Source: Skermanella mucosa (lineage in GTDB: Bacteria > Pseudomonadota > Alphaproteobacteria > Azospirillales > Azospirillaceae). Taken from it: a DNA stretch of 64,000 nucleotides. The stretch spans positions 4,143,001-4,207,000 of the forward strand of contig NZ_CP086106.1 of assembly GCF_016765655.2 (NCBI RefSeq), in the 5' to 3' direction. Positions 1 through 64,000 of the stretch are shown piece by piece. A program made the translations under genes and the position numbers. Every line of letters starts with the position of its first letter. Within the stretch, counting starts at the first letter, position 1. The notes beneath the pieces are model-generated. The model searched no databases, was not told the origin of the DNA, and worked only from the letters and a program-made list of their open reading frames with translations.

Positions 1-126
1 GACTACCGCGACGCCGGCGTAGCGGGCTTCGGCCTGGGCTCCGCCCTCTACACCCCGGGCATGGCCGTCCCCGACATCGCCCGGCGGGCGGAACGCTTCG
101 TCGCGGCGTGGCGGGAGATCGCGTAG
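1..126 (+). CDS. dgoA: 2-dehydro-3-deoxy-6-phosphogalactonate aldolase, C-terminal fragment
   Basis: Only the last 41 codons lie in the window, read in frame 1 to the TAG at 124-126. The motif GFGLGSALYTPGM followed by an amphipathic helix ending FVAAWREIA is the usual C-terminus of the KDPG/KDPGal aldolase family, in particular the galactonate branch (DgoA) of proteobacteria. The enzyme splits 2-dehydro-3-deoxy-6-phosphogalactonate into pyruvate and glyceraldehyde-3-phosphate in the cytosol. The catalytic lysine lies upstream of the window, so family membership rests on the tail only. KDPG aldolase (Eda) is the alternative. Confidence 0.7.
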   Translation, partial: DYRDAGVAGFGLGSALYTPGMAVPDIARRAERFVAAWREIA

Positions 127-158
127 TGGCTCGACACAGGGGTTTCGATTGATTTGTC

Positions 159-337
159 GTAGGTCGGCCTCGGCCGAAGGCCGACGCCGACAGCGTGGCC
201 GGAGCGTTGACGCAGGGTGTCGGCGTTCGCCCTGACGGGCGAAGGCCGACCTACCGTATAAAAGGGGTCAGAGTTGATTACCTCCCCCTCCTCCCGCAGG
301 TCGGCCCCGGCCCACAGGGCCGAGGCCGACAGCCTAC
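159..337. repeat. REP-like palindromic intergenic repeats
   Basis: Two related inverted repeats sit between the aldolase and the nuclease gene. The first (159-254) opens with GTAGGTCGGC and closes with the exact reverse complement GCCGACCTAC, with internal GGCCTCGGCCGAAGGCC-type palindromes. The second (296-337) has GCAGGTCGGC and GCCGACAGCCTAC around GGCC-rich arms. A cousin with the same GTAGGTCGG...CCGGACCTAC ends occurs at 62168-62247. No gene is visible in this stretch. Confidence 0.7.
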
Positions 338-403
338 GATGAAGTCACCGTTCCCGGAGCGCGATCGGCCATCTTCGAAAATCGCGCGGACGGCTTCGCC
401 GGC

Positions 404-3400
404 TCAGGCGAAAAGCTGGCCGAAGTCGCCCACCCCCGTCACGCCCACCAGCGCCACCGAAGCACCGTTGAACTCCAGCACCGTCGTGTCGGCACCGCCG
501 GCACCGTCGGTGTCCCGCTCGGTCACGTCGCGCAGCCGCAGGCCCCGGTCGATCTCCAGCCGGTCGCCTTCCGAAAGGTCGAAGTCCAGCACCATGTCCT
601 TCCCGCCTCCCCGGGAGACCACGAAGATGTCGGCCCCGGCGTCCCCGGCGAGCCGGTCGTCGCCCGTGCCGCCGTCGAGCCGGTCGTTGCCCGAGCCGCC
701 GAACAGCCCGTCCCCGCCGTTGCCGCCGAGAAGCGTGTCGGCACCGTCCAGGCCGCGCACCACGTCGTTGCCGTTTCCGGCCCGATAGGTGGTGGCGAAG
801 GCGCCCGCGTCCGTGAAGGAGTCGGCCTTGTTGGTGCCGGATACCGTCCGGATCGGATTGCCCAGGTCGAGGCCCGCCAGAAGGGGATCATGGTCCGACA
901 CCCGGGCCGCGACCGAGCCGTCGAAATAATCGGGATCGCGTCCGAAATCCAGGTTGTAGTCGAGCGCGTCGGCCTCGTCCGCGTTGATGTGCCACTCGGT
1001 GATGCCGGTGACCTGATCGCCCAGCGTCTCGTTCGCCAGGATATAGTCGAGCGAGCCGATCTGGCCATCGAACACGTAGGAGTATGGGTCGTCGATGCGC
1101 TCCTGCAGGTTCTCGTATCCGGCACCTTTGAGGACGTCGATCGGGTCCTCCCGGAAATAGGCGTTGAGATCGCCCAGGATCATCCTGTCGCCGTCGTCCG
1201 TGCCGGTCGGGTTCGTTTCCAGCCACCCGGCCAGGGCTTCGGCGGCCAGTTCGCGCTGGTTGTTCCAGCTGCCCGCGCCGTCTCCCCGATCGGCATCCTC
1301 GCCCTGCCCCGATCCGCCCTTGGACTTGAAGTGATTGGCGACCGCGGTGAACTGCTCGCCCGTCCCGGCCTCCTCGAAGGTCACGGCCAGGGCGGCGCGG
1401 CTGGTGTTCTCGCCGTTGAAGATGCCGCCGACGGTGCTCTCGGCCAGCAGTTCCGGCCCGACGTCCGAATCGTCCAGGACCGCCACGCCGGTGTCCCCGG
1501 CGATCCGGACCTCGTCCGGCTTGTAGATCATGCCGACGGCGATCGCGTCGCCGCCGACGAAATCCTGCCCCGGCCGCACCCAGTCGTAGAGCGTCGTTCC
1601 GGCCGCCGCGTTCAGCTCGCCGACCAGGTATTCGACCGCGTTGCCGGACGATCCCTCGATGAAGTCGTTCTCCAGCTCGACGAGGCCGAGCACGTCGGCG
1701 TCGAGCCCCAGGATCGCGGTCACCAGCTTGTCGGTCTGGCGCTCGAACTCCGCCGGACTGTTGGCCCCGCGCGGCTCGAAGCCGTTCTCCGTGGTATTAC
1801 CGCCGGCATCCAGCGTGGTGAAATAGTTCAGGACGTTGAAGCTGGCGACCTGCAGCGTGCCGCCGACCGGATCGGGCTCGGCCGGGCGCTCGTTGACGGG
1901 CACGAAGGAATTGTCGCCGTCCTCGACCGAACGGACGCGATAGGCTCCCGCCGGGCCGAAGCCGAGCACGCCGGTGAGCCCGGTGACCGTGTCGCCCATG
2001 CGCGGCGCCGTGGCGGTGCCATAGCCGGGTTCGTCCGGATTCGAAGCGGTCGGGCCCGCGCCGTCGTCGTCGGGGTCGAAGCCGTCGAGCAGATCGATCG
2101 GCTGGTTCTGGCTGTTCAGGCCGTCGTCATAGGTGATCGTGCGGGATGCGACCTGCTGGAGATGGGCGGCGTAACCAGCCGGATCGGGCTCGTTGGTCTG
2201 GGTGAACTGGTAAGGACGATCGTCCGCCGACTCGTCGACCCGTCCCGCCAGGCGATCGCCTTCGCCGGCATAGAGTTCGATCTCGTTGAAGCGATCGAGG
2301 TTGAACTGCTCGGTCACCGCCAGCGTCTGCGGGATTGTGACCAGCATTCCCTCGTACGCCTCCAGGTCGGGCAGGAAGCCGCTCGACACGGAACCGGTGG
2401 TGCCGGCGGCGGGCAGGTTCATCCCGGCCGCCAGCGTCCCGACATCGGCGACGGCGCCGGGCGTCACGACCTGGATATCGGCGGCGTCGGCGACGCTGAC
2501 CTGCGTCTCCCCGTTGAACTCCACCACCGTCCCGGTCACCCGGACAAGGTCGCCCTCCCGCACGTCGCTTCGCAGGTCGCCGGTCCCTTCGAAGACGAAG
2601 ATGCCCTCGGACGTCAGGGCATCGGCGTCCCGGTCGGCCGCCTCCTCCATCAGGTAGAAGCCGCCGATTTCCCGCCGCGCGTCGGCATCGCCGTTCTGGA
2701 AGTCGCCGACCACGACGGCTTCGACCGTGACGGTGCTGCCGGTCAGCGGGCTCGCCGCGGCGTCGCCCTGGACCTCGCCGATCCGGGAGACCTGAACGTC
2801 GTCGTTGACGATGGTCGCCGTGGCGGAACCATCGGCGATCCGCGCCTGTCCTGCCGTGACGGCGAGGTTCGACAGGGAAAGCGAGAAGGTCTCGTTCGGC
2901 TCGGGCACGGCATCGTCCGCGATCGCCACGGTGACCTGCCGCGAAAGCTCCCCGCCCGCCTCGAAGGTCAGCGTGCCGCCGACGGCGGTATAGTCGCTTC
3001 CGGCCGTGGCACCGCCGTCCCGCGTGGCATAGTCGATCGTGAAGGCGCTCGCGGCATCGGAACGTGAGACGGTGAAGACCGCCGTCCCGTCCGCCTCGTT
3101 CACCGAGACGTCGCCGACCGACACCTGCGTGGTCCCGTCATCGGGCAGGCCGTTGCTGGTGACCCGGATGTCGTCGATGCCGACCCACTCGTCGTTCCCG
3201 ACGGCATTGGTCGTGATGACCCTCACCTGAAGCTGCGGCTGGTCGTCGGCCTCCGCGGGGAGCGTCACCGTGACGGGAACCGGCTGGCCCAGCAGGTTCG
3301 GCCCCCGGGTCGCGTCGGCGAGATAACCGCCCTGCACGTTCGCCCACTCCCCCGTCTCGCCGAGGCGATACTGCACGGCGATCTGCTGGACCGCATCGTC

Positions 3401-3787
3401 GCCGCCGATTTCGAGATCGCGTGCGGTAAAGGACAGTTCGAGTCCTTCCCGCCCGCTGGAATCCAGGTGGATGACGATGTGGGGCGCGTCGGCCGTTCCC
3501 GACCCGGTGAGCGCCACGGTCGGATCGGCTATCTCGAACTCCGCCACCCCGCCGGTATTGAACCCGTCGGGATTGGTCTGGTTGGCATTCACGTCGATCA
3601 CGTCCGCCGCGCCCGCAGCATCCGTGAGCGTGCGCGGGTCGACGCCCGTCGCCGACGAGAGACCGTCGCCGCGATAGCCCACGATCGATGGCACGCCGGA
3701 CCAGTCGTCGTTCATGCCGATCAGGCTGGTGTCGGTCCAATCCTGCGTGAAGGGATTTTCGGACAGCCGGTGATATTGGTTGGTCAT
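404..3787 (-). CDS. ExeM/NucH-type extracellular endonuclease with Calx-beta and RTX domains
   Basis: This 1127-aa protein is a predicted secreted calcium-dependent nuclease. In order it has an N-terminal jelly-roll-like region (to about 215), a Calx-beta domain (about 220-330, ending ATIVNDD), an OB-fold region of the ExeM type (about 335-445), an endonuclease/exonuclease/phosphatase domain (about 645-970, with SFNVLNYF, ELEND, ILGDLNAY and SDHDPLLAGL) and RTX nonapeptides (GGSGNDRLDGGTGDDRL, about 990-1045). It has no Sec signal, and the hydrophobic end FGQLFA fits type I secretion. A GAGGAAGA ribosome site precedes the ATG. No HlyB/HlyD-like exporter is in the window. Hydrolysis of extracellular DNA for phosphate or biofilm remodelling is inferred from the family. 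Confidence 0.88.
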   Translation of the reverse strand: MTNQYHRLSENPFTQDWTDTSLIGMNDDWSGVPSIVGYRGDGLSSATGVDPRTLTDAAGAADVIDVNANQTNPDGFNTGGVAEFEIADPTVALTGSGTADAPHIVIHLDSSGREGLELSFTARDLEIGGDDAVQQIAVQYRLGETGEWANVQGGYLADATRGPNLLGQPVPVTVTLPAEADDQPQLQVRVITTNAVGNDEWVGIDDIRVTSNGLPDDGTTQVSVGDVSVNEADGTAVFTVSRSDAASAFTIDYATRDGGATAGSDYTAVGGTLTFEAGGELSRQVTVAIADDAVPEPNETFSLSLSNLAVTAGQARIADGSATATIVNDDVQVSRIGEVQGDAAASPLTGSTVTVEAVVVGDFQNGDADARREIGGFYLMEEAADRDADALTSEGIFVFEGTGDLRSDVREGDLVRVTGTVVEFNGETQVSVADAADIQVVTPGAVADVGTLAAGMNLPAAGTTGSVSSGFLPDLEAYEGMLVTIPQTLAVTEQFNLDRFNEIELYAGEGDRLAGRVDESADDRPYQFTQTNEPDPAGYAAHLQQVASRTITYDDGLNSQNQPIDLLDGFDPDDDGAGPTASNPDEPGYGTATAPRMGDTVTGLTGVLGFGPAGAYRVRSVEDGDNSFVPVNERPAEPDPVGGTLQVASFNVLNYFTTLDAGGNTTENGFEPRGANSPAEFERQTDKLVTAILGLDADVLGLVELENDFIEGSSGNAVEYLVGELNAAAGTTLYDWVRPGQDFVGGDAIAVGMIYKPDEVRIAGDTGVAVLDDSDVGPELLAESTVGGIFNGENTSRAALAVTFEEAGTGEQFTAVANHFKSKGGSGQGEDADRGDGAGSWNNQRELAAEALAGWLETNPTGTDDGDRMILGDLNAYFREDPIDVLKGAGYENLQERIDDPYSYVFDGQIGSLDYILANETLGDQVTGITEWHINADEADALDYNLDFGRDPDYFDGSVAARVSDHDPLLAGLDLGNPIRTVSGTNKADSFTDAGAFATTYRAGNGNDVVRGLDGADTLLGGNGGDGLFGGSGNDRLDGGTGDDRLAGDAGADIFVVSRGGGKDMVLDFDLSEGDRLEIDRGLRLRDVTERDTDGAGGADTTVLEFNGASVALVGVTGVGDFGQLFA

Positions 3788-4272
3788 TCTTCCTCAGCCC
3801 TGTCTGTTCGACGCCCAAGGGAGCGTCCATGGCCGCGCTGCGGCGGCCTGAATGGTGTTTGCGGCCCGAAGCCCTGGCGGGACATGCCGGCTCTACTGAA
3901 AGATCGGAGACAAGCCCAATTGACGGCAAATCGTCTCTGCTCCGATCACGTCCTTCTTTCCGGCATCGCAGTTCCGGCCAGCGGAACCGAAGACACCTTT
4001 TAAAGAAGATATGTGACAGGGCGATGATCACTTGAGCATGGGGACAAATTTTTCTGTATTGAATAGGCTATCTGGCAACGAGAACGGTATGTTTTACAGA
4101 AATTACCTAAAATTATTGCCTGATGGAAAGAGCATACTGTTACACAGCCGGCAAACGCGTCGCCATTGCCCAAATGCACGTTCTTCGGCGGTTCCAGGTT
4201 GGATGCGTCCTGTCACCGAAAGCGATGTGCTAACCTGTCCGGCATGCGTCGGTGCGGAATCGGAAGGCGACG
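3788..4272. other. Gene-free, unusually AT-rich spacer
   Basis: No convincing gene is present between the divergent nuclease and Uma2 remnant. Positions 4010-4140 are strikingly AT-rich for this genome (runs such as ACAAATTTTTCTGTATTG and AAATTACCTAAAATTATTG). That suits promoters for the flanking genes, or an insertion of foreign DNA. I could not assign specific -35/-10 boxes. Confidence 0.5.
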
Positions 4273-4829
4273 ATGACAGCGCGTTTCTCACACCGACTGA
4301 TGACCGTCGAAGAGTTCCTTGACTGGAATGATGGCCGATACGAACTGGTCGATGGCACTCCGAGATTGATGGCACCGCATTTCGATGCCCATGGAGCGAT
4401 ACAGGGCAACCTGACGGCCTGATCCGCAACCATCTGGCGGCACGCGGCGGGCCTTGCCGTCCCGTCATAGAGGGTGGGGTCAAACCCAGGATCCAGGCGA
4501 AATTCAACTATCGCAAGCCGGACATCGCGGTAACCTGCAGCCCGCATGTTCCCGGGGGCGTCATGGTCCCCGATCCCGTGCTGATAATCGAGATCCTGTC
4601 CACCAGCGAGGCCGAGACCCGCGAGAACATCACGAGATACATTTCGCTGCCATCCGTTCGGGAGGTCGTGCTGTTCCACCCGGAAAGCAGGCTTGCGGAA
4701 CGGTGGTGGCGGGACACGGACGGCTGGTCCGAGGATCCCGAGTTCTTCACGGGATCCATGAGGCTCGACGCGATCGACCTGTCCCTGGGTTTCGATGAAG
4801 TCTACCGCTGGGTGAACTTCCGGAAATGA
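4273..4829 (+). pseudogene. Uma2-family (DUF820) restriction-endonuclease-like gene, frameshifted
   Basis: Frame 1 from the ATG at 4273 encodes MTARFSHRLMTVEEFLDW, YELVDG and HGAIQGNLTA, then hits TGA near 4423. Shifting frame at that point continues the same family without loss: GLIRNHLAARGG, NYRKPDIAVTC, VLIIEILSTSEAE and a normal C-terminus ending at 4829. The parts align end to end as one Uma2 protein of about 185 aa, so a single 1-nt deletion (or a sequencing error) has split it. Uma2 proteins have a PD-(D/E)XK fold; the PD in KPDIAV and the E in IEIL are the expected active-site positions. It is AT-richer than its neighbours, consistent with a mobile accessory gene. Confidence 0.8.
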
Positions 4830-4981
4830 CATAGGATTTACTAGAGACAGGCATCTACACACTGAAACTATATTTACTCAGCCGCAGATCAACACAGATC
4901 TTGTTTTGATGATCGTCAACCGATACGAAGTGAGAGCACAGCATTAAAGATTGTATTCCTATGATCGGAATGATAGGATCA

Positions 4982-5008
4982 ATCCCGGCGGATAGCCGGG
5001 ATCTTTCA
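4982..5008. terminator. Hairpin, probable transcription terminator
   Basis: ATCCCGGC at 4982-4989 and GCCGGGAT at 4995-5002 form a perfect 8-bp stem with loop GGATA, followed on the plus strand by CTTTC. It lies downstream of the convergent Uma2 remnant and PhoD-like gene and could serve either strand. The short T run makes an intrinsic terminator plausible but not certain. Confidence 0.45.
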
Positions 5009-5049
5009 AAGCGTGCATCAGAAAAACAGGCTCTGACGGCGAGGCGCAT

Positions 5050-5085
5050 CGGATGCTGACATTTCGCACCGGATGTTGACATTTG
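5050..5085. repeat. Short tandem direct repeat, possible insertion-sequence end
   Basis: CGGATGCTGACATTT (5050-5064) is repeated 20 nt later as CGGATGTTGACATTT (5070-5084), one mismatch in 15. Repeated TGACATTT-type motifs with a 20-nt spacing occur at the ends of IS21-like elements, where they bind the transposase. No transposase gene is nearby, so at most this is a solo end or remnant. Confidence 0.35.
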
Positions 5086-5190
5086 CGGCCAAGCGGAGGG
5101 GGGGCCACCATTCGCAGCGGGGAACTGGCGCCCCTCGGCGCCGGCGCCACCCCCACGAATGATGACACTCCCCCACGCCAGGGGGCGTCG

Positions 5191-6792
5191 TCACGCCGCC
5201 GGCAGCAGTTCCTTCGTGTACAGGGTCTGCCCGTCCAGGTCCTTCAGGGTCACCAGCATCACGCCGTCCTCGCCGATGTCCACTTGGCCGAAGAACTGCA
5301 TCCCGGCCGAGGGAGCCAGGTTGGATTGCCCCTCCGGCGGCGCCTTCACGTACATCAGCTGCGGGCCGAAGGTGTCGTCCAAGGGGTTCGGGCCGAAGGT
5401 GCCGGCGTTCAGCGGGCCGGAGACGAATTCCCAGAACGGCTCGAAATCCTGGAACTTGGCCTTGTTCGGGTCATAGAAATGAGCGGCGGTGTAGTGGACG
5501 TCGGCGGTCAGCCACACCGTGTTGCGGATGCCGTTGCGCCGGATGAAGCTCAGCAGGTCGGCGATCTCCAGCTCGCGGCCCCGCGCCGGGCCGTCGCCCT
5601 GGGCGATCGCCTCCGAGCCGGTCTTGTCCTTGCCGTTGTCGTAGACGACCAGGCCGATCGGCATGTCGGCCGCGATCACCTTCCAGGTCGCGTTCGAGGC
5701 CAGCAGGGCCTGCTTGAGCCAGCGGATCTGCTCGGACCCCAGGATGGCGGTCTCCGGCCCCATCTCCTCCTGGAGGTTGGCGGTATTGGGGCCGCGATAG
5801 CTTCGCATGTCGATGCGGAACACGTCGAGATGCGGGCCATAGGAGAACTTGTTGTAGATCCGGTCGCGGTTTTCCGGATCATGCCGGATCGGCATGTATT
5901 CCAGGAACGCCCTCATGCCGTTGGCGGCCAGCACGGCGGCGCTCTTCTCCTTGTAGCGCTGGTCGGCGTCCATGCGCTTTTCCCAGTACCAGTTGTTGGT
6001 CGCCTCGTGGTCGTCCCACTGGGCGAACATCGGCACCTCGGCGTTGAAGCGGCGCAGGTTCTCGTCCATCAGGTTATAGGCGTGGGCGCCGCGGAAATCG
6101 CCCAGCGTCTCGGCCACCTTGGACTTCGCCTCGGTCGTGACGTTCCTCCACACCCCGCCGCCCGGCAGTTCCTTGGTCTCGGGGATCGGGCCGTCGGCAT
6201 AGATCGTGTCGCCGGAATGGATGAAGAAGTGCGGCTCGGTCCGGCGCATCGCCTCGTAGATCCGCATGCCGCCGAAATCGGGGTTGATGCCGTATCCCTG
6301 CCCGGCCGTGTCGCCGGACCACACGAAGCGGACCCGGCCATTGCTCGGCGCGGTGCGGAACTGGCCGGTCACCGGCTCGCTGAAGCTCTTGAGGTCGGAC
6401 AGGTCCTGGAAGCTGACGCGGTAGAACACCCGCTGGTCGGCCGGCAGCCCGGACAGGTCGATCCGGGCGGTATAGTCGCTGTCGGTGACCGCGACCGGAC
6501 CGCTGAAGCGCTTGGCGTTCCTGAAGCTTTCGGTCGTCGCGACCTCGACGATCATCCGGGCCGGCCGGTCGGCGCGGCTCCAGACGACCGCCCGCCCGCC
6601 TGAAAGATCGCCGGACTGGACGCCGTAGGGCATGGCGATGCGGCGGCTGTCGGCGGTGATGATGGCCGGGGCCTGCGCCAGCGCCCGCCCGGCCGCCGAC
6701 GCCGCGACGAGGAGCCCGCCGCCGGCCAGTGCCGAATTGTACAGGAACGAGCGGCGGGTAACCCACCGTTGGGGCTCGGGCAACTTGGACAT
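5191..6792 (-). CDS. phoD: Alkaline phosphatase D (PhoD-like) metallophosphatase, Tat-exported
   Basis: The 533-aa product begins with a twin-arginine signal (TRRSFLYNS, then a hydrophobic stretch ending AGRALAQA), so it should be folded and then exported to the periplasm. An N-terminal Fn3-like domain (about 45-140) precedes the PhoD metallophosphatase core with VWSGDTAGQG, IHSGDTIYAD, QWDDHEATNNW and the late histidine segment WLTADVHYTAAHF. PhoD enzymes hydrolyse phosphomonoesters and diesters using Fe and Ca. The ATG at 6792 has a GGGAGAA ribosome site 8 nt upstream; a start 27 codons earlier lacks one. It is transcribed alone, downstream of the stress operon with an 88-nt gap. Confidence 0.88.
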   Translation of the reverse strand: MSKLPEPQRWVTRRSFLYNSALAGGGLLVAASAAGRALAQAPAIITADSRRIAMPYGVQSGDLSGGRAVVWSRADRPARMIVEVATTESFRNAKRFSGPVAVTDSDYTARIDLSGLPADQRVFYRVSFQDLSDLKSFSEPVTGQFRTAPSNGRVRFVWSGDTAGQGYGINPDFGGMRIYEAMRRTEPHFFIHSGDTIYADGPIPETKELPGGGVWRNVTTEAKSKVAETLGDFRGAHAYNLMDENLRRFNAEVPMFAQWDDHEATNNWYWEKRMDADQRYKEKSAAVLAANGMRAFLEYMPIRHDPENRDRIYNKFSYGPHLDVFRIDMRSYRGPNTANLQEEMGPETAILGSEQIRWLKQALLASNATWKVIAADMPIGLVVYDNGKDKTGSEAIAQGDGPARGRELEIADLLSFIRRNGIRNTVWLTADVHYTAAHFYDPNKAKFQDFEPFWEFVSGPLNAGTFGPNPLDDTFGPQLMYVKAPPEGQSNLAPSAGMQFFGQVDIGEDGVMLVTLKDLDGQTLYTKELLPAA

Positions 6793-6845
6793 ATCGCGGA
6801 TTCTCCCGTTCCGGTTTATTGGTCCGCGGAAGCTATCCGGTACCC

Positions 6846-6852
6846 ATGACAG
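6846..6852 (-). promoter_or_regulatory. Possible PHO-box half-site upstream of the phoD-like gene
   Basis: On the minus strand CTGTCAT, the exact PhoB half-site consensus, lies 54 nt upstream of the phosphatase start and is preceded by an A run. A second half-site at the expected 11-nt spacing is poor, so control by phosphate starvation is only a suggestion. Confidence 0.25.
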
Positions 6853-6880
6853 TTTTTCATGCGAGCCCGGCACAAAGGGC

Positions 6881-7435
6881 CTAACACTGATGGCTGACGT
6901 CCGGTTGTGATCGCGGGATTCCGCCGCCCGGTCCGCGATACCGCAACTCCGGCCGTGCCGCGATCATGTCGGAGTACAGCCAGGCCATCCGGTCGATGTA
7001 CCAGAACTTGCCGCCGATCACGAGCGTCAGGCCGAGCGCCGTCGGCCAGACCGCGAGGCGCGCCACACCCCACACGACGACAAGCCCCCCGGCCGCGGTG
7101 GCGGCGTTCAGCAGATGGGGCACCAGCCGGTGATGTTCCGGGACGGGAATGGTGTTTCGCAGGGTCCAGAACCGCTCGCCGAAGACGCCCCGGGTGATCC
7201 AGGCGCTGTCGGACCGCGCCGGCGGAAACGCGTGTGGGTTGAGCCAGGTCCAGGCCAGGGCCGCCGCGACCGGCAGCAGCGACCACCAACCGATCCAGGC
7301 GCGGCTCCAGAACGCCAGGACCAGGAGCGGCAGGACGGTGACGAAGCGGGTCCAGCCGCTCCAAGGGTTGGCATGGCGAGCCCAGGCCGCGTCGTCGAGG
7401 GCGAACAGGGCGGCGATCCGCCCCTCGATGGTCAT
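6881..7435 (-). CDS. DUF6653 family membrane protein
   Basis: A 184-aa protein with several hydrophobic segments (around WTRFVTVLPLLVLAF, WWSLLPVAAALAWTW, GGLVVVWGVARLAVW and LGLTLVIGGKFWYI) and the conserved-looking RVPEHH/IPVPEHH and DRMAWLYSDM motifs of the DUF6653 family, whose function is unknown. The ATG at 7435 has a GAGGGAG ribosome site. The in-frame start at 7456 would overlap the kinase upstream by 11 nt. It is the last gene of the phyR-rsbRST operon, and its role there is not evident from sequence. Confidence 0.75.
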   Translation of the reverse strand: MTIEGRIAALFALDDAAWARHANPWSGWTRFVTVLPLLVLAFWSRAWIGWWSLLPVAAALAWTWLNPHAFPPARSDSAWITRGVFGERFWTLRNTIPVPEHHRLVPHLLNAATAAGGLVVVWGVARLAVWPTALGLTLVIGGKFWYIDRMAWLYSDMIAARPELRYRGPGGGIPRSQPDVSHQC

Positions 7436-7445
7436 GCCGGCTCCC

Positions 7446-8627
7446 TCAATCACCATGCAGCGGCATCGTGACGGTCACCCGGGTACCGCCGCCCGTCCCG
7501 CCATGGCCGTTCGAGCCCTCGATCTCCAGCACGCCTTCGACCCGCGTCGCCAGGGCGCGGATCAGGTTCATGCCCAGGCTGTCGGTCGCCTCCTCCGGCA
7601 TGCCCTTGCCGTTGTCGGTGACTTCGAGCCTCAGGCGCTCTTCCGGCAGGACGGTCAGCGACACCCGGATCTCGCCCCGCGCACCGTCCGGGAAGGCGTG
7701 CTTGAAGGCATTGGTCACGATCTCGTTGATCAGCAGGCCGAGCTGGATCGCCATGTCCAGCCCCAGCGCGACGTTCTCCGTCTCGACCATCAGCTCCGGC
7801 CCGTCGCCCCGCGCGGTGAAGGAGGTCCGCAGATGGGCGCACAGGTCCCGGACATAGCCGGAGAGATCGACCCGGGCCAGGTCGTCGGACTGGTACAGCT
7901 TCTCGTGGACGATGCTCAGCGAATGGATGCGGCTGCGAACGTCGTCCAGCTCCTGGCGGACCAGCGGGTTGGTGGACTTGCGCGCTTTCAGGCTGACCAG
8001 GCTGGAGATGATCTGGAGGTTGTTCTTGACCCGGTGGTAGACCTCCTTCAACAGCACTTCCTTCTCGACGACGCTGGCGCGGAGCGCCGCGTTCGCCTCC
8101 AGAAGCTCCTCCTCCCGCTGGCGCAGGTCGTTCAGGCTGCTCAGCAGTTCCTGGTTCTGGCGCTGGACCTCCTCGACCGGGTCGAGCGGCTGCTGGCGGG
8201 CCAGTTCGTCCATCAGCTTGTTGATGAATTCCGGGACCGCCATTCCCAGCGGCTTGGACAGGATCCGGGTCAACCGGACCGTGGTCCCGTCCCCGGACGT
8301 CTCGATGTCCAGCCGGTCCATCAGGCGCCGGGCGCCGAGCAGGCCAAGCCCCATTCCGGTGCGCGAGCGGTAGCGGCCGGCCAGGATGTCGTCCAGTTCG
8401 GCGATGCCCGGCCCCCGGTCGCCGACCTCGATCACCAGGGCCACCTTCCCGGCGATCTCCTGGATGCGGAAATCGGCCTTGCCGCCGTTGGCATAGGCGT
8501 AGGCGTTGCGGCAGACCTCCGACACCGCCGTGGCGATGCGGGTCTGGTCCTGGACCTCGAACCCCATCCGGTCGGCGACCAGCCGCGCCCGCTGCCGGGC
8601 GTGGACGATGTCCCGGTCATGGCGCAC
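7446..8627 (-). CDS. Sensor histidine kinase with RsbW-like ATPase domain and HisKA_2 kinase core
   Basis: The product is about 393 aa. Residues 1-125 form an RsbW/RsbT-like GHKL domain (VRHDRDIVHARQRARLVAD, TAVSEVCRNAYAYANGGKA, GDRGPGI, GMGLGLLGARRL). A coiled-coil linker (about 165-210) leads to a HisKA_2 dimerisation domain with the phospho-acceptor in YHRVKNNLQIISSL and a second HATPase domain (NEIVTNAFKHAF, VTDNGKGMP, LGMNLIRALA). HisKA_2/HWE kinases are the class known to phosphorylate PhyR. The start is uncertain: GTG at 8627 is the first standard codon in frame after the preceding gene, though coding potential begins near 8654 at the TGA of that gene. No periplasmic domain exists, so input must be cytoplasmic, probably via the stressosome. 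Confidence 0.85.
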   Translation of the reverse strand: MRHDRDIVHARQRARLVADRMGFEVQDQTRIATAVSEVCRNAYAYANGGKADFRIQEIAGKVALVIEVGDRGPGIAELDDILAGRYRSRTGMGLGLLGARRLMDRLDIETSGDGTTVRLTRILSKPLGMAVPEFINKLMDELARQQPLDPVEEVQRQNQELLSSLNDLRQREEELLEANAALRASVVEKEVLLKEVYHRVKNNLQIISSLVSLKARKSTNPLVRQELDDVRSRIHSLSIVHEKLYQSDDLARVDLSGYVRDLCAHLRTSFTARGDGPELMVETENVALGLDMAIQLGLLINEIVTNAFKHAFPDGARGEIRVSLTVLPEERLRLEVTDNGKGMPEEATDSLGMNLIRALATRVEGVLEIEGSNGHGGTGGGTRVTVTMPLHGD

Positions 8628-8650
8628 ATGGACCGTGAAGAGCGGCCAGG

Positions 8651-9670
8651 TCAGGGGTCTCTGGTCTTCACTACGACGATCAGGTTGTCGTCCCGGACCC
8701 GCTTGAAATCGCGGTACAGCACGGCCGCGATCATCGTCGGGTGTCTTGTTGCCAGCCCCGGGTAGCTGTCGATATCCCATTTAGTGCTCAAACCGTCCGA
8801 ATGGAAAACCGCCAGCAGATCGCCACCGTAAGCATACTCGTATTCCTTCACCTTCGACATATTATGCCCGACGACGCCGTTTTGCGACACCGTTCGGGTC
8901 TGCCCGTCCCGCCAGCGGAAAAATCCCGCGATGTTACCCACCCCGGCGAACCGGAGCCGGCGTTCGACCGGTTCGATCCGCACCACGGCGACCGCCGCGC
9001 CGCGCGTCCCGCGCAACGCCCGATGCAGATCCTCGACCAGCGGCTCGGGCATCCGTTCCTTCGATTGCCTGAAACCTGCACGGGCGGCGTCGGCCGCGTC
9101 GGCCGCGCCGAGACCATGCCCGAGACCGTCACACAGCAACAACAGCGTAGCGCCGCGATCGGTCACCCGGACGGACCAGGTATCGCCGCTCACCGCCTCC
9201 CCGATGCGCGGAAGGCAGACCGCCCCCACCTCCAGCCCGGGAAGGTCGGGCGCCGGCCGGCAGCCGCCCGCCCGCACGCCGCAGACGATCGCGGTGCCGT
9301 TGCCCGGCTTGGAATAGATATCGAAATGGTCGGACTGGCGCCGGATCGCGCCCAGCCCGGTGCCGGGGCTGTCGCCGCTGGTGACGCCGTCCCGCAGGCA
9401 GTCCTGCACGTTGGCCATGCCCGGACCGCTGTCCAGGGCGATCACCGTGACCTCGCCGCTGGTGCCCGACGACCGGGCGTCCAGCAGGATTTCCCCGCCG
9501 CCGCCGTGGCGAAGGATGTTGGTGGCGGCCTCGGTCACCACAAGTGCCAGGCGGGCGCATTCCTGTTCGCCGAGACCGGCCGGGGACGCCAGCTGCACCG
9601 CCTTGCGGCGTGCCTCGGCGACCTGGGTCTGTTCCCGGATGGGGACCGAAACTACGGCCGTTCCGTCCAT
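8651..9670 (-). CDS. rsbX: RsbW-like ATPase fused to SpoIIE/RsbX-type phosphatase
   Basis: The 339-aa protein has an N-terminal GHKL domain (residues 1-135: VVTEAATNILRHGGGGEI, LDSGPGM, PGTGLGAIRRQSD) joined to a PP2C/SpoIIE-like phosphatase domain (about 145-335: LLLLCDGLGHGLGAADAADAA, AVAVVRIEP, GVGNIAGFF, FHSDGLSTKW). In B. subtilis stressosomes RsbX removes phosphate from RsbS and RsbR to reset the complex. The position after rsbT and the phosphatase metal-site Asp residues (CDGLG, HSDGL) support that role here. It overlaps rsbT by 19 nt and ends as the kinase begins. The gene symbol is by analogy. Confidence 0.8.
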   Translation of the reverse strand: MDGTAVVSVPIREQTQVAEARRKAVQLASPAGLGEQECARLALVVTEAATNILRHGGGGEILLDARSSGTSGEVTVIALDSGPGMANVQDCLRDGVTSGDSPGTGLGAIRRQSDHFDIYSKPGNGTAIVCGVRAGGCRPAPDLPGLEVGAVCLPRIGEAVSGDTWSVRVTDRGATLLLLCDGLGHGLGAADAADAARAGFRQSKERMPEPLVEDLHRALRGTRGAAVAVVRIEPVERRLRFAGVGNIAGFFRWRDGQTRTVSQNGVVGHNMSKVKEYEYAYGGDLLAVFHSDGLSTKWDIDSYPGLATRHPTMIAAVLYRDFKRVRDDNLIVVVKTRDP

Positions 9671-10089
9671 GATGCGACTTTCACTATGGTTCCTTCGCCC
9701 GGCGCGGACCGGATCTCGAACTCCTTGCAGAGGCGCTTGGCACCGCTCAACCCGAGCCCGAGCCCGCCGCCCGTGCTGTAGCCATCCTTCAACGCCAGGG
9801 CGATGTCGGCGATTCCCGGCCCCCGGTCGCTGAAGATCATCTCGACCTTGCGCTTCGACATCCGGCCGACGATGGCGATCCGCATCTCGCCCCCGCCCCC
9901 GTAGTCCAGCGTGTTGCGCGCCAGCTCGCTGGCCGCGGTGACCATGCGGGTGGTCTCGATCTTCGAGGCGCCGATGGTCGCCATGGCTGCGGCGGCCACC
10001 CGCCGGACCCGGCTGACGTCGGCTCCGGTCTGGATCGGGATCACCTCGCCGTCGGCGGCTCCTCCCTCGTGCCCCGGCTCAAGCCTCAT
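9652..10089 (-). CDS. rsbT: RsbT-type serine/threonine kinase (switch protein)
   Basis: This 145-aa protein is a single GHKL ATPase domain: AASELARNTLDYGGGGEM (N box), FSDRGPGIADI (G1) and STGGGLGLGLSGAKRL (G2). The length and the motif NTLDYGGGG match RsbT, which phosphorylates RsbS and RsbR and on stress leaves the stressosome to activate a downstream partner. It overlaps rsbS by 11 nt and the following gene by 19 nt, implying translational coupling. An anti-sigma factor of the RsbW class is the alternative, but the R-S-T gene order argues for RsbT. Confidence 0.85.
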   Translation of the reverse strand: MRLEPGHEGGAADGEVIPIQTGADVSRVRRVAAAAMATIGASKIETTRMVTAASELARNTLDYGGGGEMRIAIVGRMSKRKVEMIFSDRGPGIADIALALKDGYSTGGGLGLGLSGAKRLCKEFEIRSAPGEGTIVKVASWTERP

Positions 10090-10480
10090 GGAGGCGCGCG
10101 GCCTCCTCGGCGGCGCCCCGGCGGATCAGCTCCATGCCGCGGTCCACGTCCAGGGCGGTGCGGACACCCTGGAGCGACATGCCCAGCTCGACCAGCGTGA
10201 TGGCCACCGCCGGCCGCATCCCGACGATCACCGTGGAGGCGTCAAGGATGCGGGCGATCGCCGAGATGTTGGCGAGCATGCGGCCGATGAAGCTGTCCAC
10301 CACGTCCAGGGCCGAGATGTCGATCAGGACGCCCTTGGCGTGGGTCTTCGCGATCCGCTCGGCCAGATCGTCCTTCAGCGTCATGATCATCCTGTCCTCC
10401 AGGTCCACCTGGATTGTCAGGAGCAGGCAGTCGCCGATCTGGAAGATCGGGATGCGGTTCGGCTCGAGGAAATGGGTCAT
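10079..10480 (-). CDS. rsbS: RsbS stressosome scaffold, single STAS domain
   Basis: The 133-aa product is almost all STAS domain. The segment DISALDVVDSFIGRML followed by GMRPAVAITLVELGM closely resembles B. subtilis RsbS, including the serine (in VVDSFIG) that RsbT phosphorylates. RsbS and RsbR build the icosahedral core that holds RsbT inactive. The ATG at 10480 (MTHFLEPNRIPIFQIGD) is the natural domain start; a longer reading would run into rsbR. The gap to rsbR is 17 nt. Confidence 0.88.
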   Translation of the reverse strand: MTHFLEPNRIPIFQIGDCLLLTIQVDLEDRMIMTLKDDLAERIAKTHAKGVLIDISALDVVDSFIGRMLANISAIARILDASTVIVGMRPAVAITLVELGMSLQGVRTALDVDRGMELIRRGAAEEAARLHEA

Positions 10481-10497
10481 GTCGATCCTGCCGCCGC

Positions 10498-11355
10498 TCA
10501 CTGGCCCGTGAAGGTGACGCCGGTGCGCTTCAGCGCGTGGGCGAAGGCGCTCTGCAGGTCGGCCTTGGTCGCGACCTGGGGCAGTTCCACGCCCAGATGC
10601 ACGATGGTCTGGGCAATCTGCGGCCGGATGCCGCTGATGATGCATTCAGCCCCCATCAGCTTGGCCGCGGCGGCCGTCTTCAGCAGGTGCTGGGCGACCA
10701 GGGTATCGACCGTGGGCACGCCGGTGATGTCGATGATCACGATCTCGGCCTTGCTTTCGACGACGGCTTCGAGTAGATTTTCCATTACGATCTGCGCGCG
10801 GGAGCTGTCCAGCGTGCCGATCAGGGGAAGCGCCACGATGCGATCCCAGAGCTGCACCACCGGGGTTGACAGCTCCAGCATCTCCTGCTGCTGGCGCTGG
10901 ATGATATCCTCCCGGCCGCGCAGATAGATGTCATTGGTGTACAGGCCCAGCTTGTCGAGCAGCACGGTCGCGGACCAGGCCTCTTCGACCAGGATCTGCG
11001 GGTCGTCCTTGTACTGGTCGCGCAGGCATTCGAAGATCGGCTGCTTGAGCGCCAGGATGAAGGTGGCGGTTTCCGTCGGGGTGAAGCCGTGATCGACCCG
11101 GTAATTTGTGACCTCGGTCAGCATGTCCCGGACATCCTGCCACTGGTCGCTTTCGATGTCGAAATTGACACCGTTCTTGGTCGCTGCGGTCAGATGGGTC
11201 AGGAAGCTGCGCGACTGGCGGCGGATCTCCGCTTCCCGCATCAGGTCGGCGCGAAGCACACCGACATCGGATTGGGCTGCGATCCAGTCGGTCAGGATAC
11301 GGTCCTGGTACCGGCTCAGGAGAGCCGGGAGCTTGCTGCCGGAAGAGTCGGGCAT
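10498..11355 (-). CDS. rsbR: RsbR stressosome sensor (RsbRD_N plus STAS)
   Basis: This 285-aa protein has an N-terminal helical RsbRD-type sensor domain (about 1-150: LLSRYQDRILTDWI, LTAATKNG, DHGFTPTETATFIL) and a C-terminal STAS domain (about 165-280). The STAS part keeps both positions that are phosphorylated in RsbR paralogues: Thr in GVPTVDTLVAQ and Thr in IRPQIAQTIVHLG. The N domain is the kind replaced among paralogues to sense different stresses; no haem or FMN motif is obvious here. It lies 15 nt after phyR. Confidence 0.88.
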   Translation of the reverse strand: MPDSSGSKLPALLSRYQDRILTDWIAAQSDVGVLRADLMREAEIRRQSRSFLTHLTAATKNGVNFDIESDQWQDVRDMLTEVTNYRVDHGFTPTETATFILALKQPIFECLRDQYKDDPQILVEEAWSATVLLDKLGLYTNDIYLRGREDIIQRQQQEMLELSTPVVQLWDRIVALPLIGTLDSSRAQIVMENLLEAVVESKAEIVIIDITGVPTVDTLVAQHLLKTAAAAKLMGAECIISGIRPQIAQTIVHLGVELPQVATKADLQSAFAHALKRTGVTFTGQ

Positions 11356-11370
11356 CTTTTCTTCTTCTCG

Positions 11371-12174
11371 TCAGTTCATCTTCTGGGGCGGATGCACCGC
11401 CAGCGCCTGACCGATCGCGGTTCGGAGAACCTCCGGCTGAAACGGCTTGGCGATCAGGAAAGCCGGCTCCAGCTGTTCGCCGGTCAGCAGGCGTTCCGGG
11501 AATCCGGTGATGAAGATCACCGGCAGGTTGGTCGAGCGCAGGATCTTCTGGACGGCCTTGATGCCGCTGTCGCCGCCCTTCAGCTGGATGTCGGCCAGGA
11601 TCAATTCCGGCGCGGTCTCGCGGGCGAGCCTCAGGGCCTCCTCCTCGCGGGCAGCGGAACCGCAAACCGTATGGCCCATGTCGGTCACCAGACCGGCGAT
11701 GTCCTCGGCGATCAGGGGTTCGTCCTCGATGATGAGGACACGGACGGAGGTCTGCTTGGACAGTTCGGCCCGGGCGGATTCCAGCTCGACGCGGATTTCC
11801 TCGGTGGTGACGTTCAGGATGCGGGCCGCCTCGTCGAAGGAAAATCCTTCGAGCGAGATCAGCAGCAGCACCTGCCGCTGGCGCGGCGGCAGCCGGCCGA
11901 CGCCCTGGATCACCTTGGTGCCCGGGGTACCTTCGGGAAGGTCGGGCACCGCTTCCGGGAACGTTTCGTCCACCAGGGACCAGACCTCATGGAACAGCGC
12001 GAACAGCTCAAGCCGGATATTGCCGGCGGGATCGATGCGGTCGGGCTCTGCCAGATAGGCTTCGAGGCACACGCGGACATACTGGTCGCCGCGATCCTGG
12101 GACCCCAACAGGGCTCGGGCATAGCGCCGCAAATAGGGAAGAAATTTCACAATCTCTGCGGAGGATTCCGGCAT
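11371..12174 (-). CDS. phyR: PhyR-type general stress response regulator
   Basis: The 267-aa protein has the diagnostic PhyR order: an N-terminal ECF-sigma-like domain (about 1-135, sigma2-like FLPYLRRYARALLGS and sigma4-like LPPRQRQVLLLISLEGFSFDEAARIL) and a C-terminal receiver (about 145-262; acidic pocket IIEDEPLIAED, phospho-Asp in LILADIQL, FITGFPE and Lys in IAKPF). Phosphorylated PhyR binds the anti-sigma NepR and frees EcfG. No nepR or ecfG gene is next to it. It is the first gene of an operon that continues through rsbR, rsbS, rsbT, the phosphatase and the HisKA_2 kinase, an arrangement that ties it to a stressosome. Confidence 0.93.
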   Translation of the reverse strand: MPESSAEIVKFLPYLRRYARALLGSQDRGDQYVRVCLEAYLAEPDRIDPAGNIRLELFALFHEVWSLVDETFPEAVPDLPEGTPGTKVIQGVGRLPPRQRQVLLLISLEGFSFDEAARILNVTTEEIRVELESARAELSKQTSVRVLIIEDEPLIAEDIAGLVTDMGHTVCGSAAREEEALRLARETAPELILADIQLKGGDSGIKAVQKILRSTNLPVIFITGFPERLLTGEQLEPAFLIAKPFQPEVLRTAIGQALAVHPPQKMN

Positions 12175-12444
12175 TCTGATCTCAACGGTCCATCATGAAG
12201 CTGATCTGTCCGCCTTGTGTCCGGCGGGGTTCGATTCCGAAAGTTCCAGATAACATATTCGCGTATCCGCCGGATCGGGGGTATTCGGCCTAAGCCCTTT
12301 CGCAGCGGATATTGGTCGCGATCCGACCGGCAACGCCTCAGGTCATGAAAGGTTGCAGCCACGCGCGAATTGACACGGGCTCCGCCGGAGAGCAATGGTC
12401 GGAACGCCCGCCCCAGCCGCCCCGCAGCCAGCGAGAAAGCCGCC

Positions 12445-13170
12445 TTGCCAATCACTTCCGAGGTCGACCTCTACGATCCGGTGAAAGCCTTCCTCGAAGC
12501 CCAGGGGTACGATGTCAAAGGCGAGGTTCGGAGCTGCGACCTGGTCGCCGTCCGCGCCGGCGAGCCGCCCGTTTTGGTTGAGTTAAAGCTGCGGTTCTCG
12601 TTGTCGCTGGTTCTCCAGGGAGTCGACCGGCTGGCCCTGTCGGACCGCGTCTACCTCGCGGTTCCCCGGCCCGCCGGCCGGCGGGCGACGGGGCCGAACG
12701 CGAACGACGGCAATGTCCGCAAGCTCTGCCGCATGCTGGGGCTCGGGCTGCTGACGGTCGATCCGGCAGCCCGAGCCGGCCGGCAGGTGGAGCTCGTGAT
12801 CGAGCCGGCGCCCTACCGGCCGCGGGTGAACGCCAAGCGCGCCCGGCTGCTGCTGAAGGAGCACGGTCGGCGGCTGGGCGATCCCAACCGCGGCGGGTCG
12901 AGCAAGGTCAAGATCATGACCGCATACCGACAGGAGGCCTTGCGCTGCGCGGCCCTGCTGAAGGCGAACGGCCCCATGGCCGTCGCCGCGCTGCGCCGGG
13001 ACGGCGACGCTCCGGGCGCCGCCGGCATCCTCCAGCGAAACGTCTATGGCTGGTTCGAGCGGGTCAGCCGCGGCACCTACCGGCTGACCGAGGAAGGACT
13101 GCGCGGGCTGGAGCAGTTCGCGCCGGAAGAATCGGCGGCGGAACTGGTCGAACAATCCGCGCCGCGGTGA
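12445..13170 (+). CDS. DUF2161 family protein, PD-(D/E)XK-like
   Basis: About 241 aa. The N-terminus (VDLYDPVKAFLEAQGYDVKGEVRSCD and then VLVELKLRFS) matches DUF2161, a family with a nuclease-like PD-(D/E)XK core in which D, ExK are visible. The C-terminal part (AYRQEALRCAALL, GWFERVSRGTYRLTEEG) looks like a winged helix. TTG at 12445 with GAGAAAG 6 nt upstream gives the usual family start; TTG at 12370 is possible. The biochemical role is not established. It lies divergent from phyR, with 270 nt of intergenic DNA between. Confidence 0.78.
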   Translation: MPITSEVDLYDPVKAFLEAQGYDVKGEVRSCDLVAVRAGEPPVLVELKLRFSLSLVLQGVDRLALSDRVYLAVPRPAGRRATGPNANDGNVRKLCRMLGLGLLTVDPAARAGRQVELVIEPAPYRPRVNAKRARLLLKEHGRRLGDPNRGGSSKVKIMTAYRQEALRCAALLKANGPMAVAALRRDGDAPGAAGILQRNVYGWFERVSRGTYRLTEEGLRGLEQFAPEESAAELVEQSAPR

Positions 13171-13212
13171 TGTTGATTCAAGAGGAGGAGTGCATCACCG
13201 GGAGGCTGGACG

Positions 13213-15231
13213 ATGGGCAGCACGGATTTCGCCGAAAAGCGCCGGGTCATGGTGGAGCGCGACATCGTGCCGCGAGGGATCGACGACGCCGGCGTGATCG
13301 CCGCCCTGGGCCGGGTCCCGCGGGAACTCTTCGTCCCCGACTATCTGGCGGAGCTGGCCTACGACGATTCGCCGCTGCCGATCGAGCAGGGCCAGACGAT
13401 CTCGCAACCCTTCGTCGTCGCCCTGATGATGCAGGCGGCCGAACTGGTCCCCGGCGCCAAGGTGCTGGAGATCGGCACCGGCTCGGGCTACTCCGCCGCC
13501 ACGCTGGCGGCGATGGAGTGCGAGGTTTATTCGATCGACCGCCACGCCGCCCTGGTGGAGGCTGCCCGGACACGGCTGGAGCGGGCCGGCTGTGCGGGCA
13601 TCCACCTGCGGGCCGGGGACGGTACCCTGGGCTGGCCGGAGGCGGCGCCGTTCGACGCCGTCATCGTGACCGCCGGCGGGCCGCGCCTGCCGGAGCCGCT
13701 GTCCCGCCAGCTCAAGATCGGCGGGCGGATGATCATGCCGGCCGGCGCGGAAGCCGGCGGCCAGCACCTGATCCGGCAGCGCCGCACCGGCGAGGACACG
13801 TTCGCCGAGGAGGATCTCGGCCTGGTCGCCTTCGTGCCGCTGATCGGCGCCCATGGCTGGCCGGAAACGACCCGCACCGAGGCCAGGCGCCGCTCCCCGG
13901 CCCTGGCGCCCGAAGCCGCCGGGCGGATCCGAGACGCCGCCGAACCGCTGCCCGACGTGGACGACGAACGGTTCGGCGTGCTGTTCGACCGGATCGCCGA
14001 TGCCCGGGTCGTGCTGCTGGGCGAGGCGACCCACGGCACTTCCGAATTCCATCGCGCCCGCGCGCGGATCACCGAGCGGTTGATCGCCCGGCACGGCTTC
14101 ACGATCGTGGCGGTCGAGGCCGACTGGCCTGATGCCGAACAGATCAACCGGTACGTCCGCAATCGGCCTCCCGGTGTGTCCGACGACGCGGCCTTCTCGC
14201 GCTTTCCCGCCTGGATGTGGCGAAACGAGGAGGTCGCCACCTTCGTCGACTGGCTGCGCCGTCACAACGACGGGGTTTCGGAGCCCCAGCGGCGGGTCGG
14301 GTTCTACGGCCTGGACCTCTACGGCCTGAACGGGTCCATCGCCGCCGTGCTGGACTATCTGGAAAAGGTCGATCCGCAAGCCGCCGGGATCGCGCGCGAA
14401 CGGTACGGCTGCTTGGCACCGTGGCGGCCGGCACCCGAAACCTATGGCCATGCGGCCCTGGCCGGCGGCTTCGACTCCTGCGAGAACGCGGTGCTGGAGG
14501 TGCTCCGGAACCTGCTCGACAGGCGGCTGTCCCGATTGGCCGCAACCGGGGACGAGGGTTGGCTGGGCGCTTGGCAGAACGCCCGGCTGATCGCTTCAGC
14601 GGAGGAGTATTACCGCACGCTCTACCATGGCGCCACCAACAGCTGGAACCTGCGAGACCGCCACATGTTCGAGACGCTCCGGTCGGTGATGGAGGCCCGC
14701 GGACCTGAGGCGAAGGCTGTGATCTGGGCCCACAACACCCATGTGGGCGACGCCGCGGCCACGGAGATGGGCCGCCGAGGACAGGTCAACCTGGGCACTC
14801 TCTGCCGCGAGGCGTTCGGCACCGGGGCGGCGCTCGTCGGGTTCGGGACCGACCGCGGAACAGTCGCCGCAGCGTCCAGTTGGGGTGGGCCGATGGAGGT
14901 GATGGAAGTGCCGCCGGCGCACCCGGACAGCTACGAGTATCTGTGCGCCCGCACCGGCAAGCCGCGCTTCCTGCTCGACCTGCGGCCCGGCCGGAACGCG
15001 GCCCTGGCCGGGGACCTGAAACGGTTCCGGCCGGAACGGGCGATCGGGGCGATCTATCGCCCCGGGGCCGAGCGGGAGAACCACTACTTCCAGGCCTCCT
15101 TGCCCGGCCAGTTCGATCTCTACGTCTGGATCGACCGGACCTCCGCGATCCGGCCCCTGGCGCCTACTGCACCGCCGCTTGGCCGAACAGGAAGTTGGGC
15201 AGGAACAGCGACACCCACGGCACATAGGTGA
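13213..15231 (+). CDS. Fusion: protein-L-isoaspartate O-methyltransferase plus erythromycin-esterase-like hydrolase
   Basis: Residues 1-205 of this 672-aa protein are a Pcm domain: FVPDYLAELAYDDSPLPI, GQTISQP and the SAM site VLEIGTGSGYSAA. Residues 250-645 are an erythromycin esterase family domain, with LLGEATHGTSEFHRAR, VAVEADWPDAEQINRYV and WAHNTHVGDA supplying the expected Glu/His residues. Pcm repairs isoaspartyl damage in proteins; this branch of the esterase family is of unknown substrate, and resistance to macrolides should not be assumed. A GGGAGG ribosome site precedes the ATG. The last 27 residues or so (after FDLYVWIDRT) are Pro/Thr/Gly-rich and are read through the antisense of the convergent dctM 3' end, a 68-nt overlap. 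Confidence 0.88.
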   Translation: MGSTDFAEKRRVMVERDIVPRGIDDAGVIAALGRVPRELFVPDYLAELAYDDSPLPIEQGQTISQPFVVALMMQAAELVPGAKVLEIGTGSGYSAATLAAMECEVYSIDRHAALVEAARTRLERAGCAGIHLRAGDGTLGWPEAAPFDAVIVTAGGPRLPEPLSRQLKIGGRMIMPAGAEAGGQHLIRQRRTGEDTFAEEDLGLVAFVPLIGAHGWPETTRTEARRRSPALAPEAAGRIRDAAEPLPDVDDERFGVLFDRIADARVVLLGEATHGTSEFHRARARITERLIARHGFTIVAVEADWPDAEQINRYVRNRPPGVSDDAAFSRFPAWMWRNEEVATFVDWLRRHNDGVSEPQRRVGFYGLDLYGLNGSIAAVLDYLEKVDPQAAGIARERYGCLAPWRPAPETYGHAALAGGFDSCENAVLEVLRNLLDRRLSRLAATGDEGWLGAWQNARLIASAEEYYRTLYHGATNSWNLRDRHMFETLRSVMEARGPEAKAVIWAHNTHVGDAAATEMGRRGQVNLGTLCREAFGTGAALVGFGTDRGTVAAASSWGGPMEVMEVPPAHPDSYEYLCARTGKPRFLLDLRPGRNAALAGDLKRFRPERAIGAIYRPGAERENHYFQASLPGQFDLYVWIDRTSAIRPLAPTAPPLGRTGSWAGTATPTAHR

Positions 15232-16459
15232 TGATGATCAGGAAGACGAACAGGATGCTCAGCCACGGCAAGGCCGCCTTGACCACTTGCATGATGCTCA
15301 TGTCCGTGATGCCGGCCGTGACGAACAGGTTCAGGCCGACCGGCGGGGTCACCATGCCGATCTCCATGTTCACCACCATGATGATGCCGAGATGGATCGG
15401 GTCGATGCCAAGCTGCGTCGCGATCGGGAACAGGATCGGCGCCAGGATCAGGATGATGGCCGACGGTTCCATGAAGTTGCCGGCGACCAGCAGGATGACG
15501 TTGACGACGATCAGGAACTGCCAGGGCTCCAGCCCGGCTTCCGAGATGCTGCGCGCGATGTTCTGCGGGATCTGCTCGGTCGTCAGGACATGGGCGAACA
15601 GGAAAGCATTGGCGATGATGAACAGCAGCATGATGGTGACGCGGCCGCTGTCCACCAGCACCTTGGGAACGTCCTTGAACCCCATGTCGCGGTAGATGAA
15701 CAGGGCGGCGACGAAACCGTAGACAGCGGCGACCGCCGCCGCTTCGGTCGGCGTGAACACGCCGCCATAGATGCCGCCCAGGATGATGACGATCAGCAGC
15801 AGGCCCCAGATCGCTTCCTTGCCGGCCTGCCCCAGCTCGGCCAGGGAGGCGCGCGGCTGGCGCGGCAGGTTCTTGTAGCGGGCCACGACATAGATGGCGC
15901 CCATCAGCATCAGGCCGAGCAGCAGCCCGGGGATGACGCCGGCCATGAACAGGCGGCCGATGGAGCTTTCGGTCGCGGCGGCATAGACGACCATCACGAT
16001 CGAGGGCGGGATCAGGATGCCCAGCGTGCCCGAATTGCAGATGACGCCGGCCGCGAATTCCTTGGTATAGCCGGTCCGGACCATGCCGGCGATCACGATG
16101 GAGCCCACCGCGACCACGGTCGCCGGGCTGGAGCCCGACACGGCGGCGAACAGCATGCAGGCCAGCACCGAGGCGATCGCCAGGCCGCCATGCAGGTGGC
16201 CGACCGCCGCGATGGCGAAATTGATCATGCGCCGGGCGACGCCGCCCGTGGTCATGAAGGAGCCGGCCAGGATGAAGAACGGGATCGCCAGCAGCGTATA
16301 CTGCTCGAAGGTCTGGAAGAACTTGAGCGACAGCGACGCCATGCTGTCGTTGGCGAACAGCAGGATGGTCAGCAGCGACGACAGGCCCAGCGAGATCGCG
16401 ATCGGCATGCCCAGCAGCATGAAGACGAACAGCGTGACGAAGAGGAATACCGTGGTCAT
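15164..16459 (-). CDS. dctM: TRAP transporter large permease (DctM)
   Basis: This 431-aa protein has about 12 hydrophobic helices and the DctM signatures LGMPIAISLGLSSLL, LLAIPFFILAGSFMTTGG, AVSGSSPATVVAVG and VTPPVGLNLFV. It is the ion-coupled translocation subunit of a TRAP uptake system, probably sodium-driven. It overlaps dctQ by four nt (ATGA), a sign of translational coupling. With dctQ and dctP it forms a complete transporter for an organic acid; the substrate cannot be read from sequence. Its 3' end overlaps the convergent Pcm-esterase gene. Confidence 0.92.
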   Translation of the reverse strand: MTTVFLFVTLFVFMLLGMPIAISLGLSSLLTILLFANDSMASLSLKFFQTFEQYTLLAIPFFILAGSFMTTGGVARRMINFAIAAVGHLHGGLAIASVLACMLFAAVSGSSPATVVAVGSIVIAGMVRTGYTKEFAAGVICNSGTLGILIPPSIVMVVYAAATESSIGRLFMAGVIPGLLLGLMLMGAIYVVARYKNLPRQPRASLAELGQAGKEAIWGLLLIVIILGGIYGGVFTPTEAAAVAAVYGFVAALFIYRDMGFKDVPKVLVDSGRVTIMLLFIIANAFLFAHVLTTEQIPQNIARSISEAGLEPWQFLIVVNVILLVAGNFMEPSAIILILAPILFPIATQLGIDPIHLGIIMVVNMEIGMVTPPVGLNLFVTAGITDMSIMQVVKAALPWLSILFVFLIIITYVPWVSLFLPNFLFGQAAVQ

Positions 16460-17025
16460 CGCGACGTCCTGTCCAGTCCCGGGTTGCCGCCGGTGAGGCC
16501 CTGTTCCTTCAGCACGTCGGCCGCCTCGTCGGCGAGTTCGAAGCCCGAGCGCCGGCCGGTCAGGATCGCGTAGGCCTCCTGGGCGAGCCTGAGGCCGAGC
16601 AGGCCGAAGCCGATCGGCAGGATGACGGTGAGCATCCAGCGCTCGACCGGGATGTCCTCCGCCTCGATGCCGAGGCGCATCAGGCGGCTGATATAGCCGT
16701 AGGAGCCCCAGGCCATGATGCCGGCGTAGAGCAGGCAGAAGCCGATCGCGGCGAGGCCGGCCAAGCGGCGCAGGCCGGCGGGCAGGCTCTTGACCAGCAG
16801 GTCGATGCCGATATGGGCATGGACGCGGACGCCGTAGGAGATGCCGAACAGCACCATCCAGGCGAACATGTAGTTGGTCGCCTCGACGCCCCAGATGATG
16901 CCGGAGTTGAATCCGTAACGCAGGACGACCTGCGCGAAGGTCAGGATCGTCATGCCGGCCAGGAGAAGGGCGATGAAGCCCTCCTCCAGATGGTTGATCA
17001 GTCGGGTCACGACCCCTCTTCCCAT
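16456..17025 (-). CDS. dctQ: TRAP transporter small permease (DctQ)
   Basis: A 189-aa integral membrane protein with four predicted helices (FIALLLAGMTILTFAQVVLRY, FAWMVLFGISYGVRV, LAGLAAIGFCLLYAGIMAW and LTVILPIGFGLLGLRLAQE), the standard DctQ topology and length. It docks to DctM in the inner membrane. The ATG at 17025 has a weak ribosome site; a GTG five codons in (17010) with GAAGAGGGG upstream is a good alternative. It sits 46 nt downstream of dctP. Confidence 0.9.
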   Translation of the reverse strand: MGRGVVTRLINHLEEGFIALLLAGMTILTFAQVVLRYGFNSGIIWGVEATNYMFAWMVLFGISYGVRVHAHIGIDLLVKSLPAGLRRLAGLAAIGFCLLYAGIMAWGSYGYISRLMRLGIEAEDIPVERWMLTVILPIGFGLLGLRLAQEAYAILTGRRSGFELADEAADVLKEQGLTGGNPGLDRTSR

Positions 17026-17071
17026 ATAGGTGTGGTCCGGGAGCCCCGATTGCCGAGGCCCCGGCGGATCG

Positions 17072-18928
<1,857 letters not shown>

Positions 18929-18958
18929 TCACAACGAACAACGAGGGGGACACGCCGC

Positions 18959-19555
18959 ATGGCGCCACGGATCGACTATTTCTTCACGCCCATCTCGCCC
19001 TGGGTCTTCCTGGGATCGGAGCGGTTCCACGGGATCGCCCGACAGGCGGGCGCCGAAATCGCCTACCGGCCGGTCGATTTCGGCCGCATCTTCCCGGCGT
19101 CCGGCGGGCTGCCCCTGCCGAAGCGCGCGCCGCAACGCCAAGCCTACCGGCTGGTCGAACTGAAGCGCTGGTCGGAACACCTGGGCATTCCGCTGACCCC
19201 GCAGCCGTCCAACTTTCCGCAACCCGACGAACTGGCGGCACTGACCCTGATCGCGGCGGAACAGGCGGGCGCCGACATGGCGGCGCTCTGCACTGCGTTC
19301 GGCCGCGCGGTCTGGGTCGAGGACCGCGTCCTGTCGGCGCCCGAGACCCTGGCCGACATCCTGTCGAGGCACGGCGCTTCGCCCGACCTGATCGACCGGG
19401 CGCAGTCCGACGAGGTGCGCGCCCTTCGGGACGCCTACACCGAGCAGGCGCTGTCGGCCGGCGTGTTCGGGGCGCCGACCTACGTGGTGGACGGCGAGCT
19501 GTTCTGGGGCCAGGACAGGCTGGATTTCCTGGAGCGGAAACTCTCCCGCTCCTGA
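18959..19555 (+). CDS. 2-hydroxychromene-2-carboxylate isomerase-like DsbA-fold protein
   Basis: This 198-aa protein belongs to the DsbA/kappa-GST family: IDYFFTPISPWVFLGSERF at the N-terminus, where a Ser replaces the thioredoxin Cys, and the C-terminal GVFGAPTYVVDGELFWGQDRLDFLE. Members use glutathione to isomerise 2-hydroxychromene-2-carboxylate in naphthalene catabolism, but most chromosomal copies stand alone, as here, with unknown substrate. The start has AACGAGGGGG upstream. It is 30 nt from the protease gene and may be cotranscribed. Confidence 0.88.
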   Translation: MAPRIDYFFTPISPWVFLGSERFHGIARQAGAEIAYRPVDFGRIFPASGGLPLPKRAPQRQAYRLVELKRWSEHLGIPLTPQPSNFPQPDELAALTLIAAEQAGADMAALCTAFGRAVWVEDRVLSAPETLADILSRHGASPDLIDRAQSDEVRALRDAYTEQALSAGVFGAPTYVVDGELFWGQDRLDFLERKLSRS

Positions 19556-19572
19556 GGCGGGAGGTTACCCGT

Positions 19573-19603
19573 GTTCGGGCCTACCTCCGGGGCAGGCCCG
19601 AAC
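19573..19603. terminator. Strong hairpin between convergent genes, bidirectional terminator
   Basis: GTTCGGGCCT (19573-19582) and AGGCCCGAAC (19594-19603) form a perfect 10-bp stem with an 11-nt loop. It sits between the isomerase gene (plus) and the small coiled-coil gene (minus). There is no U tract on either side, so its function as terminator is inferred from stem strength and location. Confidence 0.55.
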
Positions 19604-19616
19604 CGGGACGGGGAGG

Positions 19617-19922
19617 TCAGGCGGCCATGCGGCGGTACTGGTTCTCGATCGTCTCGATGCCGGCGCGGAATTGGGCAAGCGCTGCCTCCGCATGCACCTT
19701 GACCAAATACCAGGCATCCTCGGAGGCACGGCGCGCGTCCTCCAGCCGGGCCTCGCAACGGTTGCGCAGACCACGCAACTCGTCGAGCGAGCGTTCCAGA
19801 AGGAATTTCTGATCACCCGGCACCCGCTCGGCGACGGCACGCAGATTGTCCAACCGTTCAGTCAAGGCCTTCATTTCAAGCGACGAAGCCGATTCGAACC
19901 GATCCCTGCTTCGATGTGTCAT
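19617..19922 (-). CDS. Small helical/coiled-coil hypothetical protein
   Basis: A 101-aa protein, nearly all predicted helix with heptad-like spacing (MKALTERLDNLRAVAERV, RSLDELRGLRNRCEARLEDA, AALAQFRAGIETIENQYRRM). I do not recognise a family. The ATG at 19922 is preceded by GGGAGGG at good distance, which supports translation. No signal peptide or membrane segment is seen. Confidence 0.62.
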   Translation of the reverse strand: MTHRSRDRFESASSLEMKALTERLDNLRAVAERVPGDQKFLLERSLDELRGLRNRCEARLEDARRASEDAWYLVKVHAEAALAQFRAGIETIENQYRRMAA

Positions 19923-20304
19923 GAGACCCTCCCAACTACACTCCTCATCGATCATTCACCTGCATTATCCGGGCCACCGCTTCCCCCGCGCCAAAGGCAC
20001 TGACCGGCGCCTTGGTTGCGCCTGTTATTAACCATTCCGTCGATCCGGTATTCCATGCCGCGCTCCGCAGCCCTCGGCCGCGGGGACAGGGCGGGATCGA
20101 CCCTTGGCGGCAACATTGTTTCGCAGGCCGATCGTTACAAGTCCCTTTAAGGCCAAGCAGAGATCACAACAATAACTTAACTGCTTTTTTCCCGTGCCCT
20201 CCTGAACTCGTTGCCGTCGGCCAATAATGGATCAATACTAAAGTAATGATCAGGCTTCCAGCCCACCTCCAACGATTGCTGCAATGCACAATATGAGGTT
20301 GAGT
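19923..20304. other. Long upstream region of the amino-acid dehydrogenase gene
   Basis: This 382-nt intergenic region lies between divergent genes. The half nearer the dehydrogenase is AT-rich (CAACAATAACTTAACTGCTTTTTT around 20165) and carries the perfect palindrome listed at 20230-20251. No small gene is supported. Confidence 0.5.
20230..20251. promoter_or_regulatory. 22-bp palindromic operator candidate
   Basis: The sequence GATCAATACTAAAGTAATGATC is an inverted repeat with arms GATCAnTACT/AGTAnTGATC, only the central and one symmetric position unpaired. It lies 54 nt upstream of the leucine-dehydrogenase-like start, a typical operator position. The regulator is unknown; an Lrp/AsnC-type or TetR-type repressor would fit. 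Confidence 0.5.
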
Positions 20305-21357
20305 ATGGCCGTATTCTCAATGCAAGACTTCGACGGACATGAGCAGGTTGTTTTCGCATCCGATCCCGAATCGGGATTGAAAGCGATCATCGCCGTCCAC
20401 GACACCGCCCGCGGCCCCGCCCTGGGCGGTTGCCGCATGTGGAACTACGCGAGCGAGGACCTTGCCGTCCGCGACGTTCTGCGCCTGTCCCGCGGCATGA
20501 CCTACAAGAACGCCCTGGCCGACCTGCCCTTCGGCGGCGGCAAGTCGGTCATCATCGGCGACTCCCGCGCGGACAAGACCCCCGACCTGATGGCCGCGAT
20601 GGGCAGGGCGGTCGAGCGCCTCGCCGGCCGCTACATCATCGCCGAGGACGTCGGGACGTCGGTCGAGGACATGGCGACGATCCGCGGCGTCACGCGGCAC
20701 GTGGCCGGGCTGCGCGACGGCAGCGGCGATCCCTCCCCCGCCACGGCGCGCGGAGTCTTCATGGGTATCCGGGCCGCGGTTGACCACCGGCTGAGGCGGA
20801 ACAGCCTGGACGGGCTCCGGGTCAACGTCCAGGGCCTGGGGCATGTCGGCTGGGACCTGTGCCGCCAGCTGGCCGAGGAAGGCGCCCGCCTGGCCGTCAG
20901 CGACATCCGCCGCGATACCGTCGAACGGGCGGTCGAGACTTTCGGGGCCACGCCCGTCGATGCGGAGCAGATCTTCGACGTGGAAGCCGACGTCTTCGCC
21001 CCGTGCGCCCTGGGAGCGGTGATCGACGACGGCACCCTGCCCCGCCTGAAGGTGGCGGTGGTCGCCGGGTCGGCCAACAACCAGCTTGCCGAAAGCCGTC
21101 ACGGGACCGAACTGGCCCGGCGCGGAATCCTCTATGCGCCCGACTTCGTCATCAATGCCGGCGGAGTCATCAATATCAGCCATGAGTTCGGACGGAACGG
21201 CCGGGGCTATGACCGCGCGGCGGCGTTCGCCCATGTCGACCGTATCCACGATACGTTGCTGGAGATCTTCCAGCGGTCCGATGCGGAGGGGATTCCAACA
21301 AACCTCGCGGCCGACCGGATCGCGGAGGAACGTTTCCGCCCTTCACGGGTTGCATAG
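20305..21357 (+). CDS. ldh: Leucine/phenylalanine/valine dehydrogenase (Glu/Leu/Phe/Val family)
   Basis: The 350-aa protein oxidatively deaminates a branched or aromatic amino acid to its 2-oxo acid with NAD. The dimerisation/catalytic domain includes [31 protein letters not shown] (catalytic Lys) and IAEDVGTS (catalytic Asp). The Rossmann domain has [20 protein letters not shown] and the conserved [13 protein letters not shown]. Length matches leucine dehydrogenases. ATG 20305 follows ATGAGG 7 nt upstream. The gene is monocistronic, and no Lrp-like gene is adjacent. Leucine versus phenylalanine preference cannot be decided by eye. Confidence 0.87.
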
Positions 21358-21398
21358 GCTCGCGAGGCGCACCAGGGAGGTGCCGGAAGGGGCGGGAG

Positions 21399-21626
21399 CT
21401 ATTCGGCCGCGATGGCGGCTTCTTCGGGAACGGGAGCGGAGCAGGTGTTCGCGCAGGACAGCGTGTTGCGATGGTCCGTCACCATCTGGCGCACATAGGG
21501 GACGCATTTCCCGCATTGCGGCTTGCACCCCATGCAGGTGAAGAAGCCCGCCGCGGAGCAAACGCCTTCGGCGAGAGCCTGCTTGACCTTCTTCTCGGTA
21601 AATCCGTGGCAGATACAGACATACAT
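21399..21626 (-). CDS. bfd: Bacterioferritin-associated ferredoxin-like [2Fe-2S] protein
   Basis: This 75-aa protein starts MYVCICHGFTEKKVKQAL and continues GFFTCMGCKPQCGKCVPYVRQM. The Cys-X-Cys followed by a distal Cys pair is the Bfd [2Fe-2S] ligand pattern. Bfd docks on bacterioferritin and reduces its ferric core so iron can be released. No bfr gene lies in the window. A Fur-like box sits about 45 nt upstream of the ATG at 21626, matching the known induction of bfd by iron limitation. Confidence 0.85.
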   Translation of the reverse strand: MYVCICHGFTEKKVKQALAEGVCSAAGFFTCMGCKPQCGKCVPYVRQMVTDHRNTLSCANTCSAPVPEEAAIAAE

Positions 21627-21670
21627 GATCGTTTGAACCCAGCCGATGTTGCTCCAATGGTTAGAGCAGT

Positions 21671-21685
21671 TGAGAATGAGTGTCA
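21671..21685 (-). promoter_or_regulatory. Fur-box-like operator upstream of bfd
   Basis: TGAGAATGAGTGTCA (minus strand TGACACTCATTCTCA) matches 12 of 15 positions of the 7-1-7 Fur consensus TGATAATnATTATCA and keeps the outer TGA/TCA. It is 45-59 nt upstream of the bfd start, where a repressor would cover the promoter. A Fur-family gene is encoded at 29269. Confidence 0.5.
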
Positions 21686-21839
21686 ATCGCTTAGTTGATC
21701 GTAATCCGCCCTGGTCGAGATCGCCGCACCTGCCTGGATCATAAGCATGTCGCGGATGAACACAGCACTAACGCGAAGCATCAAAAGGTCGTCAAAAAAG
21801 GCCTGAGGCAAAAGTGACATAGGGGAGGTCCGACGAGCC

Positions 21840-23126
21840 ATGAGGAAAATTGTCGCGGCGGCGGCTCTGTCGTCTGCCCTCGTTTTCTCCGGCGCCGCCT
21901 ATTCGCAGGGCGATCCCGGAAAAGTCGCCATCTCGATTTCCTGCGGCTCGGTCGGCATCGAATTCAAGGTCTGCAGCACCGGCGTCGAAGCCTGGGCCAA
22001 GGCCACCGGCCACCGGGTCCAGCTCGTCTCCACCCCGAACGACAGCAACGAGCGGCTGGCCCTGTACCAGCAGCTGCTGGCCGCGAAATCCGGCGACATC
22101 GACGTCTTCCAGATCGACGTCGTCTGGCCCGGCATCCTCGCCAACCACCTGATCGACCTGCGCGAGTTCGTCGACCCCGGGGTGCTGGACCAGCATTTCG
22201 ACGCGATCGTGAAGAACGACATCGTCGACGACCGGCTGGTCGCCATGCCCTGGTTCACCGATGCCGGGCTGTTCTATTACCGCAAGGACCTGCTGGAGAA
22301 ATACGGCCGCCCGCTCCCCACCACGTGGCAGGAGATGACGGAGACCGCCCGGATCATCCAGGAGGGCGAGCGGGCCGCCGGCAACGACCGGATGTGGGGC
22401 TACGTCTTCCAGGGCCGCGCGTTCGAGGGACTGACGGTCAATGCACTGGAATGGCTGGACAGCTTCAACGCCGGCACGATCGTCAATGGGCAGGGCGAGA
22501 TCACGGTGAACAACCCGCGCGCCGCCGACGCCCTGACGCTGGCGGCCTCGTGGGTCAACGACATAGCGCCGCAGGGCGTGATCAACTACAGCGAGGAGGA
22601 GGGCCGCGGCGTCTTCCAGTCCGGCAACGCCGTCTTCATGCGCAACTGGCCCTATGCCTGGCCTCTGCTGAACGCGGAGGACAGCCCCGTGCGCGGCAAG
22701 GTGGCGGTGGCGCAGCTCCCCAAGGGCGGGCCGGACGGCAAGCATACAGCCACGCTGGGGGGATGGCAGCTCGCCGTCTCCAAGTATTCGCAGCATCCGG
22801 AGGTCGCGGCCGACCTGGTCCGCTACCTGACCAGCCGGGAGGAGCAGAAGCGCCGGGCCGTGGTCGGCGGTTTCAACCCGACCATCGACGCCCTGTACAA
22901 GGACCAGGAGGTGCTGGCCGCCAACCCGTTCTTCGGCGACCTGTACGAGGTCTTCGTCAACGCGGTGGCGCGCCCGTCGCGGGTGACCGGCGTGCGCTAC
23001 AACCAGGTCTCGGCGGAATTCTGGAACGCGGTCCACGCGACGCTGTCCGGCCAGACCGACGCGAAAACGAGCCTCGCGGACCTGGAGCGGACGCTCGACC
23101 GGGTCAGCCGCGGCGGCCGGTGGTAG
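21840..23126 (+). CDS. Sugar ABC transporter substrate-binding protein (ThuE/AglE-like)
   Basis: The 428-aa protein carries a Sec signal (MRKIVAAAALSSALVFSGAAYS) and is a family-1 extracellular binding protein: NERLALYQQLLAAKSGDIDVFQIDVVWPG, MPWFTDAGLFYYRKDLLEKYG, GVFQSGNAVFMRNWPYAW and ATLGGWQLAVSKYSQHPE are close in pattern to trehalose/maltose/sucrose binders of rhizobia (ThuE). It starts the five-gene operon of binding protein, two permeases, alpha-glucosidase and ATPase. AGGGGAGG lies upstream of the ATG. The ligand is probably an alpha-linked disaccharide, inferred from the co-transcribed glucosidase. Confidence 0.9.
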   Translation: MRKIVAAAALSSALVFSGAAYSQGDPGKVAISISCGSVGIEFKVCSTGVEAWAKATGHRVQLVSTPNDSNERLALYQQLLAAKSGDIDVFQIDVVWPGILANHLIDLREFVDPGVLDQHFDAIVKNDIVDDRLVAMPWFTDAGLFYYRKDLLEKYGRPLPTTWQEMTETARIIQEGERAAGNDRMWGYVFQGRAFEGLTVNALEWLDSFNAGTIVNGQGEITVNNPRAADALTLAASWVNDIAPQGVINYSEEEGRGVFQSGNAVFMRNWPYAWPLLNAEDSPVRGKVAVAQLPKGGPDGKHTATLGGWQLAVSKYSQHPEVAADLVRYLTSREEQKRRAVVGGFNPTIDALYKDQEVLAANPFFGDLYEVFVNAVARPSRVTGVRYNQVSAEFWNAVHATLSGQTDAKTSLADLERTLDRVSRGGRW

Positions 23127-23135
23127 GAGGCGAGG

Positions 23136-24095
23136 ATGACGACCGTATACGACGCGGGACGGGCCACGAATCCTGCGGCGCGCGGCGGAGCCGCCGCTCC
23201 CCAAGACTCCCTGCTGACCCGCCGGCGCCGCCGGGCGGCCTGGCTGTTCCTGGCGCCGATGATCCTGGTGCTGGCGCTGGTCGCGGGATGGCCGCTGCTG
23301 CGGACGATCTATTTCTCCTTCACCGACGCGACGCTGTACGACCTCGAATACCACGAGTTCATCGGCCTGCTGAACTTCTACTATCTAGCGATCGACCCGC
23401 ACTGGTGGCGCGCGGTGTGGAACACGGTGTTCTTCGCGGTGGTGTCGGTCAGCATCGAGACCGTGCTGGGCATGGTCATCGCGCTGACGCTCAACACGCA
23501 CATGCCGGGCCGGGGCCTGCTGCGGGCGGCGATGCTCATCCCCTGGGCGATCCCGACGGTGGTCTCGGCCCAGATGTGGGGCTGGATGTACCACGACCTC
23601 TACGGCGTGATTAACGAGATCTTCCTGTTCGTCGGGCTGATCGACCAGCCGCGCGCCTGGATCGCCGACCCGGACCTGTCCATGTATGCCGTCATCGCGG
23701 TCGATGTCTGGAAGACCACGCCCTTCATGACGCTGCTGATCCTGGCGGCGCTCCAGCTGCTCCCCGGCGAGGTCTACGAGGCCGCCCGGGTGGACGGGAT
23801 CAACCCGGTCAAGGTCTTCTTCAAGGTGACCCTGCCGCTGATCAAGCCGGCGCTGATGGTGGCGATCATCTTCCGGACGCTCGACGCGCTGCGCATCTTC
23901 GACCTGATGTATGTCCTGACCGGCAACAGCCGGGCGACCGCGTCCATGTCGGTCTATGCGCGCCAGCAGCTGGTGGATTTCCAGGACGTCGGCTACGGCT
24001 CCGCCGCCTCGACCTTCCTGTTCCTGATCATCGCGGCCTTCACCGTGATCTACATCACCGTCGGCAAGGTGAATTTCGACCAGGGAGGCAAGTGA
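23136..24095 (+). CDS. Sugar ABC transporter permease 1 (ThuF/MalF-like)
   Basis: A 319-aa MalF-type inner-membrane protein. Hydrophobic helices begin with AAWLFLAPMILVLALVAGWPL, and the EAA loop reads EVYEAARVDGINPVKVFFKVTLPLIKPAL, which contacts the ATPase. RTIYFSFTDATLYD is the standard family N-terminal loop. It lies 9 nt after the binding protein and 3 nt before the next permease. Confidence 0.92.
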   Translation: MTTVYDAGRATNPAARGGAAAPQDSLLTRRRRRAAWLFLAPMILVLALVAGWPLLRTIYFSFTDATLYDLEYHEFIGLLNFYYLAIDPHWWRAVWNTVFFAVVSVSIETVLGMVIALTLNTHMPGRGLLRAAMLIPWAIPTVVSAQMWGWMYHDLYGVINEIFLFVGLIDQPRAWIADPDLSMYAVIAVDVWKTTPFMTLLILAALQLLPGEVYEAARVDGINPVKVFFKVTLPLIKPALMVAIIFRTLDALRIFDLMYVLTGNSRATASMSVYARQQLVDFQDVGYGSAASTFLFLIIAAFTVIYITVGKVNFDQGGK

Positions 24096-24098
24096 GCC

Positions 24099-24932
<834 letters not shown>

Positions 24933-24959
24933 CGGGGCGATGCAGGGAGGGAACCGACG

Positions 24960-26600
24960 ATGACGGAATGGTGGCACGGCGGGGTGATCTACCAGATCTA
25001 TCCACGCAGCTTCAGGGACAGCGACGGCGATGGGATCGGCGACCTGCGCGGCATCGCCGAAAGGCTGGACCATGTCGCCGGCCTGGGCGTGGACGGGATC
25101 TGGCTGTGCCCCTTCTTCAAGTCGCCGATGAAGGATTTCGGCTACGACGTGGAGGACTACCGCGCCGTCGATCCCATGTTCGGCACGCTGGAGGATTTCG
25201 ACCACCTGCTGGCCCGCGCCCACGGCCTGGGCCTGCGCGTCGTCATCGACATGGTGCTGAGCCACACCTCCGACCTGCACCCCTGGTTCCTGGAAAGCCG
25301 GGAGTCGCGCGACAACCCTCGGGCGGACTGGTACGTCTGGGCCGACGCCCGGCCGGACGGCACCCCGCCGAACAACTGGCTGTCGGTGTTCGGCGGCTCC
25401 GCGTGGGCCTGGGAGCCGCGGCGCAACCAGTATTACCTGCACAATTTCCTGACCAGCCAGCCCGACCTGAACCTGCATGACGGGCAGGTCCAGGACGCCG
25501 TGCTGGATGCCTGCCGGTTCTGGCTGGACCGGGGCGTGGACGGCTTCCGGCTGGATACCGCCAACTTCTACATGCACGACCCGGAACTGCGCGACAACCC
25601 GCCCCGGCCGAGCGGGTCCGGCGCGCTGGAAGGCGTCGCCTCGGTCAATCCCTACGGCATGCAGCGGCACGTCTACGACAAGTCGCGGCCGGAGAACCTG
25701 GCGTTCCTGCGCCGGCTGCGCGCCCTGATGGACCGCTATCCCGGCACCATGACCGTCGCCGAGGTGCATGACGACGACAGCACGATGCGGAGCGCCGAGT
25801 ATGTCGGCTCCCCCGACCTGCTGCATACGGCCTACGGCTTCACGCTGCTGACCGAGCGGTTCGGCGCCGGGGTGATCCGGGGCGCGCTGGAGTCCTTCGA
25901 GCGGCAGCCGGGCGCGGGCTGGCCGGCCTGGGCGTTCGGCAACCACGACGTGATCCGGCCGGTCACCCGCTGGGGCAAGGGAGAGGGCGGCGACGGGTTC
26001 GCCAAGCTGCTGGTCGCCCTGCTCTGCTCGGTCCGCGGCACCGCCTTCCTGTACGAGGGGGAGGAGCTGGGCCTGCCCGAGGCCGACGTGCCCTTCGACA
26101 AGATCCAGGACCCCTACGGCCTGCCGTTCTATCCCCGCTACAAGGGCCGCGACGGCTGCCGCACGCCGATGCCCTGGCGGCACGACCATCCGGCCGGCGG
26201 ATTCACCGACGGCACGGCCGAGCCCTGGCTTCCGGTGCCGGAGGAGCATCTGCGCCGGGCGGTGTCGGTCCAGGACGGCGACCCCGGCAGCGTGCTGAAC
26301 TTCACGCGCGGCTTCCTGCGCTGGCGGCGGGAGCACCCGGCGCTGGTGACCGGCGATATCCGCTTCATCGACGCGCCGGAGCCGGTGGTCGCCTTCGTCC
26401 GGAGCGGCGGAGGCGAGGAGGTGCTGGCGGCCTTCAACCTGGGCGGGGAACCGGCGGCGCTCGAGGCGCCGGGCGGGGTGGAACCGCTGTCCGGCCATGG
26501 GCTTACAGGCGCCCTGGACGGAGGGATAATCCGGCTGCCGGGGCACGGCGCCTTCCTGGGGCGCCTGTCGGGGACCGACAATAAAACGACGGGAGGGTAA
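24960..26600 (+). CDS. aglA: Alpha-glucosidase, GH13
   Basis: This 546-aa cytoplasmic glycosidase has the GH13 blocks in order: WWHGGVIYQIYPRSF, VIDMVLSHTS, the nucleophile Asp in GFRLDTANFYM, the acid/base Glu in TVAEVHDDD and the transition-state Asp in FGNHDVIRP. It hydrolyses terminal alpha-glucosidic bonds of short oligosaccharides brought in by the ABC system encoded around it. The motif pattern fits the oligo-1,6/alpha-1,4 glucosidase subfamily and rhizobial AglA. It sits between permease and ATPase genes exactly as aglA does in aglEFGAK. No signal peptide is present, so it acts after uptake. Confidence 0.92.
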   Translation: MTEWWHGGVIYQIYPRSFRDSDGDGIGDLRGIAERLDHVAGLGVDGIWLCPFFKSPMKDFGYDVEDYRAVDPMFGTLEDFDHLLARAHGLGLRVVIDMVLSHTSDLHPWFLESRESRDNPRADWYVWADARPDGTPPNNWLSVFGGSAWAWEPRRNQYYLHNFLTSQPDLNLHDGQVQDAVLDACRFWLDRGVDGFRLDTANFYMHDPELRDNPPRPSGSGALEGVASVNPYGMQRHVYDKSRPENLAFLRRLRALMDRYPGTMTVAEVHDDDSTMRSAEYVGSPDLLHTAYGFTLLTERFGAGVIRGALESFERQPGAGWPAWAFGNHDVIRPVTRWGKGEGGDGFAKLLVALLCSVRGTAFLYEGEELGLPEADVPFDKIQDPYGLPFYPRYKGRDGCRTPMPWRHDHPAGGFTDGTAEPWLPVPEEHLRRAVSVQDGDPGSVLNFTRGFLRWRREHPALVTGDIRFIDAPEPVVAFVRSGGGEEVLAAFNLGGEPAALEAPGGVEPLSGHGLTGALDGGIIRLPGHGAFLGRLSGTDNKTTGG

Positions 26601-26607
26601 TCCGCCA

Positions 26608-27756
<1,149 letters not shown>

Positions 27757-27837
27757 GGCGGGGTGCCGAAGGTTATCGTCGCCGCTCCGGCCTTGGAAAG
27801 CGAGGCGTAGGCGCCGGCATGAGCTCCTTCATCATCA

Positions 27838-27918
27838 TGACCGGACTTGATCCGGTCATCCACGCGCGAACTTCCTTCCGTCGGTTTGCGCGTGGATGCG
27901 CGGGTCAAGCCCGCGCAT
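27838..27918. repeat. Composite palindromic element (two hairpins)
   Basis: TGACCGGA/TCCGGTCA (27838-27858, loop CTTGA) and ATGCGCGGG/CCCGCGCAT (27896-27918, loop TCAAG) are perfect hairpins. The segments between them, ATCCACGCGC and GCGCGTGGAT, also pair, so the whole 81 nt folds as one cloverleaf-like unit. About 42 nt around the first hairpin recur identically at 62055-62092, and relatives are at 62406-62490 and 62587-62650. It could act as terminator or mRNA stabiliser for the sugar operon. Confidence 0.75.
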
Positions 27919-28029
27919 GAAGGGAAAAATGGTTCGCGGAAGGAGAACAATTTCCAGCACTGCGATCGTAGTGCCCAGCAGCCGTGAAACAGTCCTTCGG
28001 AACGATTGATCGCGGCAGGCGGCTGGGCT

Positions 28030-29019
28030 ATGCGGGTTGACCGTCTGTCAGGAGCCTGCAGCACCGTGGAAGACCTGTCACCGCAAGCCATCCCACCGGC
28101 CGAAACTCCGGGCGAGCCGCTGGGCATGACCGGCTATCTGGCGCCCGAGGGGTTCGTGGACGAGCTGATCTCCGAACTGGGGGATGTCGCCGAGGTGCAT
28201 GACCGGCTGGTCTTCGCGCCTGGCCCGGCGCGGCCGGTGAGCTGGGTGGAGAATGTCTGGTACGACCCGGTGCGGCTGCCGGTCGCGTCGATCAAGTCGG
28301 CGGCGCGGGAGCTGCGGAGCATCCAGCGGAACTGGGCGCTGTGGCCCGGGCCGCACAACGGGCGGGCCAAGCTGATCCAGGAACAGCTTCCCCATGTCTC
28401 GGCCAAGCCGCTGGTCTTCCCCTCCCCGACCCCGACGGCGCCGCTGGGGTCCTGGATGATGGAGAGCGCGACGGCGCTGATCGCGTCGGCCCGCTGCTCC
28501 AGCCCGTTCCGGCACGGCGCGGTCGAGTTCGAGGAGAACAAGACCGTGCCGCCGACGCGGGCCTACCTGAAGCTCTGGGAAGCGCTGACCCTGGCCGGCA
28601 GCATGCCGGGTCCCGGGTCGCTGGCAATGGACCTGGGGTCGTGTCCCGGCGGCTGGACCTGGGTGCTGCACGAGCTGGGCGCGCGTGTCATCAGCGTGGA
28701 CAAGGCGCCGCTGGCCCCGGCGATCGCGGCGCTGCCGCGGGTCGATTTCCGCCAGCAGAGCGCCTTCGCCCTGAACCCGTCGGAGATCGGGCCGGTGGAC
28801 TGGCTGTGCTCCGACGTGATCTGCTATCCGGAACGGCTTCTCCGGCTGGTCCGCGAGTGGGTGGACAGCGGCCTGTGCCGCAACTTCATCTGCACCATCA
28901 AGTTCCAGGGGCCGACCGACCATGGGGTGACCCGCGAGTTCGCGTCGATCCCGGGCAGCCGCGTCGTCCACCTGCACCACAACAAGCACGAGCTGACCTG
29001 GATGCTGGTCAATGCATGA
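28030..29019 (+). CDS. rlmM: RlmM-like rRNA 2'-O-ribose methyltransferase
   Basis: The roughly 329-aa product has an N-terminal THUMP-like region and a C-terminal FtsJ/RrmJ-type methyltransferase. AMDLGSCPGGWTWVLHELGARV is SAM motif I with the DLGxCPGGW typical of RlmM. VDWLCSDVICYPERLL and the Lys in FICTIKFQG supply the K-D-K residues, and VVHLHHNKHELTWM matches the RlmM C-terminus. RlmM methylates C2498 of 23S rRNA in E. coli; that target here is inferred. Starts at TTG 28006, ATG 28030 or ATG 28126 are possible. The 3' end overlaps the convergent small gene by 11 nt. Confidence 0.78.
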   Translation: MRVDRLSGACSTVEDLSPQAIPPAETPGEPLGMTGYLAPEGFVDELISELGDVAEVHDRLVFAPGPARPVSWVENVWYDPVRLPVASIKSAARELRSIQRNWALWPGPHNGRAKLIQEQLPHVSAKPLVFPSPTPTAPLGSWMMESATALIASARCSSPFRHGAVEFEENKTVPPTRAYLKLWEALTLAGSMPGPGSLAMDLGSCPGGWTWVLHELGARVISVDKAPLAPAIAALPRVDFRQQSAFALNPSEIGPVDWLCSDVICYPERLLRLVREWVDSGLCRNFICTIKFQGPTDHGVTREFASIPGSRVVHLHHNKHELTWMLVNA

Positions 29020-29272
29020 CGCCGTCCCACACCCATTCCGCCACGGTCAGCTCGGCCTGGCGGGGCATTGTGCCCGGATGGTGGTAGCGGTAGACCGCCA
29101 GCGCTGCCTCGAAGGCGTAGCGCTCCGGCTGGCCGCAGCGGCGGAGCTCGGTGTAGGCGCGCTGGACGGCGGGGCGGCAGCAGGACGACTCTTCGCCGCA
29201 GACCGACATCTTCTTCGAGGGGTTTTCGCTCATCGCTCGCTCCGCCGGAATGGGGTGCTGGGCCGTGGTCAT
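29009..29272 (-). CDS. Small conserved-looking protein coupled to fur
   Basis: An 87-aa protein whose ATG overlaps the TGA of the Fur-family gene (ATGA), so translation is probably coupled. It contains a Cys-rich patch VCGEESSCCRPAV and a helical segment AYTELRRCGQPERYAFEAALAVYRYHHPG. The cysteines and His-His could bind metal, which would suit its neighbour, but I do not recognise a family. Confidence 0.68.
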   Translation of the reverse strand: MTTAQHPIPAERAMSENPSKKMSVCGEESSCCRPAVQRAYTELRRCGQPERYAFEAALAVYRYHHPGTMPRQAELTVAEWVWDGVMH

Positions 29273-29730
29273 TTCGCGCCGCGCCGCGCGGAGCCTTCCA
29301 GCGGCACGCCGTAGAGTTCGAGCCGGTGGCCGAGGAGCTTGTACCCCAGATCCCTGGCGATACGCTGCTTGATGGCTTCCAGCTCTTCGCAGTTGAACTC
29401 GACCACCTCGCCCGACTGGACGTCGATCAGGTGATGGTGGTGCTCGTCGCGCGCCTCCTCGAAGCGGGCGCGCCCGTCGCCGAAGTCGAGCCGCTCGATG
29501 ACGCCGGTCTCCTCCAGCAGCCGTACCGTCCGATAGACCGTGGCGATGCTGATCCGGTCGTCGATGTCCGCCGCCCGCTTGAAGACCTGCTCGACGTCGG
29601 GATGGTCCGTCGCGGCCGACAGCACGCGCGAGATGACGCGCCGCTGCTCGGTCATCTTCAACCCCTTCTCGACGCAGACCTGCTCCAGCCGAGACAGCAT
29701 ATGGGCTTCGTCCTTCGGGGCTCTCGTCAT
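29269..29730 (-). CDS. fur: Fur-family metal-responsive transcription regulator
   Basis: This 153-aa regulator has a winged helix (KGLKMTEQRRVISRVL, DISIATVYRTVRLLEE) followed by the metal/dimer domain with the His cluster RDEHHHHLIDVQSGEVVEF and E/H ligands further on. It lacks the CXXC pairs of Zur-like proteins. Fur in alphaproteobacteria is often a manganese or iron sensor (Mur/Fur), while Irr is the haem-linked paralogue. I favour Fur/Mur from the HHHH motif. The ATG at 29730 is preferred to the TTG at 29748. Confidence 0.88.
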   Translation of the reverse strand: MTRAPKDEAHMLSRLEQVCVEKGLKMTEQRRVISRVLSAATDHPDVEQVFKRAADIDDRISIATVYRTVRLLEETGVIERLDFGDGRARFEEARDEHHHHLIDVQSGEVVEFNCEELEAIKQRIARDLGYKLLGHRLELYGVPLEGSARRGAK

Positions 29731-29890
29731 GATCCATCCATGCCGCAACAGGGTCCGGCCACCAGGAGGCGGTGGGCCGGAGCATGGCTGAAATCATAGG
29801 CCCAGATCGCGGCGGCGCGCCAGTCCATGCACCCATGGTTGCCCGTGCGACCGATGCCCGCACCGCACCATGGGCTCCTGCTCCCTCCGG

Positions 29891-30754
29891 TCAGCCGAAC
29901 AGGGCGTCGATCGCGGACTGGTTCAACGGGTGGGGCGGCTCCTCCTCCTCGGGGTCGGCGGCGGGCGAGCCTTTCCGGGCCGGTGCCGGCGCCGGGAGAT
30001 CAGGAGGTCCGCCCAGGGCGGCGGCCACCGCGGGCGGAGCGGTCGCAAGCCCGGACATCAGGTCGTCGACCTCGTTCTGGCGGATGCCGTCCAGGGAGGG
30101 GCCGTGGAGCAGATGGGCGTCCGGCCTGGTGTCCACCGGCTCGCGCGGGACGTCCTCCGCCCTGATGTTGTCCACGCCCCAGATGGAGATCATCGACCCG
30201 ATGCGCTGCTCGATATAGCGCAGGACGTTGATGACCTTGGTCGTCCGCTGGCCGGTCAGGTCCTGGAACGAGCAGGCGGTGAAGATCTCCATCACCTCCC
30301 CCTCGATCCGGGAATAGAGCTCCGCGGTGTCGGCGCCTTCCCGCAGCTTGCCGATCATGTCGAGGATGCGCTCGGCCGAGGTCAGGATGTCCGAGGAGGC
30401 GCGCTCCGTCGAGACGATGATGGCGTCCAGCTCGTTGGTGGCCGTGGAGAAGCGGTCGCTGCCGTCCTCGGTCGGCCTCAGGGCCGCGATCTCCCGCCGG
30501 GCATGGGAGATCGTGGCGCTCATGTCCTGCAGCTCGTGCCGCAGGACCTGGACGCGGTTGACCATGTTGTTGGCGTCCGCCTGCTGCTTCCAGAGATCGC
30601 GCAGGTCGGCGACCAGCGACCGGACCTCCTCCGCGACGCCGGTCTGGGCGCGCCGGGTGTGCTCGCGCAGGAACAGGCGCCCCCGCGGCGTCCGGGAGAT
30701 GAACTCCTCAATCTGCTGGAAATCGCCCTCGGGCAGATGCCCACCTTCAGTCAT
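29891..30754 (-). CDS. cheZ: CheZ-type chemotaxis phosphatase
   Basis: The 287-aa protein is mostly long helices, as in the CheZ four-helix bundle. The active motif ACSFQDLTGQRTTKVINVL (about residues 160-175) matches CheZ FQDLTGQ, whose Asp and Gln drive CheY-P dephosphorylation. After a Pro/Ala-rich linker the C-terminus ends NQSAIDALFG, an acidic/amphipathic tail comparable to the CheY-binding tail. ATG 30754 has GGAGG 6 nt upstream. No other che gene is nearby. It stops flagellar signals by dephosphorylating CheY. Confidence 0.85.
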   Translation of the reverse strand: MTEGGHLPEGDFQQIEEFISRTPRGRLFLREHTRRAQTGVAEEVRSLVADLRDLWKQQADANNMVNRVQVLRHELQDMSATISHARREIAALRPTEDGSDRFSTATNELDAIIVSTERASSDILTSAERILDMIGKLREGADTAELYSRIEGEVMEIFTACSFQDLTGQRTTKVINVLRYIEQRIGSMISIWGVDNIRAEDVPREPVDTRPDAHLLHGPSLDGIRQNEVDDLMSGLATAPPAVAAALGGPPDLPAPAPARKGSPAADPEEEEPPHPLNQSAIDALFG

Positions 30755-31026
30755 GACCATCCTCCAGGCCCCTCGACCGCATCCGCAGCCGGTCGAACGG
30801 GTCAGTTCATATAGCTGGCGCCCGAAGAGGTAATCAATATTCCCCAGGGCGTCGCAAGTGGAAATCTTCTTGGTCCGCGTGTGAAGAGGGCCTTTCAGCA
30901 TAGGCATCGGCCACAGGTCCGGCCGGGTGGGCGGATGGATGCACCCTGTTTGTGCCGTAGTTTCAGCGTTTTTTAATAGACCACCATTAGGTTGTTGTAC
31001 CATACGCTGCATGCGGGGTTCGACGG

Positions 31027-33291
31027 GTGCTGGAACTGGATCTGAGGGTGGAGCGCCAGAGCGCGGCTCTGGGGGCGCTGGCGCGGCACGACTGTTTCGT
31101 TCGTGCCGACCTGGCCGTCTGCCTGCGCCGGATCAACTGCGTCGCGGCCGAAACGCTGGAAGTCGCCCGGTCCAGCATATGGCTGCTGAACGAGGACGGC
31201 ACGTCCCTTGTCTGCGCCGACCATTACGACGTGTCCAGCCGCGTGGACGGGACCGGGCAGATCCTGGAGCGGGCCGACTTTCCCCATTATTTCCAGGCGA
31301 TCCTGGAGGATCGCGTGATCGCCGCATCCGATGCCCAGAGCGACCCCCGGACCTCCGAGTTCACGGAGAACTACCTGATCCCGCTCGGCATCGCGTCCAT
31401 GCTGGACGCGCCCATCCTGTTCGGGGGGCGCACCGTGGGCGTGCTGTGCGCGGAGCATGTCGGCCTGCCGCGCGGCTGGCCGCGCGACGAGCAGATCTTC
31501 ACCGCCTCCCTCGGGGATTTCGTGGCCATGGCCCTGGCCGCCGAGGAGCGGAACCGTGCCGAGTCGGCCCTGCGCCGGGCCGAGGAACGCTATCGCAGCA
31601 TCTTCGAGAATGCGATCGAAGGGCTGTTCCAGATGGGTCCGGACGGCCGCTTCACCGACGTCAACCCGGCCATGGCCCGCATGCTGGGCTTCGCCGACGC
31701 CGCCGGCTTCCTGGCCGCGCGCGGGCCGGTCGGCGCGCCGCTGTTCGTCGATCCCGGCCGCCGAACGGAGCTGATGCGGCTGGTGGACGCCCAGGACCGC
31801 GTGGTCGGCTTCGAGGCGGAACTGTACCGCCGCGACGGCCCGGTGATCTGGGGCGGCTTCAGCATCCGGACGGTGCGCGGCGCCGACGGCCGGGTCCTGC
31901 GCCTGGAAGGATCGCTGGAGGACGTGACCCTGCGCCGCCGGGCCGAGGACCAGCTGGCCCACGTGGCTCTCCATGACGGGTTGACCAACCTGCCCAACCG
32001 CGCCCTGTTCATGGACCGCCTGACGCAGAGCCTGGCCCGCGCCCGGCTGTCGCGGGTCGGAACGGCAGCGGTCGTGCTGCTCGACGTCGACCGGTTCAGC
32101 CTGATCAACGACAGCCTGGGCCACGCGGCCGGCGACCGGCTGCTGATTGACCTGGCGTGCCGGCTGTCCGCGCGCCTGCGCCCGGGAGATACCCTGGCCC
32201 GGCTGGCCGGGGACGAGTTCGCCGTGCTGGCGGAAGGGCTGGCGGACCGGGACGCGGCGCTGGAACTGGCGGAAAGCTTGAGGTCGTGCGTGGCCGGGCC
32301 GTTCGTCGACGCGACCGACCAGGAGCTCTTCGCCTCGGCCAGCGCCGGCGTCTGCTTCGATATCGGCGGCAGCCAGGGTCCGGATGACATGGTGAGGCAT
32401 GCGGGCACCGCGCTGCACCAGGCCAAGGCCCAGGGACGCGCCCGCTGCCTCGCCTTCACCGACGACATGCGGACGGAACCGCTGCTGACCCTGAAGCTCC
32501 AGAGCGACATGCGGCGCGCGATCGAGCGGGACGAGTTCCTGCTCTACTACCAGCCGATCCTGTCGCTGCCGGACCGCCGTCTGACCGGGTTCGAGGCGCT
32601 GATCCGCTGGAACCACACCCAGCGGGGGCTGATCCCGCCGGCGACCTTCATCCCCATCGCGGAGGAGAACGGCCTCATGACGGCCCTCGGCGACTGGGTC
32701 ACCAACGCGGCCTGCCGGCAGATGCGGGCCTGGCAGGACCGTATCGGCGCCCCGGTGCCGCTGTCGCTCAGCATCAACATGGCGCCGACGCAGCTCATCC
32801 ACCCCGACGCCTTCCCGCTGCTGGACCGCGCCGTCGCGGCGAGCGGCGTCGATGTCCGCAGGATGAAGCTCGAAGTCACCGAGACGGCGCTGGCCGGCGA
32901 CGCCGAGCTGCTCCCGCAGCGGTTGCGGGCGCTGAGGGAGCGGGGTTTCCAGATCCTGATCGACGATTTCGGGACCGGCTATTCGTCGCTCAGCCGCCTC
33001 CACCGGTTCCCGATCGACGGGCTCAAGATCGACCAGAGCTTCGTCAAGCCGATGCTCTACGACCCCGACAGCGCGGCCATCGTCCGGACCATCGTGGCTT
33101 TGGGCAAGGCGCTGGACCTGGACCTATTCGCCGAAGGCGTGGAGGACGACGGGACGGCGGCGGAGCTGGGCCGCATGCAGTGCGACTTCGCCCAGGGATA
33201 CCTGTTCGCCCGGCCGCTGCCGGTGGATGCCGCCGACGCCTTGGTGACGGAACTGGCGGAGAGCCCGGTCCGGACGCTCAACCCAGCCTGA
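31027..33291 (+). CDS. GAF-PAS-GGDEF-EAL c-di-GMP enzyme
   Basis: The 754-aa cytoplasmic protein has a GAF domain (about 20-170, [17 protein letters not shown]), a PAS domain (about 180-300, [19 protein letters not shown]), a GGDEF domain (about 312-470; [18 protein letters not shown] and AGDEF in place of GGDEF) and an EAL domain (about 490-740). The EAL part keeps [35 protein letters not shown] and EGVED, so phosphodiesterase activity is likely. AGDEF may still be active as a cyclase. Start is GTG 31027 with GGGTTCGACGG upstream. Its end overlaps the convergent YbjQ gene by 14 nt. Confidence 0.9.
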
Positions 33292-33598
33292 CCGCCGTGC
33301 CGTTGATGCTGACCATCAGCATCCCGTTCTCCTTGCCGAGCACCTCGTAGTCGAGATCCACCGCGACCACCGCGTCGGCGCCCAGGCGCCGGGCGGCATC
33401 CTGCAGGTCCGCCATGGCATGTTCGCGCGCGTCCTTGAGGGCGTTCTGGTAACCGCCCGACCGGCCGCCGACGATGTCGCGGATACCCGCGAAGAAATCC
33501 CGGAAGACGTTGACGCCGATGATCGCCTCGCCCGTGACGACGCCCAGGTAATCGACGACGCGGCGGCCCTCGACCTGGTCGGTAGTGGTAATGATCAT
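33278..33598 (-). CDS. YbjQ/UPF0145 family heavy-metal-binding domain protein
   Basis: This 106-aa protein matches UPF0145: [70 protein letters not shown]. Members form pentameric rings of unknown function and are sometimes described as metal-binding. ATG 33598 has GCGGAGG at the right distance. A longer reading upstream would be out of character with the family. Confidence 0.88.
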
Positions 33599-33942
33599 CG
33601 TGAGTTCCTCCGCAGTTTCATGTGAATGGCCCCCGACAGGGACGTCCGCCCGAAAGGATCGCGGGCATCCACCGGAACACCCGGTCGGCAAGTAAAGATC
33701 CGGAGGCCCTTGTTGGGCGAGACATTTTGACGCTGCGTCAGCACTCCGGCTACCCCGATCGCGGCGATTGGGTGCAAATTCCGATATCCCTAGAAAAGTT
33801 GTGGTTTGGCGCCGCATCTCGGCTGGGGACGTCGAGGATAACGGTACCCGCCCTGAAGAAGGTCCCCGAGGGTACCGGGCACGGCTGCGGAATGCGGCCG
33901 GCGCCTCGCCGCAGATGTGCCCAACGGAGGAGACCCATTCTC
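33599..33942. other. Intergenic region upstream of tetR, with palindromes
   Basis: This 344-nt divergent region between the YbjQ gene and the TetR gene has no supported gene. It carries TGACGCTGCGTCA at 33728-33740 (listed) and a wider inverted repeat CGGTACCC/GGGTACCG at 33842-33877 with a 20-nt spacer. Confidence 0.5.
33728..33740. promoter_or_regulatory. 13-bp perfect palindrome, candidate operator
   Basis: TGACGCTGCGTCA is a perfect palindrome around a central T, placed between the divergent ybjQ-like and tetR-like genes. It could be the autoregulatory site of the TetR protein or an operator for ybjQ. There is no direct evidence for either. Confidence 0.35.
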
Positions 33943-34557
33943 ATGAACCAAAAGCAGCAGGGGCCGAAGCCGGGAGACAGGCTTCTGACGACGGCCACCC
34001 GCCTGTTCTGCCGCCACGGCATCAACGCGACCGGCATCGACAGGATCCTGGCCGAAGCCGGGGTCGCCAAGATGACGCTGTACAACCAGTTCGGCTCGAA
34101 GGAAGGACTCGTCTTCGCCGTCCTGGAACGCGAGGGCGAGGCTTGGCGCCAATGGTTCCAGAAGGCCGTCGAGGAGCTCCCCGGCTCCCCCGCGGACAAG
34201 CTCGTGGGGATCTTCGGCGTGCTGGAGAACTGGTTCAAGCGGGAGGGCTTCTACGGCTGCGCCTTCATCAACGCGGTGGCCGAGCACAACAAGGAGGATC
34301 CGCGCATCCGCGCGCTGGCCCAGGCGCACAAGAAGAAGGTCCTGACGGTGATCCGCGCGCTCGCCGACCAGGCCGGCGTGCTGGACCCGGAATCCCTGAC
34401 CGACGCGATCGGGATGCTGGTCGACGGCGCGATCATCGCCGCCGTCATCACCGGCACGTCCGATCACGCCCGGCGCGGGGCCGACGCGACCCGCATGCTG
34501 CTGACCTCCCAGCTCCTGGCGAAACAGGCGCCGGCGAACCACGCCCACGCGGCATAG
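33943..34557 (+). CDS. TetR-family transcription regulator
   Basis: A 204-aa protein with an N-terminal TetR DNA-binding domain (LLTTATRLFCRHGINATGIDRILAEAGVAKMTLYNQFGSKEGLV) and a helical ligand domain (about 70-195) of the C-terminal type seen in QacR/YxaF-like regulators (FYGCAFINAVAEHNKEDP). ATG 33943 follows GGAGGAG 10 nt upstream. The effector is unknown. The nearest candidate targets are the divergent ybjQ-like gene and itself. Confidence 0.9.
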   Translation: MNQKQQGPKPGDRLLTTATRLFCRHGINATGIDRILAEAGVAKMTLYNQFGSKEGLVFAVLEREGEAWRQWFQKAVEELPGSPADKLVGIFGVLENWFKREGFYGCAFINAVAEHNKEDPRIRALAQAHKKKVLTVIRALADQAGVLDPESLTDAIGMLVDGAIIAAVITGTSDHARRGADATRMLLTSQLLAKQAPANHAHAA

Positions 34558-34577
34558 GCGCCTGCCCGCGCATCCGG

Positions 34578-34609
34578 GGCGGCGAGACGCCGCCGCTTCC
34601 AGAAGCGGC
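34578..34609. terminator. Double hairpin between convergent genes
   Basis: GGCGGCG/CGCCGCC (34578-34594, loop AGA) and GCCGCTT/AAGCGGC (34592-34609, loop CCAG) are two perfect 7-bp stems that share bases, so they are alternatives. They lie between the ends of tetR and the TAXI gene and probably terminate both, although no U run is present. Confidence 0.5.
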
Positions 34610-36126
34610 TACTGGCCGGCGGCGGTGGTCGCGTCGCCGAGCCATGCTTCGGCGGCCGGATGGAGGGGAACGGACAGGCCGCTCTCCGCCCGGCCGCGGG
34701 AGATCAGCGCCCCCGCGGTGCTGCCCGCCGCCAGGAAGTCGATATCCTTGAACACGGTATCCAGCAACGTGGTCACTTCCACGTCGGGCATGGTCCGGCG
34801 CGCCACCAGCAGGGCGGTTACCGCGACGGTCGGGACCGGTTCGGTCTGCCGGGGATAGGTTCCGGCCGGAAGGGTCAGCGGCACCAGGTTGCCGTCGGAC
34901 TGGTCCAATGCCTGGATGGCGTTCCGGTCGAGGGGCAGGAATCGGATCCCGCGTTCGGCGGACAGCCGCTGGAACAGCCGCGCCGGCGCGTTGATGACGC
35001 TGACAACGGCGTCCAATTGCCCGGCCAGCAGCGCCTCGACCGCCCGGCCCGGCCCCATATTGGTCACCTCCGCGAAGTCGTCGGGAGCGAGCCCGTGGGC
35101 TTCGAGGACGGACCGGGCGGTCAGCAGCGATCCGGAGCGCGGGAGTCCCAGGTCGATCCGCCTGCCGCGCAGGTCGGCGACCGTTCCGATCTCCGCGTCG
35201 GCCCGGACGATGATGTGCACGGGTTCGGGGAACAGGCTGGCCAGCGCCCGAAGCTCGGGGTCCGGTCCTGCCCGCTCGAACAGGCCGTCGCCCCGGGCGG
35301 CCATCGCCGCGATGTCGTTCTGCGCCAGCGCCACGTCGGCGGACCCGTCCTGGATCAGGCGCAGGTTCTCGACGCTGCCGTCGGTCGAAACGCCGGCCGA
35401 GCGCACGCCGTCGGCCGAGATGGAAGCGGCGATGGTTCGGGCGATCAGGTTGTATTCGCCCCCTTCCGGCCCGCCGGCGACGACGAAGGCGCGCTGGAGC
35501 CGGTCGAGCCGCAGCGTGATCTGCCGGTACGCTTCGTCCAGTTCCTCGGTGATGATCGCCCGGGCCTGGCCGGCATCGTCGGTCGGCGGTCCTTCGAACA
35601 GGGCCATGATCTGGTCCACCAGCCCGCGGGCGATGGCCGGAGGCCCCGTGTTGTCCAGCGCCGGCGGCTGGCTGACCGGGGATTGGGCGACCACGACCGG
35701 CCGCCAATCGCCGTTGGTCCGTTCGAACCCGACGGAGCCGTTGACATCCACCGTGTCCCCGGTCTGGTTGCCGTCGCGCCGGATGCCCTGCAGCCCGTGT
35801 TCGGTGGCGCCCAGCAGGTTGGCGAGGGCCGACACGTTCAGCGCTTCCCAGTCGCTGAACGAGTAGTCGCGGAGCACCCGGAGGTCCGCGTTGTAATAGA
35901 CGATCCTCCGCTCGACGCCGTTGGGGTCGGCGGGCAGCGGGCCGCTGCCGACCCGGTTGAACCCGGTGATCTCGAACAGCGGATCGGGGAAGGTGGTGTC
36001 GAGCGCCGTCTGGACCGCGCTTCGGACCGCCGCCTCGTCCGGCACCTTTTCGCAGGCGGTCAGGAATCCGAGGGCCGTGACGAGCACCAATGCCCGCGCC
36101 AGCGGGCGGAACAGCCTGTCGATCAT
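34609..36126 (-). CDS. TAXI-family solute-binding lipoprotein with long N-terminal extension
   Basis: This 505-aa protein has a lipoprotein signal (ALVLVTALGFLTAC, Cys at about 25). After roughly 190 residues of unassigned sequence the TAXI TRAP binding domain runs from about 212 to 500 (FVVAGGPEGGEYNLIARTIA, DGSVENLRLIQDGSADVALAQNDIA, RRIDLGLPRSGSLLTARSVLEAHGL, LLAGQLDAVVSV). TAXI proteins bind glutamate-like or other organic acids and usually serve a fused DctQM permease. Here the only transporter is the GltS gene 13 nt upstream in the same direction, so the pair may work together. Confidence 0.85.
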   Translation of the reverse strand: MIDRLFRPLARALVLVTALGFLTACEKVPDEAAVRSAVQTALDTTFPDPLFEITGFNRVGSGPLPADPNGVERRIVYYNADLRVLRDYSFSDWEALNVSALANLLGATEHGLQGIRRDGNQTGDTVDVNGSVGFERTNGDWRPVVVAQSPVSQPPALDNTGPPAIARGLVDQIMALFEGPPTDDAGQARAIITEELDEAYRQITLRLDRLQRAFVVAGGPEGGEYNLIARTIAASISADGVRSAGVSTDGSVENLRLIQDGSADVALAQNDIAAMAARGDGLFERAGPDPELRALASLFPEPVHIIVRADAEIGTVADLRGRRIDLGLPRSGSLLTARSVLEAHGLAPDDFAEVTNMGPGRAVEALLAGQLDAVVSVINAPARLFQRLSAERGIRFLPLDRNAIQALDQSDGNLVPLTLPAGTYPRQTEPVPTVAVTALLVARRTMPDVEVTTLLDTVFKDIDFLAAGSTAGALISRGRAESGLSVPLHPAAEAWLGDATTAAGQ

Positions 36127-36139
36127 GGCGCGTCCTCCG

Positions 36140-37348
36140 TCAAAGGCCCAATTGGGGCAGGCTCATGAAACCCTGGATCACCAGCGCGTTGGCAAGGTCG
36201 ATCAGGAAGGCCCCGACGATCGGGATGATCAGGAAAGCCTGGGGCGAATGGCCGTAGCGGCCGGCGACCGCCTGCATGTTGGCGATCGCGGTCGGCGTGG
36301 CCCCCATGCCGAAGCCGCAGTGGCCGGCCGACATGACCGCGGCGTCGTAGTTCGACCCCATGACGCGGAACGTCACGAAATAGACGTATGCCGCGATGGC
36401 GACGGACTGGGCCGCCAGGATGGCCAGGATCGGCAGGGCCAGCGACACCAGTTCCCACAGCCGCAGCGCGATCAGCGCCATGGCCAGGAACAGCGACAGC
36501 GACACCGTGCCGAGCAGGTCGATGGTGGCGCCGTCCACCTGGCGCAGGCCGGACAGGCCGAGGCCGTTGCGGATGACGACGCCTGTGAAGAGGGTCCAGA
36601 CGAAGGCGGGCAGCGTCAGGTACTCGTTCTTCAGGACCTGGCCCAGGAAGGTGCCGACCATCACGCAGATCACGATCAGGAACAGCGTCTCCAGGAGGCT
36701 TTCCGGGCTCAGGCTCCGCACCTCGTGGCCGCCCAGCTCGCCGGGGGCTCCTTCATGCACGGATTCGGCCCGCGCCTTCAGGTTGTTCCGCGAGATCAGC
36801 CGCTGGGCGATCGGGCCGCCGATCAGCCCGCCAAGCACCAGGCCGAAAGTGGCGCAGGCCATCGCGACTTCCATGGCGCCCTGGAGATTGTAATCCTCCC
36901 CGAAGCGGGTCGCGTAGGCGGCGCCGGTCCCATGCCCCCCGGACATGGTGATCGAACCGGCGAGCAGGCCGGTCAGCGGATGCATGTCGAGGCTGATCGC
37001 CGCCGCGACGCCGACCGCGTTCTGGATCACCAGCATGACCACGACGACGGCGAAGAACACCAGGACGGCGCGCCCGCCCTGCATCAGGGTCTTGATGTCG
37101 GCGCTCAGCCCGATGGTGGCGAAGAAGGCCAGCATCAGCGGGGTCTGAAGGGACATGTCGAAGCTGATTTCCATGCCGGCGCCGACCCGCAGGCCGGTGA
37201 TGAGGAGCGCCGCGAGCAACCCGCCGACGACCGGTTCGGGGATATTGTACCGCTGAAGGAAGCCAACCTTGGAGATGACCATGCGGCCGACCAGAAGGAC
37301 CACGATGGCCGCGACCAGCGTGGATACGACGTCGATTTCCATTCCCAT
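36140..37348 (-). CDS. gltS: Sodium/glutamate symporter GltS
   Basis: The 402-aa membrane protein has ten or more hydrophobic helices and GltS motifs: VVGGLLAALLI, GLSADIKTLMQGG, the pore-loop GSITMSGGHGTGAAYATRF and the second repeat VMSAGHCGFGMGATPTAIANMQ. GltS imports glutamate with sodium. It is the first gene of a two-gene unit with the TAXI lipoprotein. A 14-bp palindrome lies 22 nt upstream (37370-37383). Confidence 0.9.
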   Translation of the reverse strand: MGMEIDVVSTLVAAIVVLLVGRMVISKVGFLQRYNIPEPVVGGLLAALLITGLRVGAGMEISFDMSLQTPLMLAFFATIGLSADIKTLMQGGRAVLVFFAVVVVMLVIQNAVGVAAAISLDMHPLTGLLAGSITMSGGHGTGAAYATRFGEDYNLQGAMEVAMACATFGLVLGGLIGGPIAQRLISRNNLKARAESVHEGAPGELGGHEVRSLSPESLLETLFLIVICVMVGTFLGQVLKNEYLTLPAFVWTLFTGVVIRNGLGLSGLRQVDGATIDLLGTVSLSLFLAMALIALRLWELVSLALPILAILAAQSVAIAAYVYFVTFRVMGSNYDAAVMSAGHCGFGMGATPTAIANMQAVAGRYGHSPQAFLIIPIVGAFLIDLANALVIQGFMSLPQLGL

Positions 37349-37369
37349 CCCCCTCCCTCGCCCGGTCCC

Positions 37370-37383
37370 ATGCCGTACGGCAT
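37370..37383. promoter_or_regulatory. 14-bp palindrome upstream of gltS
   Basis: ATGCCGTACGGCAT is a perfect palindrome 22 nt upstream of the gltS start (minus strand), in a position where a bound repressor would block initiation. No regulator gene is adjacent. Confidence 0.35.
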
Positions 37384-37483
37384 AGGCTGTTCCGGGGACT
37401 GCGTTGTCCCCAGCTAACCCACGGACGAGGGTGGAAGTGGCAGGAGCGCCGCAAAAGCGGCTGACTTTCCGCCGAAAATAGCC

Positions 37484-38866
37484 TTATTTCCCGCCTGCCT
37501 CTTTCGTTTCAGGACCATTGGCCGTGTCAGGGCCGCCGGCAAGGTGCCGCCGTTCGATCCCGCGGCAGTCGGCCAGGTCGGCGCCATCGAATTTCGCTTG
37601 GTCAAGCGTCGCCCCGGTCAGGACCGCGTGGCGCAGGTCCGCCTCGCCGAAGTCGGCGCCGGTCAGGTCGGCCCGGGTCAGTTCAGCCCCGGCCATCCGG
37701 GCGCGGCGCAGCGAGGCGCCGCGCAGGCGGGCGTTCCACAGGCGGGCGCGCTCCAGGTTGGCGGACAACAGCCGGTTGCCGGCGCGCTCGTTCAGGCGGA
37801 CGGAATCGAGGACCGCGCCGGACAGGTCGGCGTCGGCAAGGAAGGTCCGGCGCAGGGTCGCCGCGCGCAGGTCGCAGTTCTGAAGGTTGGCGTCGCGCAG
37901 GTCCGACATGGTGAGGTCGACCACGGTGAGAACGGCGCCGGCCAGATTGGCCCGCCCCATGGCGCAGTTGGTGATGACGGCACCGCCGAGATCGACCCCG
38001 GGAAGCTCCAGCCCCGCCAGGTTCAGCCCGGTCAGCTCCAGCCGCTTTCCCTGCTGGCCCTGGGTCCTGATCCACGATCCATGGGCCCGCAGGAGGTCCG
38101 AGATCGAGAACTCCCCGGCCGGCCGGGGCAGGTTCTTCGCCCCGTCGGCGACCGAGAGGATCTGCGCATCGACCACCGCCCCCATCAGGTCGGCGCCCTG
38201 CATGCGGGAATTCCGCCAGTTGGCGCCCTTCAGCACGGCGCCGTGGAGCGTGGCGCCGGACAGGTTCACCTCGCTCAGCTCGGCGCCCTCCAGCACCACG
38301 CCGGTCAGGTTCGCGTTGCGGAAATCGACGCGGGCGAGCTTGGCGCCGACCATCACGGCGTCCGTCATGTCAGCCTGCATGGCGAGCGTTCCGGCGATCC
38401 GCGCCCGGGTCAGGTCGGCTCCCTTGAAGGTGGCGCCGACCAGCTCGGCCGGCGACGCCTCGAACGAGATGCGGTTCTCCTGGTCGAGCTTGGCGAGCGA
38501 GCCTTCGCGGATATTGGCCAGTTCCAGCACGGCGCCGGTCAGGTCGGCGCCGCGCAGGCAGCAGCCGCGCAGGTCGGTGCGGCTGAGGTCCGCCTTCTGG
38601 AGCTGGGCCAGCCGCAGGTCGGCGCCGTACAGGACGGCGTCGCCCAGGTTGATGCCGCGCCCGTCGATCCCCTTCAGCAGCGCGCCGGTCAGGTCGGCCC
38701 CCGACAGGTCCGCGCCGGCGAGGCTGAGGCCGGACAGGTCGTGGAACGCCAGGTTGGCGCGGGCCCCGTTCGCGGTGCCGCGCCGGAACCGCGCGTGCCG
38801 GGCGATGGCGACGCCGAGCTGCGCCTGGTCCAGCCGGACCCAGGTTTCGGGCGTGTTAGCGGTCAT
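37484..38866 (-). CDS. Pentapeptide-repeat protein
   Basis: The 460-aa product is dominated by A(D/N)LxG-type pentapeptide repeats (for example SGADLTGALLKG, ADLTGAVLELANI, ADLTRARIAG, ANLTGVVLEGAELSEVNLSG, ADLTGADFGEADLRH) in two blocks, about 35-240 and 275-440, separated by a region with EFSISDLLRAHGSWIRTQG. Such repeats fold into right-handed quadrilateral beta helices; some mimic DNA and bind gyrase, others are scaffolds. ATG 38866 overlaps the stop of the double kinase by 11 nt, so the two are translationally coupled and may be functionally linked. Confidence 0.9.
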   Translation of the reverse strand: MTANTPETWVRLDQAQLGVAIARHARFRRGTANGARANLAFHDLSGLSLAGADLSGADLTGALLKGIDGRGINLGDAVLYGADLRLAQLQKADLSRTDLRGCCLRGADLTGAVLELANIREGSLAKLDQENRISFEASPAELVGATFKGADLTRARIAGTLAMQADMTDAVMVGAKLARVDFRNANLTGVVLEGAELSEVNLSGATLHGAVLKGANWRNSRMQGADLMGAVVDAQILSVADGAKNLPRPAGEFSISDLLRAHGSWIRTQGQQGKRLELTGLNLAGLELPGVDLGGAVITNCAMGRANLAGAVLTVVDLTMSDLRDANLQNCDLRAATLRRTFLADADLSGAVLDSVRLNERAGNRLLSANLERARLWNARLRGASLRRARMAGAELTRADLTGADFGEADLRHAVLTGATLDQAKFDGADLADCRGIERRHLAGGPDTANGPETKEAGGK

Positions 38867-41800
38867 CGACGATGTCCCAGGGTTGGAGTTGGCGCTGGGT
38901 CCCGAGCACCCGCTCGATCGGTAGCCGCACCGTGACGGTCGTGCCGATGCCGACCACGCTGTCGATGTCCAGCGTGGCGCCGTGCAGGCTGAGGAACGAG
39001 CCGACAATGGCGAGCCCCAGCCCGGTACCCTCCTCGCCCGACTGGCGGACGTTGCTGGCCCGGCCGAACGCCTCGAGGACCCGGGGGATCTCGCCCTCGG
39101 GAATGCCGATGCCGGTATCCTTGACGGTGATGCAGACATCGCCGAAGGCGTCCACCAGGGTGCCGATCTCGACCATTCCGCCGCGCGGGGTGAACTTGAC
39201 CGCATTGCTCAGCAGGTTGACCACCACCTGCTTCAATGCCCGCTGGTCGCCCATGACCACCGGCACCGGTTCGGGCCGAAGGGCGATCATCACTCCCTTG
39301 CCGGCGGCCTGGTCGCGCAGCAGCCGGACCGAGGCGTCGACGATCCGGCAGAGGTCGAGTTGCTCCTCCTCCAGCACGTAGCGCCCCGCCTCCACCTTGG
39401 AGAGGTCGAGGATGTCGTTGATCAGCGACAGCAGATGGCGGCCGCACTGGTCGATGTCCTCGGCGTATTCCTGGTACTTGGGCGAGCCGAGCGGCCCGAA
39501 ATACTGGCCCTTCATGATCTCGGAGAAACCGATCACCGCGTTGAGCGGGGTGCGGAGCTCGTGGCTCATCTGGGCCAGGAACTCCGACTTGGCCTTGCTC
39601 GACTGCTCGGCGTGGAGCAGCGCCATGTCGGCCTCGCGGCGCACCTGCTCCAGCTCGACCGAGACGCGGACGAAGTCGTCGAACCGCTGGTCCAGCCGCG
39701 TCCGGGCGGCGCGCAGCTCGGCTTCCACCGTCCGCTTGGCCGAGATGTCCGCGACGACGCCGACATAGCGCCGGCGCCCGCCGGCCGTGAAAGCGGCCAT
39801 GGCGATCCGGGCGGGAAAGGCGGAGCCGTCGCGCCGCCGTGCCAGGAACTCGGTGCCGACGCCCGGGTCGCCGGTTTCCGGATCGGGCTGCAGCAGGCCG
39901 AGGGCGCTGGCCCCGGACAGGGTCTCCTCCGCCAGCAGCATGCCGATGTCGCGCCCCCGCAGTTCCGCGGCGGTCCAGCCGAACATGCTCTCCGCCGTCG
40001 GGTTGAACTCCTCCAGCACGCCATCGTCGCCGACGGTCAGGATGCCGACCAGCGCGACCCGCAGGATCGTGCGGAGCTGATCCTCGCGCTGCGCCAGCGC
40101 GGTCTCGGCCCGGCGGCGCGCCGTGACGTCGGCCTGGGTCGCGACGAAGCCGCCGTCCGGCAGGTCCTGGCGCCACACGTCGAGGATCCGCCCGCCGTGT
40201 CCCGCGATGTCGATCCGCGCGGGCGGCGGGGCTGACAGCCACCTGTCCAGCCAGACCATGTCCTCGGCGATCCGCGCGTCCAGCACGGCCGCGTCGGACC
40301 TCCCGGCCAGCGCCATGGACTGCTCGACCCGCCACCGGACCAGCCGCTCGACCGGGGTGCCGGGCGCGCCGAGGTCGCGGGGAAATCCGTGGAGCGCCAG
40401 GAAGCGGTCGTTGACCAGCCTGACGCGGCGCTCGGCGTCGAACACGACGATGCCCTGCCCGATGTTGGCCAGCACCGTTTCCAGGAAGGCGGACTTCTCG
40501 GCCAGCGCCTCGCGCGCTTCCACTTCGACCGTTATGTCGGAGATCGTCCCGACGAACCGCCTGGCCTCGCCGCCGGCATCGAAGGACGCGGCGCCCCGCG
40601 CGACCAGCCAGATCCAGCGCCCCGACTTGTGCCGCATCCGGAAGGCGACCTCGTAGAACGGGCTGCCGCCGGTCAGGTGCCGGGCCAGGGCCTCGTCGAC
40701 CCGCGTGCGGTCGTCGGGGTGGATGCGTTCCCGCCAGGCGGCGTCGCTGAGCGTCAGCTCGTCCTCGGCATAGCCCAGCATGTGGAGGTAGGCCGGGGAG
40801 AACCAACGGTCGCCCGTCACCAGATCGGCGTCCCAGATGCCGCAGCCCGCCGCCGAGGCGGCCAGCCGGAAACGCTCCTCGCTGTCGCGCAGGGCCTTGG
40901 CGGTGCGCCGCCGCTCGGTGACGTCGTTCAGCAGCAGCAGTATGTAGGTGTGCCCGTCCAGGCCGACGAAGGGCTCGCGGATCACCTCGACCCCGCGGGT
41001 CCGGCCGAACCGGGTGACCAGCTGGCGCTCGCGCAGGCGGGCCCGCTTGCGGGGGGCGCCTTGCCCCCGCGCCTGGCCGGGCTGCGCCGACGCCGCCTCG
41101 CCGGCCAGCAGGGTCTCGATCGGCCGCCCCAGGAGCTCGGCCATCTCGAAGCCCGACATGCGGCACAGGGTATGGTTGGCCTTTATGCAGATGCCGTCCT
41201 CGCGCGTCACCGCCACGGCCATCGGCACCGCCTGAAGGAGCGTGTCCAGCAGTTCGAAGCGGCCGAACAGGGCGCCGCTCCAGGGGACCAGGCCGACCGG
41301 CTCGCCGCCGGCGGGGGGGCGGCGCATCCGGCTCTCCGGCAGTCCTGCATTGCGCTCGCGGGGGAAGGTTACGGTGACCGTGCTGCCCTCGTCCGGCGCC
41401 GTCTCGATCCGCAACTCGCCGTCGTGAAGCTCCACCAGCCGCTTGACGATCGCCAGGCCGAGCCCGGTGCCTTCCCGCCGGCGCGTCAGGGACGCCTCCA
41501 GCTGGCTGAACGGCTCCAGGGCGCGGGGCACGTCCTCCAGCCGCATCCCGATCCCGGTGTCGCTGACGCTCAGGATGACCGACTCGTCCGGCCCCACCCG
41601 GGCATCCAGCCGGACCGTCCCGCCGGCCGGCGTGAACTTGACCGCGTTGGACAGGAGATTCTGGACGATCTGCCGGATCCGGGTCTCGTCCGCGCGGATC
41701 AGCGGGCCGGGCTGCCCGGCATCGCACAGCACGGTGACCCCGCCGGCCTCGGCGGCGGCGGCGGCGACCTGGATCTGGCCGCGGGCGACCTGCGCCAAGT

Positions 41801-43175
41801 CGATGGTCGCCTCCCTCAGCGCGAGCTGGCCGGCGTCGATCCTCGACAGGTCCAGGATGTCGCTGATCAGCGACAGCAGGTGGCGGCCGCTGCCGACGAT
41901 GTCCTGGACATAGTCGCCGTAGCGTTCGTTGCCCAGCGGGCCGAACAGCTCGTCGCGCAGGATCTCGGCGAAGCCGATGATCGCGTTCAGCGGCGTGCGC
42001 AGCTCGTGGCTCATCATGGCCAGGAACTCGGACTTCGCCCGGCTCGCCTGCTCGGCCTGCTCCTTGGCGAGCCGCAGCATCTGGCCGCTCTCCACGAGCA
42101 GCGTCACGTCGGTATGGACGCCCACCATGCGGATCGGCTTGCCGTCGGAGTCGCGGACGCTGCCCCCGCGCGCCAGGATGTGCCGGATCGTTCCGTCCCG
42201 GTGGATGAACCGGACGGTCTGCTCATATGGCTTGCCGTCATCCCAGTGGCGCTGGATCCGGTGAAGGGCGCGCTCGCGGTCCTCCGGCAGCACCAGCCGC
42301 TGGAGCGCTTCCAGGTCGTTGGGCAGTTCGTCGTCGGCAAAGCCCAGGATCTCCTTCAGACGCGGGGACAGCCAGATCGTCCCGGTCCTCAGGTCCCAGT
42401 CCCACAGCCCGTCGCGCGTGCCCTCGATCGCCAGCCGGAAGAAGTCGCGGCTGTCCTGCAGCTCGCGCTCGACCTGCTTGTGCCGCGTGATGTCGAATCC
42501 GACCGACTGGTATTCGACCGGCCTGCCCTCGCCGTCGTGGAAGACGCGGTCGCTCCACAGCAGCCAGCGCACCGTCCCGTCCGGCAGCGTCGCCGGCCGC
42601 TCGTGCCGCGCCACCGGCCGGTCGGGAGTGAGGTCGGCCAGGCACGCCCTGATCCTCCCGACCTCCTGCGGCGGGACCAGATCGGTGATCCGGCGCCCGA
42701 TCAGGTCGTCGGGGCTCGCCCCGAAGCGGCGGGCGTAGGCGGCATTGACGAAGGTGAGGGTCGTGTCGGGGCGGTAGCGGGCGACCAGACCGGCCTGTTC
42801 CTCGATGATGGCCTGGGTCCGGGAATCCAGATGGGTCCAGGATGACGCGGGAGACCGCGCCGTGACGGTGACCATGATCCGGACCACGGCGCCGTCCAGC
42901 GGGATCGGGACCAGGACGAGGTGCCAGCTTTCGGGCTTGGGATCGAGCGACACGTCGACATCGATCTCGACCGGCCGCCCCGTGCCCGAGCAGTCGTCCG
43001 CGGCCCGGCCGACCAGGGCGGAGAGGCACGCCGGATCGAACCGTCCCAAGGCGGCTTCCAGCCGGGCGTTCACCGCCAGCACCGCGGCCCCCGCGGACGC
43101 ATCGATCACGAACGCCGGTGAACCGACCAGATCCAGGATGGTGCGCAGATCATGGGGAGGACAACGGGCGAACAT
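38856..43175 (-). CDS. Giant multi-PAS sensor with two complete histidine kinase modules
   Basis: This 1439-aa cytoplasmic protein has two full kinases in series. Module 1: PAS-like (1-110), PAS (130-235), PAS (245-365), HisKA with phospho-His in MMSHELRTPLNAIIGF (about 388) and HATPase (NLLSNAVKFTPAGG, DTGIGM, GTGLGLAI). Module 2: PAS domains (about 645-745, 750-880, 890-1010 and 1015-1135), HisKA in QMSHELRTPLNAVIGF (about 1203) and HATPase (NLLSNAVKFTPRGG, DTGIGIPEGE, GTGLGLAI). No membrane helix and no receiver domain are present. The downstream pentapeptide gene overlaps by 11 nt. No partner response regulator is adjacent. Confidence 0.92.
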   Translation of the reverse strand: MFARCPPHDLRTILDLVGSPAFVIDASAGAAVLAVNARLEAALGRFDPACLSALVGRAADDCSGTGRPVEIDVDVSLDPKPESWHLVLVPIPLDGAVVRIMVTVTARSPASSWTHLDSRTQAIIEEQAGLVARYRPDTTLTFVNAAYARRFGASPDDLIGRRITDLVPPQEVGRIRACLADLTPDRPVARHERPATLPDGTVRWLLWSDRVFHDGEGRPVEYQSVGFDITRHKQVERELQDSRDFFRLAIEGTRDGLWDWDLRTGTIWLSPRLKEILGFADDELPNDLEALQRLVLPEDRERALHRIQRHWDDGKPYEQTVRFIHRDGTIRHILARGGSVRDSDGKPIRMVGVHTDVTLLVESGQMLRLAKEQAEQASRAKSEFLAMMSHELRTPLNAIIGFAEILRDELFGPLGNERYGDYVQDIVGSGRHLLSLISDILDLSRIDAGQLALREATIDLAQVARGQIQVAAAAAEAGGVTVLCDAGQPGPLIRADETRIRQIVQNLLSNAVKFTPAGGTVRLDARVGPDESVILSVSDTGIGMRLEDVPRALEPFSQLEASLTRRREGTGLGLAIVKRLVELHDGELRIETAPDEGSTVTVTFPRERNAGLPESRMRRPPAGGEPVGLVPWSGALFGRFELLDTLLQAVPMAVAVTREDGICIKANHTLCRMSGFEMAELLGRPIETLLAGEAASAQPGQARGQGAPRKRARLRERQLVTRFGRTRGVEVIREPFVGLDGHTYILLLLNDVTERRRTAKALRDSEERFRLAASAAGCGIWDADLVTGDRWFSPAYLHMLGYAEDELTLSDAAWRERIHPDDRTRVDEALARHLTGGSPFYEVAFRMRHKSGRWIWLVARGAASFDAGGEARRFVGTISDITVEVEAREALAEKSAFLETVLANIGQGIVVFDAERRVRLVNDRFLALHGFPRDLGAPGTPVERLVRWRVEQSMALAGRSDAAVLDARIAEDMVWLDRWLSAPPPARIDIAGHGGRILDVWRQDLPDGGFVATQADVTARRRAETALAQREDQLRTILRVALVGILTVGDDGVLEEFNPTAESMFGWTAAELRGRDIGMLLAEETLSGASALGLLQPDPETGDPGVGTEFLARRRDGSAFPARIAMAAFTAGGRRRYVGVVADISAKRTVEAELRAARTRLDQRFDDFVRVSVELEQVRREADMALLHAEQSSKAKSEFLAQMSHELRTPLNAVIGFSEIMKGQYFGPLGSPKYQEYAEDIDQCGRHLLSLINDILDLSKVEAGRYVLEEEQLDLCRIVDASVRLLRDQAAGKGVMIALRPEPVPVVMGDQRALKQVVVNLLSNAVKFTPRGGMVEIGTLVDAFGDVCITVKDTGIGIPEGEIPRVLEAFGRASNVRQSGEEGTGLGLAIVGSFLSLHGATLDIDSVVGIGTTVTVRLPIERVLGTQRQLQPWDIVDDR

Positions 43176-43278
43176 GTTCCGGCTGATTCACGCGAAATGA
43201 AGCAGCACTCTCCTTCAGCCGGCGCCGTTAATCCACTATAAAGTGGTATATAGGCTTTAGGATACCATTTGGTCGCGC

Positions 43279-45453
43279 TCACCGCGCGGCCAGTTCCTTC
43301 ACCGCCAGAAGGCGTGCGGGACGCCAGGTTTCCGGCTGGCTGCGAAGCAGCAGGCTCAGCGCCATCGGCGGGACCGGCTGGGAGAACAGGTACCCCTGCA
43401 GCAGGTCGCATCCGACGTCGGTCAGGAAATCCCTCTGGGCCGCCGTCTCCACCCCTTCCGCGACCACCGTCAGCCCGAGGCCGTGGGCCATGCCGACCAC
43501 GGCGCGGACGAGCGCCGCATTCTTGAGGTTGTGCGGCACCCCGTCCACGAACATCCGGTCGATCTTCAGCTTGGTGATGGGCAGTTGCTGGACATAGCTG
43601 AGCGAGGAATAGCCGGTCCCGAAATCGTCGATCGCCGTCTCCACGCTGATCGACGCCAGGGCGGAGATCGCCTGCACCGTCGCCTTCAGGTCGCGCACCG
43701 CGGCCTGCTCGGTGATCTCGATCCCGATCAGCCCGGCCAGGTGCGGCTTCTCCGTCATCAGTTCCGCCAGCCGCGTGGTCAGACGCCCGCGCAGGAACTG
43801 CTGGCCGGACACGTTCATGAAGACCCGTCCGCAGACAAGCCCCTCGTCATGCCAGCGGGCGACCTGGTCGGCGACGGCCTCCAAGACCCAGTCCGTGATC
43901 GAGACGATCAGGCCGCTGTCCTCGGCGATCGGGATGAACTCCGCCGGCGACACCGCGCCAAGGCTGGTGTGGGACCAGCGAAGCAGCGCCTCCGCGCCGG
44001 CGACCCTGCCGGTCTTCGCCTCGATGATGGGCTGGTAGACCACCCTCAGCTCGTCGCGCTGGACGGCGTGGGCGAGGTGCATGGTCAGCAGGGTGCGGCG
44101 GCTCGCGGCCTGGGCCATTTCCGGCGTGTAGAAGCAGACCGCGTTGCCGCCCTCGTGCTGCACCGTCTGGAGCGCCAGCTCCGCCTTGGTCAGCAGTTCC
44201 TCGACCCGCTTGATGCTCGCGTCATGGATCGCGGCGCCGATGCTCATGCGCACCAGGACCATCTGGCGGTCCACGTAGATCGGGCTGAGCAGGCGGGCGT
44301 GGACATGGTTGGCGACATCTTCCGCCGCCGTTCGGTCCGCGAAGCAGGCCAGCGCCGCGAACTCGTCGGCGCCGACGCGGCACAGGATCGATCCCTTGGG
44401 GAGGATCTCCCCGAACCGGCCGACGATCGCCTTCAGGACGCCGTCGCCGACATGGTAGCCGAGGCCTTCGTTGATCTCCCGGAACTGGTCCACGTCGAAG
44501 CTGAACACCACTTGGGTCCGTCCGCCCTGGGACAGCCGCGATGCCATCTGGCGGTCGCACTCCTCCAGGAAGGCGCGGCGCGACAGCAGGCCGGTCAGCG
44601 GATCGTGGTTGGTCAGGAAGCGCGCCCGCTCCTCGGCCGCGTGGCGGTCGGAGACGTCACGGGCGATGCCGATGAAGGTGACCTCGTCGTTGAAGCGCAT
44701 CTCGCCGACGCTGAGATGGACCGGGAAGACGGAGCCGTCCTTGCGCTTGGCCAGGACCTCGCGGCCGGTCCCGATGATCTTGGCGCGGCCCGACGCGAGA
44801 TAGCTGTCGATGTACCCGGCATGGCGGTGCTCGTGCGTCGGCGGCATCAGCAGGGCGACCGGCTCGCCGAGCAGTTCGACCTCGTCGTAGCCGAACATGC
44901 GGCAGCAGGCGTGGTTGACCGACTGGATGATCCCGCGGGCGTCGATCGTCATGATGCCGTCGACCGCCGCGTCGAGCAGCGACGTCGCGAACTGCTCCCG
45001 GCGCAGCAGGTTCTCGAGGGTGCGCTGCCGCTCGGTCATGTCCTCCAGCAGCGCCAGGAAGCCTACGGCGATCCCGGCCGGGTCGCGGTGCGGAACGAGG
45101 CATCCGCGCAGGTCTACCCGCCGGCCCGGCTCGGGGACCGCGGCGAAGCCGAACACCACCGTCTCGCCGGCGGACGCGCGGCGCCCCAGCTCCTCGGGGG
45201 AGACATCCCCGTCGCTTCGGCCGGCTGCCTCCAGGATGTCGCGGAACCGGGCGCCGGCGACTGCGTCCGCGATCATCCCGAACGTGCCGCGGAACAGTCC
45301 GTTGGCGAAGCGGCAGCCCCCCTCGGCATCGAAATAGCCGATGCACAGCGGGGCATCGTCCAGGATGCTGGATGCCAGGGAAGCGAGAAAGCCATCTCCC
45401 GCTGCGGCGACGAAGGTTCCGAAGAGATCCACTGATTGACCTTCGGCCATCAC
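43279..45453 (-). CDS. PAS-PAS-GGDEF-EAL protein with FixL-like haem PAS
   Basis: The 724-aa protein has a PAS-like domain (about 25-140), a second PAS (about 145-260), a GGDEF domain (about 275-430) and an EAL domain (about 450-705). PAS2 carries RHAGYIDSY and KIIGTGREVLAKRKDGSVFP, matching the FixL haem-PAS region including the axial His (HDGY in FixL) and the Arg of GxGR that contacts bound oxygen. The GGDEF motif is degenerate (VGADEF), whereas EAL motifs are intact ([41 protein letters not shown]). I infer an oxygen-regulated phosphodiesterase resembling AxPDEA1/DosP. Confidence 0.88.
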   Translation of the reverse strand: MMAEGQSVDLFGTFVAAAGDGFLASLASSILDDAPLCIGYFDAEGGCRFANGLFRGTFGMIADAVAGARFRDILEAAGRSDGDVSPEELGRRASAGETVVFGFAAVPEPGRRVDLRGCLVPHRDPAGIAVGFLALLEDMTERQRTLENLLRREQFATSLLDAAVDGIMTIDARGIIQSVNHACCRMFGYDEVELLGEPVALLMPPTHEHRHAGYIDSYLASGRAKIIGTGREVLAKRKDGSVFPVHLSVGEMRFNDEVTFIGIARDVSDRHAAEERARFLTNHDPLTGLLSRRAFLEECDRQMASRLSQGGRTQVVFSFDVDQFREINEGLGYHVGDGVLKAIVGRFGEILPKGSILCRVGADEFAALACFADRTAAEDVANHVHARLLSPIYVDRQMVLVRMSIGAAIHDASIKRVEELLTKAELALQTVQHEGGNAVCFYTPEMAQAASRRTLLTMHLAHAVQRDELRVVYQPIIEAKTGRVAGAEALLRWSHTSLGAVSPAEFIPIAEDSGLIVSITDWVLEAVADQVARWHDEGLVCGRVFMNVSGQQFLRGRLTTRLAELMTEKPHLAGLIGIEITEQAAVRDLKATVQAISALASISVETAIDDFGTGYSSLSYVQQLPITKLKIDRMFVDGVPHNLKNAALVRAVVGMAHGLGLTVVAEGVETAAQRDFLTDVGCDLLQGYLFSQPVPPMALSLLLRSQPETWRPARLLAVKELAAR

Positions 45454-45771
45454 TCCACTCCGCAGGCGGTTTCGATCCGGGATGTTCGCTTACCGCGCTG
45501 CACGCGAAAATTTCGGGACAATGGACATAGATTATTTAAATATTTATTACTAATGGAATAACACCCCCTCCGAGAGTCTTCCGGCGCGAACCCGCTGCAC
45601 CGGCGCGTTGCAGCGGCATCATCCCAAAGTACAACCGAAGACGCGTACCGCCGCGCGGGGAATGCCGCTATCCTCCCACCGCCGCCATGAAAGGCGGGTC
45701 ACGGCCGGACCCGTAGAACCGGCCGACATCGAAAAATCGGCCGACATCGAAAAATCGGGAGGAAACCGTCC
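45454..45771. other. Divergent promoter region, AT-rich block
   Basis: This 318-nt region lies between the divergent c-di-GMP protein and ABC binding-protein genes. An AT-rich block at 45528-45565 (ATTATTTAAATATTTATTAC) probably contains promoter elements. A perfect 18-bp tandem duplication just before the ABC gene is listed separately. No gene is seen. Confidence 0.5.
45722..45757. repeat. Perfect 18-bp tandem duplication before the ABC gene
   Basis: GCCGACATCGAAAAATCG occurs twice with no gap (45722-45739, 45740-45757), directly followed by GGGAGGAAACC, the ribosome site of the binding-protein gene. The unit also contains the near-palindrome CGACATCGAAAAATCG. It looks like a recent slippage or recombination duplication in the leader. 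Confidence 0.8.
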
Positions 45772-46758
45772 ATGCGACACCTCGTCACCAGCCTCGCAGT
45801 GGCGGCGTGCCTGCTTTTCTCCGCCCAGTTCCAGGCCCAGGGAGCCGAGGCCCGGGCCGTCCGCGTGGGCGTTCTGAAGTTCGGCACGGTGAGCTGGGAA
45901 CTGGACACCATCAAACATCACGGGCTCGACGCGGCCGAAGGCATAGACCTCCAAGTGGTCGAACTGGCCAGCAACCAGGCGACGCAGGTGGCGCTCCAGG
46001 GCGGCGCGGTCGACATGATCGTGTCGGATTGGCTGTGGGTTTCCCGGCAGCGCGCGGAAGGCGCCGACTTCACCTTCGCCCCGTATTCCACGGCGGCCGG
46101 ATCGGTCATGGCCCCGGCCGACTCTCCCATCCGATCGCTGGCCGACCTGAAAGGCCGCCGGATCGGGGTGGCCGGCGGACCGCTGGACAAGGGATGGCTG
46201 ATGCTGCGCGCGCTGACCATCCAGCAGCACGGCTTCGATCCGGACAAGGACAGCGAGAAGGTGTTCGGGGCGCCGCCGCTGCTCAACGAGCAGGTCCGCG
46301 GCGGCGGGGTCGAGGCCGTCCTCAACTATTGGAACTTCGCGGCCCGGCTGAAGGCGGCGGGCCTGCGCCGGGTCATCGCGGTCGAGGAGATCGCCCGCGA
46401 CCTGGGCATCCGGACCGACGTGCCGATCATCGGCTACGTCTTCCACGACGCCTGGGCGGAGGCCGATCCCCAAGCCGTCAGGGACTTCCTCCGCGCTTCC
46501 CTGAAGGCCAAGACGATCCTTCGCGAGAGCGATGCGGAGTGGCTCCGCCTGGCCCCCCTGACCAAGGCCGAGGACGATGCGACGCTGCTTGCCCTCCGCG
46601 ACGGCTACCGCGACGGCATCCCGACCGCCTGGAGCGACGCCGAGCGGGAGGACGCGGCCCGCGTCTTCGAGATCCTGGCGAAGCTGGGGGGCCGCGACCT
46701 TGTCGGCGACTCCCCGCGGCTGGCCCCCGGCACTTTCTGGACCGGATTCGACTTCTGA
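45772..46758 (+). CDS. ABC transporter substrate-binding protein, NMT1/SsuA-like
   Basis: The 328-aa protein has a Sec signal (LVTSLAVAACLLFSAQFQAQGAEA) and the NitT/SsuA/TauA fold: LKFGTVSWELDTIKHHGLDAAEGI, VDMIVSDWLWVSRQRAEG, LADLKGRRIGVAGGPLDKGWL and NYWNFAARLKAAG. Family members bind nitrate, sulfonates, pyrimidine precursors or similar small molecules; this subgroup occurs near methanol/PQQ pathways in other bacteria but the ligand is unknown. Its TGA overlaps the ATG of the permease gene by one base. Confidence 0.86.
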   Translation: MRHLVTSLAVAACLLFSAQFQAQGAEARAVRVGVLKFGTVSWELDTIKHHGLDAAEGIDLQVVELASNQATQVALQGGAVDMIVSDWLWVSRQRAEGADFTFAPYSTAAGSVMAPADSPIRSLADLKGRRIGVAGGPLDKGWLMLRALTIQQHGFDPDKDSEKVFGAPPLLNEQVRGGGVEAVLNYWNFAARLKAAGLRRVIAVEEIARDLGIRTDVPIIGYVFHDAWAEADPQAVRDFLRASLKAKTILRESDAEWLRLAPLTKAEDDATLLALRDGYRDGIPTAWSDAEREDAARVFEILAKLGGRDLVGDSPRLAPGTFWTGFDF

Positions 46759-47513
46759 TGACCTTGTCGAAGGTGGGCCGCCTGCCGGCCCACATCCTGT
46801 CGCTCCTTGTCCTTGTGGCGCTGTGGCAGGCGGCGTCGGTTGCGGCGGGCAGCCGCCTGCTGCCCGGCCCGGCGGCCGTCGCGGCGCGCCTGATGGACGA
46901 GGTCGTGCGGGGCGGACTGCTGCTCGACCTCGCCATAACGCTGGGGCGGGTCTGCGCGAGCTTCGTCATCGCGATGGCGGTCGGCACCGCACTGGGGATC
47001 GCGATGGGCCGGTTCCGCCTGCTCGACCGCCTGCTGGACGGCTGGCTGGTGCTCTTCCTCAACATCCCGGCGCTGGTTACGATCATCCTGGCCTATGTCT
47101 GGTTCGGCCTGACGGAGTCGGCGGCGATCGCGGCGGTCGCGGTCAACAAGATCCCCAACGTGGTCGTGACCCTGCGCGAGGGCGCCCGCGCGCTGGACCG
47201 TGATTATATGGAAATGGCCGAGGCCTATCGACTCGGGCCGGCCAAGACCCTGCGTCACGTCGTCCTGCCACAGCTATACCCGTTCCTGCTGGCGGCGGCG
47301 CGTTCGGGCCTCGCCCTGATCTGGAAGATCGTCCTGGTCGTCGAGCTGCTGGGCCGGAGCAACGGCATGGGCTTCCAGCTGCAGGTGCTCTTCCAGCTGT
47401 TCGACGTCACCGGCATCCTTGCCTATACCGCGGCATTCATCATCGTCGTCCAGTTCATCGAGTTCGCCTTGCTGCAGCCCCTGGAAACCAGGGCTTCGCG
47501 GTGGCGCCGCTGA
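46758..47513 (+). CDS. ABC transporter permease, SsuC/TauC-like
   Basis: This 251-aa inner-membrane protein has about six helices, with the family core ALGIAMGRFRLLDRLLDGWLV, VTIILAYVWFGLTES and the EAA loop DRDYMEMAEAYRLGPAKTLRHVVLPQLYPF. It is coupled to the binding protein by a TGATG overlap. A matching ATPase gene does not follow, so the system must borrow one or is incomplete. Confidence 0.9.
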   Translation: MTLSKVGRLPAHILSLLVLVALWQAASVAAGSRLLPGPAAVAARLMDEVVRGGLLLDLAITLGRVCASFVIAMAVGTALGIAMGRFRLLDRLLDGWLVLFLNIPALVTIILAYVWFGLTESAAIAAVAVNKIPNVVVTLREGARALDRDYMEMAEAYRLGPAKTLRHVVLPQLYPFLLAAARSGLALIWKIVLVVELLGRSNGMGFQLQVLFQLFDVTGILAYTAAFIIVVQFIEFALLQPLETRASRWRR

Positions 47514-47544
47514 CGCATTTTTGTTGCCGTCGCCTGCGGTTCTC

Positions 47545-47564
47545 TGGTTAAACTAATTTAACCA
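47545..47564. repeat. AT-rich perfect inverted repeat
   Basis: TGGTTAAA (47545-47552) and TTTAACCA (47557-47564) form a perfect 8-bp stem with loop CTAA, followed seven nt later by CTTTTT. It lies 32 nt after the permease stop and could be a weak terminator or an operator for the gene downstream. Confidence 0.5.
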
Positions 47565-47577
47565 CAAAACTTTTTCT

Positions 47578-47603
47578 GGAACCAAAACGCGGGATCCGAC
47601 GTT
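47578..47603 (+). promoter_or_regulatory. EcfG-type promoter candidate
   Basis: GGAAC (47578-47582), a 17-nt spacer and CGTT (47600-47603) match the alphaproteobacterial sigma-EcfG consensus GGAAC-N16/17-CGTT. The predicted transcript would begin after the ATG at 47606, so it would serve the gene at 47898 or force an internal start, unless the match is chance. Confidence 0.35.
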
Positions 47604-47605
47604 AC

Positions 47606-47830
47606 ATGCCTTATGTCCTTCTGGTCGTCGCCTGCCTGACGGGCCAACCGGCGGAGTGCCGACGGCAAGAGCTTCCCCTGCCCCAGATCACCAACGCCAC
47701 CGGCTGCCACCTGGGTGGCGCCGTCCGCCTGCGCGACTGGATCGCCGAGAACGGCGGATGGCGGCTGACCGACGTCCGGTGCCTGCCCAAACCCCATACC
47801 AATGCGCACGTCGCTTCGGCAGGAAATTAA
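47606..47830 (+). CDS. Small exported-looking hypothetical protein
   Basis: A 74-aa product with a short hydrophobic start (MPYVLLVVACLTGQPAEC) and four cysteines (TGCHLGG, VRCLP), which suggests a small periplasmic disulfide protein. No clear ribosome site precedes the ATG, and a candidate promoter overlaps the start, so the gene call is tentative. I do not recognise a family. Confidence 0.5.
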   Translation: MPYVLLVVACLTGQPAECRRQELPLPQITNATGCHLGGAVRLRDWIAENGGWRLTDVRCLPKPHTNAHVASAGN

Positions 47831-47897
47831 CAGTTTGGTTACAGAGGATAGTTAACGTCGGTCCTTGAACAGTATTACTCCCCCGAGGGTCAGCCCC

Positions 47898-48230
47898 ATG
47901 GTGCAGCAAGACGACGTGATCGAACGGACTTCGATCGTGACCTATGCCCTGCTCGAGGAATTGCACACGGTTCTCGCCGATTCCGCCAAACCTGACGAGA
48001 CCAGCCTTGGCGTCATCATGGGACTGGCGATGTTCCTGGACGAGAAGATCGGCCCGATGCGGTCCCAGAAGCTGATGTCGCAAGCGCCCGGCATCATCCT
48101 GAAGACCGACGCCCACGTGACGGACGAGCTGATGCAGCGCTTCGCTCCCGTCCTGCGCGCCTTCGGCACCCATCTGGCGGACTTCGCCTCCGCGTCGGCA
48201 CCGGCCCGACCGCTCACGAAGGTGATCTGA
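47898..48230 (+). CDS. Hypothetical cytoplasmic helical protein
   Basis: The 110-aa product (MVQQDDVIERTSIVTYALLEELH... ending PLTKVI) is mostly helix with no signal or membrane segment. ATG 47898 has GAGGG 8 nt upstream; a TTG 11 codons earlier (47865) has none. The gene follows a possible EcfG promoter. No family recognised. Confidence 0.62.
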   Translation: MVQQDDVIERTSIVTYALLEELHTVLADSAKPDETSLGVIMGLAMFLDEKIGPMRSQKLMSQAPGIILKTDAHVTDELMQRFAPVLRAFGTHLADFASASAPARPLTKVI

Positions 48231-48361
48231 CGGCGTATCGCAGGCCACCGCGGGCCGGGAGCCGGCCCGCGGAAACCATCGCGGGATCTTCGCGGCCCGC
48301 GACGCGCCGGACCGAAGCTGATACACTGCCGCGTGGAGCGCAACCGGGCGGGAGGCAGCTC

Positions 48362-48691
48362 ATGGATTGGCTCGTCACTCTCGGCATCGCCGTCGCCGCG
48401 GCGGGGGCGGTCTTTGTGGTCGTCATCGGCATCGCCGTGCATGACCTGCGCGGCCACCTGAGACGCGGCATCTCCAACGCTTCGACCCGTCAGGCCAAGT
48501 CCCTGCGCAAGGTGGCCGAGAACATGGCCACCGTCCAGAAAGAACTGAGGGAAGCCCAGGCGCAGATACAGTCACTGGTCCGCGCGAACCGCCGGCTGAG
48601 CAACCGTCTCGCCGAACTGTCGGCCCGCGTCGACGCCGCCGCCGATGACGACGGCATGATGATCGACGATGACGACCGGGTGCTGCATTGA
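48362..48691 (+). CDS. Small membrane-anchored coiled-coil protein
   Basis: This 109-aa protein has one N-terminal membrane helix (WLVTLGIAVAAAGAVFVVVIGIAV), a coiled coil (about 42-90: KSLRKVAENMATVQKELREAQAQIQSL) and an acidic end (DDDGMMIDDDD). GGGAGG lies upstream of the ATG. The layout suggests a bitopic scaffold or envelope protein; no function can be stated. Confidence 0.68.
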   Translation: MDWLVTLGIAVAAAGAVFVVVIGIAVHDLRGHLRRGISNASTRQAKSLRKVAENMATVQKELREAQAQIQSLVRANRRLSNRLAELSARVDAAADDDGMMIDDDDRVLH

Positions 48692-48750
48692 ACCGTTCTT
48701 AAGCGTTATCCTGCCGACCGTCATCCCCTTCCCAACCGTCGGTATGAAAC

Positions 48751-49599
48751 GTGACCACACAGCACCAAGTCCTGCCGGACGCAGCCCTCGAACGCGCGCG
48801 CTGGACGGCCAGCGGACCGGCCTGGGACCGCTGGTCGGACCCGATGGCGGACATGGCCGACCGGCTCAACCTGCCGCTCCTCGACGCCTGCGGCGTGATG
48901 CCGGGCGAGGCCGTGCTCGATCTCGCGTCCGGGGCCGGGGAGCCGGCATTGAGTGCCGCGAAGCGCGTGGGTCCCGGCGGCAGCGTGCATGGCGTGGATC
49001 TGGTCGAGGCGATGCTGGCCGGTGCAGTCCGGCGCGCATCCGCCTTCGACGGCCCTCCGCCCCGATTCGCGGTCGGCGACATGACGGCCCTGCCGTTCGC
49101 GGACGGGCAGTTCGACCGGGTGACCTGCCGGTTCGGCATCATGTTCGTACCCGACACGCGAGCCTGCCTGGCCGAAACGGTGCGGGTGCTGCGTCCGCAC
49201 GGCAAGGCGGCCTTCATGGTCTGGGGACCGCTGGCGGACAATACCCTTTTCCGTGAACTGGACCAGGCGGTGACCGAGATCCTGGGGCCGGACCCGCACG
49301 ACGCCCTTGCGCCCCTGTTCCGGTACGACCAGCCCGGAGTCCTGGCCCGGCTGATGGAAGACAGCGGCCTGCGCAACATATCGGAGCAGTCGCTTCGGCC
49401 GACCGCGCGGGTTCCCCTGGAAAAGCCGTTCTGGCGCGCCTCGCTGGACATGGCCTTCGCGCCGCGGATCGCGGCGGCGCCGGCGGAAATCCGGGAACGT
49501 CTGGATTCGGCGGTCACCGCGCGTTTCGCCACGCTGGCGGTCGAGGGCGTCTGCGCGCTCCACCTGCATGCGATGATCGTTTCCGCGGAAAGGGTTTGA
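48751..49599 (+). CDS. Class I SAM-dependent methyltransferase (UbiE-like)
   Basis: A 282-aa Rossmann methyltransferase with motif I VLDLASGAGEPALSAAK, acidic VHGVDLVEAML, motif II-like FAVGDMTALPFADGQFDRVTCRFGIMF and motif III RVLRPHGKAAFMVWG. This group includes UbiE-like quinone and small-molecule methyltransferases. The substrate is unknown. Start GTG 48751. It ends 27 nt from the convergent PAS_5 gene. Confidence 0.83.
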   Translation: MTTQHQVLPDAALERARWTASGPAWDRWSDPMADMADRLNLPLLDACGVMPGEAVLDLASGAGEPALSAAKRVGPGGSVHGVDLVEAMLAGAVRRASAFDGPPPRFAVGDMTALPFADGQFDRVTCRFGIMFVPDTRACLAETVRVLRPHGKAAFMVWGPLADNTLFRELDQAVTEILGPDPHDALAPLFRYDQPGVLARLMEDSGLRNISEQSLRPTARVPLEKPFWRASLDMAFAPRIAAAPAEIRERLDSAVTARFATLAVEGVCALHLHAMIVSAERV

Positions 49600-49626
49600 A
49601 GGCCCGATTCGGCCGTCTCCGCGCCG

Positions 49627-50145
49627 TCAGCACTCCCGGCCGTGGGGATCGAGCACCATCAGGATGCCGAGGATCATGGCCGTGGAGCCGTCCGGCCCGG
49701 CCAAGGGCAGCAGAAGCTCCTCGAAATTCAGATAGTCCCGGCCGCACCAGCCCAGATCGCCGGAGCGGTATCGCGGTTCCTGCGTCAGTGCGACCTCCCT
49801 CGCCCGGGCGAAGGCGGAAAGCCGCTGATTCTCGGAAAGGCCGGCTCCCAAAGGCTGCCCGGTCATGGGACGGCGCAGCAGCCAGGACAGCTTCGCGCCG
49901 GCCACGCGGTGGGTGAACCACGGTTCGTCGTCATGCACGTTGAGCAGAAGGACGTTCTGCAGAGGCGCCGGAAAGTCGGCGGGATCGATATCGCGCCGCC
50001 GGGGCAGCGCCATGCCGGGCGGGCACCGCGATAGCCAGTACCCGTGGAGACGTTTCAGGCTGACGTTGGCCTGCCTGGGAAACTGCCACCCGGACAAGAT
50101 GACACCGTCCTGGCGGCCCTGCTCGATGGCTGCAAAAGGGCTCAT
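49627..50145 (-). CDS. PAS_5 family protein
   Basis: The 172-aa protein is a single PAS_5 (PF07310-type) domain: LKRLHGYWLSRCPPGMALPRRRDIDPADFPAPLQNVLLL, then FTHRVAGAKLSWLLRRPMTGQPLG and GWCGRDYLNFEELLLPLAG. These stand-alone PAS proteins are common in Rhodospirillales and of unknown role. ATG 50145 (MSPFAAIEQG) is preferred to the in-frame ATG at 50190. Confidence 0.8.
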   Translation of the reverse strand: MSPFAAIEQGRQDGVILSGWQFPRQANVSLKRLHGYWLSRCPPGMALPRRRDIDPADFPAPLQNVLLLNVHDDEPWFTHRVAGAKLSWLLRRPMTGQPLGAGLSENQRLSAFARAREVALTQEPRYRSGDLGWCGRDYLNFEELLLPLAGPDGSTAMILGILMVLDPHGREC

Positions 50146-50281
50146 GGACACTACCCTACCGGCCCTGTTCCTTAATGTCCAGATCATCATTAATTGTATC
50201 TAAACTCCGATGCTCCCTATGGCGGGCGCGCCACAAACGCTCGATCCTGAAGGACTACGTTCGCCGCTCAACGATGGAAAA

Positions 50282-50306
50282 GGAACGAGAAAGCGGTTCG
50301 GGAGTT
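50282..50306 (+). promoter_or_regulatory. EcfG-type promoter candidate for the phospholipase D gene
   Basis: GGAAC (50282-50286) and GTT (50304-50306) are separated by 17 nt, equal to GGAAC-N16-aGTT, one mismatch from the sigma-EcfG consensus. Transcription would begin about 45 nt upstream of the ATG at 50357, a normal leader length. PhyR, the activator of this regulon, is encoded in this window. Confidence 0.45.
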
Positions 50307-50356
50307 TAACGAGCACCGCTCACCGTTCCGGCCGAAAACAAGACCAAAGTCCAGCC

Positions 50357-51922
50357 ATGTCAGATACGAAACCGATTCTTGTTCCAGGCCGAACCTGTTG
50401 GCGCACCGAGCAGGCCAACCGCCTCGCCCTGATCATTGATGCCTGCGATTATTTCGCGGCGGCGAAATCCGCGATCGGCAGCGCCCGGCACTCGATCTAC
50501 ATGATCGGCTGGGACTTCGACCTCCGGCTCAAGCTCGACCAGGGCAACCCCGACGCGGAGGAGCCGGACGAGTTGGGCGCCTTCCTGAAGCACACGGTGA
50601 ACAGCCGGCCGGGATTGCAGGCCTATATCCTCAAGTGGGACATGGCGCTGCTGTTCACGCTCAGCCGCCAAGTCCTGCCGATCCTGGCGCTCGACCTGAT
50701 GACCCAGCGGCGCATCCATTTCCGCCTGGATGCCCAGCATCCGTCGGGGGCCGCCCACCACCAGAAGATCATCGTGATCGACGACGCGCTGGCGTTCTGC
50801 GGCGGCATCGACATGACCGATTCGCGCTGGGATACCCGCGACCACGCTCCGGACGACGAGCACCGCAAGCTGCCCGACGGATCGCCCTATGGCCCGTTCC
50901 ACGACGTGACGACGGCGGTGGACGGCGAGGCGGCCCGTGCCCTGGGCGAGCTCGCCCGGGACCGCTGGTTCCGCGCCACCGGCGCCCGGCTTCCGCCGCC
51001 GCCGCCCGGCGAGCTCGATCCCTGGCCGGATCGGCTGAAGGTGACCCTGCGGGACATCCCGATCTCGATCGCGCGCACCTCGCCGCGCTACGGGAAGTAC
51101 GACGAGGTCCGCGAGATCGAGCGGCTCTACCTCGCGGCGCTGATGGCCGCGAAGCGCACGGTCTATATGGAAAGCCAGTACATGGCCTCGCACGTGATCC
51201 GCGACGCCATCATCAAGCGGCTGCGCGAGCCGGACGGCCCGGAGATCGTCATCGTCAACCCGATGACGGCGGACGGCTGGCTGGAGCAGTCCGCCATGGA
51301 CACCGCGCGGTCCATGATGGTGCGCCAGATCCGCGACGAGGACCGGCATGACCGCTTCCGGATCTACTACCCGGTCAACGCGGCCGGCACGGACATCTAT
51401 GTCCACGCCAAGGTGGTGGCGGTCGACGACCGGCTGCTGCGGGTCGGCTCGTCCAACCTCAACAACCGATCCATGGGCTTCGACACCGAATGCGACCTCG
51501 CGATCGAGGCGGTCGAGGGGGACGATGCCGCCGACCGGATCCGCAAGACGGTCGTCAACTTCCGCAACGACCTGGTCGCGGAACATCTGGACGTGCCGAT
51601 CGCGACCGTGGAGGAACGGCTGGCCGCCGGGCAGTCCCTGATCCAGGTGATCGACGGGCTGCGCACCGAGCAGGGGCGTACGCTGGTCCCGCTGAAGACC
51701 GAGGAACTGAACGAGGTCCAGGAGCAGGTGGTCGAAGCCCGGCTGCTCGACCCCGAGCGCCCGAAGCAGGTCGAGCGGACCCTGACCCACGCCATCAAGA
51801 GATATGCCACCCGGCCGAACCTCGCGGCGCTGGGCGCCGTGGCCGGGCTGGGCATCGCCGCCATCGCCGGCAGCCGCCTCTACGCCAGGCGCTTCAAGGC
51901 CCGGCGCGGCAAGGATCGCTGA
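50357..51922 (+). CDS. Phospholipase D/cardiolipin synthase-like protein
   Basis: The 521-aa protein has two PLD catalytic motifs, AAHHQKIIVIDDALAFCGG (about 134) and DIYVHAKVVAVDDRLLRVGSSN (about 349), and thus the two HKD half-sites of one active centre. IYMIGWDFDLRL and RTVYMESQYMAS are further family segments. A C-terminal hydrophobic helix (LGAVAGLGIAAIAGSRL) followed by basic residues may anchor it to the membrane. It probably transfers or hydrolyses phosphatidyl groups. A candidate EcfG promoter lies upstream. The start is ATG 50357; an upstream ATG at 50210 would overlap that promoter. Confidence 0.87.
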   Translation: MSDTKPILVPGRTCWRTEQANRLALIIDACDYFAAAKSAIGSARHSIYMIGWDFDLRLKLDQGNPDAEEPDELGAFLKHTVNSRPGLQAYILKWDMALLFTLSRQVLPILALDLMTQRRIHFRLDAQHPSGAAHHQKIIVIDDALAFCGGIDMTDSRWDTRDHAPDDEHRKLPDGSPYGPFHDVTTAVDGEAARALGELARDRWFRATGARLPPPPPGELDPWPDRLKVTLRDIPISIARTSPRYGKYDEVREIERLYLAALMAAKRTVYMESQYMASHVIRDAIIKRLREPDGPEIVIVNPMTADGWLEQSAMDTARSMMVRQIRDEDRHDRFRIYYPVNAAGTDIYVHAKVVAVDDRLLRVGSSNLNNRSMGFDTECDLAIEAVEGDDAADRIRKTVVNFRNDLVAEHLDVPIATVEERLAAGQSLIQVIDGLRTEQGRTLVPLKTEELNEVQEQVVEARLLDPERPKQVERTLTHAIKRYATRPNLAALGAVAGLGIAAIAGSRLYARRFKARRGKDR

Positions 51923-51978
51923 ACGGCGGCCCACGACACGCCGGCGGAAAACAGAATGTTTGGGAAGGATCGAAGACT

Positions 51979-52851
51979 ATGCAAGGCAGGCGTTACCAGG
52001 ACAGCTACGGGACGTGGGGCGGATCGGCCGCCCCCCTCGCCGGGGCGGAGATAATCGAGCACCGCCGGATCGCCTGGTCGGCGGTGTTCGCCGGCGTGGT
52101 GGTGGCGCTCGCGCTCAACCTCGTGCTGGCCATACTCGGCATCGGCATCGGACTGACCACCATCGACCCGGCGCAGGCGGACTCTCCGCAGGCCAGCACC
52201 CTGGGGATCGCGGCGACGCTGTGGTGGATCGTCACCGCCCTGATCTCGCTGGCGGCGGGCGGCTGGGTGGCCGGCCGGATGGCCGGCATGCCGAACCGGA
52301 TCGACGGCGCGCTGCACGGCCTGATCACCTGGGGCATCGCGACGCTTCTGCTGTTCTGGCTGCTGACCAGCGCGGTGGGCAGCCTGATCGGCGGCACCTT
52401 CTCGGTCGTCGGCGACGCGCTCTCGACCGCGACTCAGGAAGCGGGCCAGGCGGCAGGACAAGCGGCGGGCCAGACCGATCCCGGCACGACCCAGGGCATC
52501 CAGGAACAGGCCCGGGCCCTGCTCGCCCCGGAGGGTGGATCGCTGCCGCAAGGGGCGCTCGACACCGTGAGCCGGATCGCCCGCGGCGACGTGTCCCAGG
52601 AGGAGCTGCAGTCCGCCGCGACCCGCCTTGCCGAACAGGCCGGCATTCCCCAGGAGCAGGCGCGGCAGACCATCGACAACCTGCGCCAGCAATATGCCGA
52701 GACGGCGGAGCAGGCCACCCAGGCGGCGCAGGCGACGGCCGACACGGTCTCCTCGGCGGCGCTGTGGTCGTTCCTGGCATTGGTGCTCGGCGCCCTGGCC
52801 GGGTCGCTCGGCGGCATGGCGGGAGCCCCGGCCGGCTGGGACCGCTACTGA
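51979..52851 (+). CDS. Integral membrane protein with extended helical loop
   Basis: This 290-aa protein has about four membrane segments: three near the N-terminus (WSAVFAGVVVALALNLVLAI, LGIAATLWWIVTALISLAAG, LITWGIATLLLFWLLTSAVG) and one at the C-terminus (LWSFLALVLGALAGSLGG). Between them is a 110-residue Ala/Gln-rich helical region (TATQEAGQAAGQAAGQT, AEQATQAAQATADTV). Proteins of this look sit next to stress and envelope genes in alphaproteobacteria. It starts 56 nt after the PLD gene and may share its promoter. Confidence 0.75.
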   Translation: MQGRRYQDSYGTWGGSAAPLAGAEIIEHRRIAWSAVFAGVVVALALNLVLAILGIGIGLTTIDPAQADSPQASTLGIAATLWWIVTALISLAAGGWVAGRMAGMPNRIDGALHGLITWGIATLLLFWLLTSAVGSLIGGTFSVVGDALSTATQEAGQAAGQAAGQTDPGTTQGIQEQARALLAPEGGSLPQGALDTVSRIARGDVSQEELQSAATRLAEQAGIPQEQARQTIDNLRQQYAETAEQATQAAQATADTVSSAALWSFLALVLGALAGSLGGMAGAPAGWDRY

Positions 52852-52941
52852 CGGAACAGAGCCGGTAGCGGCGTTTACCCCGCCTTCATCGGTTTCCGGC
52901 TGTCATGTCGTCACACCTCAGCGGCGGCATGGCTCCAGACA

Positions 52942-53433
52942 ATGACGCGTTACCGGTTTCGCTTCCTGGCGGTCGCCGCCCTTCTCGTCCCGTTCGGTGG
53001 CCTGCCGGGAGCGTCGGCCCGGGCCGAGGCTCCGCCGGCCATCGTCCTGGCCGAGCCCCCCGGCCCCGTGGCCGACCTGACCATCGCGGGGCACATCGAC
53101 CGGATCGAGATCGGCCCGGAGATCGTGATGGAAGGCTGGGGCCTGCTGTCATCGGCCTTCCCGGCGTCGGGCGCCGGGCTTCCGGGATCGGTCAGGATCC
53201 ACAGCGACCTGGACATCCGGGGGATCGCGGCCCGCCGGGTGGAACGGCCCGACGTGGTGGCCGCCGTCGGAAAACCGGACCTGCTTTTCTCGGGCTTCGT
53301 CATCACGCTCGTGCCGACGCGCGCCGTGCCGCCCGGCGGGTTCACCCTGTGCGTGACGACCGACGACCCGCTCTACGGACGCTTCCGGATGCACGACAAT
53401 CCGCAGGTGCCGTGCTCGCTCAACCAGAAGTAG
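52942..53433 (+). CDS. Periplasmic hypothetical protein
   Basis: A 163-aa protein with a Sec signal (FRFLAVAALLVPFGGLPGASARAEA). The mature part contains LTIAGHIDRIEIGPEIVMEGWGLL, reminiscent of small beta-domains, and a paired Cys (LCVTTDD, VPCSLNQK). No family assigned. It ends 6 nt before the convergent transglycosylase gene. Confidence 0.65.
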   Translation: MTRYRFRFLAVAALLVPFGGLPGASARAEAPPAIVLAEPPGPVADLTIAGHIDRIEIGPEIVMEGWGLLSSAFPASGAGLPGSVRIHSDLDIRGIAARRVERPDVVAAVGKPDLLFSGFVITLVPTRAVPPGGFTLCVTTDDPLYGRFRMHDNPQVPCSLNQK

Positions 53434-53439
53434 GTGCAA

Positions 53440-54501
53440 TCAGGACGGGGAGACCGTCATGCAGGCCGAGCCCTGGCTGGTCAGCCGGGCGCAGGCGCGG
53501 TCGGCGCTCGCCGAGGTGACGCCGAGGAGCCGGGCGCGGTACAGCCGTCCGGCCGGCGTATTGACTTCCATGACATAAACCCGCGCCGGCGTCAGGAGAT
53601 CGGGAACGGCGCGGCGCGCATCCTCCACCGCCCGGTTGCTCTCCGTCGCAGAGCGGAAGGCGCCGACCTGGATGCCCCAATCCCCGGCCGGGCCCCCAGC
53701 CGGGCCGCCAGCCGGAACCATGGCGACCTGCTGGATGGGCGCCGCCGGAACCGGGGCGATCGGAACCGGGGCGGCGCTGGCGGTGATGACCGAGCGGGCG
53801 CGCGGCGGCGGGGCCGCCACCGCGACCACCGTCCTGGACGGGACGGTCCTGGACGGGGCGGCGGGCGGGGTCGCCGCGGCATACATGGTATCGGTGACGC
53901 GCCGCGATGGATGGATGCCGTCGATCTGCGGCGAGATCATCGCGACGTAGTTCCGGGTCTCCGACGGCAGGCCGCGGTCGCCGGTCAGATACTCCCCGTA
54001 GCGGCCGGGGCCGGCATTGTAGGCGGCGAGGAAGCCGGGCGAGCCGAATTTCTCGTACATTTCCCGCAGGTAGGCGGTGCCGGCCAGGATATTGTCGCGC
54101 GGCTCGAACGGGTCCGACCCCAGCCCGTGCTTGACCCGCAATTCCTCGTAGGTGGAGGGCATGACCTGCATCAGGCCCATGGCGCCGGCCCGGCTGACGA
54201 TCGGGCGCCCGTTCATGTGGGTCCGCCCGCCGCTCTCGACCTTCATCACCGCCCTGATCCAGGGTTCCGGAACGTCGAACCGCTGCGACGCCTCGGCGAT
54301 ATGCGAGGCCCAGGGATCGCCCGAGAGGCCGCCGGTGTAGCCGCCCTGCGCCGCCGGTCCCGTCCGGTCCGGCGGGGAGCTGGAACAGCCGCTCAGCAGC
54401 GCCGCGGCGATGCCGATGGCGATCCCGACGACCATGCCGCGAGGAACTGGGCCGCGAAGAAGTCGGGCCGGATCTTCATGGGGCGGCGTCGGTATCGGCA
54501 T
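53440..54501 (-). CDS. Lytic transglycosylase lipoprotein with SPOR domain
   Basis: The 353-aa protein has a lipobox (AIGIAAALLSGCSS), an SLT domain (about 65-200; catalytic Glu in AVMKVESGGRTHMN, AGAMGLMQVMPSTYEEL, AYNAGPGRYGEYL), a Pro/Ala linker, and a C-terminal SPOR domain (about 272-350; GDWGIQVGAFRSATESNRAV). It would cut peptidoglycan glycan strands in the periplasm, and SPOR targets denuded glycans at division sites. The combination of SLT and SPOR in one polypeptide is seen in other alphaproteobacteria. Confidence 0.88.
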   Translation of the reverse strand: MPIPTPPHEDPARLLRGPVPRGMVVGIAIGIAAALLSGCSSSPPDRTGPAAQGGYTGGLSGDPWASHIAEASQRFDVPEPWIRAVMKVESGGRTHMNGRPIVSRAGAMGLMQVMPSTYEELRVKHGLGSDPFEPRDNILAGTAYLREMYEKFGSPGFLAAYNAGPGRYGEYLTGDRGLPSETRNYVAMISPQIDGIHPSRRVTDTMYAAATPPAAPSRTVPSRTVVAVAAPPPRARSVITASAAPVPIAPVPAAPIQQVAMVPAGGPAGGPAGDWGIQVGAFRSATESNRAVEDARRAVPDLLTPARVYVMEVNTPAGRLYRARLLGVTSASADRACARLTSQGSACMTVSPS

Positions 54502-54684
54502 GGTTCAACGTGCTTTTGAAGACGAGGATATAAGTTCATAATATCGTTTGGGGTTTCCGGTCAATAAAATCCTCCTCCCGGTCCCCTGCCCCGCCGCTGC
54601 CGAACCCGCTCCCTAAACCGATGCGCGAGTAGGCCGGCGGCCGCCCGGACGGCCGCCGGTCCCCGATGATGGCCCTGGAGGACG

Positions 54685-55077
54685 TCAGTACCCGTAGGAA
54701 TTCTGCTGGGGCTGATGCTCCCCGCCGCCCTCGTGGTGGTGGCCATGGTCGTGGTGGCCCTCGTGGTGATGGTCGCCGTCCTGCTGGCCGCCTTCCGTCA
54801 CGGACAGGGCGAGGTCGGGGAAGCTGCGCTCGACGATGCCGATCAGGACCTCGATGCGGTCGGCGGCATGGTCGGCCTTGGCCTGGAGCTCGTCATACTT
54901 GCGGCGCAGCTCGTCCAGTTCGGTCCGGGCGGCGTCGCGCTCCTCCACCACGGTGCGATGCTCGTACCGCTGTTCGTCCAGCTTCTTCGACACGCTGTCG
55001 ATCACCTGATCGATGCGCGCGAGGGCACTGTCCAGCTTGGATGCCTGGCTGTCGGAAGAATGCTGAAAATCGCTCAT
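54685..55077 (-). CDS. Coiled-coil protein with His-rich tail
   Basis: The 130-aa product has a coiled coil (about 20-90: VVEERDAARTELDELRRKYDELQ) and a C-terminal tail with a dense His cluster, GDHHHEGHHDHGHHHEGGG, ending QPQQNSYGY. Such tails bind nickel, zinc or copper. No signal peptide is present. The ATG at 55077 is used; ATG 55122 is in frame. No metal transporter or hydrogenase gene is adjacent. Confidence 0.72.
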   Translation of the reverse strand: MSDFQHSSDSQASKLDSALARIDQVIDSVSKKLDEQRYEHRTVVEERDAARTELDELRRKYDELQAKADHAADRIEVLIGIVERSFPDLALSVTEGGQQDGDHHHEGHHDHGHHHEGGGEHQPQQNSYGY

Positions 55078-55152
55078 GCTGATCTGCTTTGCCTGTCTGA
55101 AGGTGCCCCTTGGCGCGGCCATTGATCGCGCGCGCCCGATATCGGGTCAACC

Positions 55153-55908
55153 TTATAATCGAGGCGGGTTTCGTGATTCCAAACAAAGTCCCGACCAGAC
55201 GGCGCAGGCGTTCTGGGGGGCGGCGCCCAGCGCGGTGTTGTCGAAGACGCACCATGCGGGCGCCGTCCTGGAATCCCCGCGCACGGCCGCTTCCACGGCG
55301 CCCAGCCGCTCCGGCCCGTAGTCGGTGTGATAAATCTCGGGCGAGCCGTGAAGGCGGCGGTAGACCAGCCCGCCCCAGCCGCCCGGCGCCTCCCCGCCGG
55401 GAACCGCGACCGGATCGGCGGCGACGCGCGCGACGTGGAACCGCTCCAGCAGGGCTTCCGGCCCGTCGTTGAACCAGCTCGGATGCCGCGGCTCGCAGGC
55501 GATGCCGCCATCGAAACGATCCCGCAGCAGGGTGAAGAAACCCTCCGCCGAGTCCCGCCGGTACGCGAGGCTCGGCGGCAGCTGGACCAGCAGCGGGCCG
55601 AGGCGGTCGCCCAGTTCCCGGACCCCGCCTAGGAACCGGTCGAGCAGGTCGGCGGGGTCGGCCAGCCGGCGCTCGTGGGTGATCTGCTTGGGCACCTTGA
55701 CCGCGAATCGGAAGCCCTCGGGGACCGAGGCCGCCCAGCGGGCATAGGTCTCGGGCTTGTGCGGCCGGTAGAAGGAGCTGTTGATCTCCACCGCCGGCAG
55801 GCGGCGCGCGTAGCGTTCCAGATGGCTTCCCTCGGCCGGGAAGAGGCTGGCGTGCGGGCTGGGAATCGACCAGCCGGCACACCCGACATAAACCGGATGT
55901 TCCCCCAT
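55153..55908 (-). CDS. DUF72 family protein (YecE-like)
   Basis: This 251-aa protein shows the DUF72 TIM-barrel pattern: VYVGCAGWSIPSPHASLFP, LPAVEINSSFYRPHKPETYARWA, FRFAVKVPKQITHERRL, LLVQLPPSLAY, VYRRLHGSPEIYHTDYG. The family occurs widely in bacteria and its enzymatic role is unknown. It lies downstream of the TRAP operon on the same strand with 17 nt between genes, so cotranscription is possible. Confidence 0.9.
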   Translation of the reverse strand: MGEHPVYVGCAGWSIPSPHASLFPAEGSHLERYARRLPAVEINSSFYRPHKPETYARWAASVPEGFRFAVKVPKQITHERRLADPADLLDRFLGGVRELGDRLGPLLVQLPPSLAYRRDSAEGFFTLLRDRFDGGIACEPRHPSWFNDGPEALLERFHVARVAADPVAVPGGEAPGGWGGLVYRRLHGSPEIYHTDYGPERLGAVEAAVRGDSRTAPAWCVFDNTALGAAPQNACAVWSGLCLESRNPPRL

Positions 55909-55925
55909 GCCGCCTCAACGGCGGT

Positions 55926-57200
55926 TCAGTACAGCAGGTTCCGGAACACCAGGGAAACGTCGGGCACGAAGGTGACGACCATCAGGCAGCCGAGGATCAC
56001 CAGCACGAAGGGCACCAGCGGCCGGATGATCCGGTCGAGCGGTATGTTGGCGACCTGGCAGGCGGCGAACAGGTTGACCCCGAACGGCGGCGTGATCATG
56101 CCCATGGCGAGATTGACCACCATCACGAGCCCGAAATGGATCGGGTCGATCCCGAAATGGGAGGCCACGGGGGCCAGGATCGGGGCCAGCACGATGATCG
56201 CGGCCGAGGTCTCCACGAACATGCCGAGCACGAACAGGAAGGCGTTGACCGCCAGCAGGAACACCACCGCGCCGTCGATCGACTGCACCAGCCACTCGCC
56301 GACCGCCACCGGGATGCCGGCCCGGTTGATCAGGAAGCTGAACAGGCCGGCCGTCGCGATGATGAACATGATGATCGCGGAGGAGATGACGCTTTTCCGA
56401 AGGATCGGTGCCAGATCGGAAACCTTGATCTCCCGATAGATCACCAGCCCGACGACCAGGGCGTAGAAGACCGCGACCACCGACGCCTCGGTCGGGGTGA
56501 AGACGCCGCCATAGATCCCGCCGATGATGACGACCGGCATCAGCAGAGCCAGTCCGGAACGCCGGACGGCGGCGGTGAAGCCCAGGCGGCCGTCCCGGTC
56601 GTCGCGGCCGTAGCCCTTGATGCGGCACCAGACATAGACGAAGGCGGTCAGCGCGCCGGCGATCAGGATACCCGGCCCGATGCCGGCGATGAACAGCTCG
56701 CCGATCGAGACTTCCGCCGAGACCGCGTAGAGGATCATCGGTATCGACGGCGGAATGATCACGCCCAGCTCGGCCGAAGTCGCCTGGAGCGCCGCCGCGA
56801 AGGGGGCGGGATAGCCGTGCTTCACCATGGCCGGGATCAGGATCGCGCCGATCGCGAAGGTCGTGGCGACGCTCGATCCGGACACCGCGGCGAAGATCAT
56901 GCAGGTCAGCACGCAGGTGCAGGCGAGCCCGCCCTGGACGCCGCCGACGATCGACTTGGCGAAATCCACCAGCCGGGTCGAGATGCCGCCGACCTCCATC
57001 AGGTTGCCGGCCAGGATGAAGAAGGGAATCGCCGCCAGGGGATAGCGGTCGAGCGAGACGAAGAGCTGCTGGGCGACCAGCAGCAGCGGCAGGTTGGTGA
57101 AGCCGGCGATGCCGACTATGCTGGCGATGCCGATGGAGATGGCGATCGGGACGCTGAGCGCGAACAGCGCCAGCATGGTGACGAGGATGGTCGTGCTCAT
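55926..57200 (-). CDS. dctM: TRAP transporter large permease (DctM), second system
   Basis: A 424-aa membrane protein with DctM motifs: PIAISIGIASIVG, LAAIPFFILAGNLMEVGGI, AVSGSSVATTFAIG and ITPPFGVNLFAA. It starts with an ATGA overlap on dctQ. With the two genes upstream it forms a second complete TRAP uptake system, distinct in sequence from that at 15164-18061. Confidence 0.92.
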   Translation of the reverse strand: MSTTILVTMLALFALSVPIAISIGIASIVGIAGFTNLPLLLVAQQLFVSLDRYPLAAIPFFILAGNLMEVGGISTRLVDFAKSIVGGVQGGLACTCVLTCMIFAAVSGSSVATTFAIGAILIPAMVKHGYPAPFAAALQATSAELGVIIPPSIPMILYAVSAEVSIGELFIAGIGPGILIAGALTAFVYVWCRIKGYGRDDRDGRLGFTAAVRRSGLALLMPVVIIGGIYGGVFTPTEASVVAVFYALVVGLVIYREIKVSDLAPILRKSVISSAIIMFIIATAGLFSFLINRAGIPVAVGEWLVQSIDGAVVFLLAVNAFLFVLGMFVETSAAIIVLAPILAPVASHFGIDPIHFGLVMVVNLAMGMITPPFGVNLFAACQVANIPLDRIIRPLVPFVLVILGCLMVVTFVPDVSLVFRNLLY

Positions 57201-57691
57201 CCGGCGGCCCCTTCCAGGTCGACGTCGCGCCGGTCGAGGTAATGGGCGATCACGGCCAGCAGAGAGAAGAAGGCGCCGACCGGCAGCGCCGCGTAGGCCC
57301 AGGCGATGGAGATCTCCAGCCCGGCCAGGGTCTGGAAGCGGACCCGCCACGCCATCTGGACGCCGAACCACAGGATGACGCCCAGCAGGGCGATGCTGTT
57401 GAGCGTGATGAAGCCGCGGAGCGCCGTCCGCCAGGGTCCGGAGGCCGCCCTGTAGGCGAGGTCGACCGCCACCAGCGCGCCGTGCCGGAAGGCGATCGTG
57501 ATGCCCAGGAAGACCATCCAGATCAGGCAGGTGCGGGTGAGCGCCTCCGACCAGGTGGAAGGCTGCTCGAAGACGAAGCGGGTGACGACCTGGTAGAAGG
57601 CGGACACCGCCGCCACCACCAGGCAGGCGGCGGCGGCGTGCCCGATCACCCGGTTCAACGCCCCCTCGATCGCCAGGAAGATCCGGATCAT
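57197..57691 (-). CDS. dctQ: TRAP transporter small permease (DctQ), second system
   Basis: The 164-aa product has four hydrophobic helices (ACLVVAAVSAFYQVVTRFVF, LIWMVFLGITIAFRHGALV, LNSIALLGVILWFGVQM, WAYAALPVGAFFSLLAVIA). It fits between dctP (12 nt away) and dctM (4-nt overlap). Confidence 0.9.
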   Translation of the reverse strand: MIRIFLAIEGALNRVIGHAAAACLVVAAVSAFYQVVTRFVFEQPSTWSEALTRTCLIWMVFLGITIAFRHGALVAVDLAYRAASGPWRTALRGFITLNSIALLGVILWFGVQMAWRVRFQTLAGLEISIAWAYAALPVGAFFSLLAVIAHYLDRRDVDLEGAAG

Positions 57692-57703
57692 GGAATCCGA
57701 CGA

Positions 57704-58684
57704 TCAGGGCGTGTAGTTGCGGATTCGGTCGATGTTCTCCTTGCCGAACCGCTTGGAGTATTCGGCGTAGGCCGGCTCCAGCGCTTGCTGGAACTTGGTG
57801 CGGTCGACATCGGTGATGACTTCCATCCCGGCCTTGCGCAGTTCATCGACGCCGTTGGACTCGACCGCGGCGACCTTCTCGCGCATCGCCTTGGCGGCGA
57901 CGGCGGCCGACTCGCGGAACATCCGCTGCTCTTCGGCGGTGAGCCCGTCGAAGGTGGAGCGCGCCATCAGGATCATGGCGGGCGAATAGACGTGGCCGGT
58001 CAGCGTCAGGTACTTCTGGACCTGGGCGAACTTGGACGCGGTGATGACCGGGATCGGGTTCTCCTGCCCGTCCACGGTGCCCTGCTGGAGGGCGGTGAAC
58101 ACCTCCGTGAAGGCCATCGGGGTGGGCAGCACGCCGAGCTGGCGGAAGGCGGTCATGTGCACCTGGTTCTCCATGGTGCGGACCTTGAGCCCCTTGGCGT
58201 CGGCCGGGTCGTTGATCGGACGCTTGCTGTTGGTGATGTGGCGGAAGCCGTTCTCGCCCCAGGCCAGGGCGACGATCCCCTTGTCCGGGAACAGCTTCAG
58301 CATGTCCTGCCCGATCGGCCCGTCCAGCACGGCGCGGGCATGGGCATAGTCCTTGAACAGGAACGGGATGTCCACCACGGCCACTTCCGGCACGAAGTTG
58401 CCGACCGGGCCGGTCGAGGTGACCACCAGGTCGAGCGTGCCGATCTGCGCGCTCTCGATCATCTCGCGCTCGGCCCCGTTGGGGGTGGAGACGACCTTGA
58501 ACTTGCCGTTGCTGCGCCGGGCCAGCTCGTCGGCCAGGGTGGACGCCGCCACGCCGTAGTGCGAGGTCGCGGCCGTGGGGTGGCCGAGCTGGAGCGTCGT
58601 CTCCGCCCGGGCGGCCCCCGTCAGGGCCGACCCCGCCGTGAGCGCGAGGGCCAGGGCACCGGCCATCCAATACATTGCCTTCAT
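57704..58684 (-). CDS. dctP: TRAP transporter solute-binding protein (DctP), second system
   Basis: The 326-aa protein has a Sec signal (MAGALALALTAGSALTGAARA) and DctP motifs: TTLQLGHPTAATSHYGVAA, WGENGFRHITNSKRPI, GLKVRTMENQVHMTAF (ligand Arg in KVRTME) and PMAFTEVFTALQQGTVDGQENP. The CDS start is ATG 58684. Its promoter region is shared with divergent fixL, 210 nt apart, raising the possibility of oxygen-linked control. Confidence 0.92.
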   Translation of the reverse strand: MKAMYWMAGALALALTAGSALTGAARAETTLQLGHPTAATSHYGVAASTLADELARRSNGKFKVVSTPNGAEREMIESAQIGTLDLVVTSTGPVGNFVPEVAVVDIPFLFKDYAHARAVLDGPIGQDMLKLFPDKGIVALAWGENGFRHITNSKRPINDPADAKGLKVRTMENQVHMTAFRQLGVLPTPMAFTEVFTALQQGTVDGQENPIPVITASKFAQVQKYLTLTGHVYSPAMILMARSTFDGLTAEEQRMFRESAAVAAKAMREKVAAVESNGVDELRKAGMEVITDVDRTKFQQALEPAYAEYSKRFGKENIDRIRNYTP

Positions 58685-58894
58685 GAGCGTGGAACCTCCC
58701 AGTCCATTTCCTCGACCGCAACCCCGATCGTCGCGCGGCGGTCCGAATCTTGCGGACAAGGTTTAGCAGCCGTGCGGAAAACTTCAATTCCCATCGCTCG
58801 GACGACGGGCAAGTATCTGCATTTGCGACGAGTTGAGTAGACCATCTTGTCCGGTTTTTCTGGTACGATCGGCGAAAGACCGAGTTCCCAGAGC

Positions 58895-60427
58895 ATGCAC
58901 CCCGTGGAAAAGCACCCAATTCCCGCAGCCGACGACGACAAGCTGCGCGCCCTGATCGACACCGCCCCCGACGGCATCGTCATCATCGACAGGTTCGGCA
59001 ACATCCAGACCTGCAATTCGGCGTGCCTGCGACTGTTCGGCTATGCGCCGGAGGAGGTGCTGGGCCGGAACGTCAAGATGCTGATGCCCGACCCCTACCG
59101 GGAGGAGCACGACGGCTACCTGCGGAACTACCGGGAGACGGGCCACCGAAAGATCATCGGCATCGGCCGCGAGGTTCACGGCCGGCGTAAGGACGGCTCC
59201 GTCTTCCCGATGGAACTGTCGGTCGGCGAGGCCGGGGCGGACGAGGACCGCATCTTCATCGGCATCATCCGCGACATCACCGAGCGCAAGCAGCAGGAGG
59301 CCGTCCTGCTCGAACGGAAGGCCCGCCTCACCTCCATCCTGGAGACGGTGCCCGACGCGATCATCGTGATCGACCAGCACGGCATCATCGAATCGTTCAG
59401 TCCGGCCGCGGAACGGCTGTTCGGCTACGCAGCCGACGACGCCGTGGGGCGCAATGTCAGCATGCTGATGCCGGCCCCCTACCGCGCCGCCCATGACGGC
59501 TACATGGATCATTACCTGACGACCGGGGAGAAGCGGATCATCGGGATCGGCCGGGTGGTCGTCGGCCAGCGAGCGGACGGCACCACTTTCCCGATGGACT
59601 TGGCGGTGGGCGAAGTCACCCTGGCGGGGCGCCGGCTGTTCACCGGGTTCGTCCGCGACCTGACGGAGCACCAGCATGCCGAGAAGCGGTTGCAGGACCT
59701 TCAGTCGGAGCTTCTGCACGTCTCCCGCTTCAGCGCCATGGGGCAGATGTCCTCGACCCTGGCGCATGAGCTGAACCAGCCGCTTACCGCCATCACCAAC
59801 TATGTCAAGGCATGCCGGCGCATGATGGACGCCGCGGAGCACAAGCCGGGCGTCAAGGTGCTGGAGACCATGGACAAGGCGGTCGCCCAGGCGACCCGCG
59901 CCGGGCAGATCATCCGCCGCATGCGGGACTTCATCGAGAAGGGCCAGACCGACCGCACCGCCGAACCGATCAACAAGGTGATCGAGGAGGCGAGCGCCCT
60001 TGCGCTGGTCGGCGCCAAGCAGGACAACATCCGGGTCCATTTCGACCTGACGCCGGACGCCCCGGCGGTGTGGATCGACAAGATCCAGATCCAGCAGGTG
60101 GTCCTGAACCTGGTGCGGAACGCCATGGAGTCGCTTGCCCTGAGCCCCGTCCGCGACCTGACGATCGCCACGGCGATCACCCACGACGACCTGGTCGAGG
60201 TCTGCGTCAGGGATACCGGACCGGGCCTGGCCCCGGTGGTGGCGGCCAACCTGTTCCAGCCGTTCGTGACCACCAAGGAGAAGGGAATGGGCCTGGGCCT
60301 GTCGATCTGCCGCTCGATCATAGATGCCCATGGCGGGCGCCTGTGGGTCACGCCCAACCCCGAGGGCGGCGTGACTTTCCATTTCACGGTGGAGGTTGCC
60401 CGCCCGGAGGACAGGAATGATGACTGA
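58895..60427 (+). CDS. fixL: FixL-like oxygen-sensor histidine kinase with tandem PAS domains
   Basis: The 510-aa soluble protein has two PAS domains (about 15-138 and 140-262), then HisKA (phospho-His at about 291 in STLAHELNQPLTAI) and HATPase (NLVRNAMESLAL, DTGPGLAP, GMGLGLSICRS). Both PAS domains carry FixL haem-pocket residues: HDGYLRNY plus IIGIGREV in the first and HDGYMDHYLTTGEKRIIGIGRVV in the second, where His is the haem ligand and Arg contacts oxygen. It controls the partner FixJ, encoded 8-11 nt overlapping downstream. ATG 58895 is used; a TTG at 58847 is possible. Confidence 0.9.
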   Translation: MHPVEKHPIPAADDDKLRALIDTAPDGIVIIDRFGNIQTCNSACLRLFGYAPEEVLGRNVKMLMPDPYREEHDGYLRNYRETGHRKIIGIGREVHGRRKDGSVFPMELSVGEAGADEDRIFIGIIRDITERKQQEAVLLERKARLTSILETVPDAIIVIDQHGIIESFSPAAERLFGYAADDAVGRNVSMLMPAPYRAAHDGYMDHYLTTGEKRIIGIGRVVVGQRADGTTFPMDLAVGEVTLAGRRLFTGFVRDLTEHQHAEKRLQDLQSELLHVSRFSAMGQMSSTLAHELNQPLTAITNYVKACRRMMDAAEHKPGVKVLETMDKAVAQATRAGQIIRRMRDFIEKGQTDRTAEPINKVIEEASALALVGAKQDNIRVHFDLTPDAPAVWIDKIQIQQVVLNLVRNAMESLALSPVRDLTIATAITHDDLVEVCVRDTGPGLAPVVAANLFQPFVTTKEKGMGLGLSICRSIIDAHGGRLWVTPNPEGGVTFHFTVEVARPEDRNDD

Positions 60428-61034
60428 ACATGGTCGGCCGGGAACCGTCGTCGTGGTCGACGACGACGACGCGGTCCGCGACTCCCTTCAGATCCTGCTC
60501 GAATCCGCCGGATTCACGGTGGAAGCCTTCGCCTCCCCGGTGGAATTCCTCGCCTCGCCGGCCCCGGCCGAGGCCGGCTGCCTGCTGGTCGATGTCCGGA
60601 TGCCGGAGATGGACGGCATCCAGGTGCAGGAGACGCTGAACGCCGGCAACACCCAGCTTCCCGTCATCGTCATGACCGGGCATGCCGACGTTCCCCTGGC
60701 GGTCCGGGCGATGAAGGCCGGGGCGGTCGATTTCGTCGAGAAGCCGTTCGACGATGAGGCGATCATCGAGACCGTGCGCCGTGCCCTTCAGCTCCGCCCC
60801 GCCGCGAACCCGGAAATCGTCCAGCGGATCGCGCAGCTGACCCCGCGGGAGCGCGAGGTGCTGGAGGGGCTGGTGGCCGGCCATGCCAACAAGGTGATCG
60901 CGTACGAGCTGGACATCAGCCCACGCACGGTGGAGATCCACCGGGCGCGGGTGATGGAGAAGATGCAGGCGCGGAGCCTGTCCCAGCTCGTTCGGATGGC
61001 GCTGGAGGCCGGCGTCGCGCCGCCGGGGGCGTGA
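60417..61034 (+). CDS. fixJ: FixJ response regulator
   Basis: A 205-aa regulator with an N-terminal receiver (acidic VVVDDDDAVRDSL, phospho-Asp in LLVDVRMPEMDG, VIVMTGHADVPLAVRAMKAGAVDF, Lys in VEKPF) and a C-terminal LuxR-type helix-turn-helix (LTPREREVLEGLVAGHANKVIAYELDISPRTVEIHRARVMEKM). The ATGATG at 60417 follows GGAGG and overlaps the fixL end. It activates microaerobic genes (fixK/nif class) when phosphorylated by FixL. No fixK gene is in the window. Confidence 0.93.
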   Translation: MMTEHGRPGTVVVVDDDDAVRDSLQILLESAGFTVEAFASPVEFLASPAPAEAGCLLVDVRMPEMDGIQVQETLNAGNTQLPVIVMTGHADVPLAVRAMKAGAVDFVEKPFDDEAIIETVRRALQLRPAANPEIVQRIAQLTPREREVLEGLVAGHANKVIAYELDISPRTVEIHRARVMEKMQARSLSQLVRMALEAGVAPPGA

Positions 61035-61054
61035 GGGAGCGGCGGCGCGGTGCG

Positions 61055-61648
61055 TTAAGCGTCGAACCGGCCGGCGGTCAGCAGGTCCAGGATGGCGCGC
61101 TCGATCCCGTGCTTGAGGAAGGCGATCTCGTTGACCTGTCGGCGCAGGCGGTCGATGCCAAGGCGCCGGCCCCATGTCCGCTGGCGGTGCCGCTTGGCGA
61201 TCCAGGCATTGACGCGGGCGCGGTGGCGCTCCTCCAGGGCGGCGAAGTCGGCGGGAGCCTCCCTCAGGCTTTGCCGGTGCAACTCCTCCAGGTCGCCCAG
61301 AGACATCCGCGGCGGCATGGTGCCGGGCAGGCCGTGGGCGGCCAGCTCCGACCGGCGCCATTCGGGCCAGCGGCACGGCTCGCCTGAAGGACGGACACCG
61401 GGGCGGGCCCAGGCCGGCATTCGGGCGAGGCCGGCGGCGATCTCCGCCGCCAGCTCCTGGAGGCGGAGATCGGCGTCGCAGTGGCGGGCCAGGAGCGCCG
61501 CCAGTTCGCCGGTCGGGGCCGGGGCGGCGGTTGCGGTGGCTGCGGCTGGGGCGGCGGTGGGCAGGGCCGCGAGGGGGAGACTTGCCGCCGACGTCAACAT
61601 GAACCGGCGCGAAACGGCCGTGGGTGTGCTATTGGCTCGATCAGCCAT
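61055..61648 (-). CDS. Tat-exported hypothetical protein
   Basis: This 197-aa protein begins with a twin-arginine signal (AVSRRFMLTSAASLPLAALP). The mature part is Arg/Trp-rich and helical (WARPGVRP, CRWPEWRRSELAAHGLPG, RVNAWIAKRHRQRTWG), with no family I recognise. Export by Tat suggests a folded, perhaps cofactor-containing, periplasmic protein. It is convergent with fixJ, 20 nt apart. Confidence 0.7.
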   Translation of the reverse strand: MADRANSTPTAVSRRFMLTSAASLPLAALPTAAPAAATATAAPAPTGELAALLARHCDADLRLQELAAEIAAGLARMPAWARPGVRPSGEPCRWPEWRRSELAAHGLPGTMPPRMSLGDLEELHRQSLREAPADFAALEERHRARVNAWIAKRHRQRTWGRRLGIDRLRRQVNEIAFLKHGIERAILDLLTAGRFDA

Positions 61649-62054
61649 GAGTCGACTCCTTGTAAGTCGATTTGTGGTCAGGCCGGGTCGGGGAGGTACC
61701 AGCTTCCCTACTCGGCCGCCTCGCAGGCGCGAGGAAGCGCGACACTGGACCGGTTTCGCGGGTGTAGGGACCGGGTCCCGGGACGTGCGCGCGGGCGGGA
61801 TGCGCGTTGGGAGGGTGATGATGACGGCCCCCTCCCCCGGTTATGTCATCATGTGTCATCATTTTCCGGGGCGGGTGCCCGTTGGGTCGGGGGTTGGGCG
61901 GCGGCTTCTCCATCGCTGCTCCCCCCTCCTGATGTCAGCAGATGTCATCATTCGCCATGTCTCAGTCCAGGGGTTCACTCCAACTCCTGCCGTCCGGAAC
62001 GGTGATTGCCGTGGGGCGGAAGATTCCCGGGACGGACCGAAGCTCTCCCCCTTC

Positions 62055-62092
62055 ATCATGACCGGACTTGATCCGGTCATCCACGCGCGAAC
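62055..62092. repeat. Second copy of the 27.8-kb palindromic element (5' half)
   Basis: CATCATGACCGGACTTGA through the start of ATCCACGCGCGAACT is identical, over about 42 nt, to 27832-27873. It includes the TGACCGGA/TCCGGTCA hairpin at 62059-62079. The 3' half has diverged. Confidence 0.75.
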
Positions 62093-62167
62093 TCCATTGC
62101 GTTGGTTTGCGTGCGGAAACGCGGACCATGCCCGATTTTGGGGAAAAAGCCGCGCCACATATCGCCC

Positions 62168-62247
62168 GTAGGTCGGGGAGAGCGAAGCGGCACCAGACAT
62201 AAGCTGGCACGTTGGTGTCGGGTGCCGCTTCGCTCTCCCGGACCTAC
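62168..62247. repeat. 80-bp palindrome of the GTAGGTCGG type
   Basis: GTAGGTCGGGGAGAGCGAAG at the left end is matched by the reverse-complementary GCTTCGCTCTCCCGGACCTAC at the right, with inner arms GGCACC/GGTGCC. It shares its outer ends with the repeats at 159-254 and 296-337 on the far side of the window. Confidence 0.7.
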
Positions 62248-62350
62248 ATTTTCCGGCAAACCAGCAGTTGCCTTTCACGCGGTCACGGGCAACCACCGGC
62301 GGTAAGCCACCTTGGCGTAACGTCAGCAAGTGTCATCATCCGCCATGGTC

Positions 62351-62660
62351 GGCCCCCCCCGCCGGGGCGCGGGTGAGCTACTGGCGACAGGCTCCTCCTC
62401 CTGCCGCATGCGCGGGCTCGACCCGCGCATCCACGCGCAAACCGGCGTGATGGAGTTCGCACGTGGATGCGCGGATCAAGTCCGCGCATGACGAAAAGGA
62501 AGTGCCGTTGCCCGCCCGTATGGTTGACGCCAACCCCCGCCCGGGGTGCGGGTGGTCTTCCGGCGGCAGGCGCCTCCTTCCACCTCATGCGCGGGCTTGA
62601 CCCGCGCATCCACGTGCAAACCGGCGTGATGGAGTCCGCGCATGGTGAAAAGGGAGTGTT
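62351..62660. repeat. Two imperfect 150-nt direct repeats with double hairpins
   Basis: Unit 1 (about 62351-62510) and unit 2 (about 62529-62660) share the order C-rich/GCCGGGG-GCGGGTG, GGCGnCAGGC, CCTCCT/CCTTCC, ATGCGCGGG-loop-CCCGCGCAT, CACGnGCAAACCGGCGTGATGGAGT, CCGCGCATG and a following GAAAAGG block. They are thus tandem copies of one composite element related to that at 27838. Confidence 0.65.
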
Positions 62661-63011
62661 GCCACCGGTACTCGGCGCACTTGGGCAGGAGGCAATTACC
62701 GCTCCGGACAGCCGTGCCCGTCGTCCGGCCGACAGCGGGTTGAGTTGAAGAGTTCGCCCCCCCCCCCGCCGGGGTGATGTAAACAAACGTCATGATCCGT
62801 GGGTGCCGGCGCAGGGCCACCGCGACGGAACGGGACCGCCCCGGCTTGTTTCTTATTCACGCTTCAAAGATCCCGCTCGCGACGGCAAATCACGGCACCG
62901 GCGCAGTATATAGGAATTTATGCTGAAATGCCAGCGAACAGGCGGGCGGAGCGGTTTCGGATCGGGCGGGCGCGGACCATCCCGGAGCGGTGCTGCCGAC
63001 CCGCCCGGGCC

Positions 63012-63335
63012 TCATCCGCCGCTTCCGCGGATCTCCTCCTGATGCTGCCGTATTGCCGCCACCCGGTTCTGCCGACCAAGTTTTTCGGCGGCTGCGGCTG
63101 CTTCATCAAGCACGGTCAGCGCGGCTTCGCGGTTGCCGGAGGCGGCAAGAAGTTGCCCGAAATAGAATCCGACTTCAGCCAGGAAGTTGGCCTGCCCAAG
63201 GTGACGGAAAATAGCAAAACTTTCCGCCAACTCGTCGGCAATGATCTTCCAATCTTCTTGATCGGATACTCCGCGCTTAATCCGAAGCATGGCGCACCGG
63301 TACAGTACGTATGCAACGCTGAGGATGTCTCCCAT
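63012..63335 (-). CDS. Small TPR-like helical protein
   Basis: The 107-aa product (MGDILSVAYVLYRCAM...) has helical repeats resembling TPR (IADELAESFAIFRHLGQANFLAEVGFYFGQLLAASGNREAALTVLDEAAAAAEKLG, quoted here only by type: residues 30-85). It overlaps the end of the frameshifted CHAT gene by 59 nt and is in its original frame. It may be a separate gene or the displaced C-terminus of a TPR-CHAT protein. Base composition is less GC-rich than the CHAT part. Confidence 0.55.
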   Translation of the reverse strand: MGDILSVAYVLYRCAMLRIKRGVSDQEDWKIIADELAESFAIFRHLGQANFLAEVGFYFGQLLAASGNREAALTVLDEAAAAAEKLGRQNRVAAIRQHQEEIRGSGG

Positions 63336-64000
63336 TGCCGATGGATCGGAAGAGCTTCCTTGATCCGGATGCGCAGCGCCTGCGGTCGAGGAATTCGGCG
63401 ATGCCGGCGTCGTTGTCGAACTCCCTCCGGCCGGCTTGCGGGTCGCACAGGGGGGCGCCGCCGTCCGGGCCGAGATATACCCGCGCCAGATGCCAGTGGC
63501 TGCCGGAGTTCGGGTCGGCGGCGTGGGCCTGGAGCAGGGAGCGGCGGGCCAGGGCGGCGGCCCCGGCGACGGTGTGGCCGGCCGACAGTTCGCCGTAGAA
63601 GGCGGCGGCGAAGCGGGGGCGTCGGTGTCGTAGACCGATCCGTCCCAGCCGAGCGCGTTGGGAATGCCGCCGACGACCATGCGCCGGATGAGGGAACCGG
63701 CGGCGCCGGCGTCCTCCGCCGTGCGGCAAGCGGACAGGACGAGCAGCCGGGGGCAGCGTTCCTCCGCACCGAGTGCGGCGCGCAGCTCGCCGACGCCGAC
63801 CGGGTTGAGGGTGCCGTCGGGGGCTTCCAGCGCCAGGAAGGGCTCGCCGTCCCGGATGTCGCCGTGGGCGGTGATGTGCAGCGCCTCCACCGCGCCGGCC
63901 TGCGCCAAGCGGTCATGGAAGCCGGCGACGCCGCCGCTTTCCTCCACCAGCAGGTTCAGGCGGTCGAGGCCGGCGGTCGCGTCGAGGATCGCGGCTTCCT
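63277..64000 (-). pseudogene. CHAT-domain (caspase-like) protease, frameshifted, 5' end outside window
   Basis: Reading in from the window end, the frame gives EALHITAHGDI (catalytic His), EPFLALEAPDG, PRLLVLSACRTAEDAGAAG (catalytic Cys), GGIPNALGWDGSVYDTDA. In a run of five C residues near 63627-63632 the frame is lost. The next frame continues the family (RFAAAFYGELSAGHTVAG, RRSLLQAHAADPNSGSHWHLARVYLGPDGGAPLC) to a stop at 63277. One extra C would restore a single CHAT protein, so this is a recent frameshift or an assembly error. CHAT proteases act in bacterial defence and cell-death systems when paired with TPR or other sensors; the N-terminus is not visible here. Confidence 0.72.

Follow-up and report, generated by a model that had tools for sequence, protein, structure and literature searches.

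A Skermanella stressosome operon that includes phyR and a HisKA_2 kinase, and its possible output through the general stress response

In Skermanella, genes for a stressosome, a stress-sensing particle best known from Bacillus, share an operon with phyR, whose product acts as master switch for the general stress response of Alphaproteobacteria. The main reading proposed here, to which we assign a probability of roughly 0.6, is that this response is the output arm of the stressosome, reached via the operon kinase, PhyR and EcfG. The observed parts from which it is built are gene content, domains and sites, operon conservation, the class of the kinase, its co-occurrence with one group of PhyRs, and a nepR-ecfG pair with its promoter motif. 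The operon itself is a special form of a widespread rsbR-S-T-X-kinase cassette found in many phyla.

Operon organization and conservation

Six genes lie on the minus strand of the window (the whole 64,000-nt stretch of DNA analyzed) in the order phyR, rsbR, rsbS, rsbT, a two-domain rsbX and a histidine kinase gene (Table 1), separated by gaps of 15 and 17 nt and then overlapping by 11 and 19 nt. Genes, order, domain classes and tight spacing are all as an earlier note on this sequence had described them (PhyR, RsbR, RsbS, RsbT, an RsbX-like phosphatase and a HisKA_2 kinase), with the correction that RsbX and the kinase both bear an additional RsbT-like (HATPase_c_2) domain. The operon is present in all five Skermanella genomes examined, so the phyR-rsb linkage is not peculiar to this strain, and the arrangement is not a matter of chance. 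The span given in that note, 6881-12174, also takes in the DUF6653 gene, which is missing from all four other Skermanella loci compared; the conserved unit is therefore approximately 7446-12174. The PhoD-family phosphatase gene is possibly co-transcribed with the operon; it is found downstream in four of the five genomes, the exception being S. stibiiresistens, where the neighbor is a GntR/UTRA regulator. Skermanella are soil bacteria.

Table 1. Features of the operon and its surroundings, with positions in the window.
Feature	Position	Strand	Evidence and remarks
PhoD-family phosphatase gene, next downstream	5191..6792	-	Pfam PhoD 2.9e-93, scored on longer frame 5191-6873
DUF6653 gene	6881..7456	-	Pfam DUF6653 1.5e-57; overlaps kinase end; outside conserved unit
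Output histidine kinase gene	7446..~8654	-	Pfam HATPase_c_2 6.6e-23, HisKA_2 4.9e-25, HATPase_c 4.4e-27
Kinase sub-domains	RsbT-like ~8241-8654, then linker; HisKA_2 ~7821-8045; HATPase_c ~7458-7748	-	His209 in HisKA_2
rsbX variant, N-terminal RsbT-like domain and SpoIIE/PP2C phosphatase	8651..9670	-	Pfam HATPase_c_2 2.4e-14, SpoIIE 5.8e-8
rsbT, GHKL Ser/Thr switch kinase	9652..10089	-	Pfam HATPase_c 2e-11, HATPase_c_2 8.4e-9; adjoins rsbRS
rsbS, STAS-only core protein	10079..10480	-	PDB RsbS chains 2.2e-30 and 3.2e-29
rsbR, RsbRD_N sensor domain and STAS	10498..11355	-	Pfam RsbRD_N 4.6e-25, STAS 1.3e-14
phyR, sigma-like domain and receiver, anti-anti-sigma response regulator	11371..12174	-	Pfam PhyR_sigma2 3.4e-22, Response_reg 5.2e-15; also PhyR_sigma-like
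Second EcfG-like candidate, GGAAC-N16-CGCC	12223..12247	-	17 of 25 letters shared with same-genome ecfG promoter; 3 of 500 shuffles as good
Candidate regulatory element upstream of phyR, GCAAC-N16-CGTT	12332..12356	-	8 of 9 positions of GGAAC-N16-CGTT

The stressosome proteins

One study names S56, T175 and T209 as stressosome phosphosites (PMC6614362). By alignment, S63 of the Skermanella RsbS corresponds to Listeria S56 and T218 of RsbR, which also matches stressosome RsbR in the PDB (5.4e-37), to Listeria T209. The claim that the Ser/Thr phosphosites are kept stands for these two, with a correction for the T175 position of RsbR, where there is a serine (S184), still phosphorylatable. With this RsbS, an RsbR carrying two phosphorylatable residues, and a GHKL-type RsbT (N-box residues E55/N59) encoded beside rsbRS, the sequence features expected of a stressosome are present; assembly into a megadalton particle that lets RsbT go under stress would be predicted. 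In a tree, a single branch (support 88) sets apart all 22 RsbT sequences, those of three other Skermanella together with those of the remaining cassettes. The RsbX variant, a two-domain form also found in 69 of 80 named cassette loci, has the motifs DGLGHG, SDGL and DD at D181, D292 and D327, which we take to be metal-binding aspartates. A Pfam scan of operon proteins, the kinase included, gave no RsbU_N hit at E ≤ 0.01, so that the RsbU expected downstream in a SigB cascade is not seen in the operon.

A stressosome that no longer senses, whether vestigial or repurposed as a partner switch with a target outside the general stress response, would be consistent with the serine at the T175 position. 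It is nevertheless very improbable: phosphosite positions, N-box, phosphatase motifs, kinase His and PhyR Asp are all intact where examined, and the operon has been kept throughout the Skermanella genomes compared.

The output kinase

The kinase start codon is uncertain, with CTG at 8654 (overlapping the rsbX stop), a GTG, and ATG at 8627 as candidates. Its dimerization domain is of the HWE/HisKA_2 kind with the conserved histidine, His209, which is invariant in all eight aligned RsbT-like/HisKA_2 fusions; kinases of this class are established in PhyR signaling (PMC12148442). Against the NCBIfam PhyK model the operon kinase reaches 142 bits, with residues 221-427 (numbered in the longer frame) aligned, short of the cut-off of 750, and on this basis it is best classed as PhyK-like in its core, not as PhyK.

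SpoIIAB, RsbW and UsfX are partner-switch kinases, and entries for these three occupy PDB ranks 1-15 for the AlphaFold model of the kinase N-terminal domain (mean pLDDT 92.2), which is thus predicted to share their fold. An alignment of the N-domain from the window with the 37 of 56 others that passed the filter shows no variation at E48, at N52 or at the G1/G2 glycines (38/38). A tree of RsbT-like domains (65 rows, several phyla) puts RsbT, the RsbX N-domain and the kinase N-domain each on one side of a branch, with supports of 88, 99 and 89, so that the cassette has three groups of RsbT-like paralogues and the kinase N-domain is one of them; the tree is unrooted, which leaves unspecified which two are sisters.

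Since the kinase carries an RsbT-like domain of its own, direct gating is suggested rather than an RsbU-like adaptor role. The alternative is that released RsbT is the messenger, binding or phosphorylating the kinase as it does RsbU in Bacillus, with the RsbT-like domain serving merely as a dimerization or competitor module. Although the unspecified sister pair makes this compatible with the sequences, the missing RsbU_N and the ATP-site residues retained in every aligned N-domain speak against it, and we regard it as unlikely. A point against the main reading is that in Vibrio an RsbT-D1 interaction could not be demonstrated by others (PMC9237108).

PhyR and the cassette in other genomes

The operon PhyR exceeds the cut-off of NCBIfam PRK09191 (309.7 bits against 240), has 3n0r as its best PDB match (3.7e-64), and by alignment has Asp195 as phosphoacceptor; judged by its sigma-like domain, receiver Asp and family score, it is a bona fide PhyR. 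The genome encodes two more PhyR homologues, one scoring 264.6 bits and the other 235.8, slightly under the cut-off, and Skermanella has many other HisKA_2-type kinases (15 profile matches in genome G080, the fusion included), so neither operon partner is exclusive.

Cassette loci occur in cyanobacteria, Burkholderiales, Acidobacteria, Planctomycetes and others, and in 66 of 80 named loci the kinase begins with an RsbT-like, SpoIIAB-fold domain. Among 64 loci scanned, the kinase core is HisKA in 62 and HisKA_2 in only two, both from Skermanella, and 41 kinases have a receiver domain; no phyR was found in the scanned non-Skermanella loci. The RsbT-like/HisKA_2 fusion was found in five of 385 sampled Alphaproteobacteria (Skermanella twice and three others, making four genera), with matches at E ≤ 3.3e-140 against 1.8e-58 for the next best. 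In all five it lies within a stressosome operon (rsbRSTX) and the genome encodes a PhyR over the cut-off, but phyR is inside the operon only in Skermanella, being elsewhere in the other three (G175, G284 and G409). PhyRs of the four genera and one from genome G001 form a single group (support 100/100); yet in G001 neither RsbR nor the fusion was found. The PhyR and kinase of G409 are long branches whose placement the tree program flagged as unsure.

The separate position of phyR in those three genomes, along with the extra PhyR homologues (three in all) and HisKA_2-type kinases, would fit a case of co-regulation only, in which a stressosome operon acquired phyR and the PhyR protein receives phosphate from other HisKA_2 kinases, while the operon kinase serves another regulator. 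Against this, the kinase core in cassettes of PhyR-bearing genomes is of the class that serves PhyR; a Pfam domain scan found no response regulator besides PhyR encoded in the Skermanella operon; and the HisKA-type cassette of two genomes of the same family ends instead in a hybrid kinase that itself contains a REC domain. We judge co-regulation alone to be improbable, roughly a one-in-five prospect.

nepR-ecfG and promoter candidates

As the earlier note held, nepR and ecfG are not beside the operon. A candidate pair is located at a distance of 2 Mb, preceded by a promoter motif of EcfG type (GGAAC-N16-CGTT), and both pair and motif are kept in all five Skermanella. The genome has candidates for both NepR and EcfG, the core of a PhyR-NepR-EcfG system; the NepR match is marginal (26.6-26.8 bits, cut-off 25.7), and a zinc-finger anti-sigma motif scores on this protein as well. 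The adjacent EcfG-like ECF sigma factor is under every NCBIfam equivalog cut-off among the matches listed.

No perfect EcfG promoter is present in the upstream region of the operon itself. The element farther from phyR (Table 1), one letter off the EcfG motif, has GCAAC, TTTC and CGTTGCCG invariant at constant spacing in all five Skermanella upstream regions; GCAAC and GTTGC at its two ends make up an inverted repeat, and an equal or better score arises in 19 of 500 mononucleotide shuffles of the stretch in the window. These features are suggestive of a regulatory element, and only that. The second candidate is a weak one for an EcfG-like promoter: in L059 it shares 14 of 25 letters (127 of 500 shuffles as good), and it was not found in S. 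aerolata, where the best-scoring stretch lies at another place (13 of 25; 325 of 500 shuffles).

Proposed signaling route

In the absence of stress, RsbR and RsbS would form a STAS particle holding RsbT and the output kinase, the latter probably docked on the STAS proteins by its RsbT-like N-domain. On stress, RsbT would phosphorylate RsbR (S184/T218) and RsbS (S63), freeing the bound GHKL domains, and RsbX would reset the particle. The freed kinase would autophosphorylate at His209 and transfer phosphate to Asp195 of PhyR; PhyR~P may then bind the NepR-like anti-sigma factor, whose gene lies at the distant locus, releasing EcfG. The earlier proposal that the stressosome is wired to a PhyR kinase in place of the RsbU-RsbV-RsbW arm gains genome-level support from the operon linkage, the HisKA_2 core and the co-occurrence of fusion and PhyR.

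A broader version can be put forward tentatively, at somewhat below even odds: the RsbR-RsbS shell would clamp the kinase N-domain, either alongside RsbT or as a substitute for it, and release that domain on RsbS phosphorylation, so that a Ser/Thr switch is turned into His-Asp phosphotransfer. Outputs would be ordinary two-component ones in many phyla and PhyR, via HisKA_2, in Skermanella and a few other Alphaproteobacteria, merging the two best-known general stress responses. This kinase-on-shell reading is held at the lower probability because the unrooted tree does not make the kinase domain the sister of RsbT.

As to what Gram-negative stressosomes control and how they relay signals without RsbU, the RsbT-like domain seen on the output kinase in cassettes of many phyla suggests an answer that is both concrete and testable. 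If the main reading is true, the Skermanella form unites stressosome-SigB and PhyR-NepR-EcfG signaling, two responses treated as separate, and PhyR gains a soluble multi-protein sensor as input. A literature search covering titles and the beginnings of abstracts, with papers behind subscription (the Pane-Farre reviews of 2005 and 2017 among them) outside its scope, gave no description of the stressosome-PhyR combination.

Comparison with known systems

The Bacillus/Listeria RsbRST-RsbUVW-SigB system has homologous RsbR, RsbS, RsbT and RsbX and the same phosphosite positions (T175 aside, which is Ser here), but the Skermanella operon has a histidine kinase and PhyR instead of an RsbU-type output, and its RsbX bears the additional RsbT-like domain. 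In the RSTX-D1-D2 cluster of Vibrio vulnificus, rsbRSTX is likewise followed by a two-component kinase as the presumed output. According to PMC9237108 and PMC10014275, it differs in the haem globin sensor of its RsbR, in the predicted action of D1-D2 on cyclic-di-GMP, and in the RsbX of globin-type clusters, described as single-domain. The rsbRST-(RsbT-RsbX)-(RsbT-HisKA kinase) cassette shares gene content, the two-domain RsbX and the RsbT-like domain on the kinase, whose core is HisKA, often with a receiver, whereas Skermanella has HisKA_2 and phyR. With PhyR-NepR-EcfG systems and their HWE/HisKA2 kinases, the likeness lies in the bona fide PhyR, the HisKA_2 core and the distant nepR-ecfG candidates with an EcfG-type promoter; here, however, phyR is apart from the nepR-ecfG locus, and the operon kinase would be under stressosome control rather than that of a fused sensor domain. 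The earlier remark that no system of this composition had been described needs narrowing, since a stressosome with two-component output is already known from V. vulnificus (PMC9237108, PMC10014275); the new element here is therefore the PhyR-class output.

The phyR-rsb operon

Pfam and NCBIfam agree with the gene assignments made in the earlier note for the minus-strand operon. From phyR to the RsbX-like gene, the genes are separated by gaps of 15 and 17 nt, followed by overlaps of 11 and 19 nt. The genome (7.84 Mb; genus Skermanella) has three PhyR homologues, of which the one in the operon is the top scorer against PRK09191 (309.7 bits, with a cut-off of 240); the other two score 264.6 and 235.8 bits.

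Genes of the phyR-rsb operon and their positions in the window
Gene	Position	Strand	Assigned by	Remarks
phyR	11371-12174	-	Pfam, NCBIfam	
rsbR	10498-11355	-	Pfam, NCBIfam	
rsbS	10079-10480	-	Pfam, NCBIfam	
rsbT	9652-10089	-	Pfam, NCBIfam	
RsbX-like gene	8651-9670	-	Pfam, NCBIfam	
Histidine kinase gene	7446 to about 8654	-		Start codon uncertain; start overlaps or closely follows rsbX stop

When relatives were checked for the phyR-rsb linkage, it was present in all five Skermanella examined, so it extends beyond this strain, and a linkage specific to one strain is ruled out. Comparison of the Skermanella loci excludes the DUF6653 gene, which overlaps the end of the kinase gene, as a member of the unit. 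An RsbU arm within the operon is likewise ruled out, the operon proteins having been scanned without an RsbU_N domain being found. Divergent from phyR, and adjoining the operon in 5/5 Skermanella, is a putative nuclease gene (DUF2161; 12370-13170, +). Protein-L-isoaspartate methyltransferase and erythromycin-esterase-family domains share one reading frame at 13213-15231 (+).

The phosphorylated Ser/Thr positions of RsbS and RsbR had been described as kept. Alignment to solved stressosome chains, with the sites S56, T175, and T209 as named in PMC6614362, bears this out for RsbS S63 (Listeria S56) and RsbR T218 (T209), while the position of T175 is occupied by Ser184 rather than Thr. The RsbT sequence alone had no match in the PDB at E ≤ 1e-2.

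RsbT-like domains of RsbX and the kinase

By Pfam, an RsbT-like HATPase_c_2 domain precedes the HisKA_2-HATPase_c core of the operon kinase, and RsbX has a HATPase_c_2 domain N-terminal to its SpoIIE phosphatase, which carries the phosphatase motifs DGLGHG, SDGL, and DD. In a midpoint-rooted GHKL-domain tree of 22 RsbT, 22 RsbX N-terminal, and 21 kinase N-terminal domains, drawn from 22 of 98 loci, each kind falls on one side of a branch (supports 88, 99, and 89, respectively), so the three are old and distinct within the cassette. A sister relationship of the kinase domain to RsbT does not follow from the tree, because three groups and a midpoint root cannot tell which pair is closest.

Within an alignment of the window's kinase N-terminal domain and 37 of 56 others passing a score filter, E48, N52, and the G1 and G2 glycines are kept in 38/38 and D81 in at least 90%. 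Identity to the window's domain is 43–54% for 35 of the 37, and 79–81% for the two from Skermanella. The first domain might simply be a second histidine-kinase CA domain, and in a search of the PDB with its AlphaFold model (mean pLDDT 92.2) the CA domain of CckA does appear, at rank 19. Ranks 1–15 are taken by SpoIIAB, RsbW, and UsfX entries; since these outrank the CA domains, the predicted structure rules this alternative out. SpoIIAB, RsbW, and UsfX are kinases that bind STAS partners, and several of the matched entries are, by title, complexes with such partners.

Distribution of the cassette

A scan of the RsbR alignment against 84,980 species genomes gave at least 80 loci, 80 being kept from the matches listed. 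Among these, RsbS is found in 79/80, a two-domain RsbX in 69/80, and an RsbT-like/kinase gene in 66/80, while PhyR is found in just two, both from Skermanella; in 17 of the 80 the sequence beyond rsbR is shorter than 4 kb, so that absences there carry little meaning, and the gene caller used for gene content misses genes in some loci (one, L159, was read from its ORFs). Pfam scanning covered 64 of the 66 kinases, the other two being cut by contig ends. Among the matches listed, the core is HisKA in 62/64 and HisKA_2 in 2/64 (again both Skermanella), and 41/64 have a receiver domain. In two genomes of the same family the kinase of the cassette is a HisKA-REC hybrid, and the stretch examined contains no phyR.

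Some loci depart from the usual arrangement. In two cyanobacterial ones (L088 and L151) the RsbX and kinase genes are on the strand opposite rsbRST, the cassette being split yet together. In two others the stressosome kinase is followed by a separate frame that matches the core of the HisKA_2 kinase (L157:6086-7198, from genome G352, and L082:14344-15465, from Peristeroidobacter, the latter REC-HisKA_2 by Pfam); these could possibly represent an intermediate wiring. A second, different type of stressosome is found in several same-family genomes (loci L066-L071); the two of these loci scanned by Pfam have PAS kinases, and one genome (G015) carries both types.

Kinase fusions and the PhyR group

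An even draw of 385 alphaproteobacterial genomes was searched, with no more than four first-look candidates scored for the fusion in each genome. RsbR was found at E ≤ 1e-20 in 14 of them and the RsbT-like/HisKA_2 fusion in five: two Skermanella and the genomes G175, G284, and G409. Fusion E-values were 3.3e-140 or lower, the next best match being 1.8e-58; in G284 the contig ends within the fusion, which covers model positions 1–302 of 397. Among 21 genomes scanned, only the three other Skermanella had it. G175, G284, and G409 each have the cassette and one PhyR over the cut-off (E ≤ 1e-30) located elsewhere, in G409 at a classical nepR-ecfG locus.

In a midpoint-rooted PhyR tree of 24 rows picked from 47 frames (several being the same gene twice), the Skermanella operon PhyR groups with those of G175, G284, and G409 and one from a further genome, G001 (100/100), to the exclusion of other same-family PhyRs and the two Skermanella paralogues. 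Among eight aligned PhyRs, five of this group share DIQL at the phosphoacceptor and PERLLTG, while three from outside it have DLRL or DIRL and lack PERLLTG. Despite its PhyR, neither RsbR nor the fusion was found in G001 when that genome was searched for both, so a PhyR of the operon type does not need the cassette. In the kinase-core tree, the Skermanella cores fall in a clade with those of G175 and G284 (96/95), and G409 is on a long branch; the tree neither establishes nor rejects one origin for all the fusion cores (p-AU 0.449). The G409 PhyR is also on a long branch, its placement flagged as unsure, and both groupings are weakened by this. Elsewhere in the window's own genome (C1:3704248-3704724; loci L016 and L025) is a PhyR-like stretch covering query residues 97–256. 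The match is interrupted by one stop, and the stretch may be a response regulator that has decayed or is separate.

NepR, EcfG, and candidate promoters

NepR and EcfG candidates are not missing from the genome: Pfam NepR exceeds its cut-off once, with a marginal 26.8 bits, in a protein encoded next to an EcfG-like ECF sigma factor. The pair is present in 5/5 Skermanella, and in each GGAAC-N16-CGTT precedes ecfG; the consensus published in PMC4814048 is GAAC-N16,17-C/GGTT. All five also share GCAAC-N16-CGTT, without variation, ahead of the phyR operon. This motif differs from GGAAC by a single letter and is an inverted repeat as well, so it is taken as a candidate promoter only. Within the window, GGAAC-N15..18-CGTT occurs three times against 1.6 expected, which is chance level, and scans for sigma-70 promoters and for terminators likewise stayed within chance.

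A second GGAAC-N16-CGTT lies after nepR (L026:7013), ahead of a PhoD-related phosphatase gene (5467-6945, by Pfam; together about 2109466-2111012 on C1 of the window's genome), and three other Skermanella (L170, L172, and L174) have a similar site after nepR. A PhoD-family gene is also found downstream of the stressosome operon in 4/5 Skermanella.

Proposed mechanism and relation to known systems

Judged from sequence, the operon most likely works through a stressosome-gated kinase acting on PhyR, HWE/HisKA2 kinases being known to serve PhyR (PMC12148442). The STAS proteins would hold the kinase, and the event that releases RsbT would also free or activate it; the kinase would then phosphorylate PhyR, and PhyR would take NepR from EcfG. 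The gating step might be docking of the kinase's own RsbT-like domain or contact with free RsbT. Several points count against this wiring: Skermanella alone has phyR inside the operon, the match to NepR is marginal, and binding of RsbT to D1, the output kinase of the Vibrio stressosome, has been looked for by others and not seen (PMC9237108, section 10). The abundance of other HisKA_2-type kinases (15 profile matches, fusion included, in one genome, G080) also counts against it, and against an exclusive pairing of kinase and PhyR.

Among the papers listed on PhyR, EcfG, or Alphaproteobacteria together with the stressosome or RsbT, and on PhyR together with Skermanella, no title or abstract opening describes a stressosome-PhyR pairing. 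In PMC4976288 and PMC3999984, "phyr" refers to the Phyre2 program and to a separate phyR mutant. In the Bacillus/Listeria model, RsbT phosphorylates RsbR and RsbS and then leaves the particle (PMC6614362); the Skermanella operon differs in having RsbT-like domains on two more proteins. Two-component outputs of stressosome loci have already been described (PMC9237108, section 10; PMC10014275), and the PhyR pathway itself is already known. Since these modules are known and no description of their pairing was found in those titles and abstract openings, the connection is called new: the operon would join a stressosome with two-component output to the PhyR pathway.
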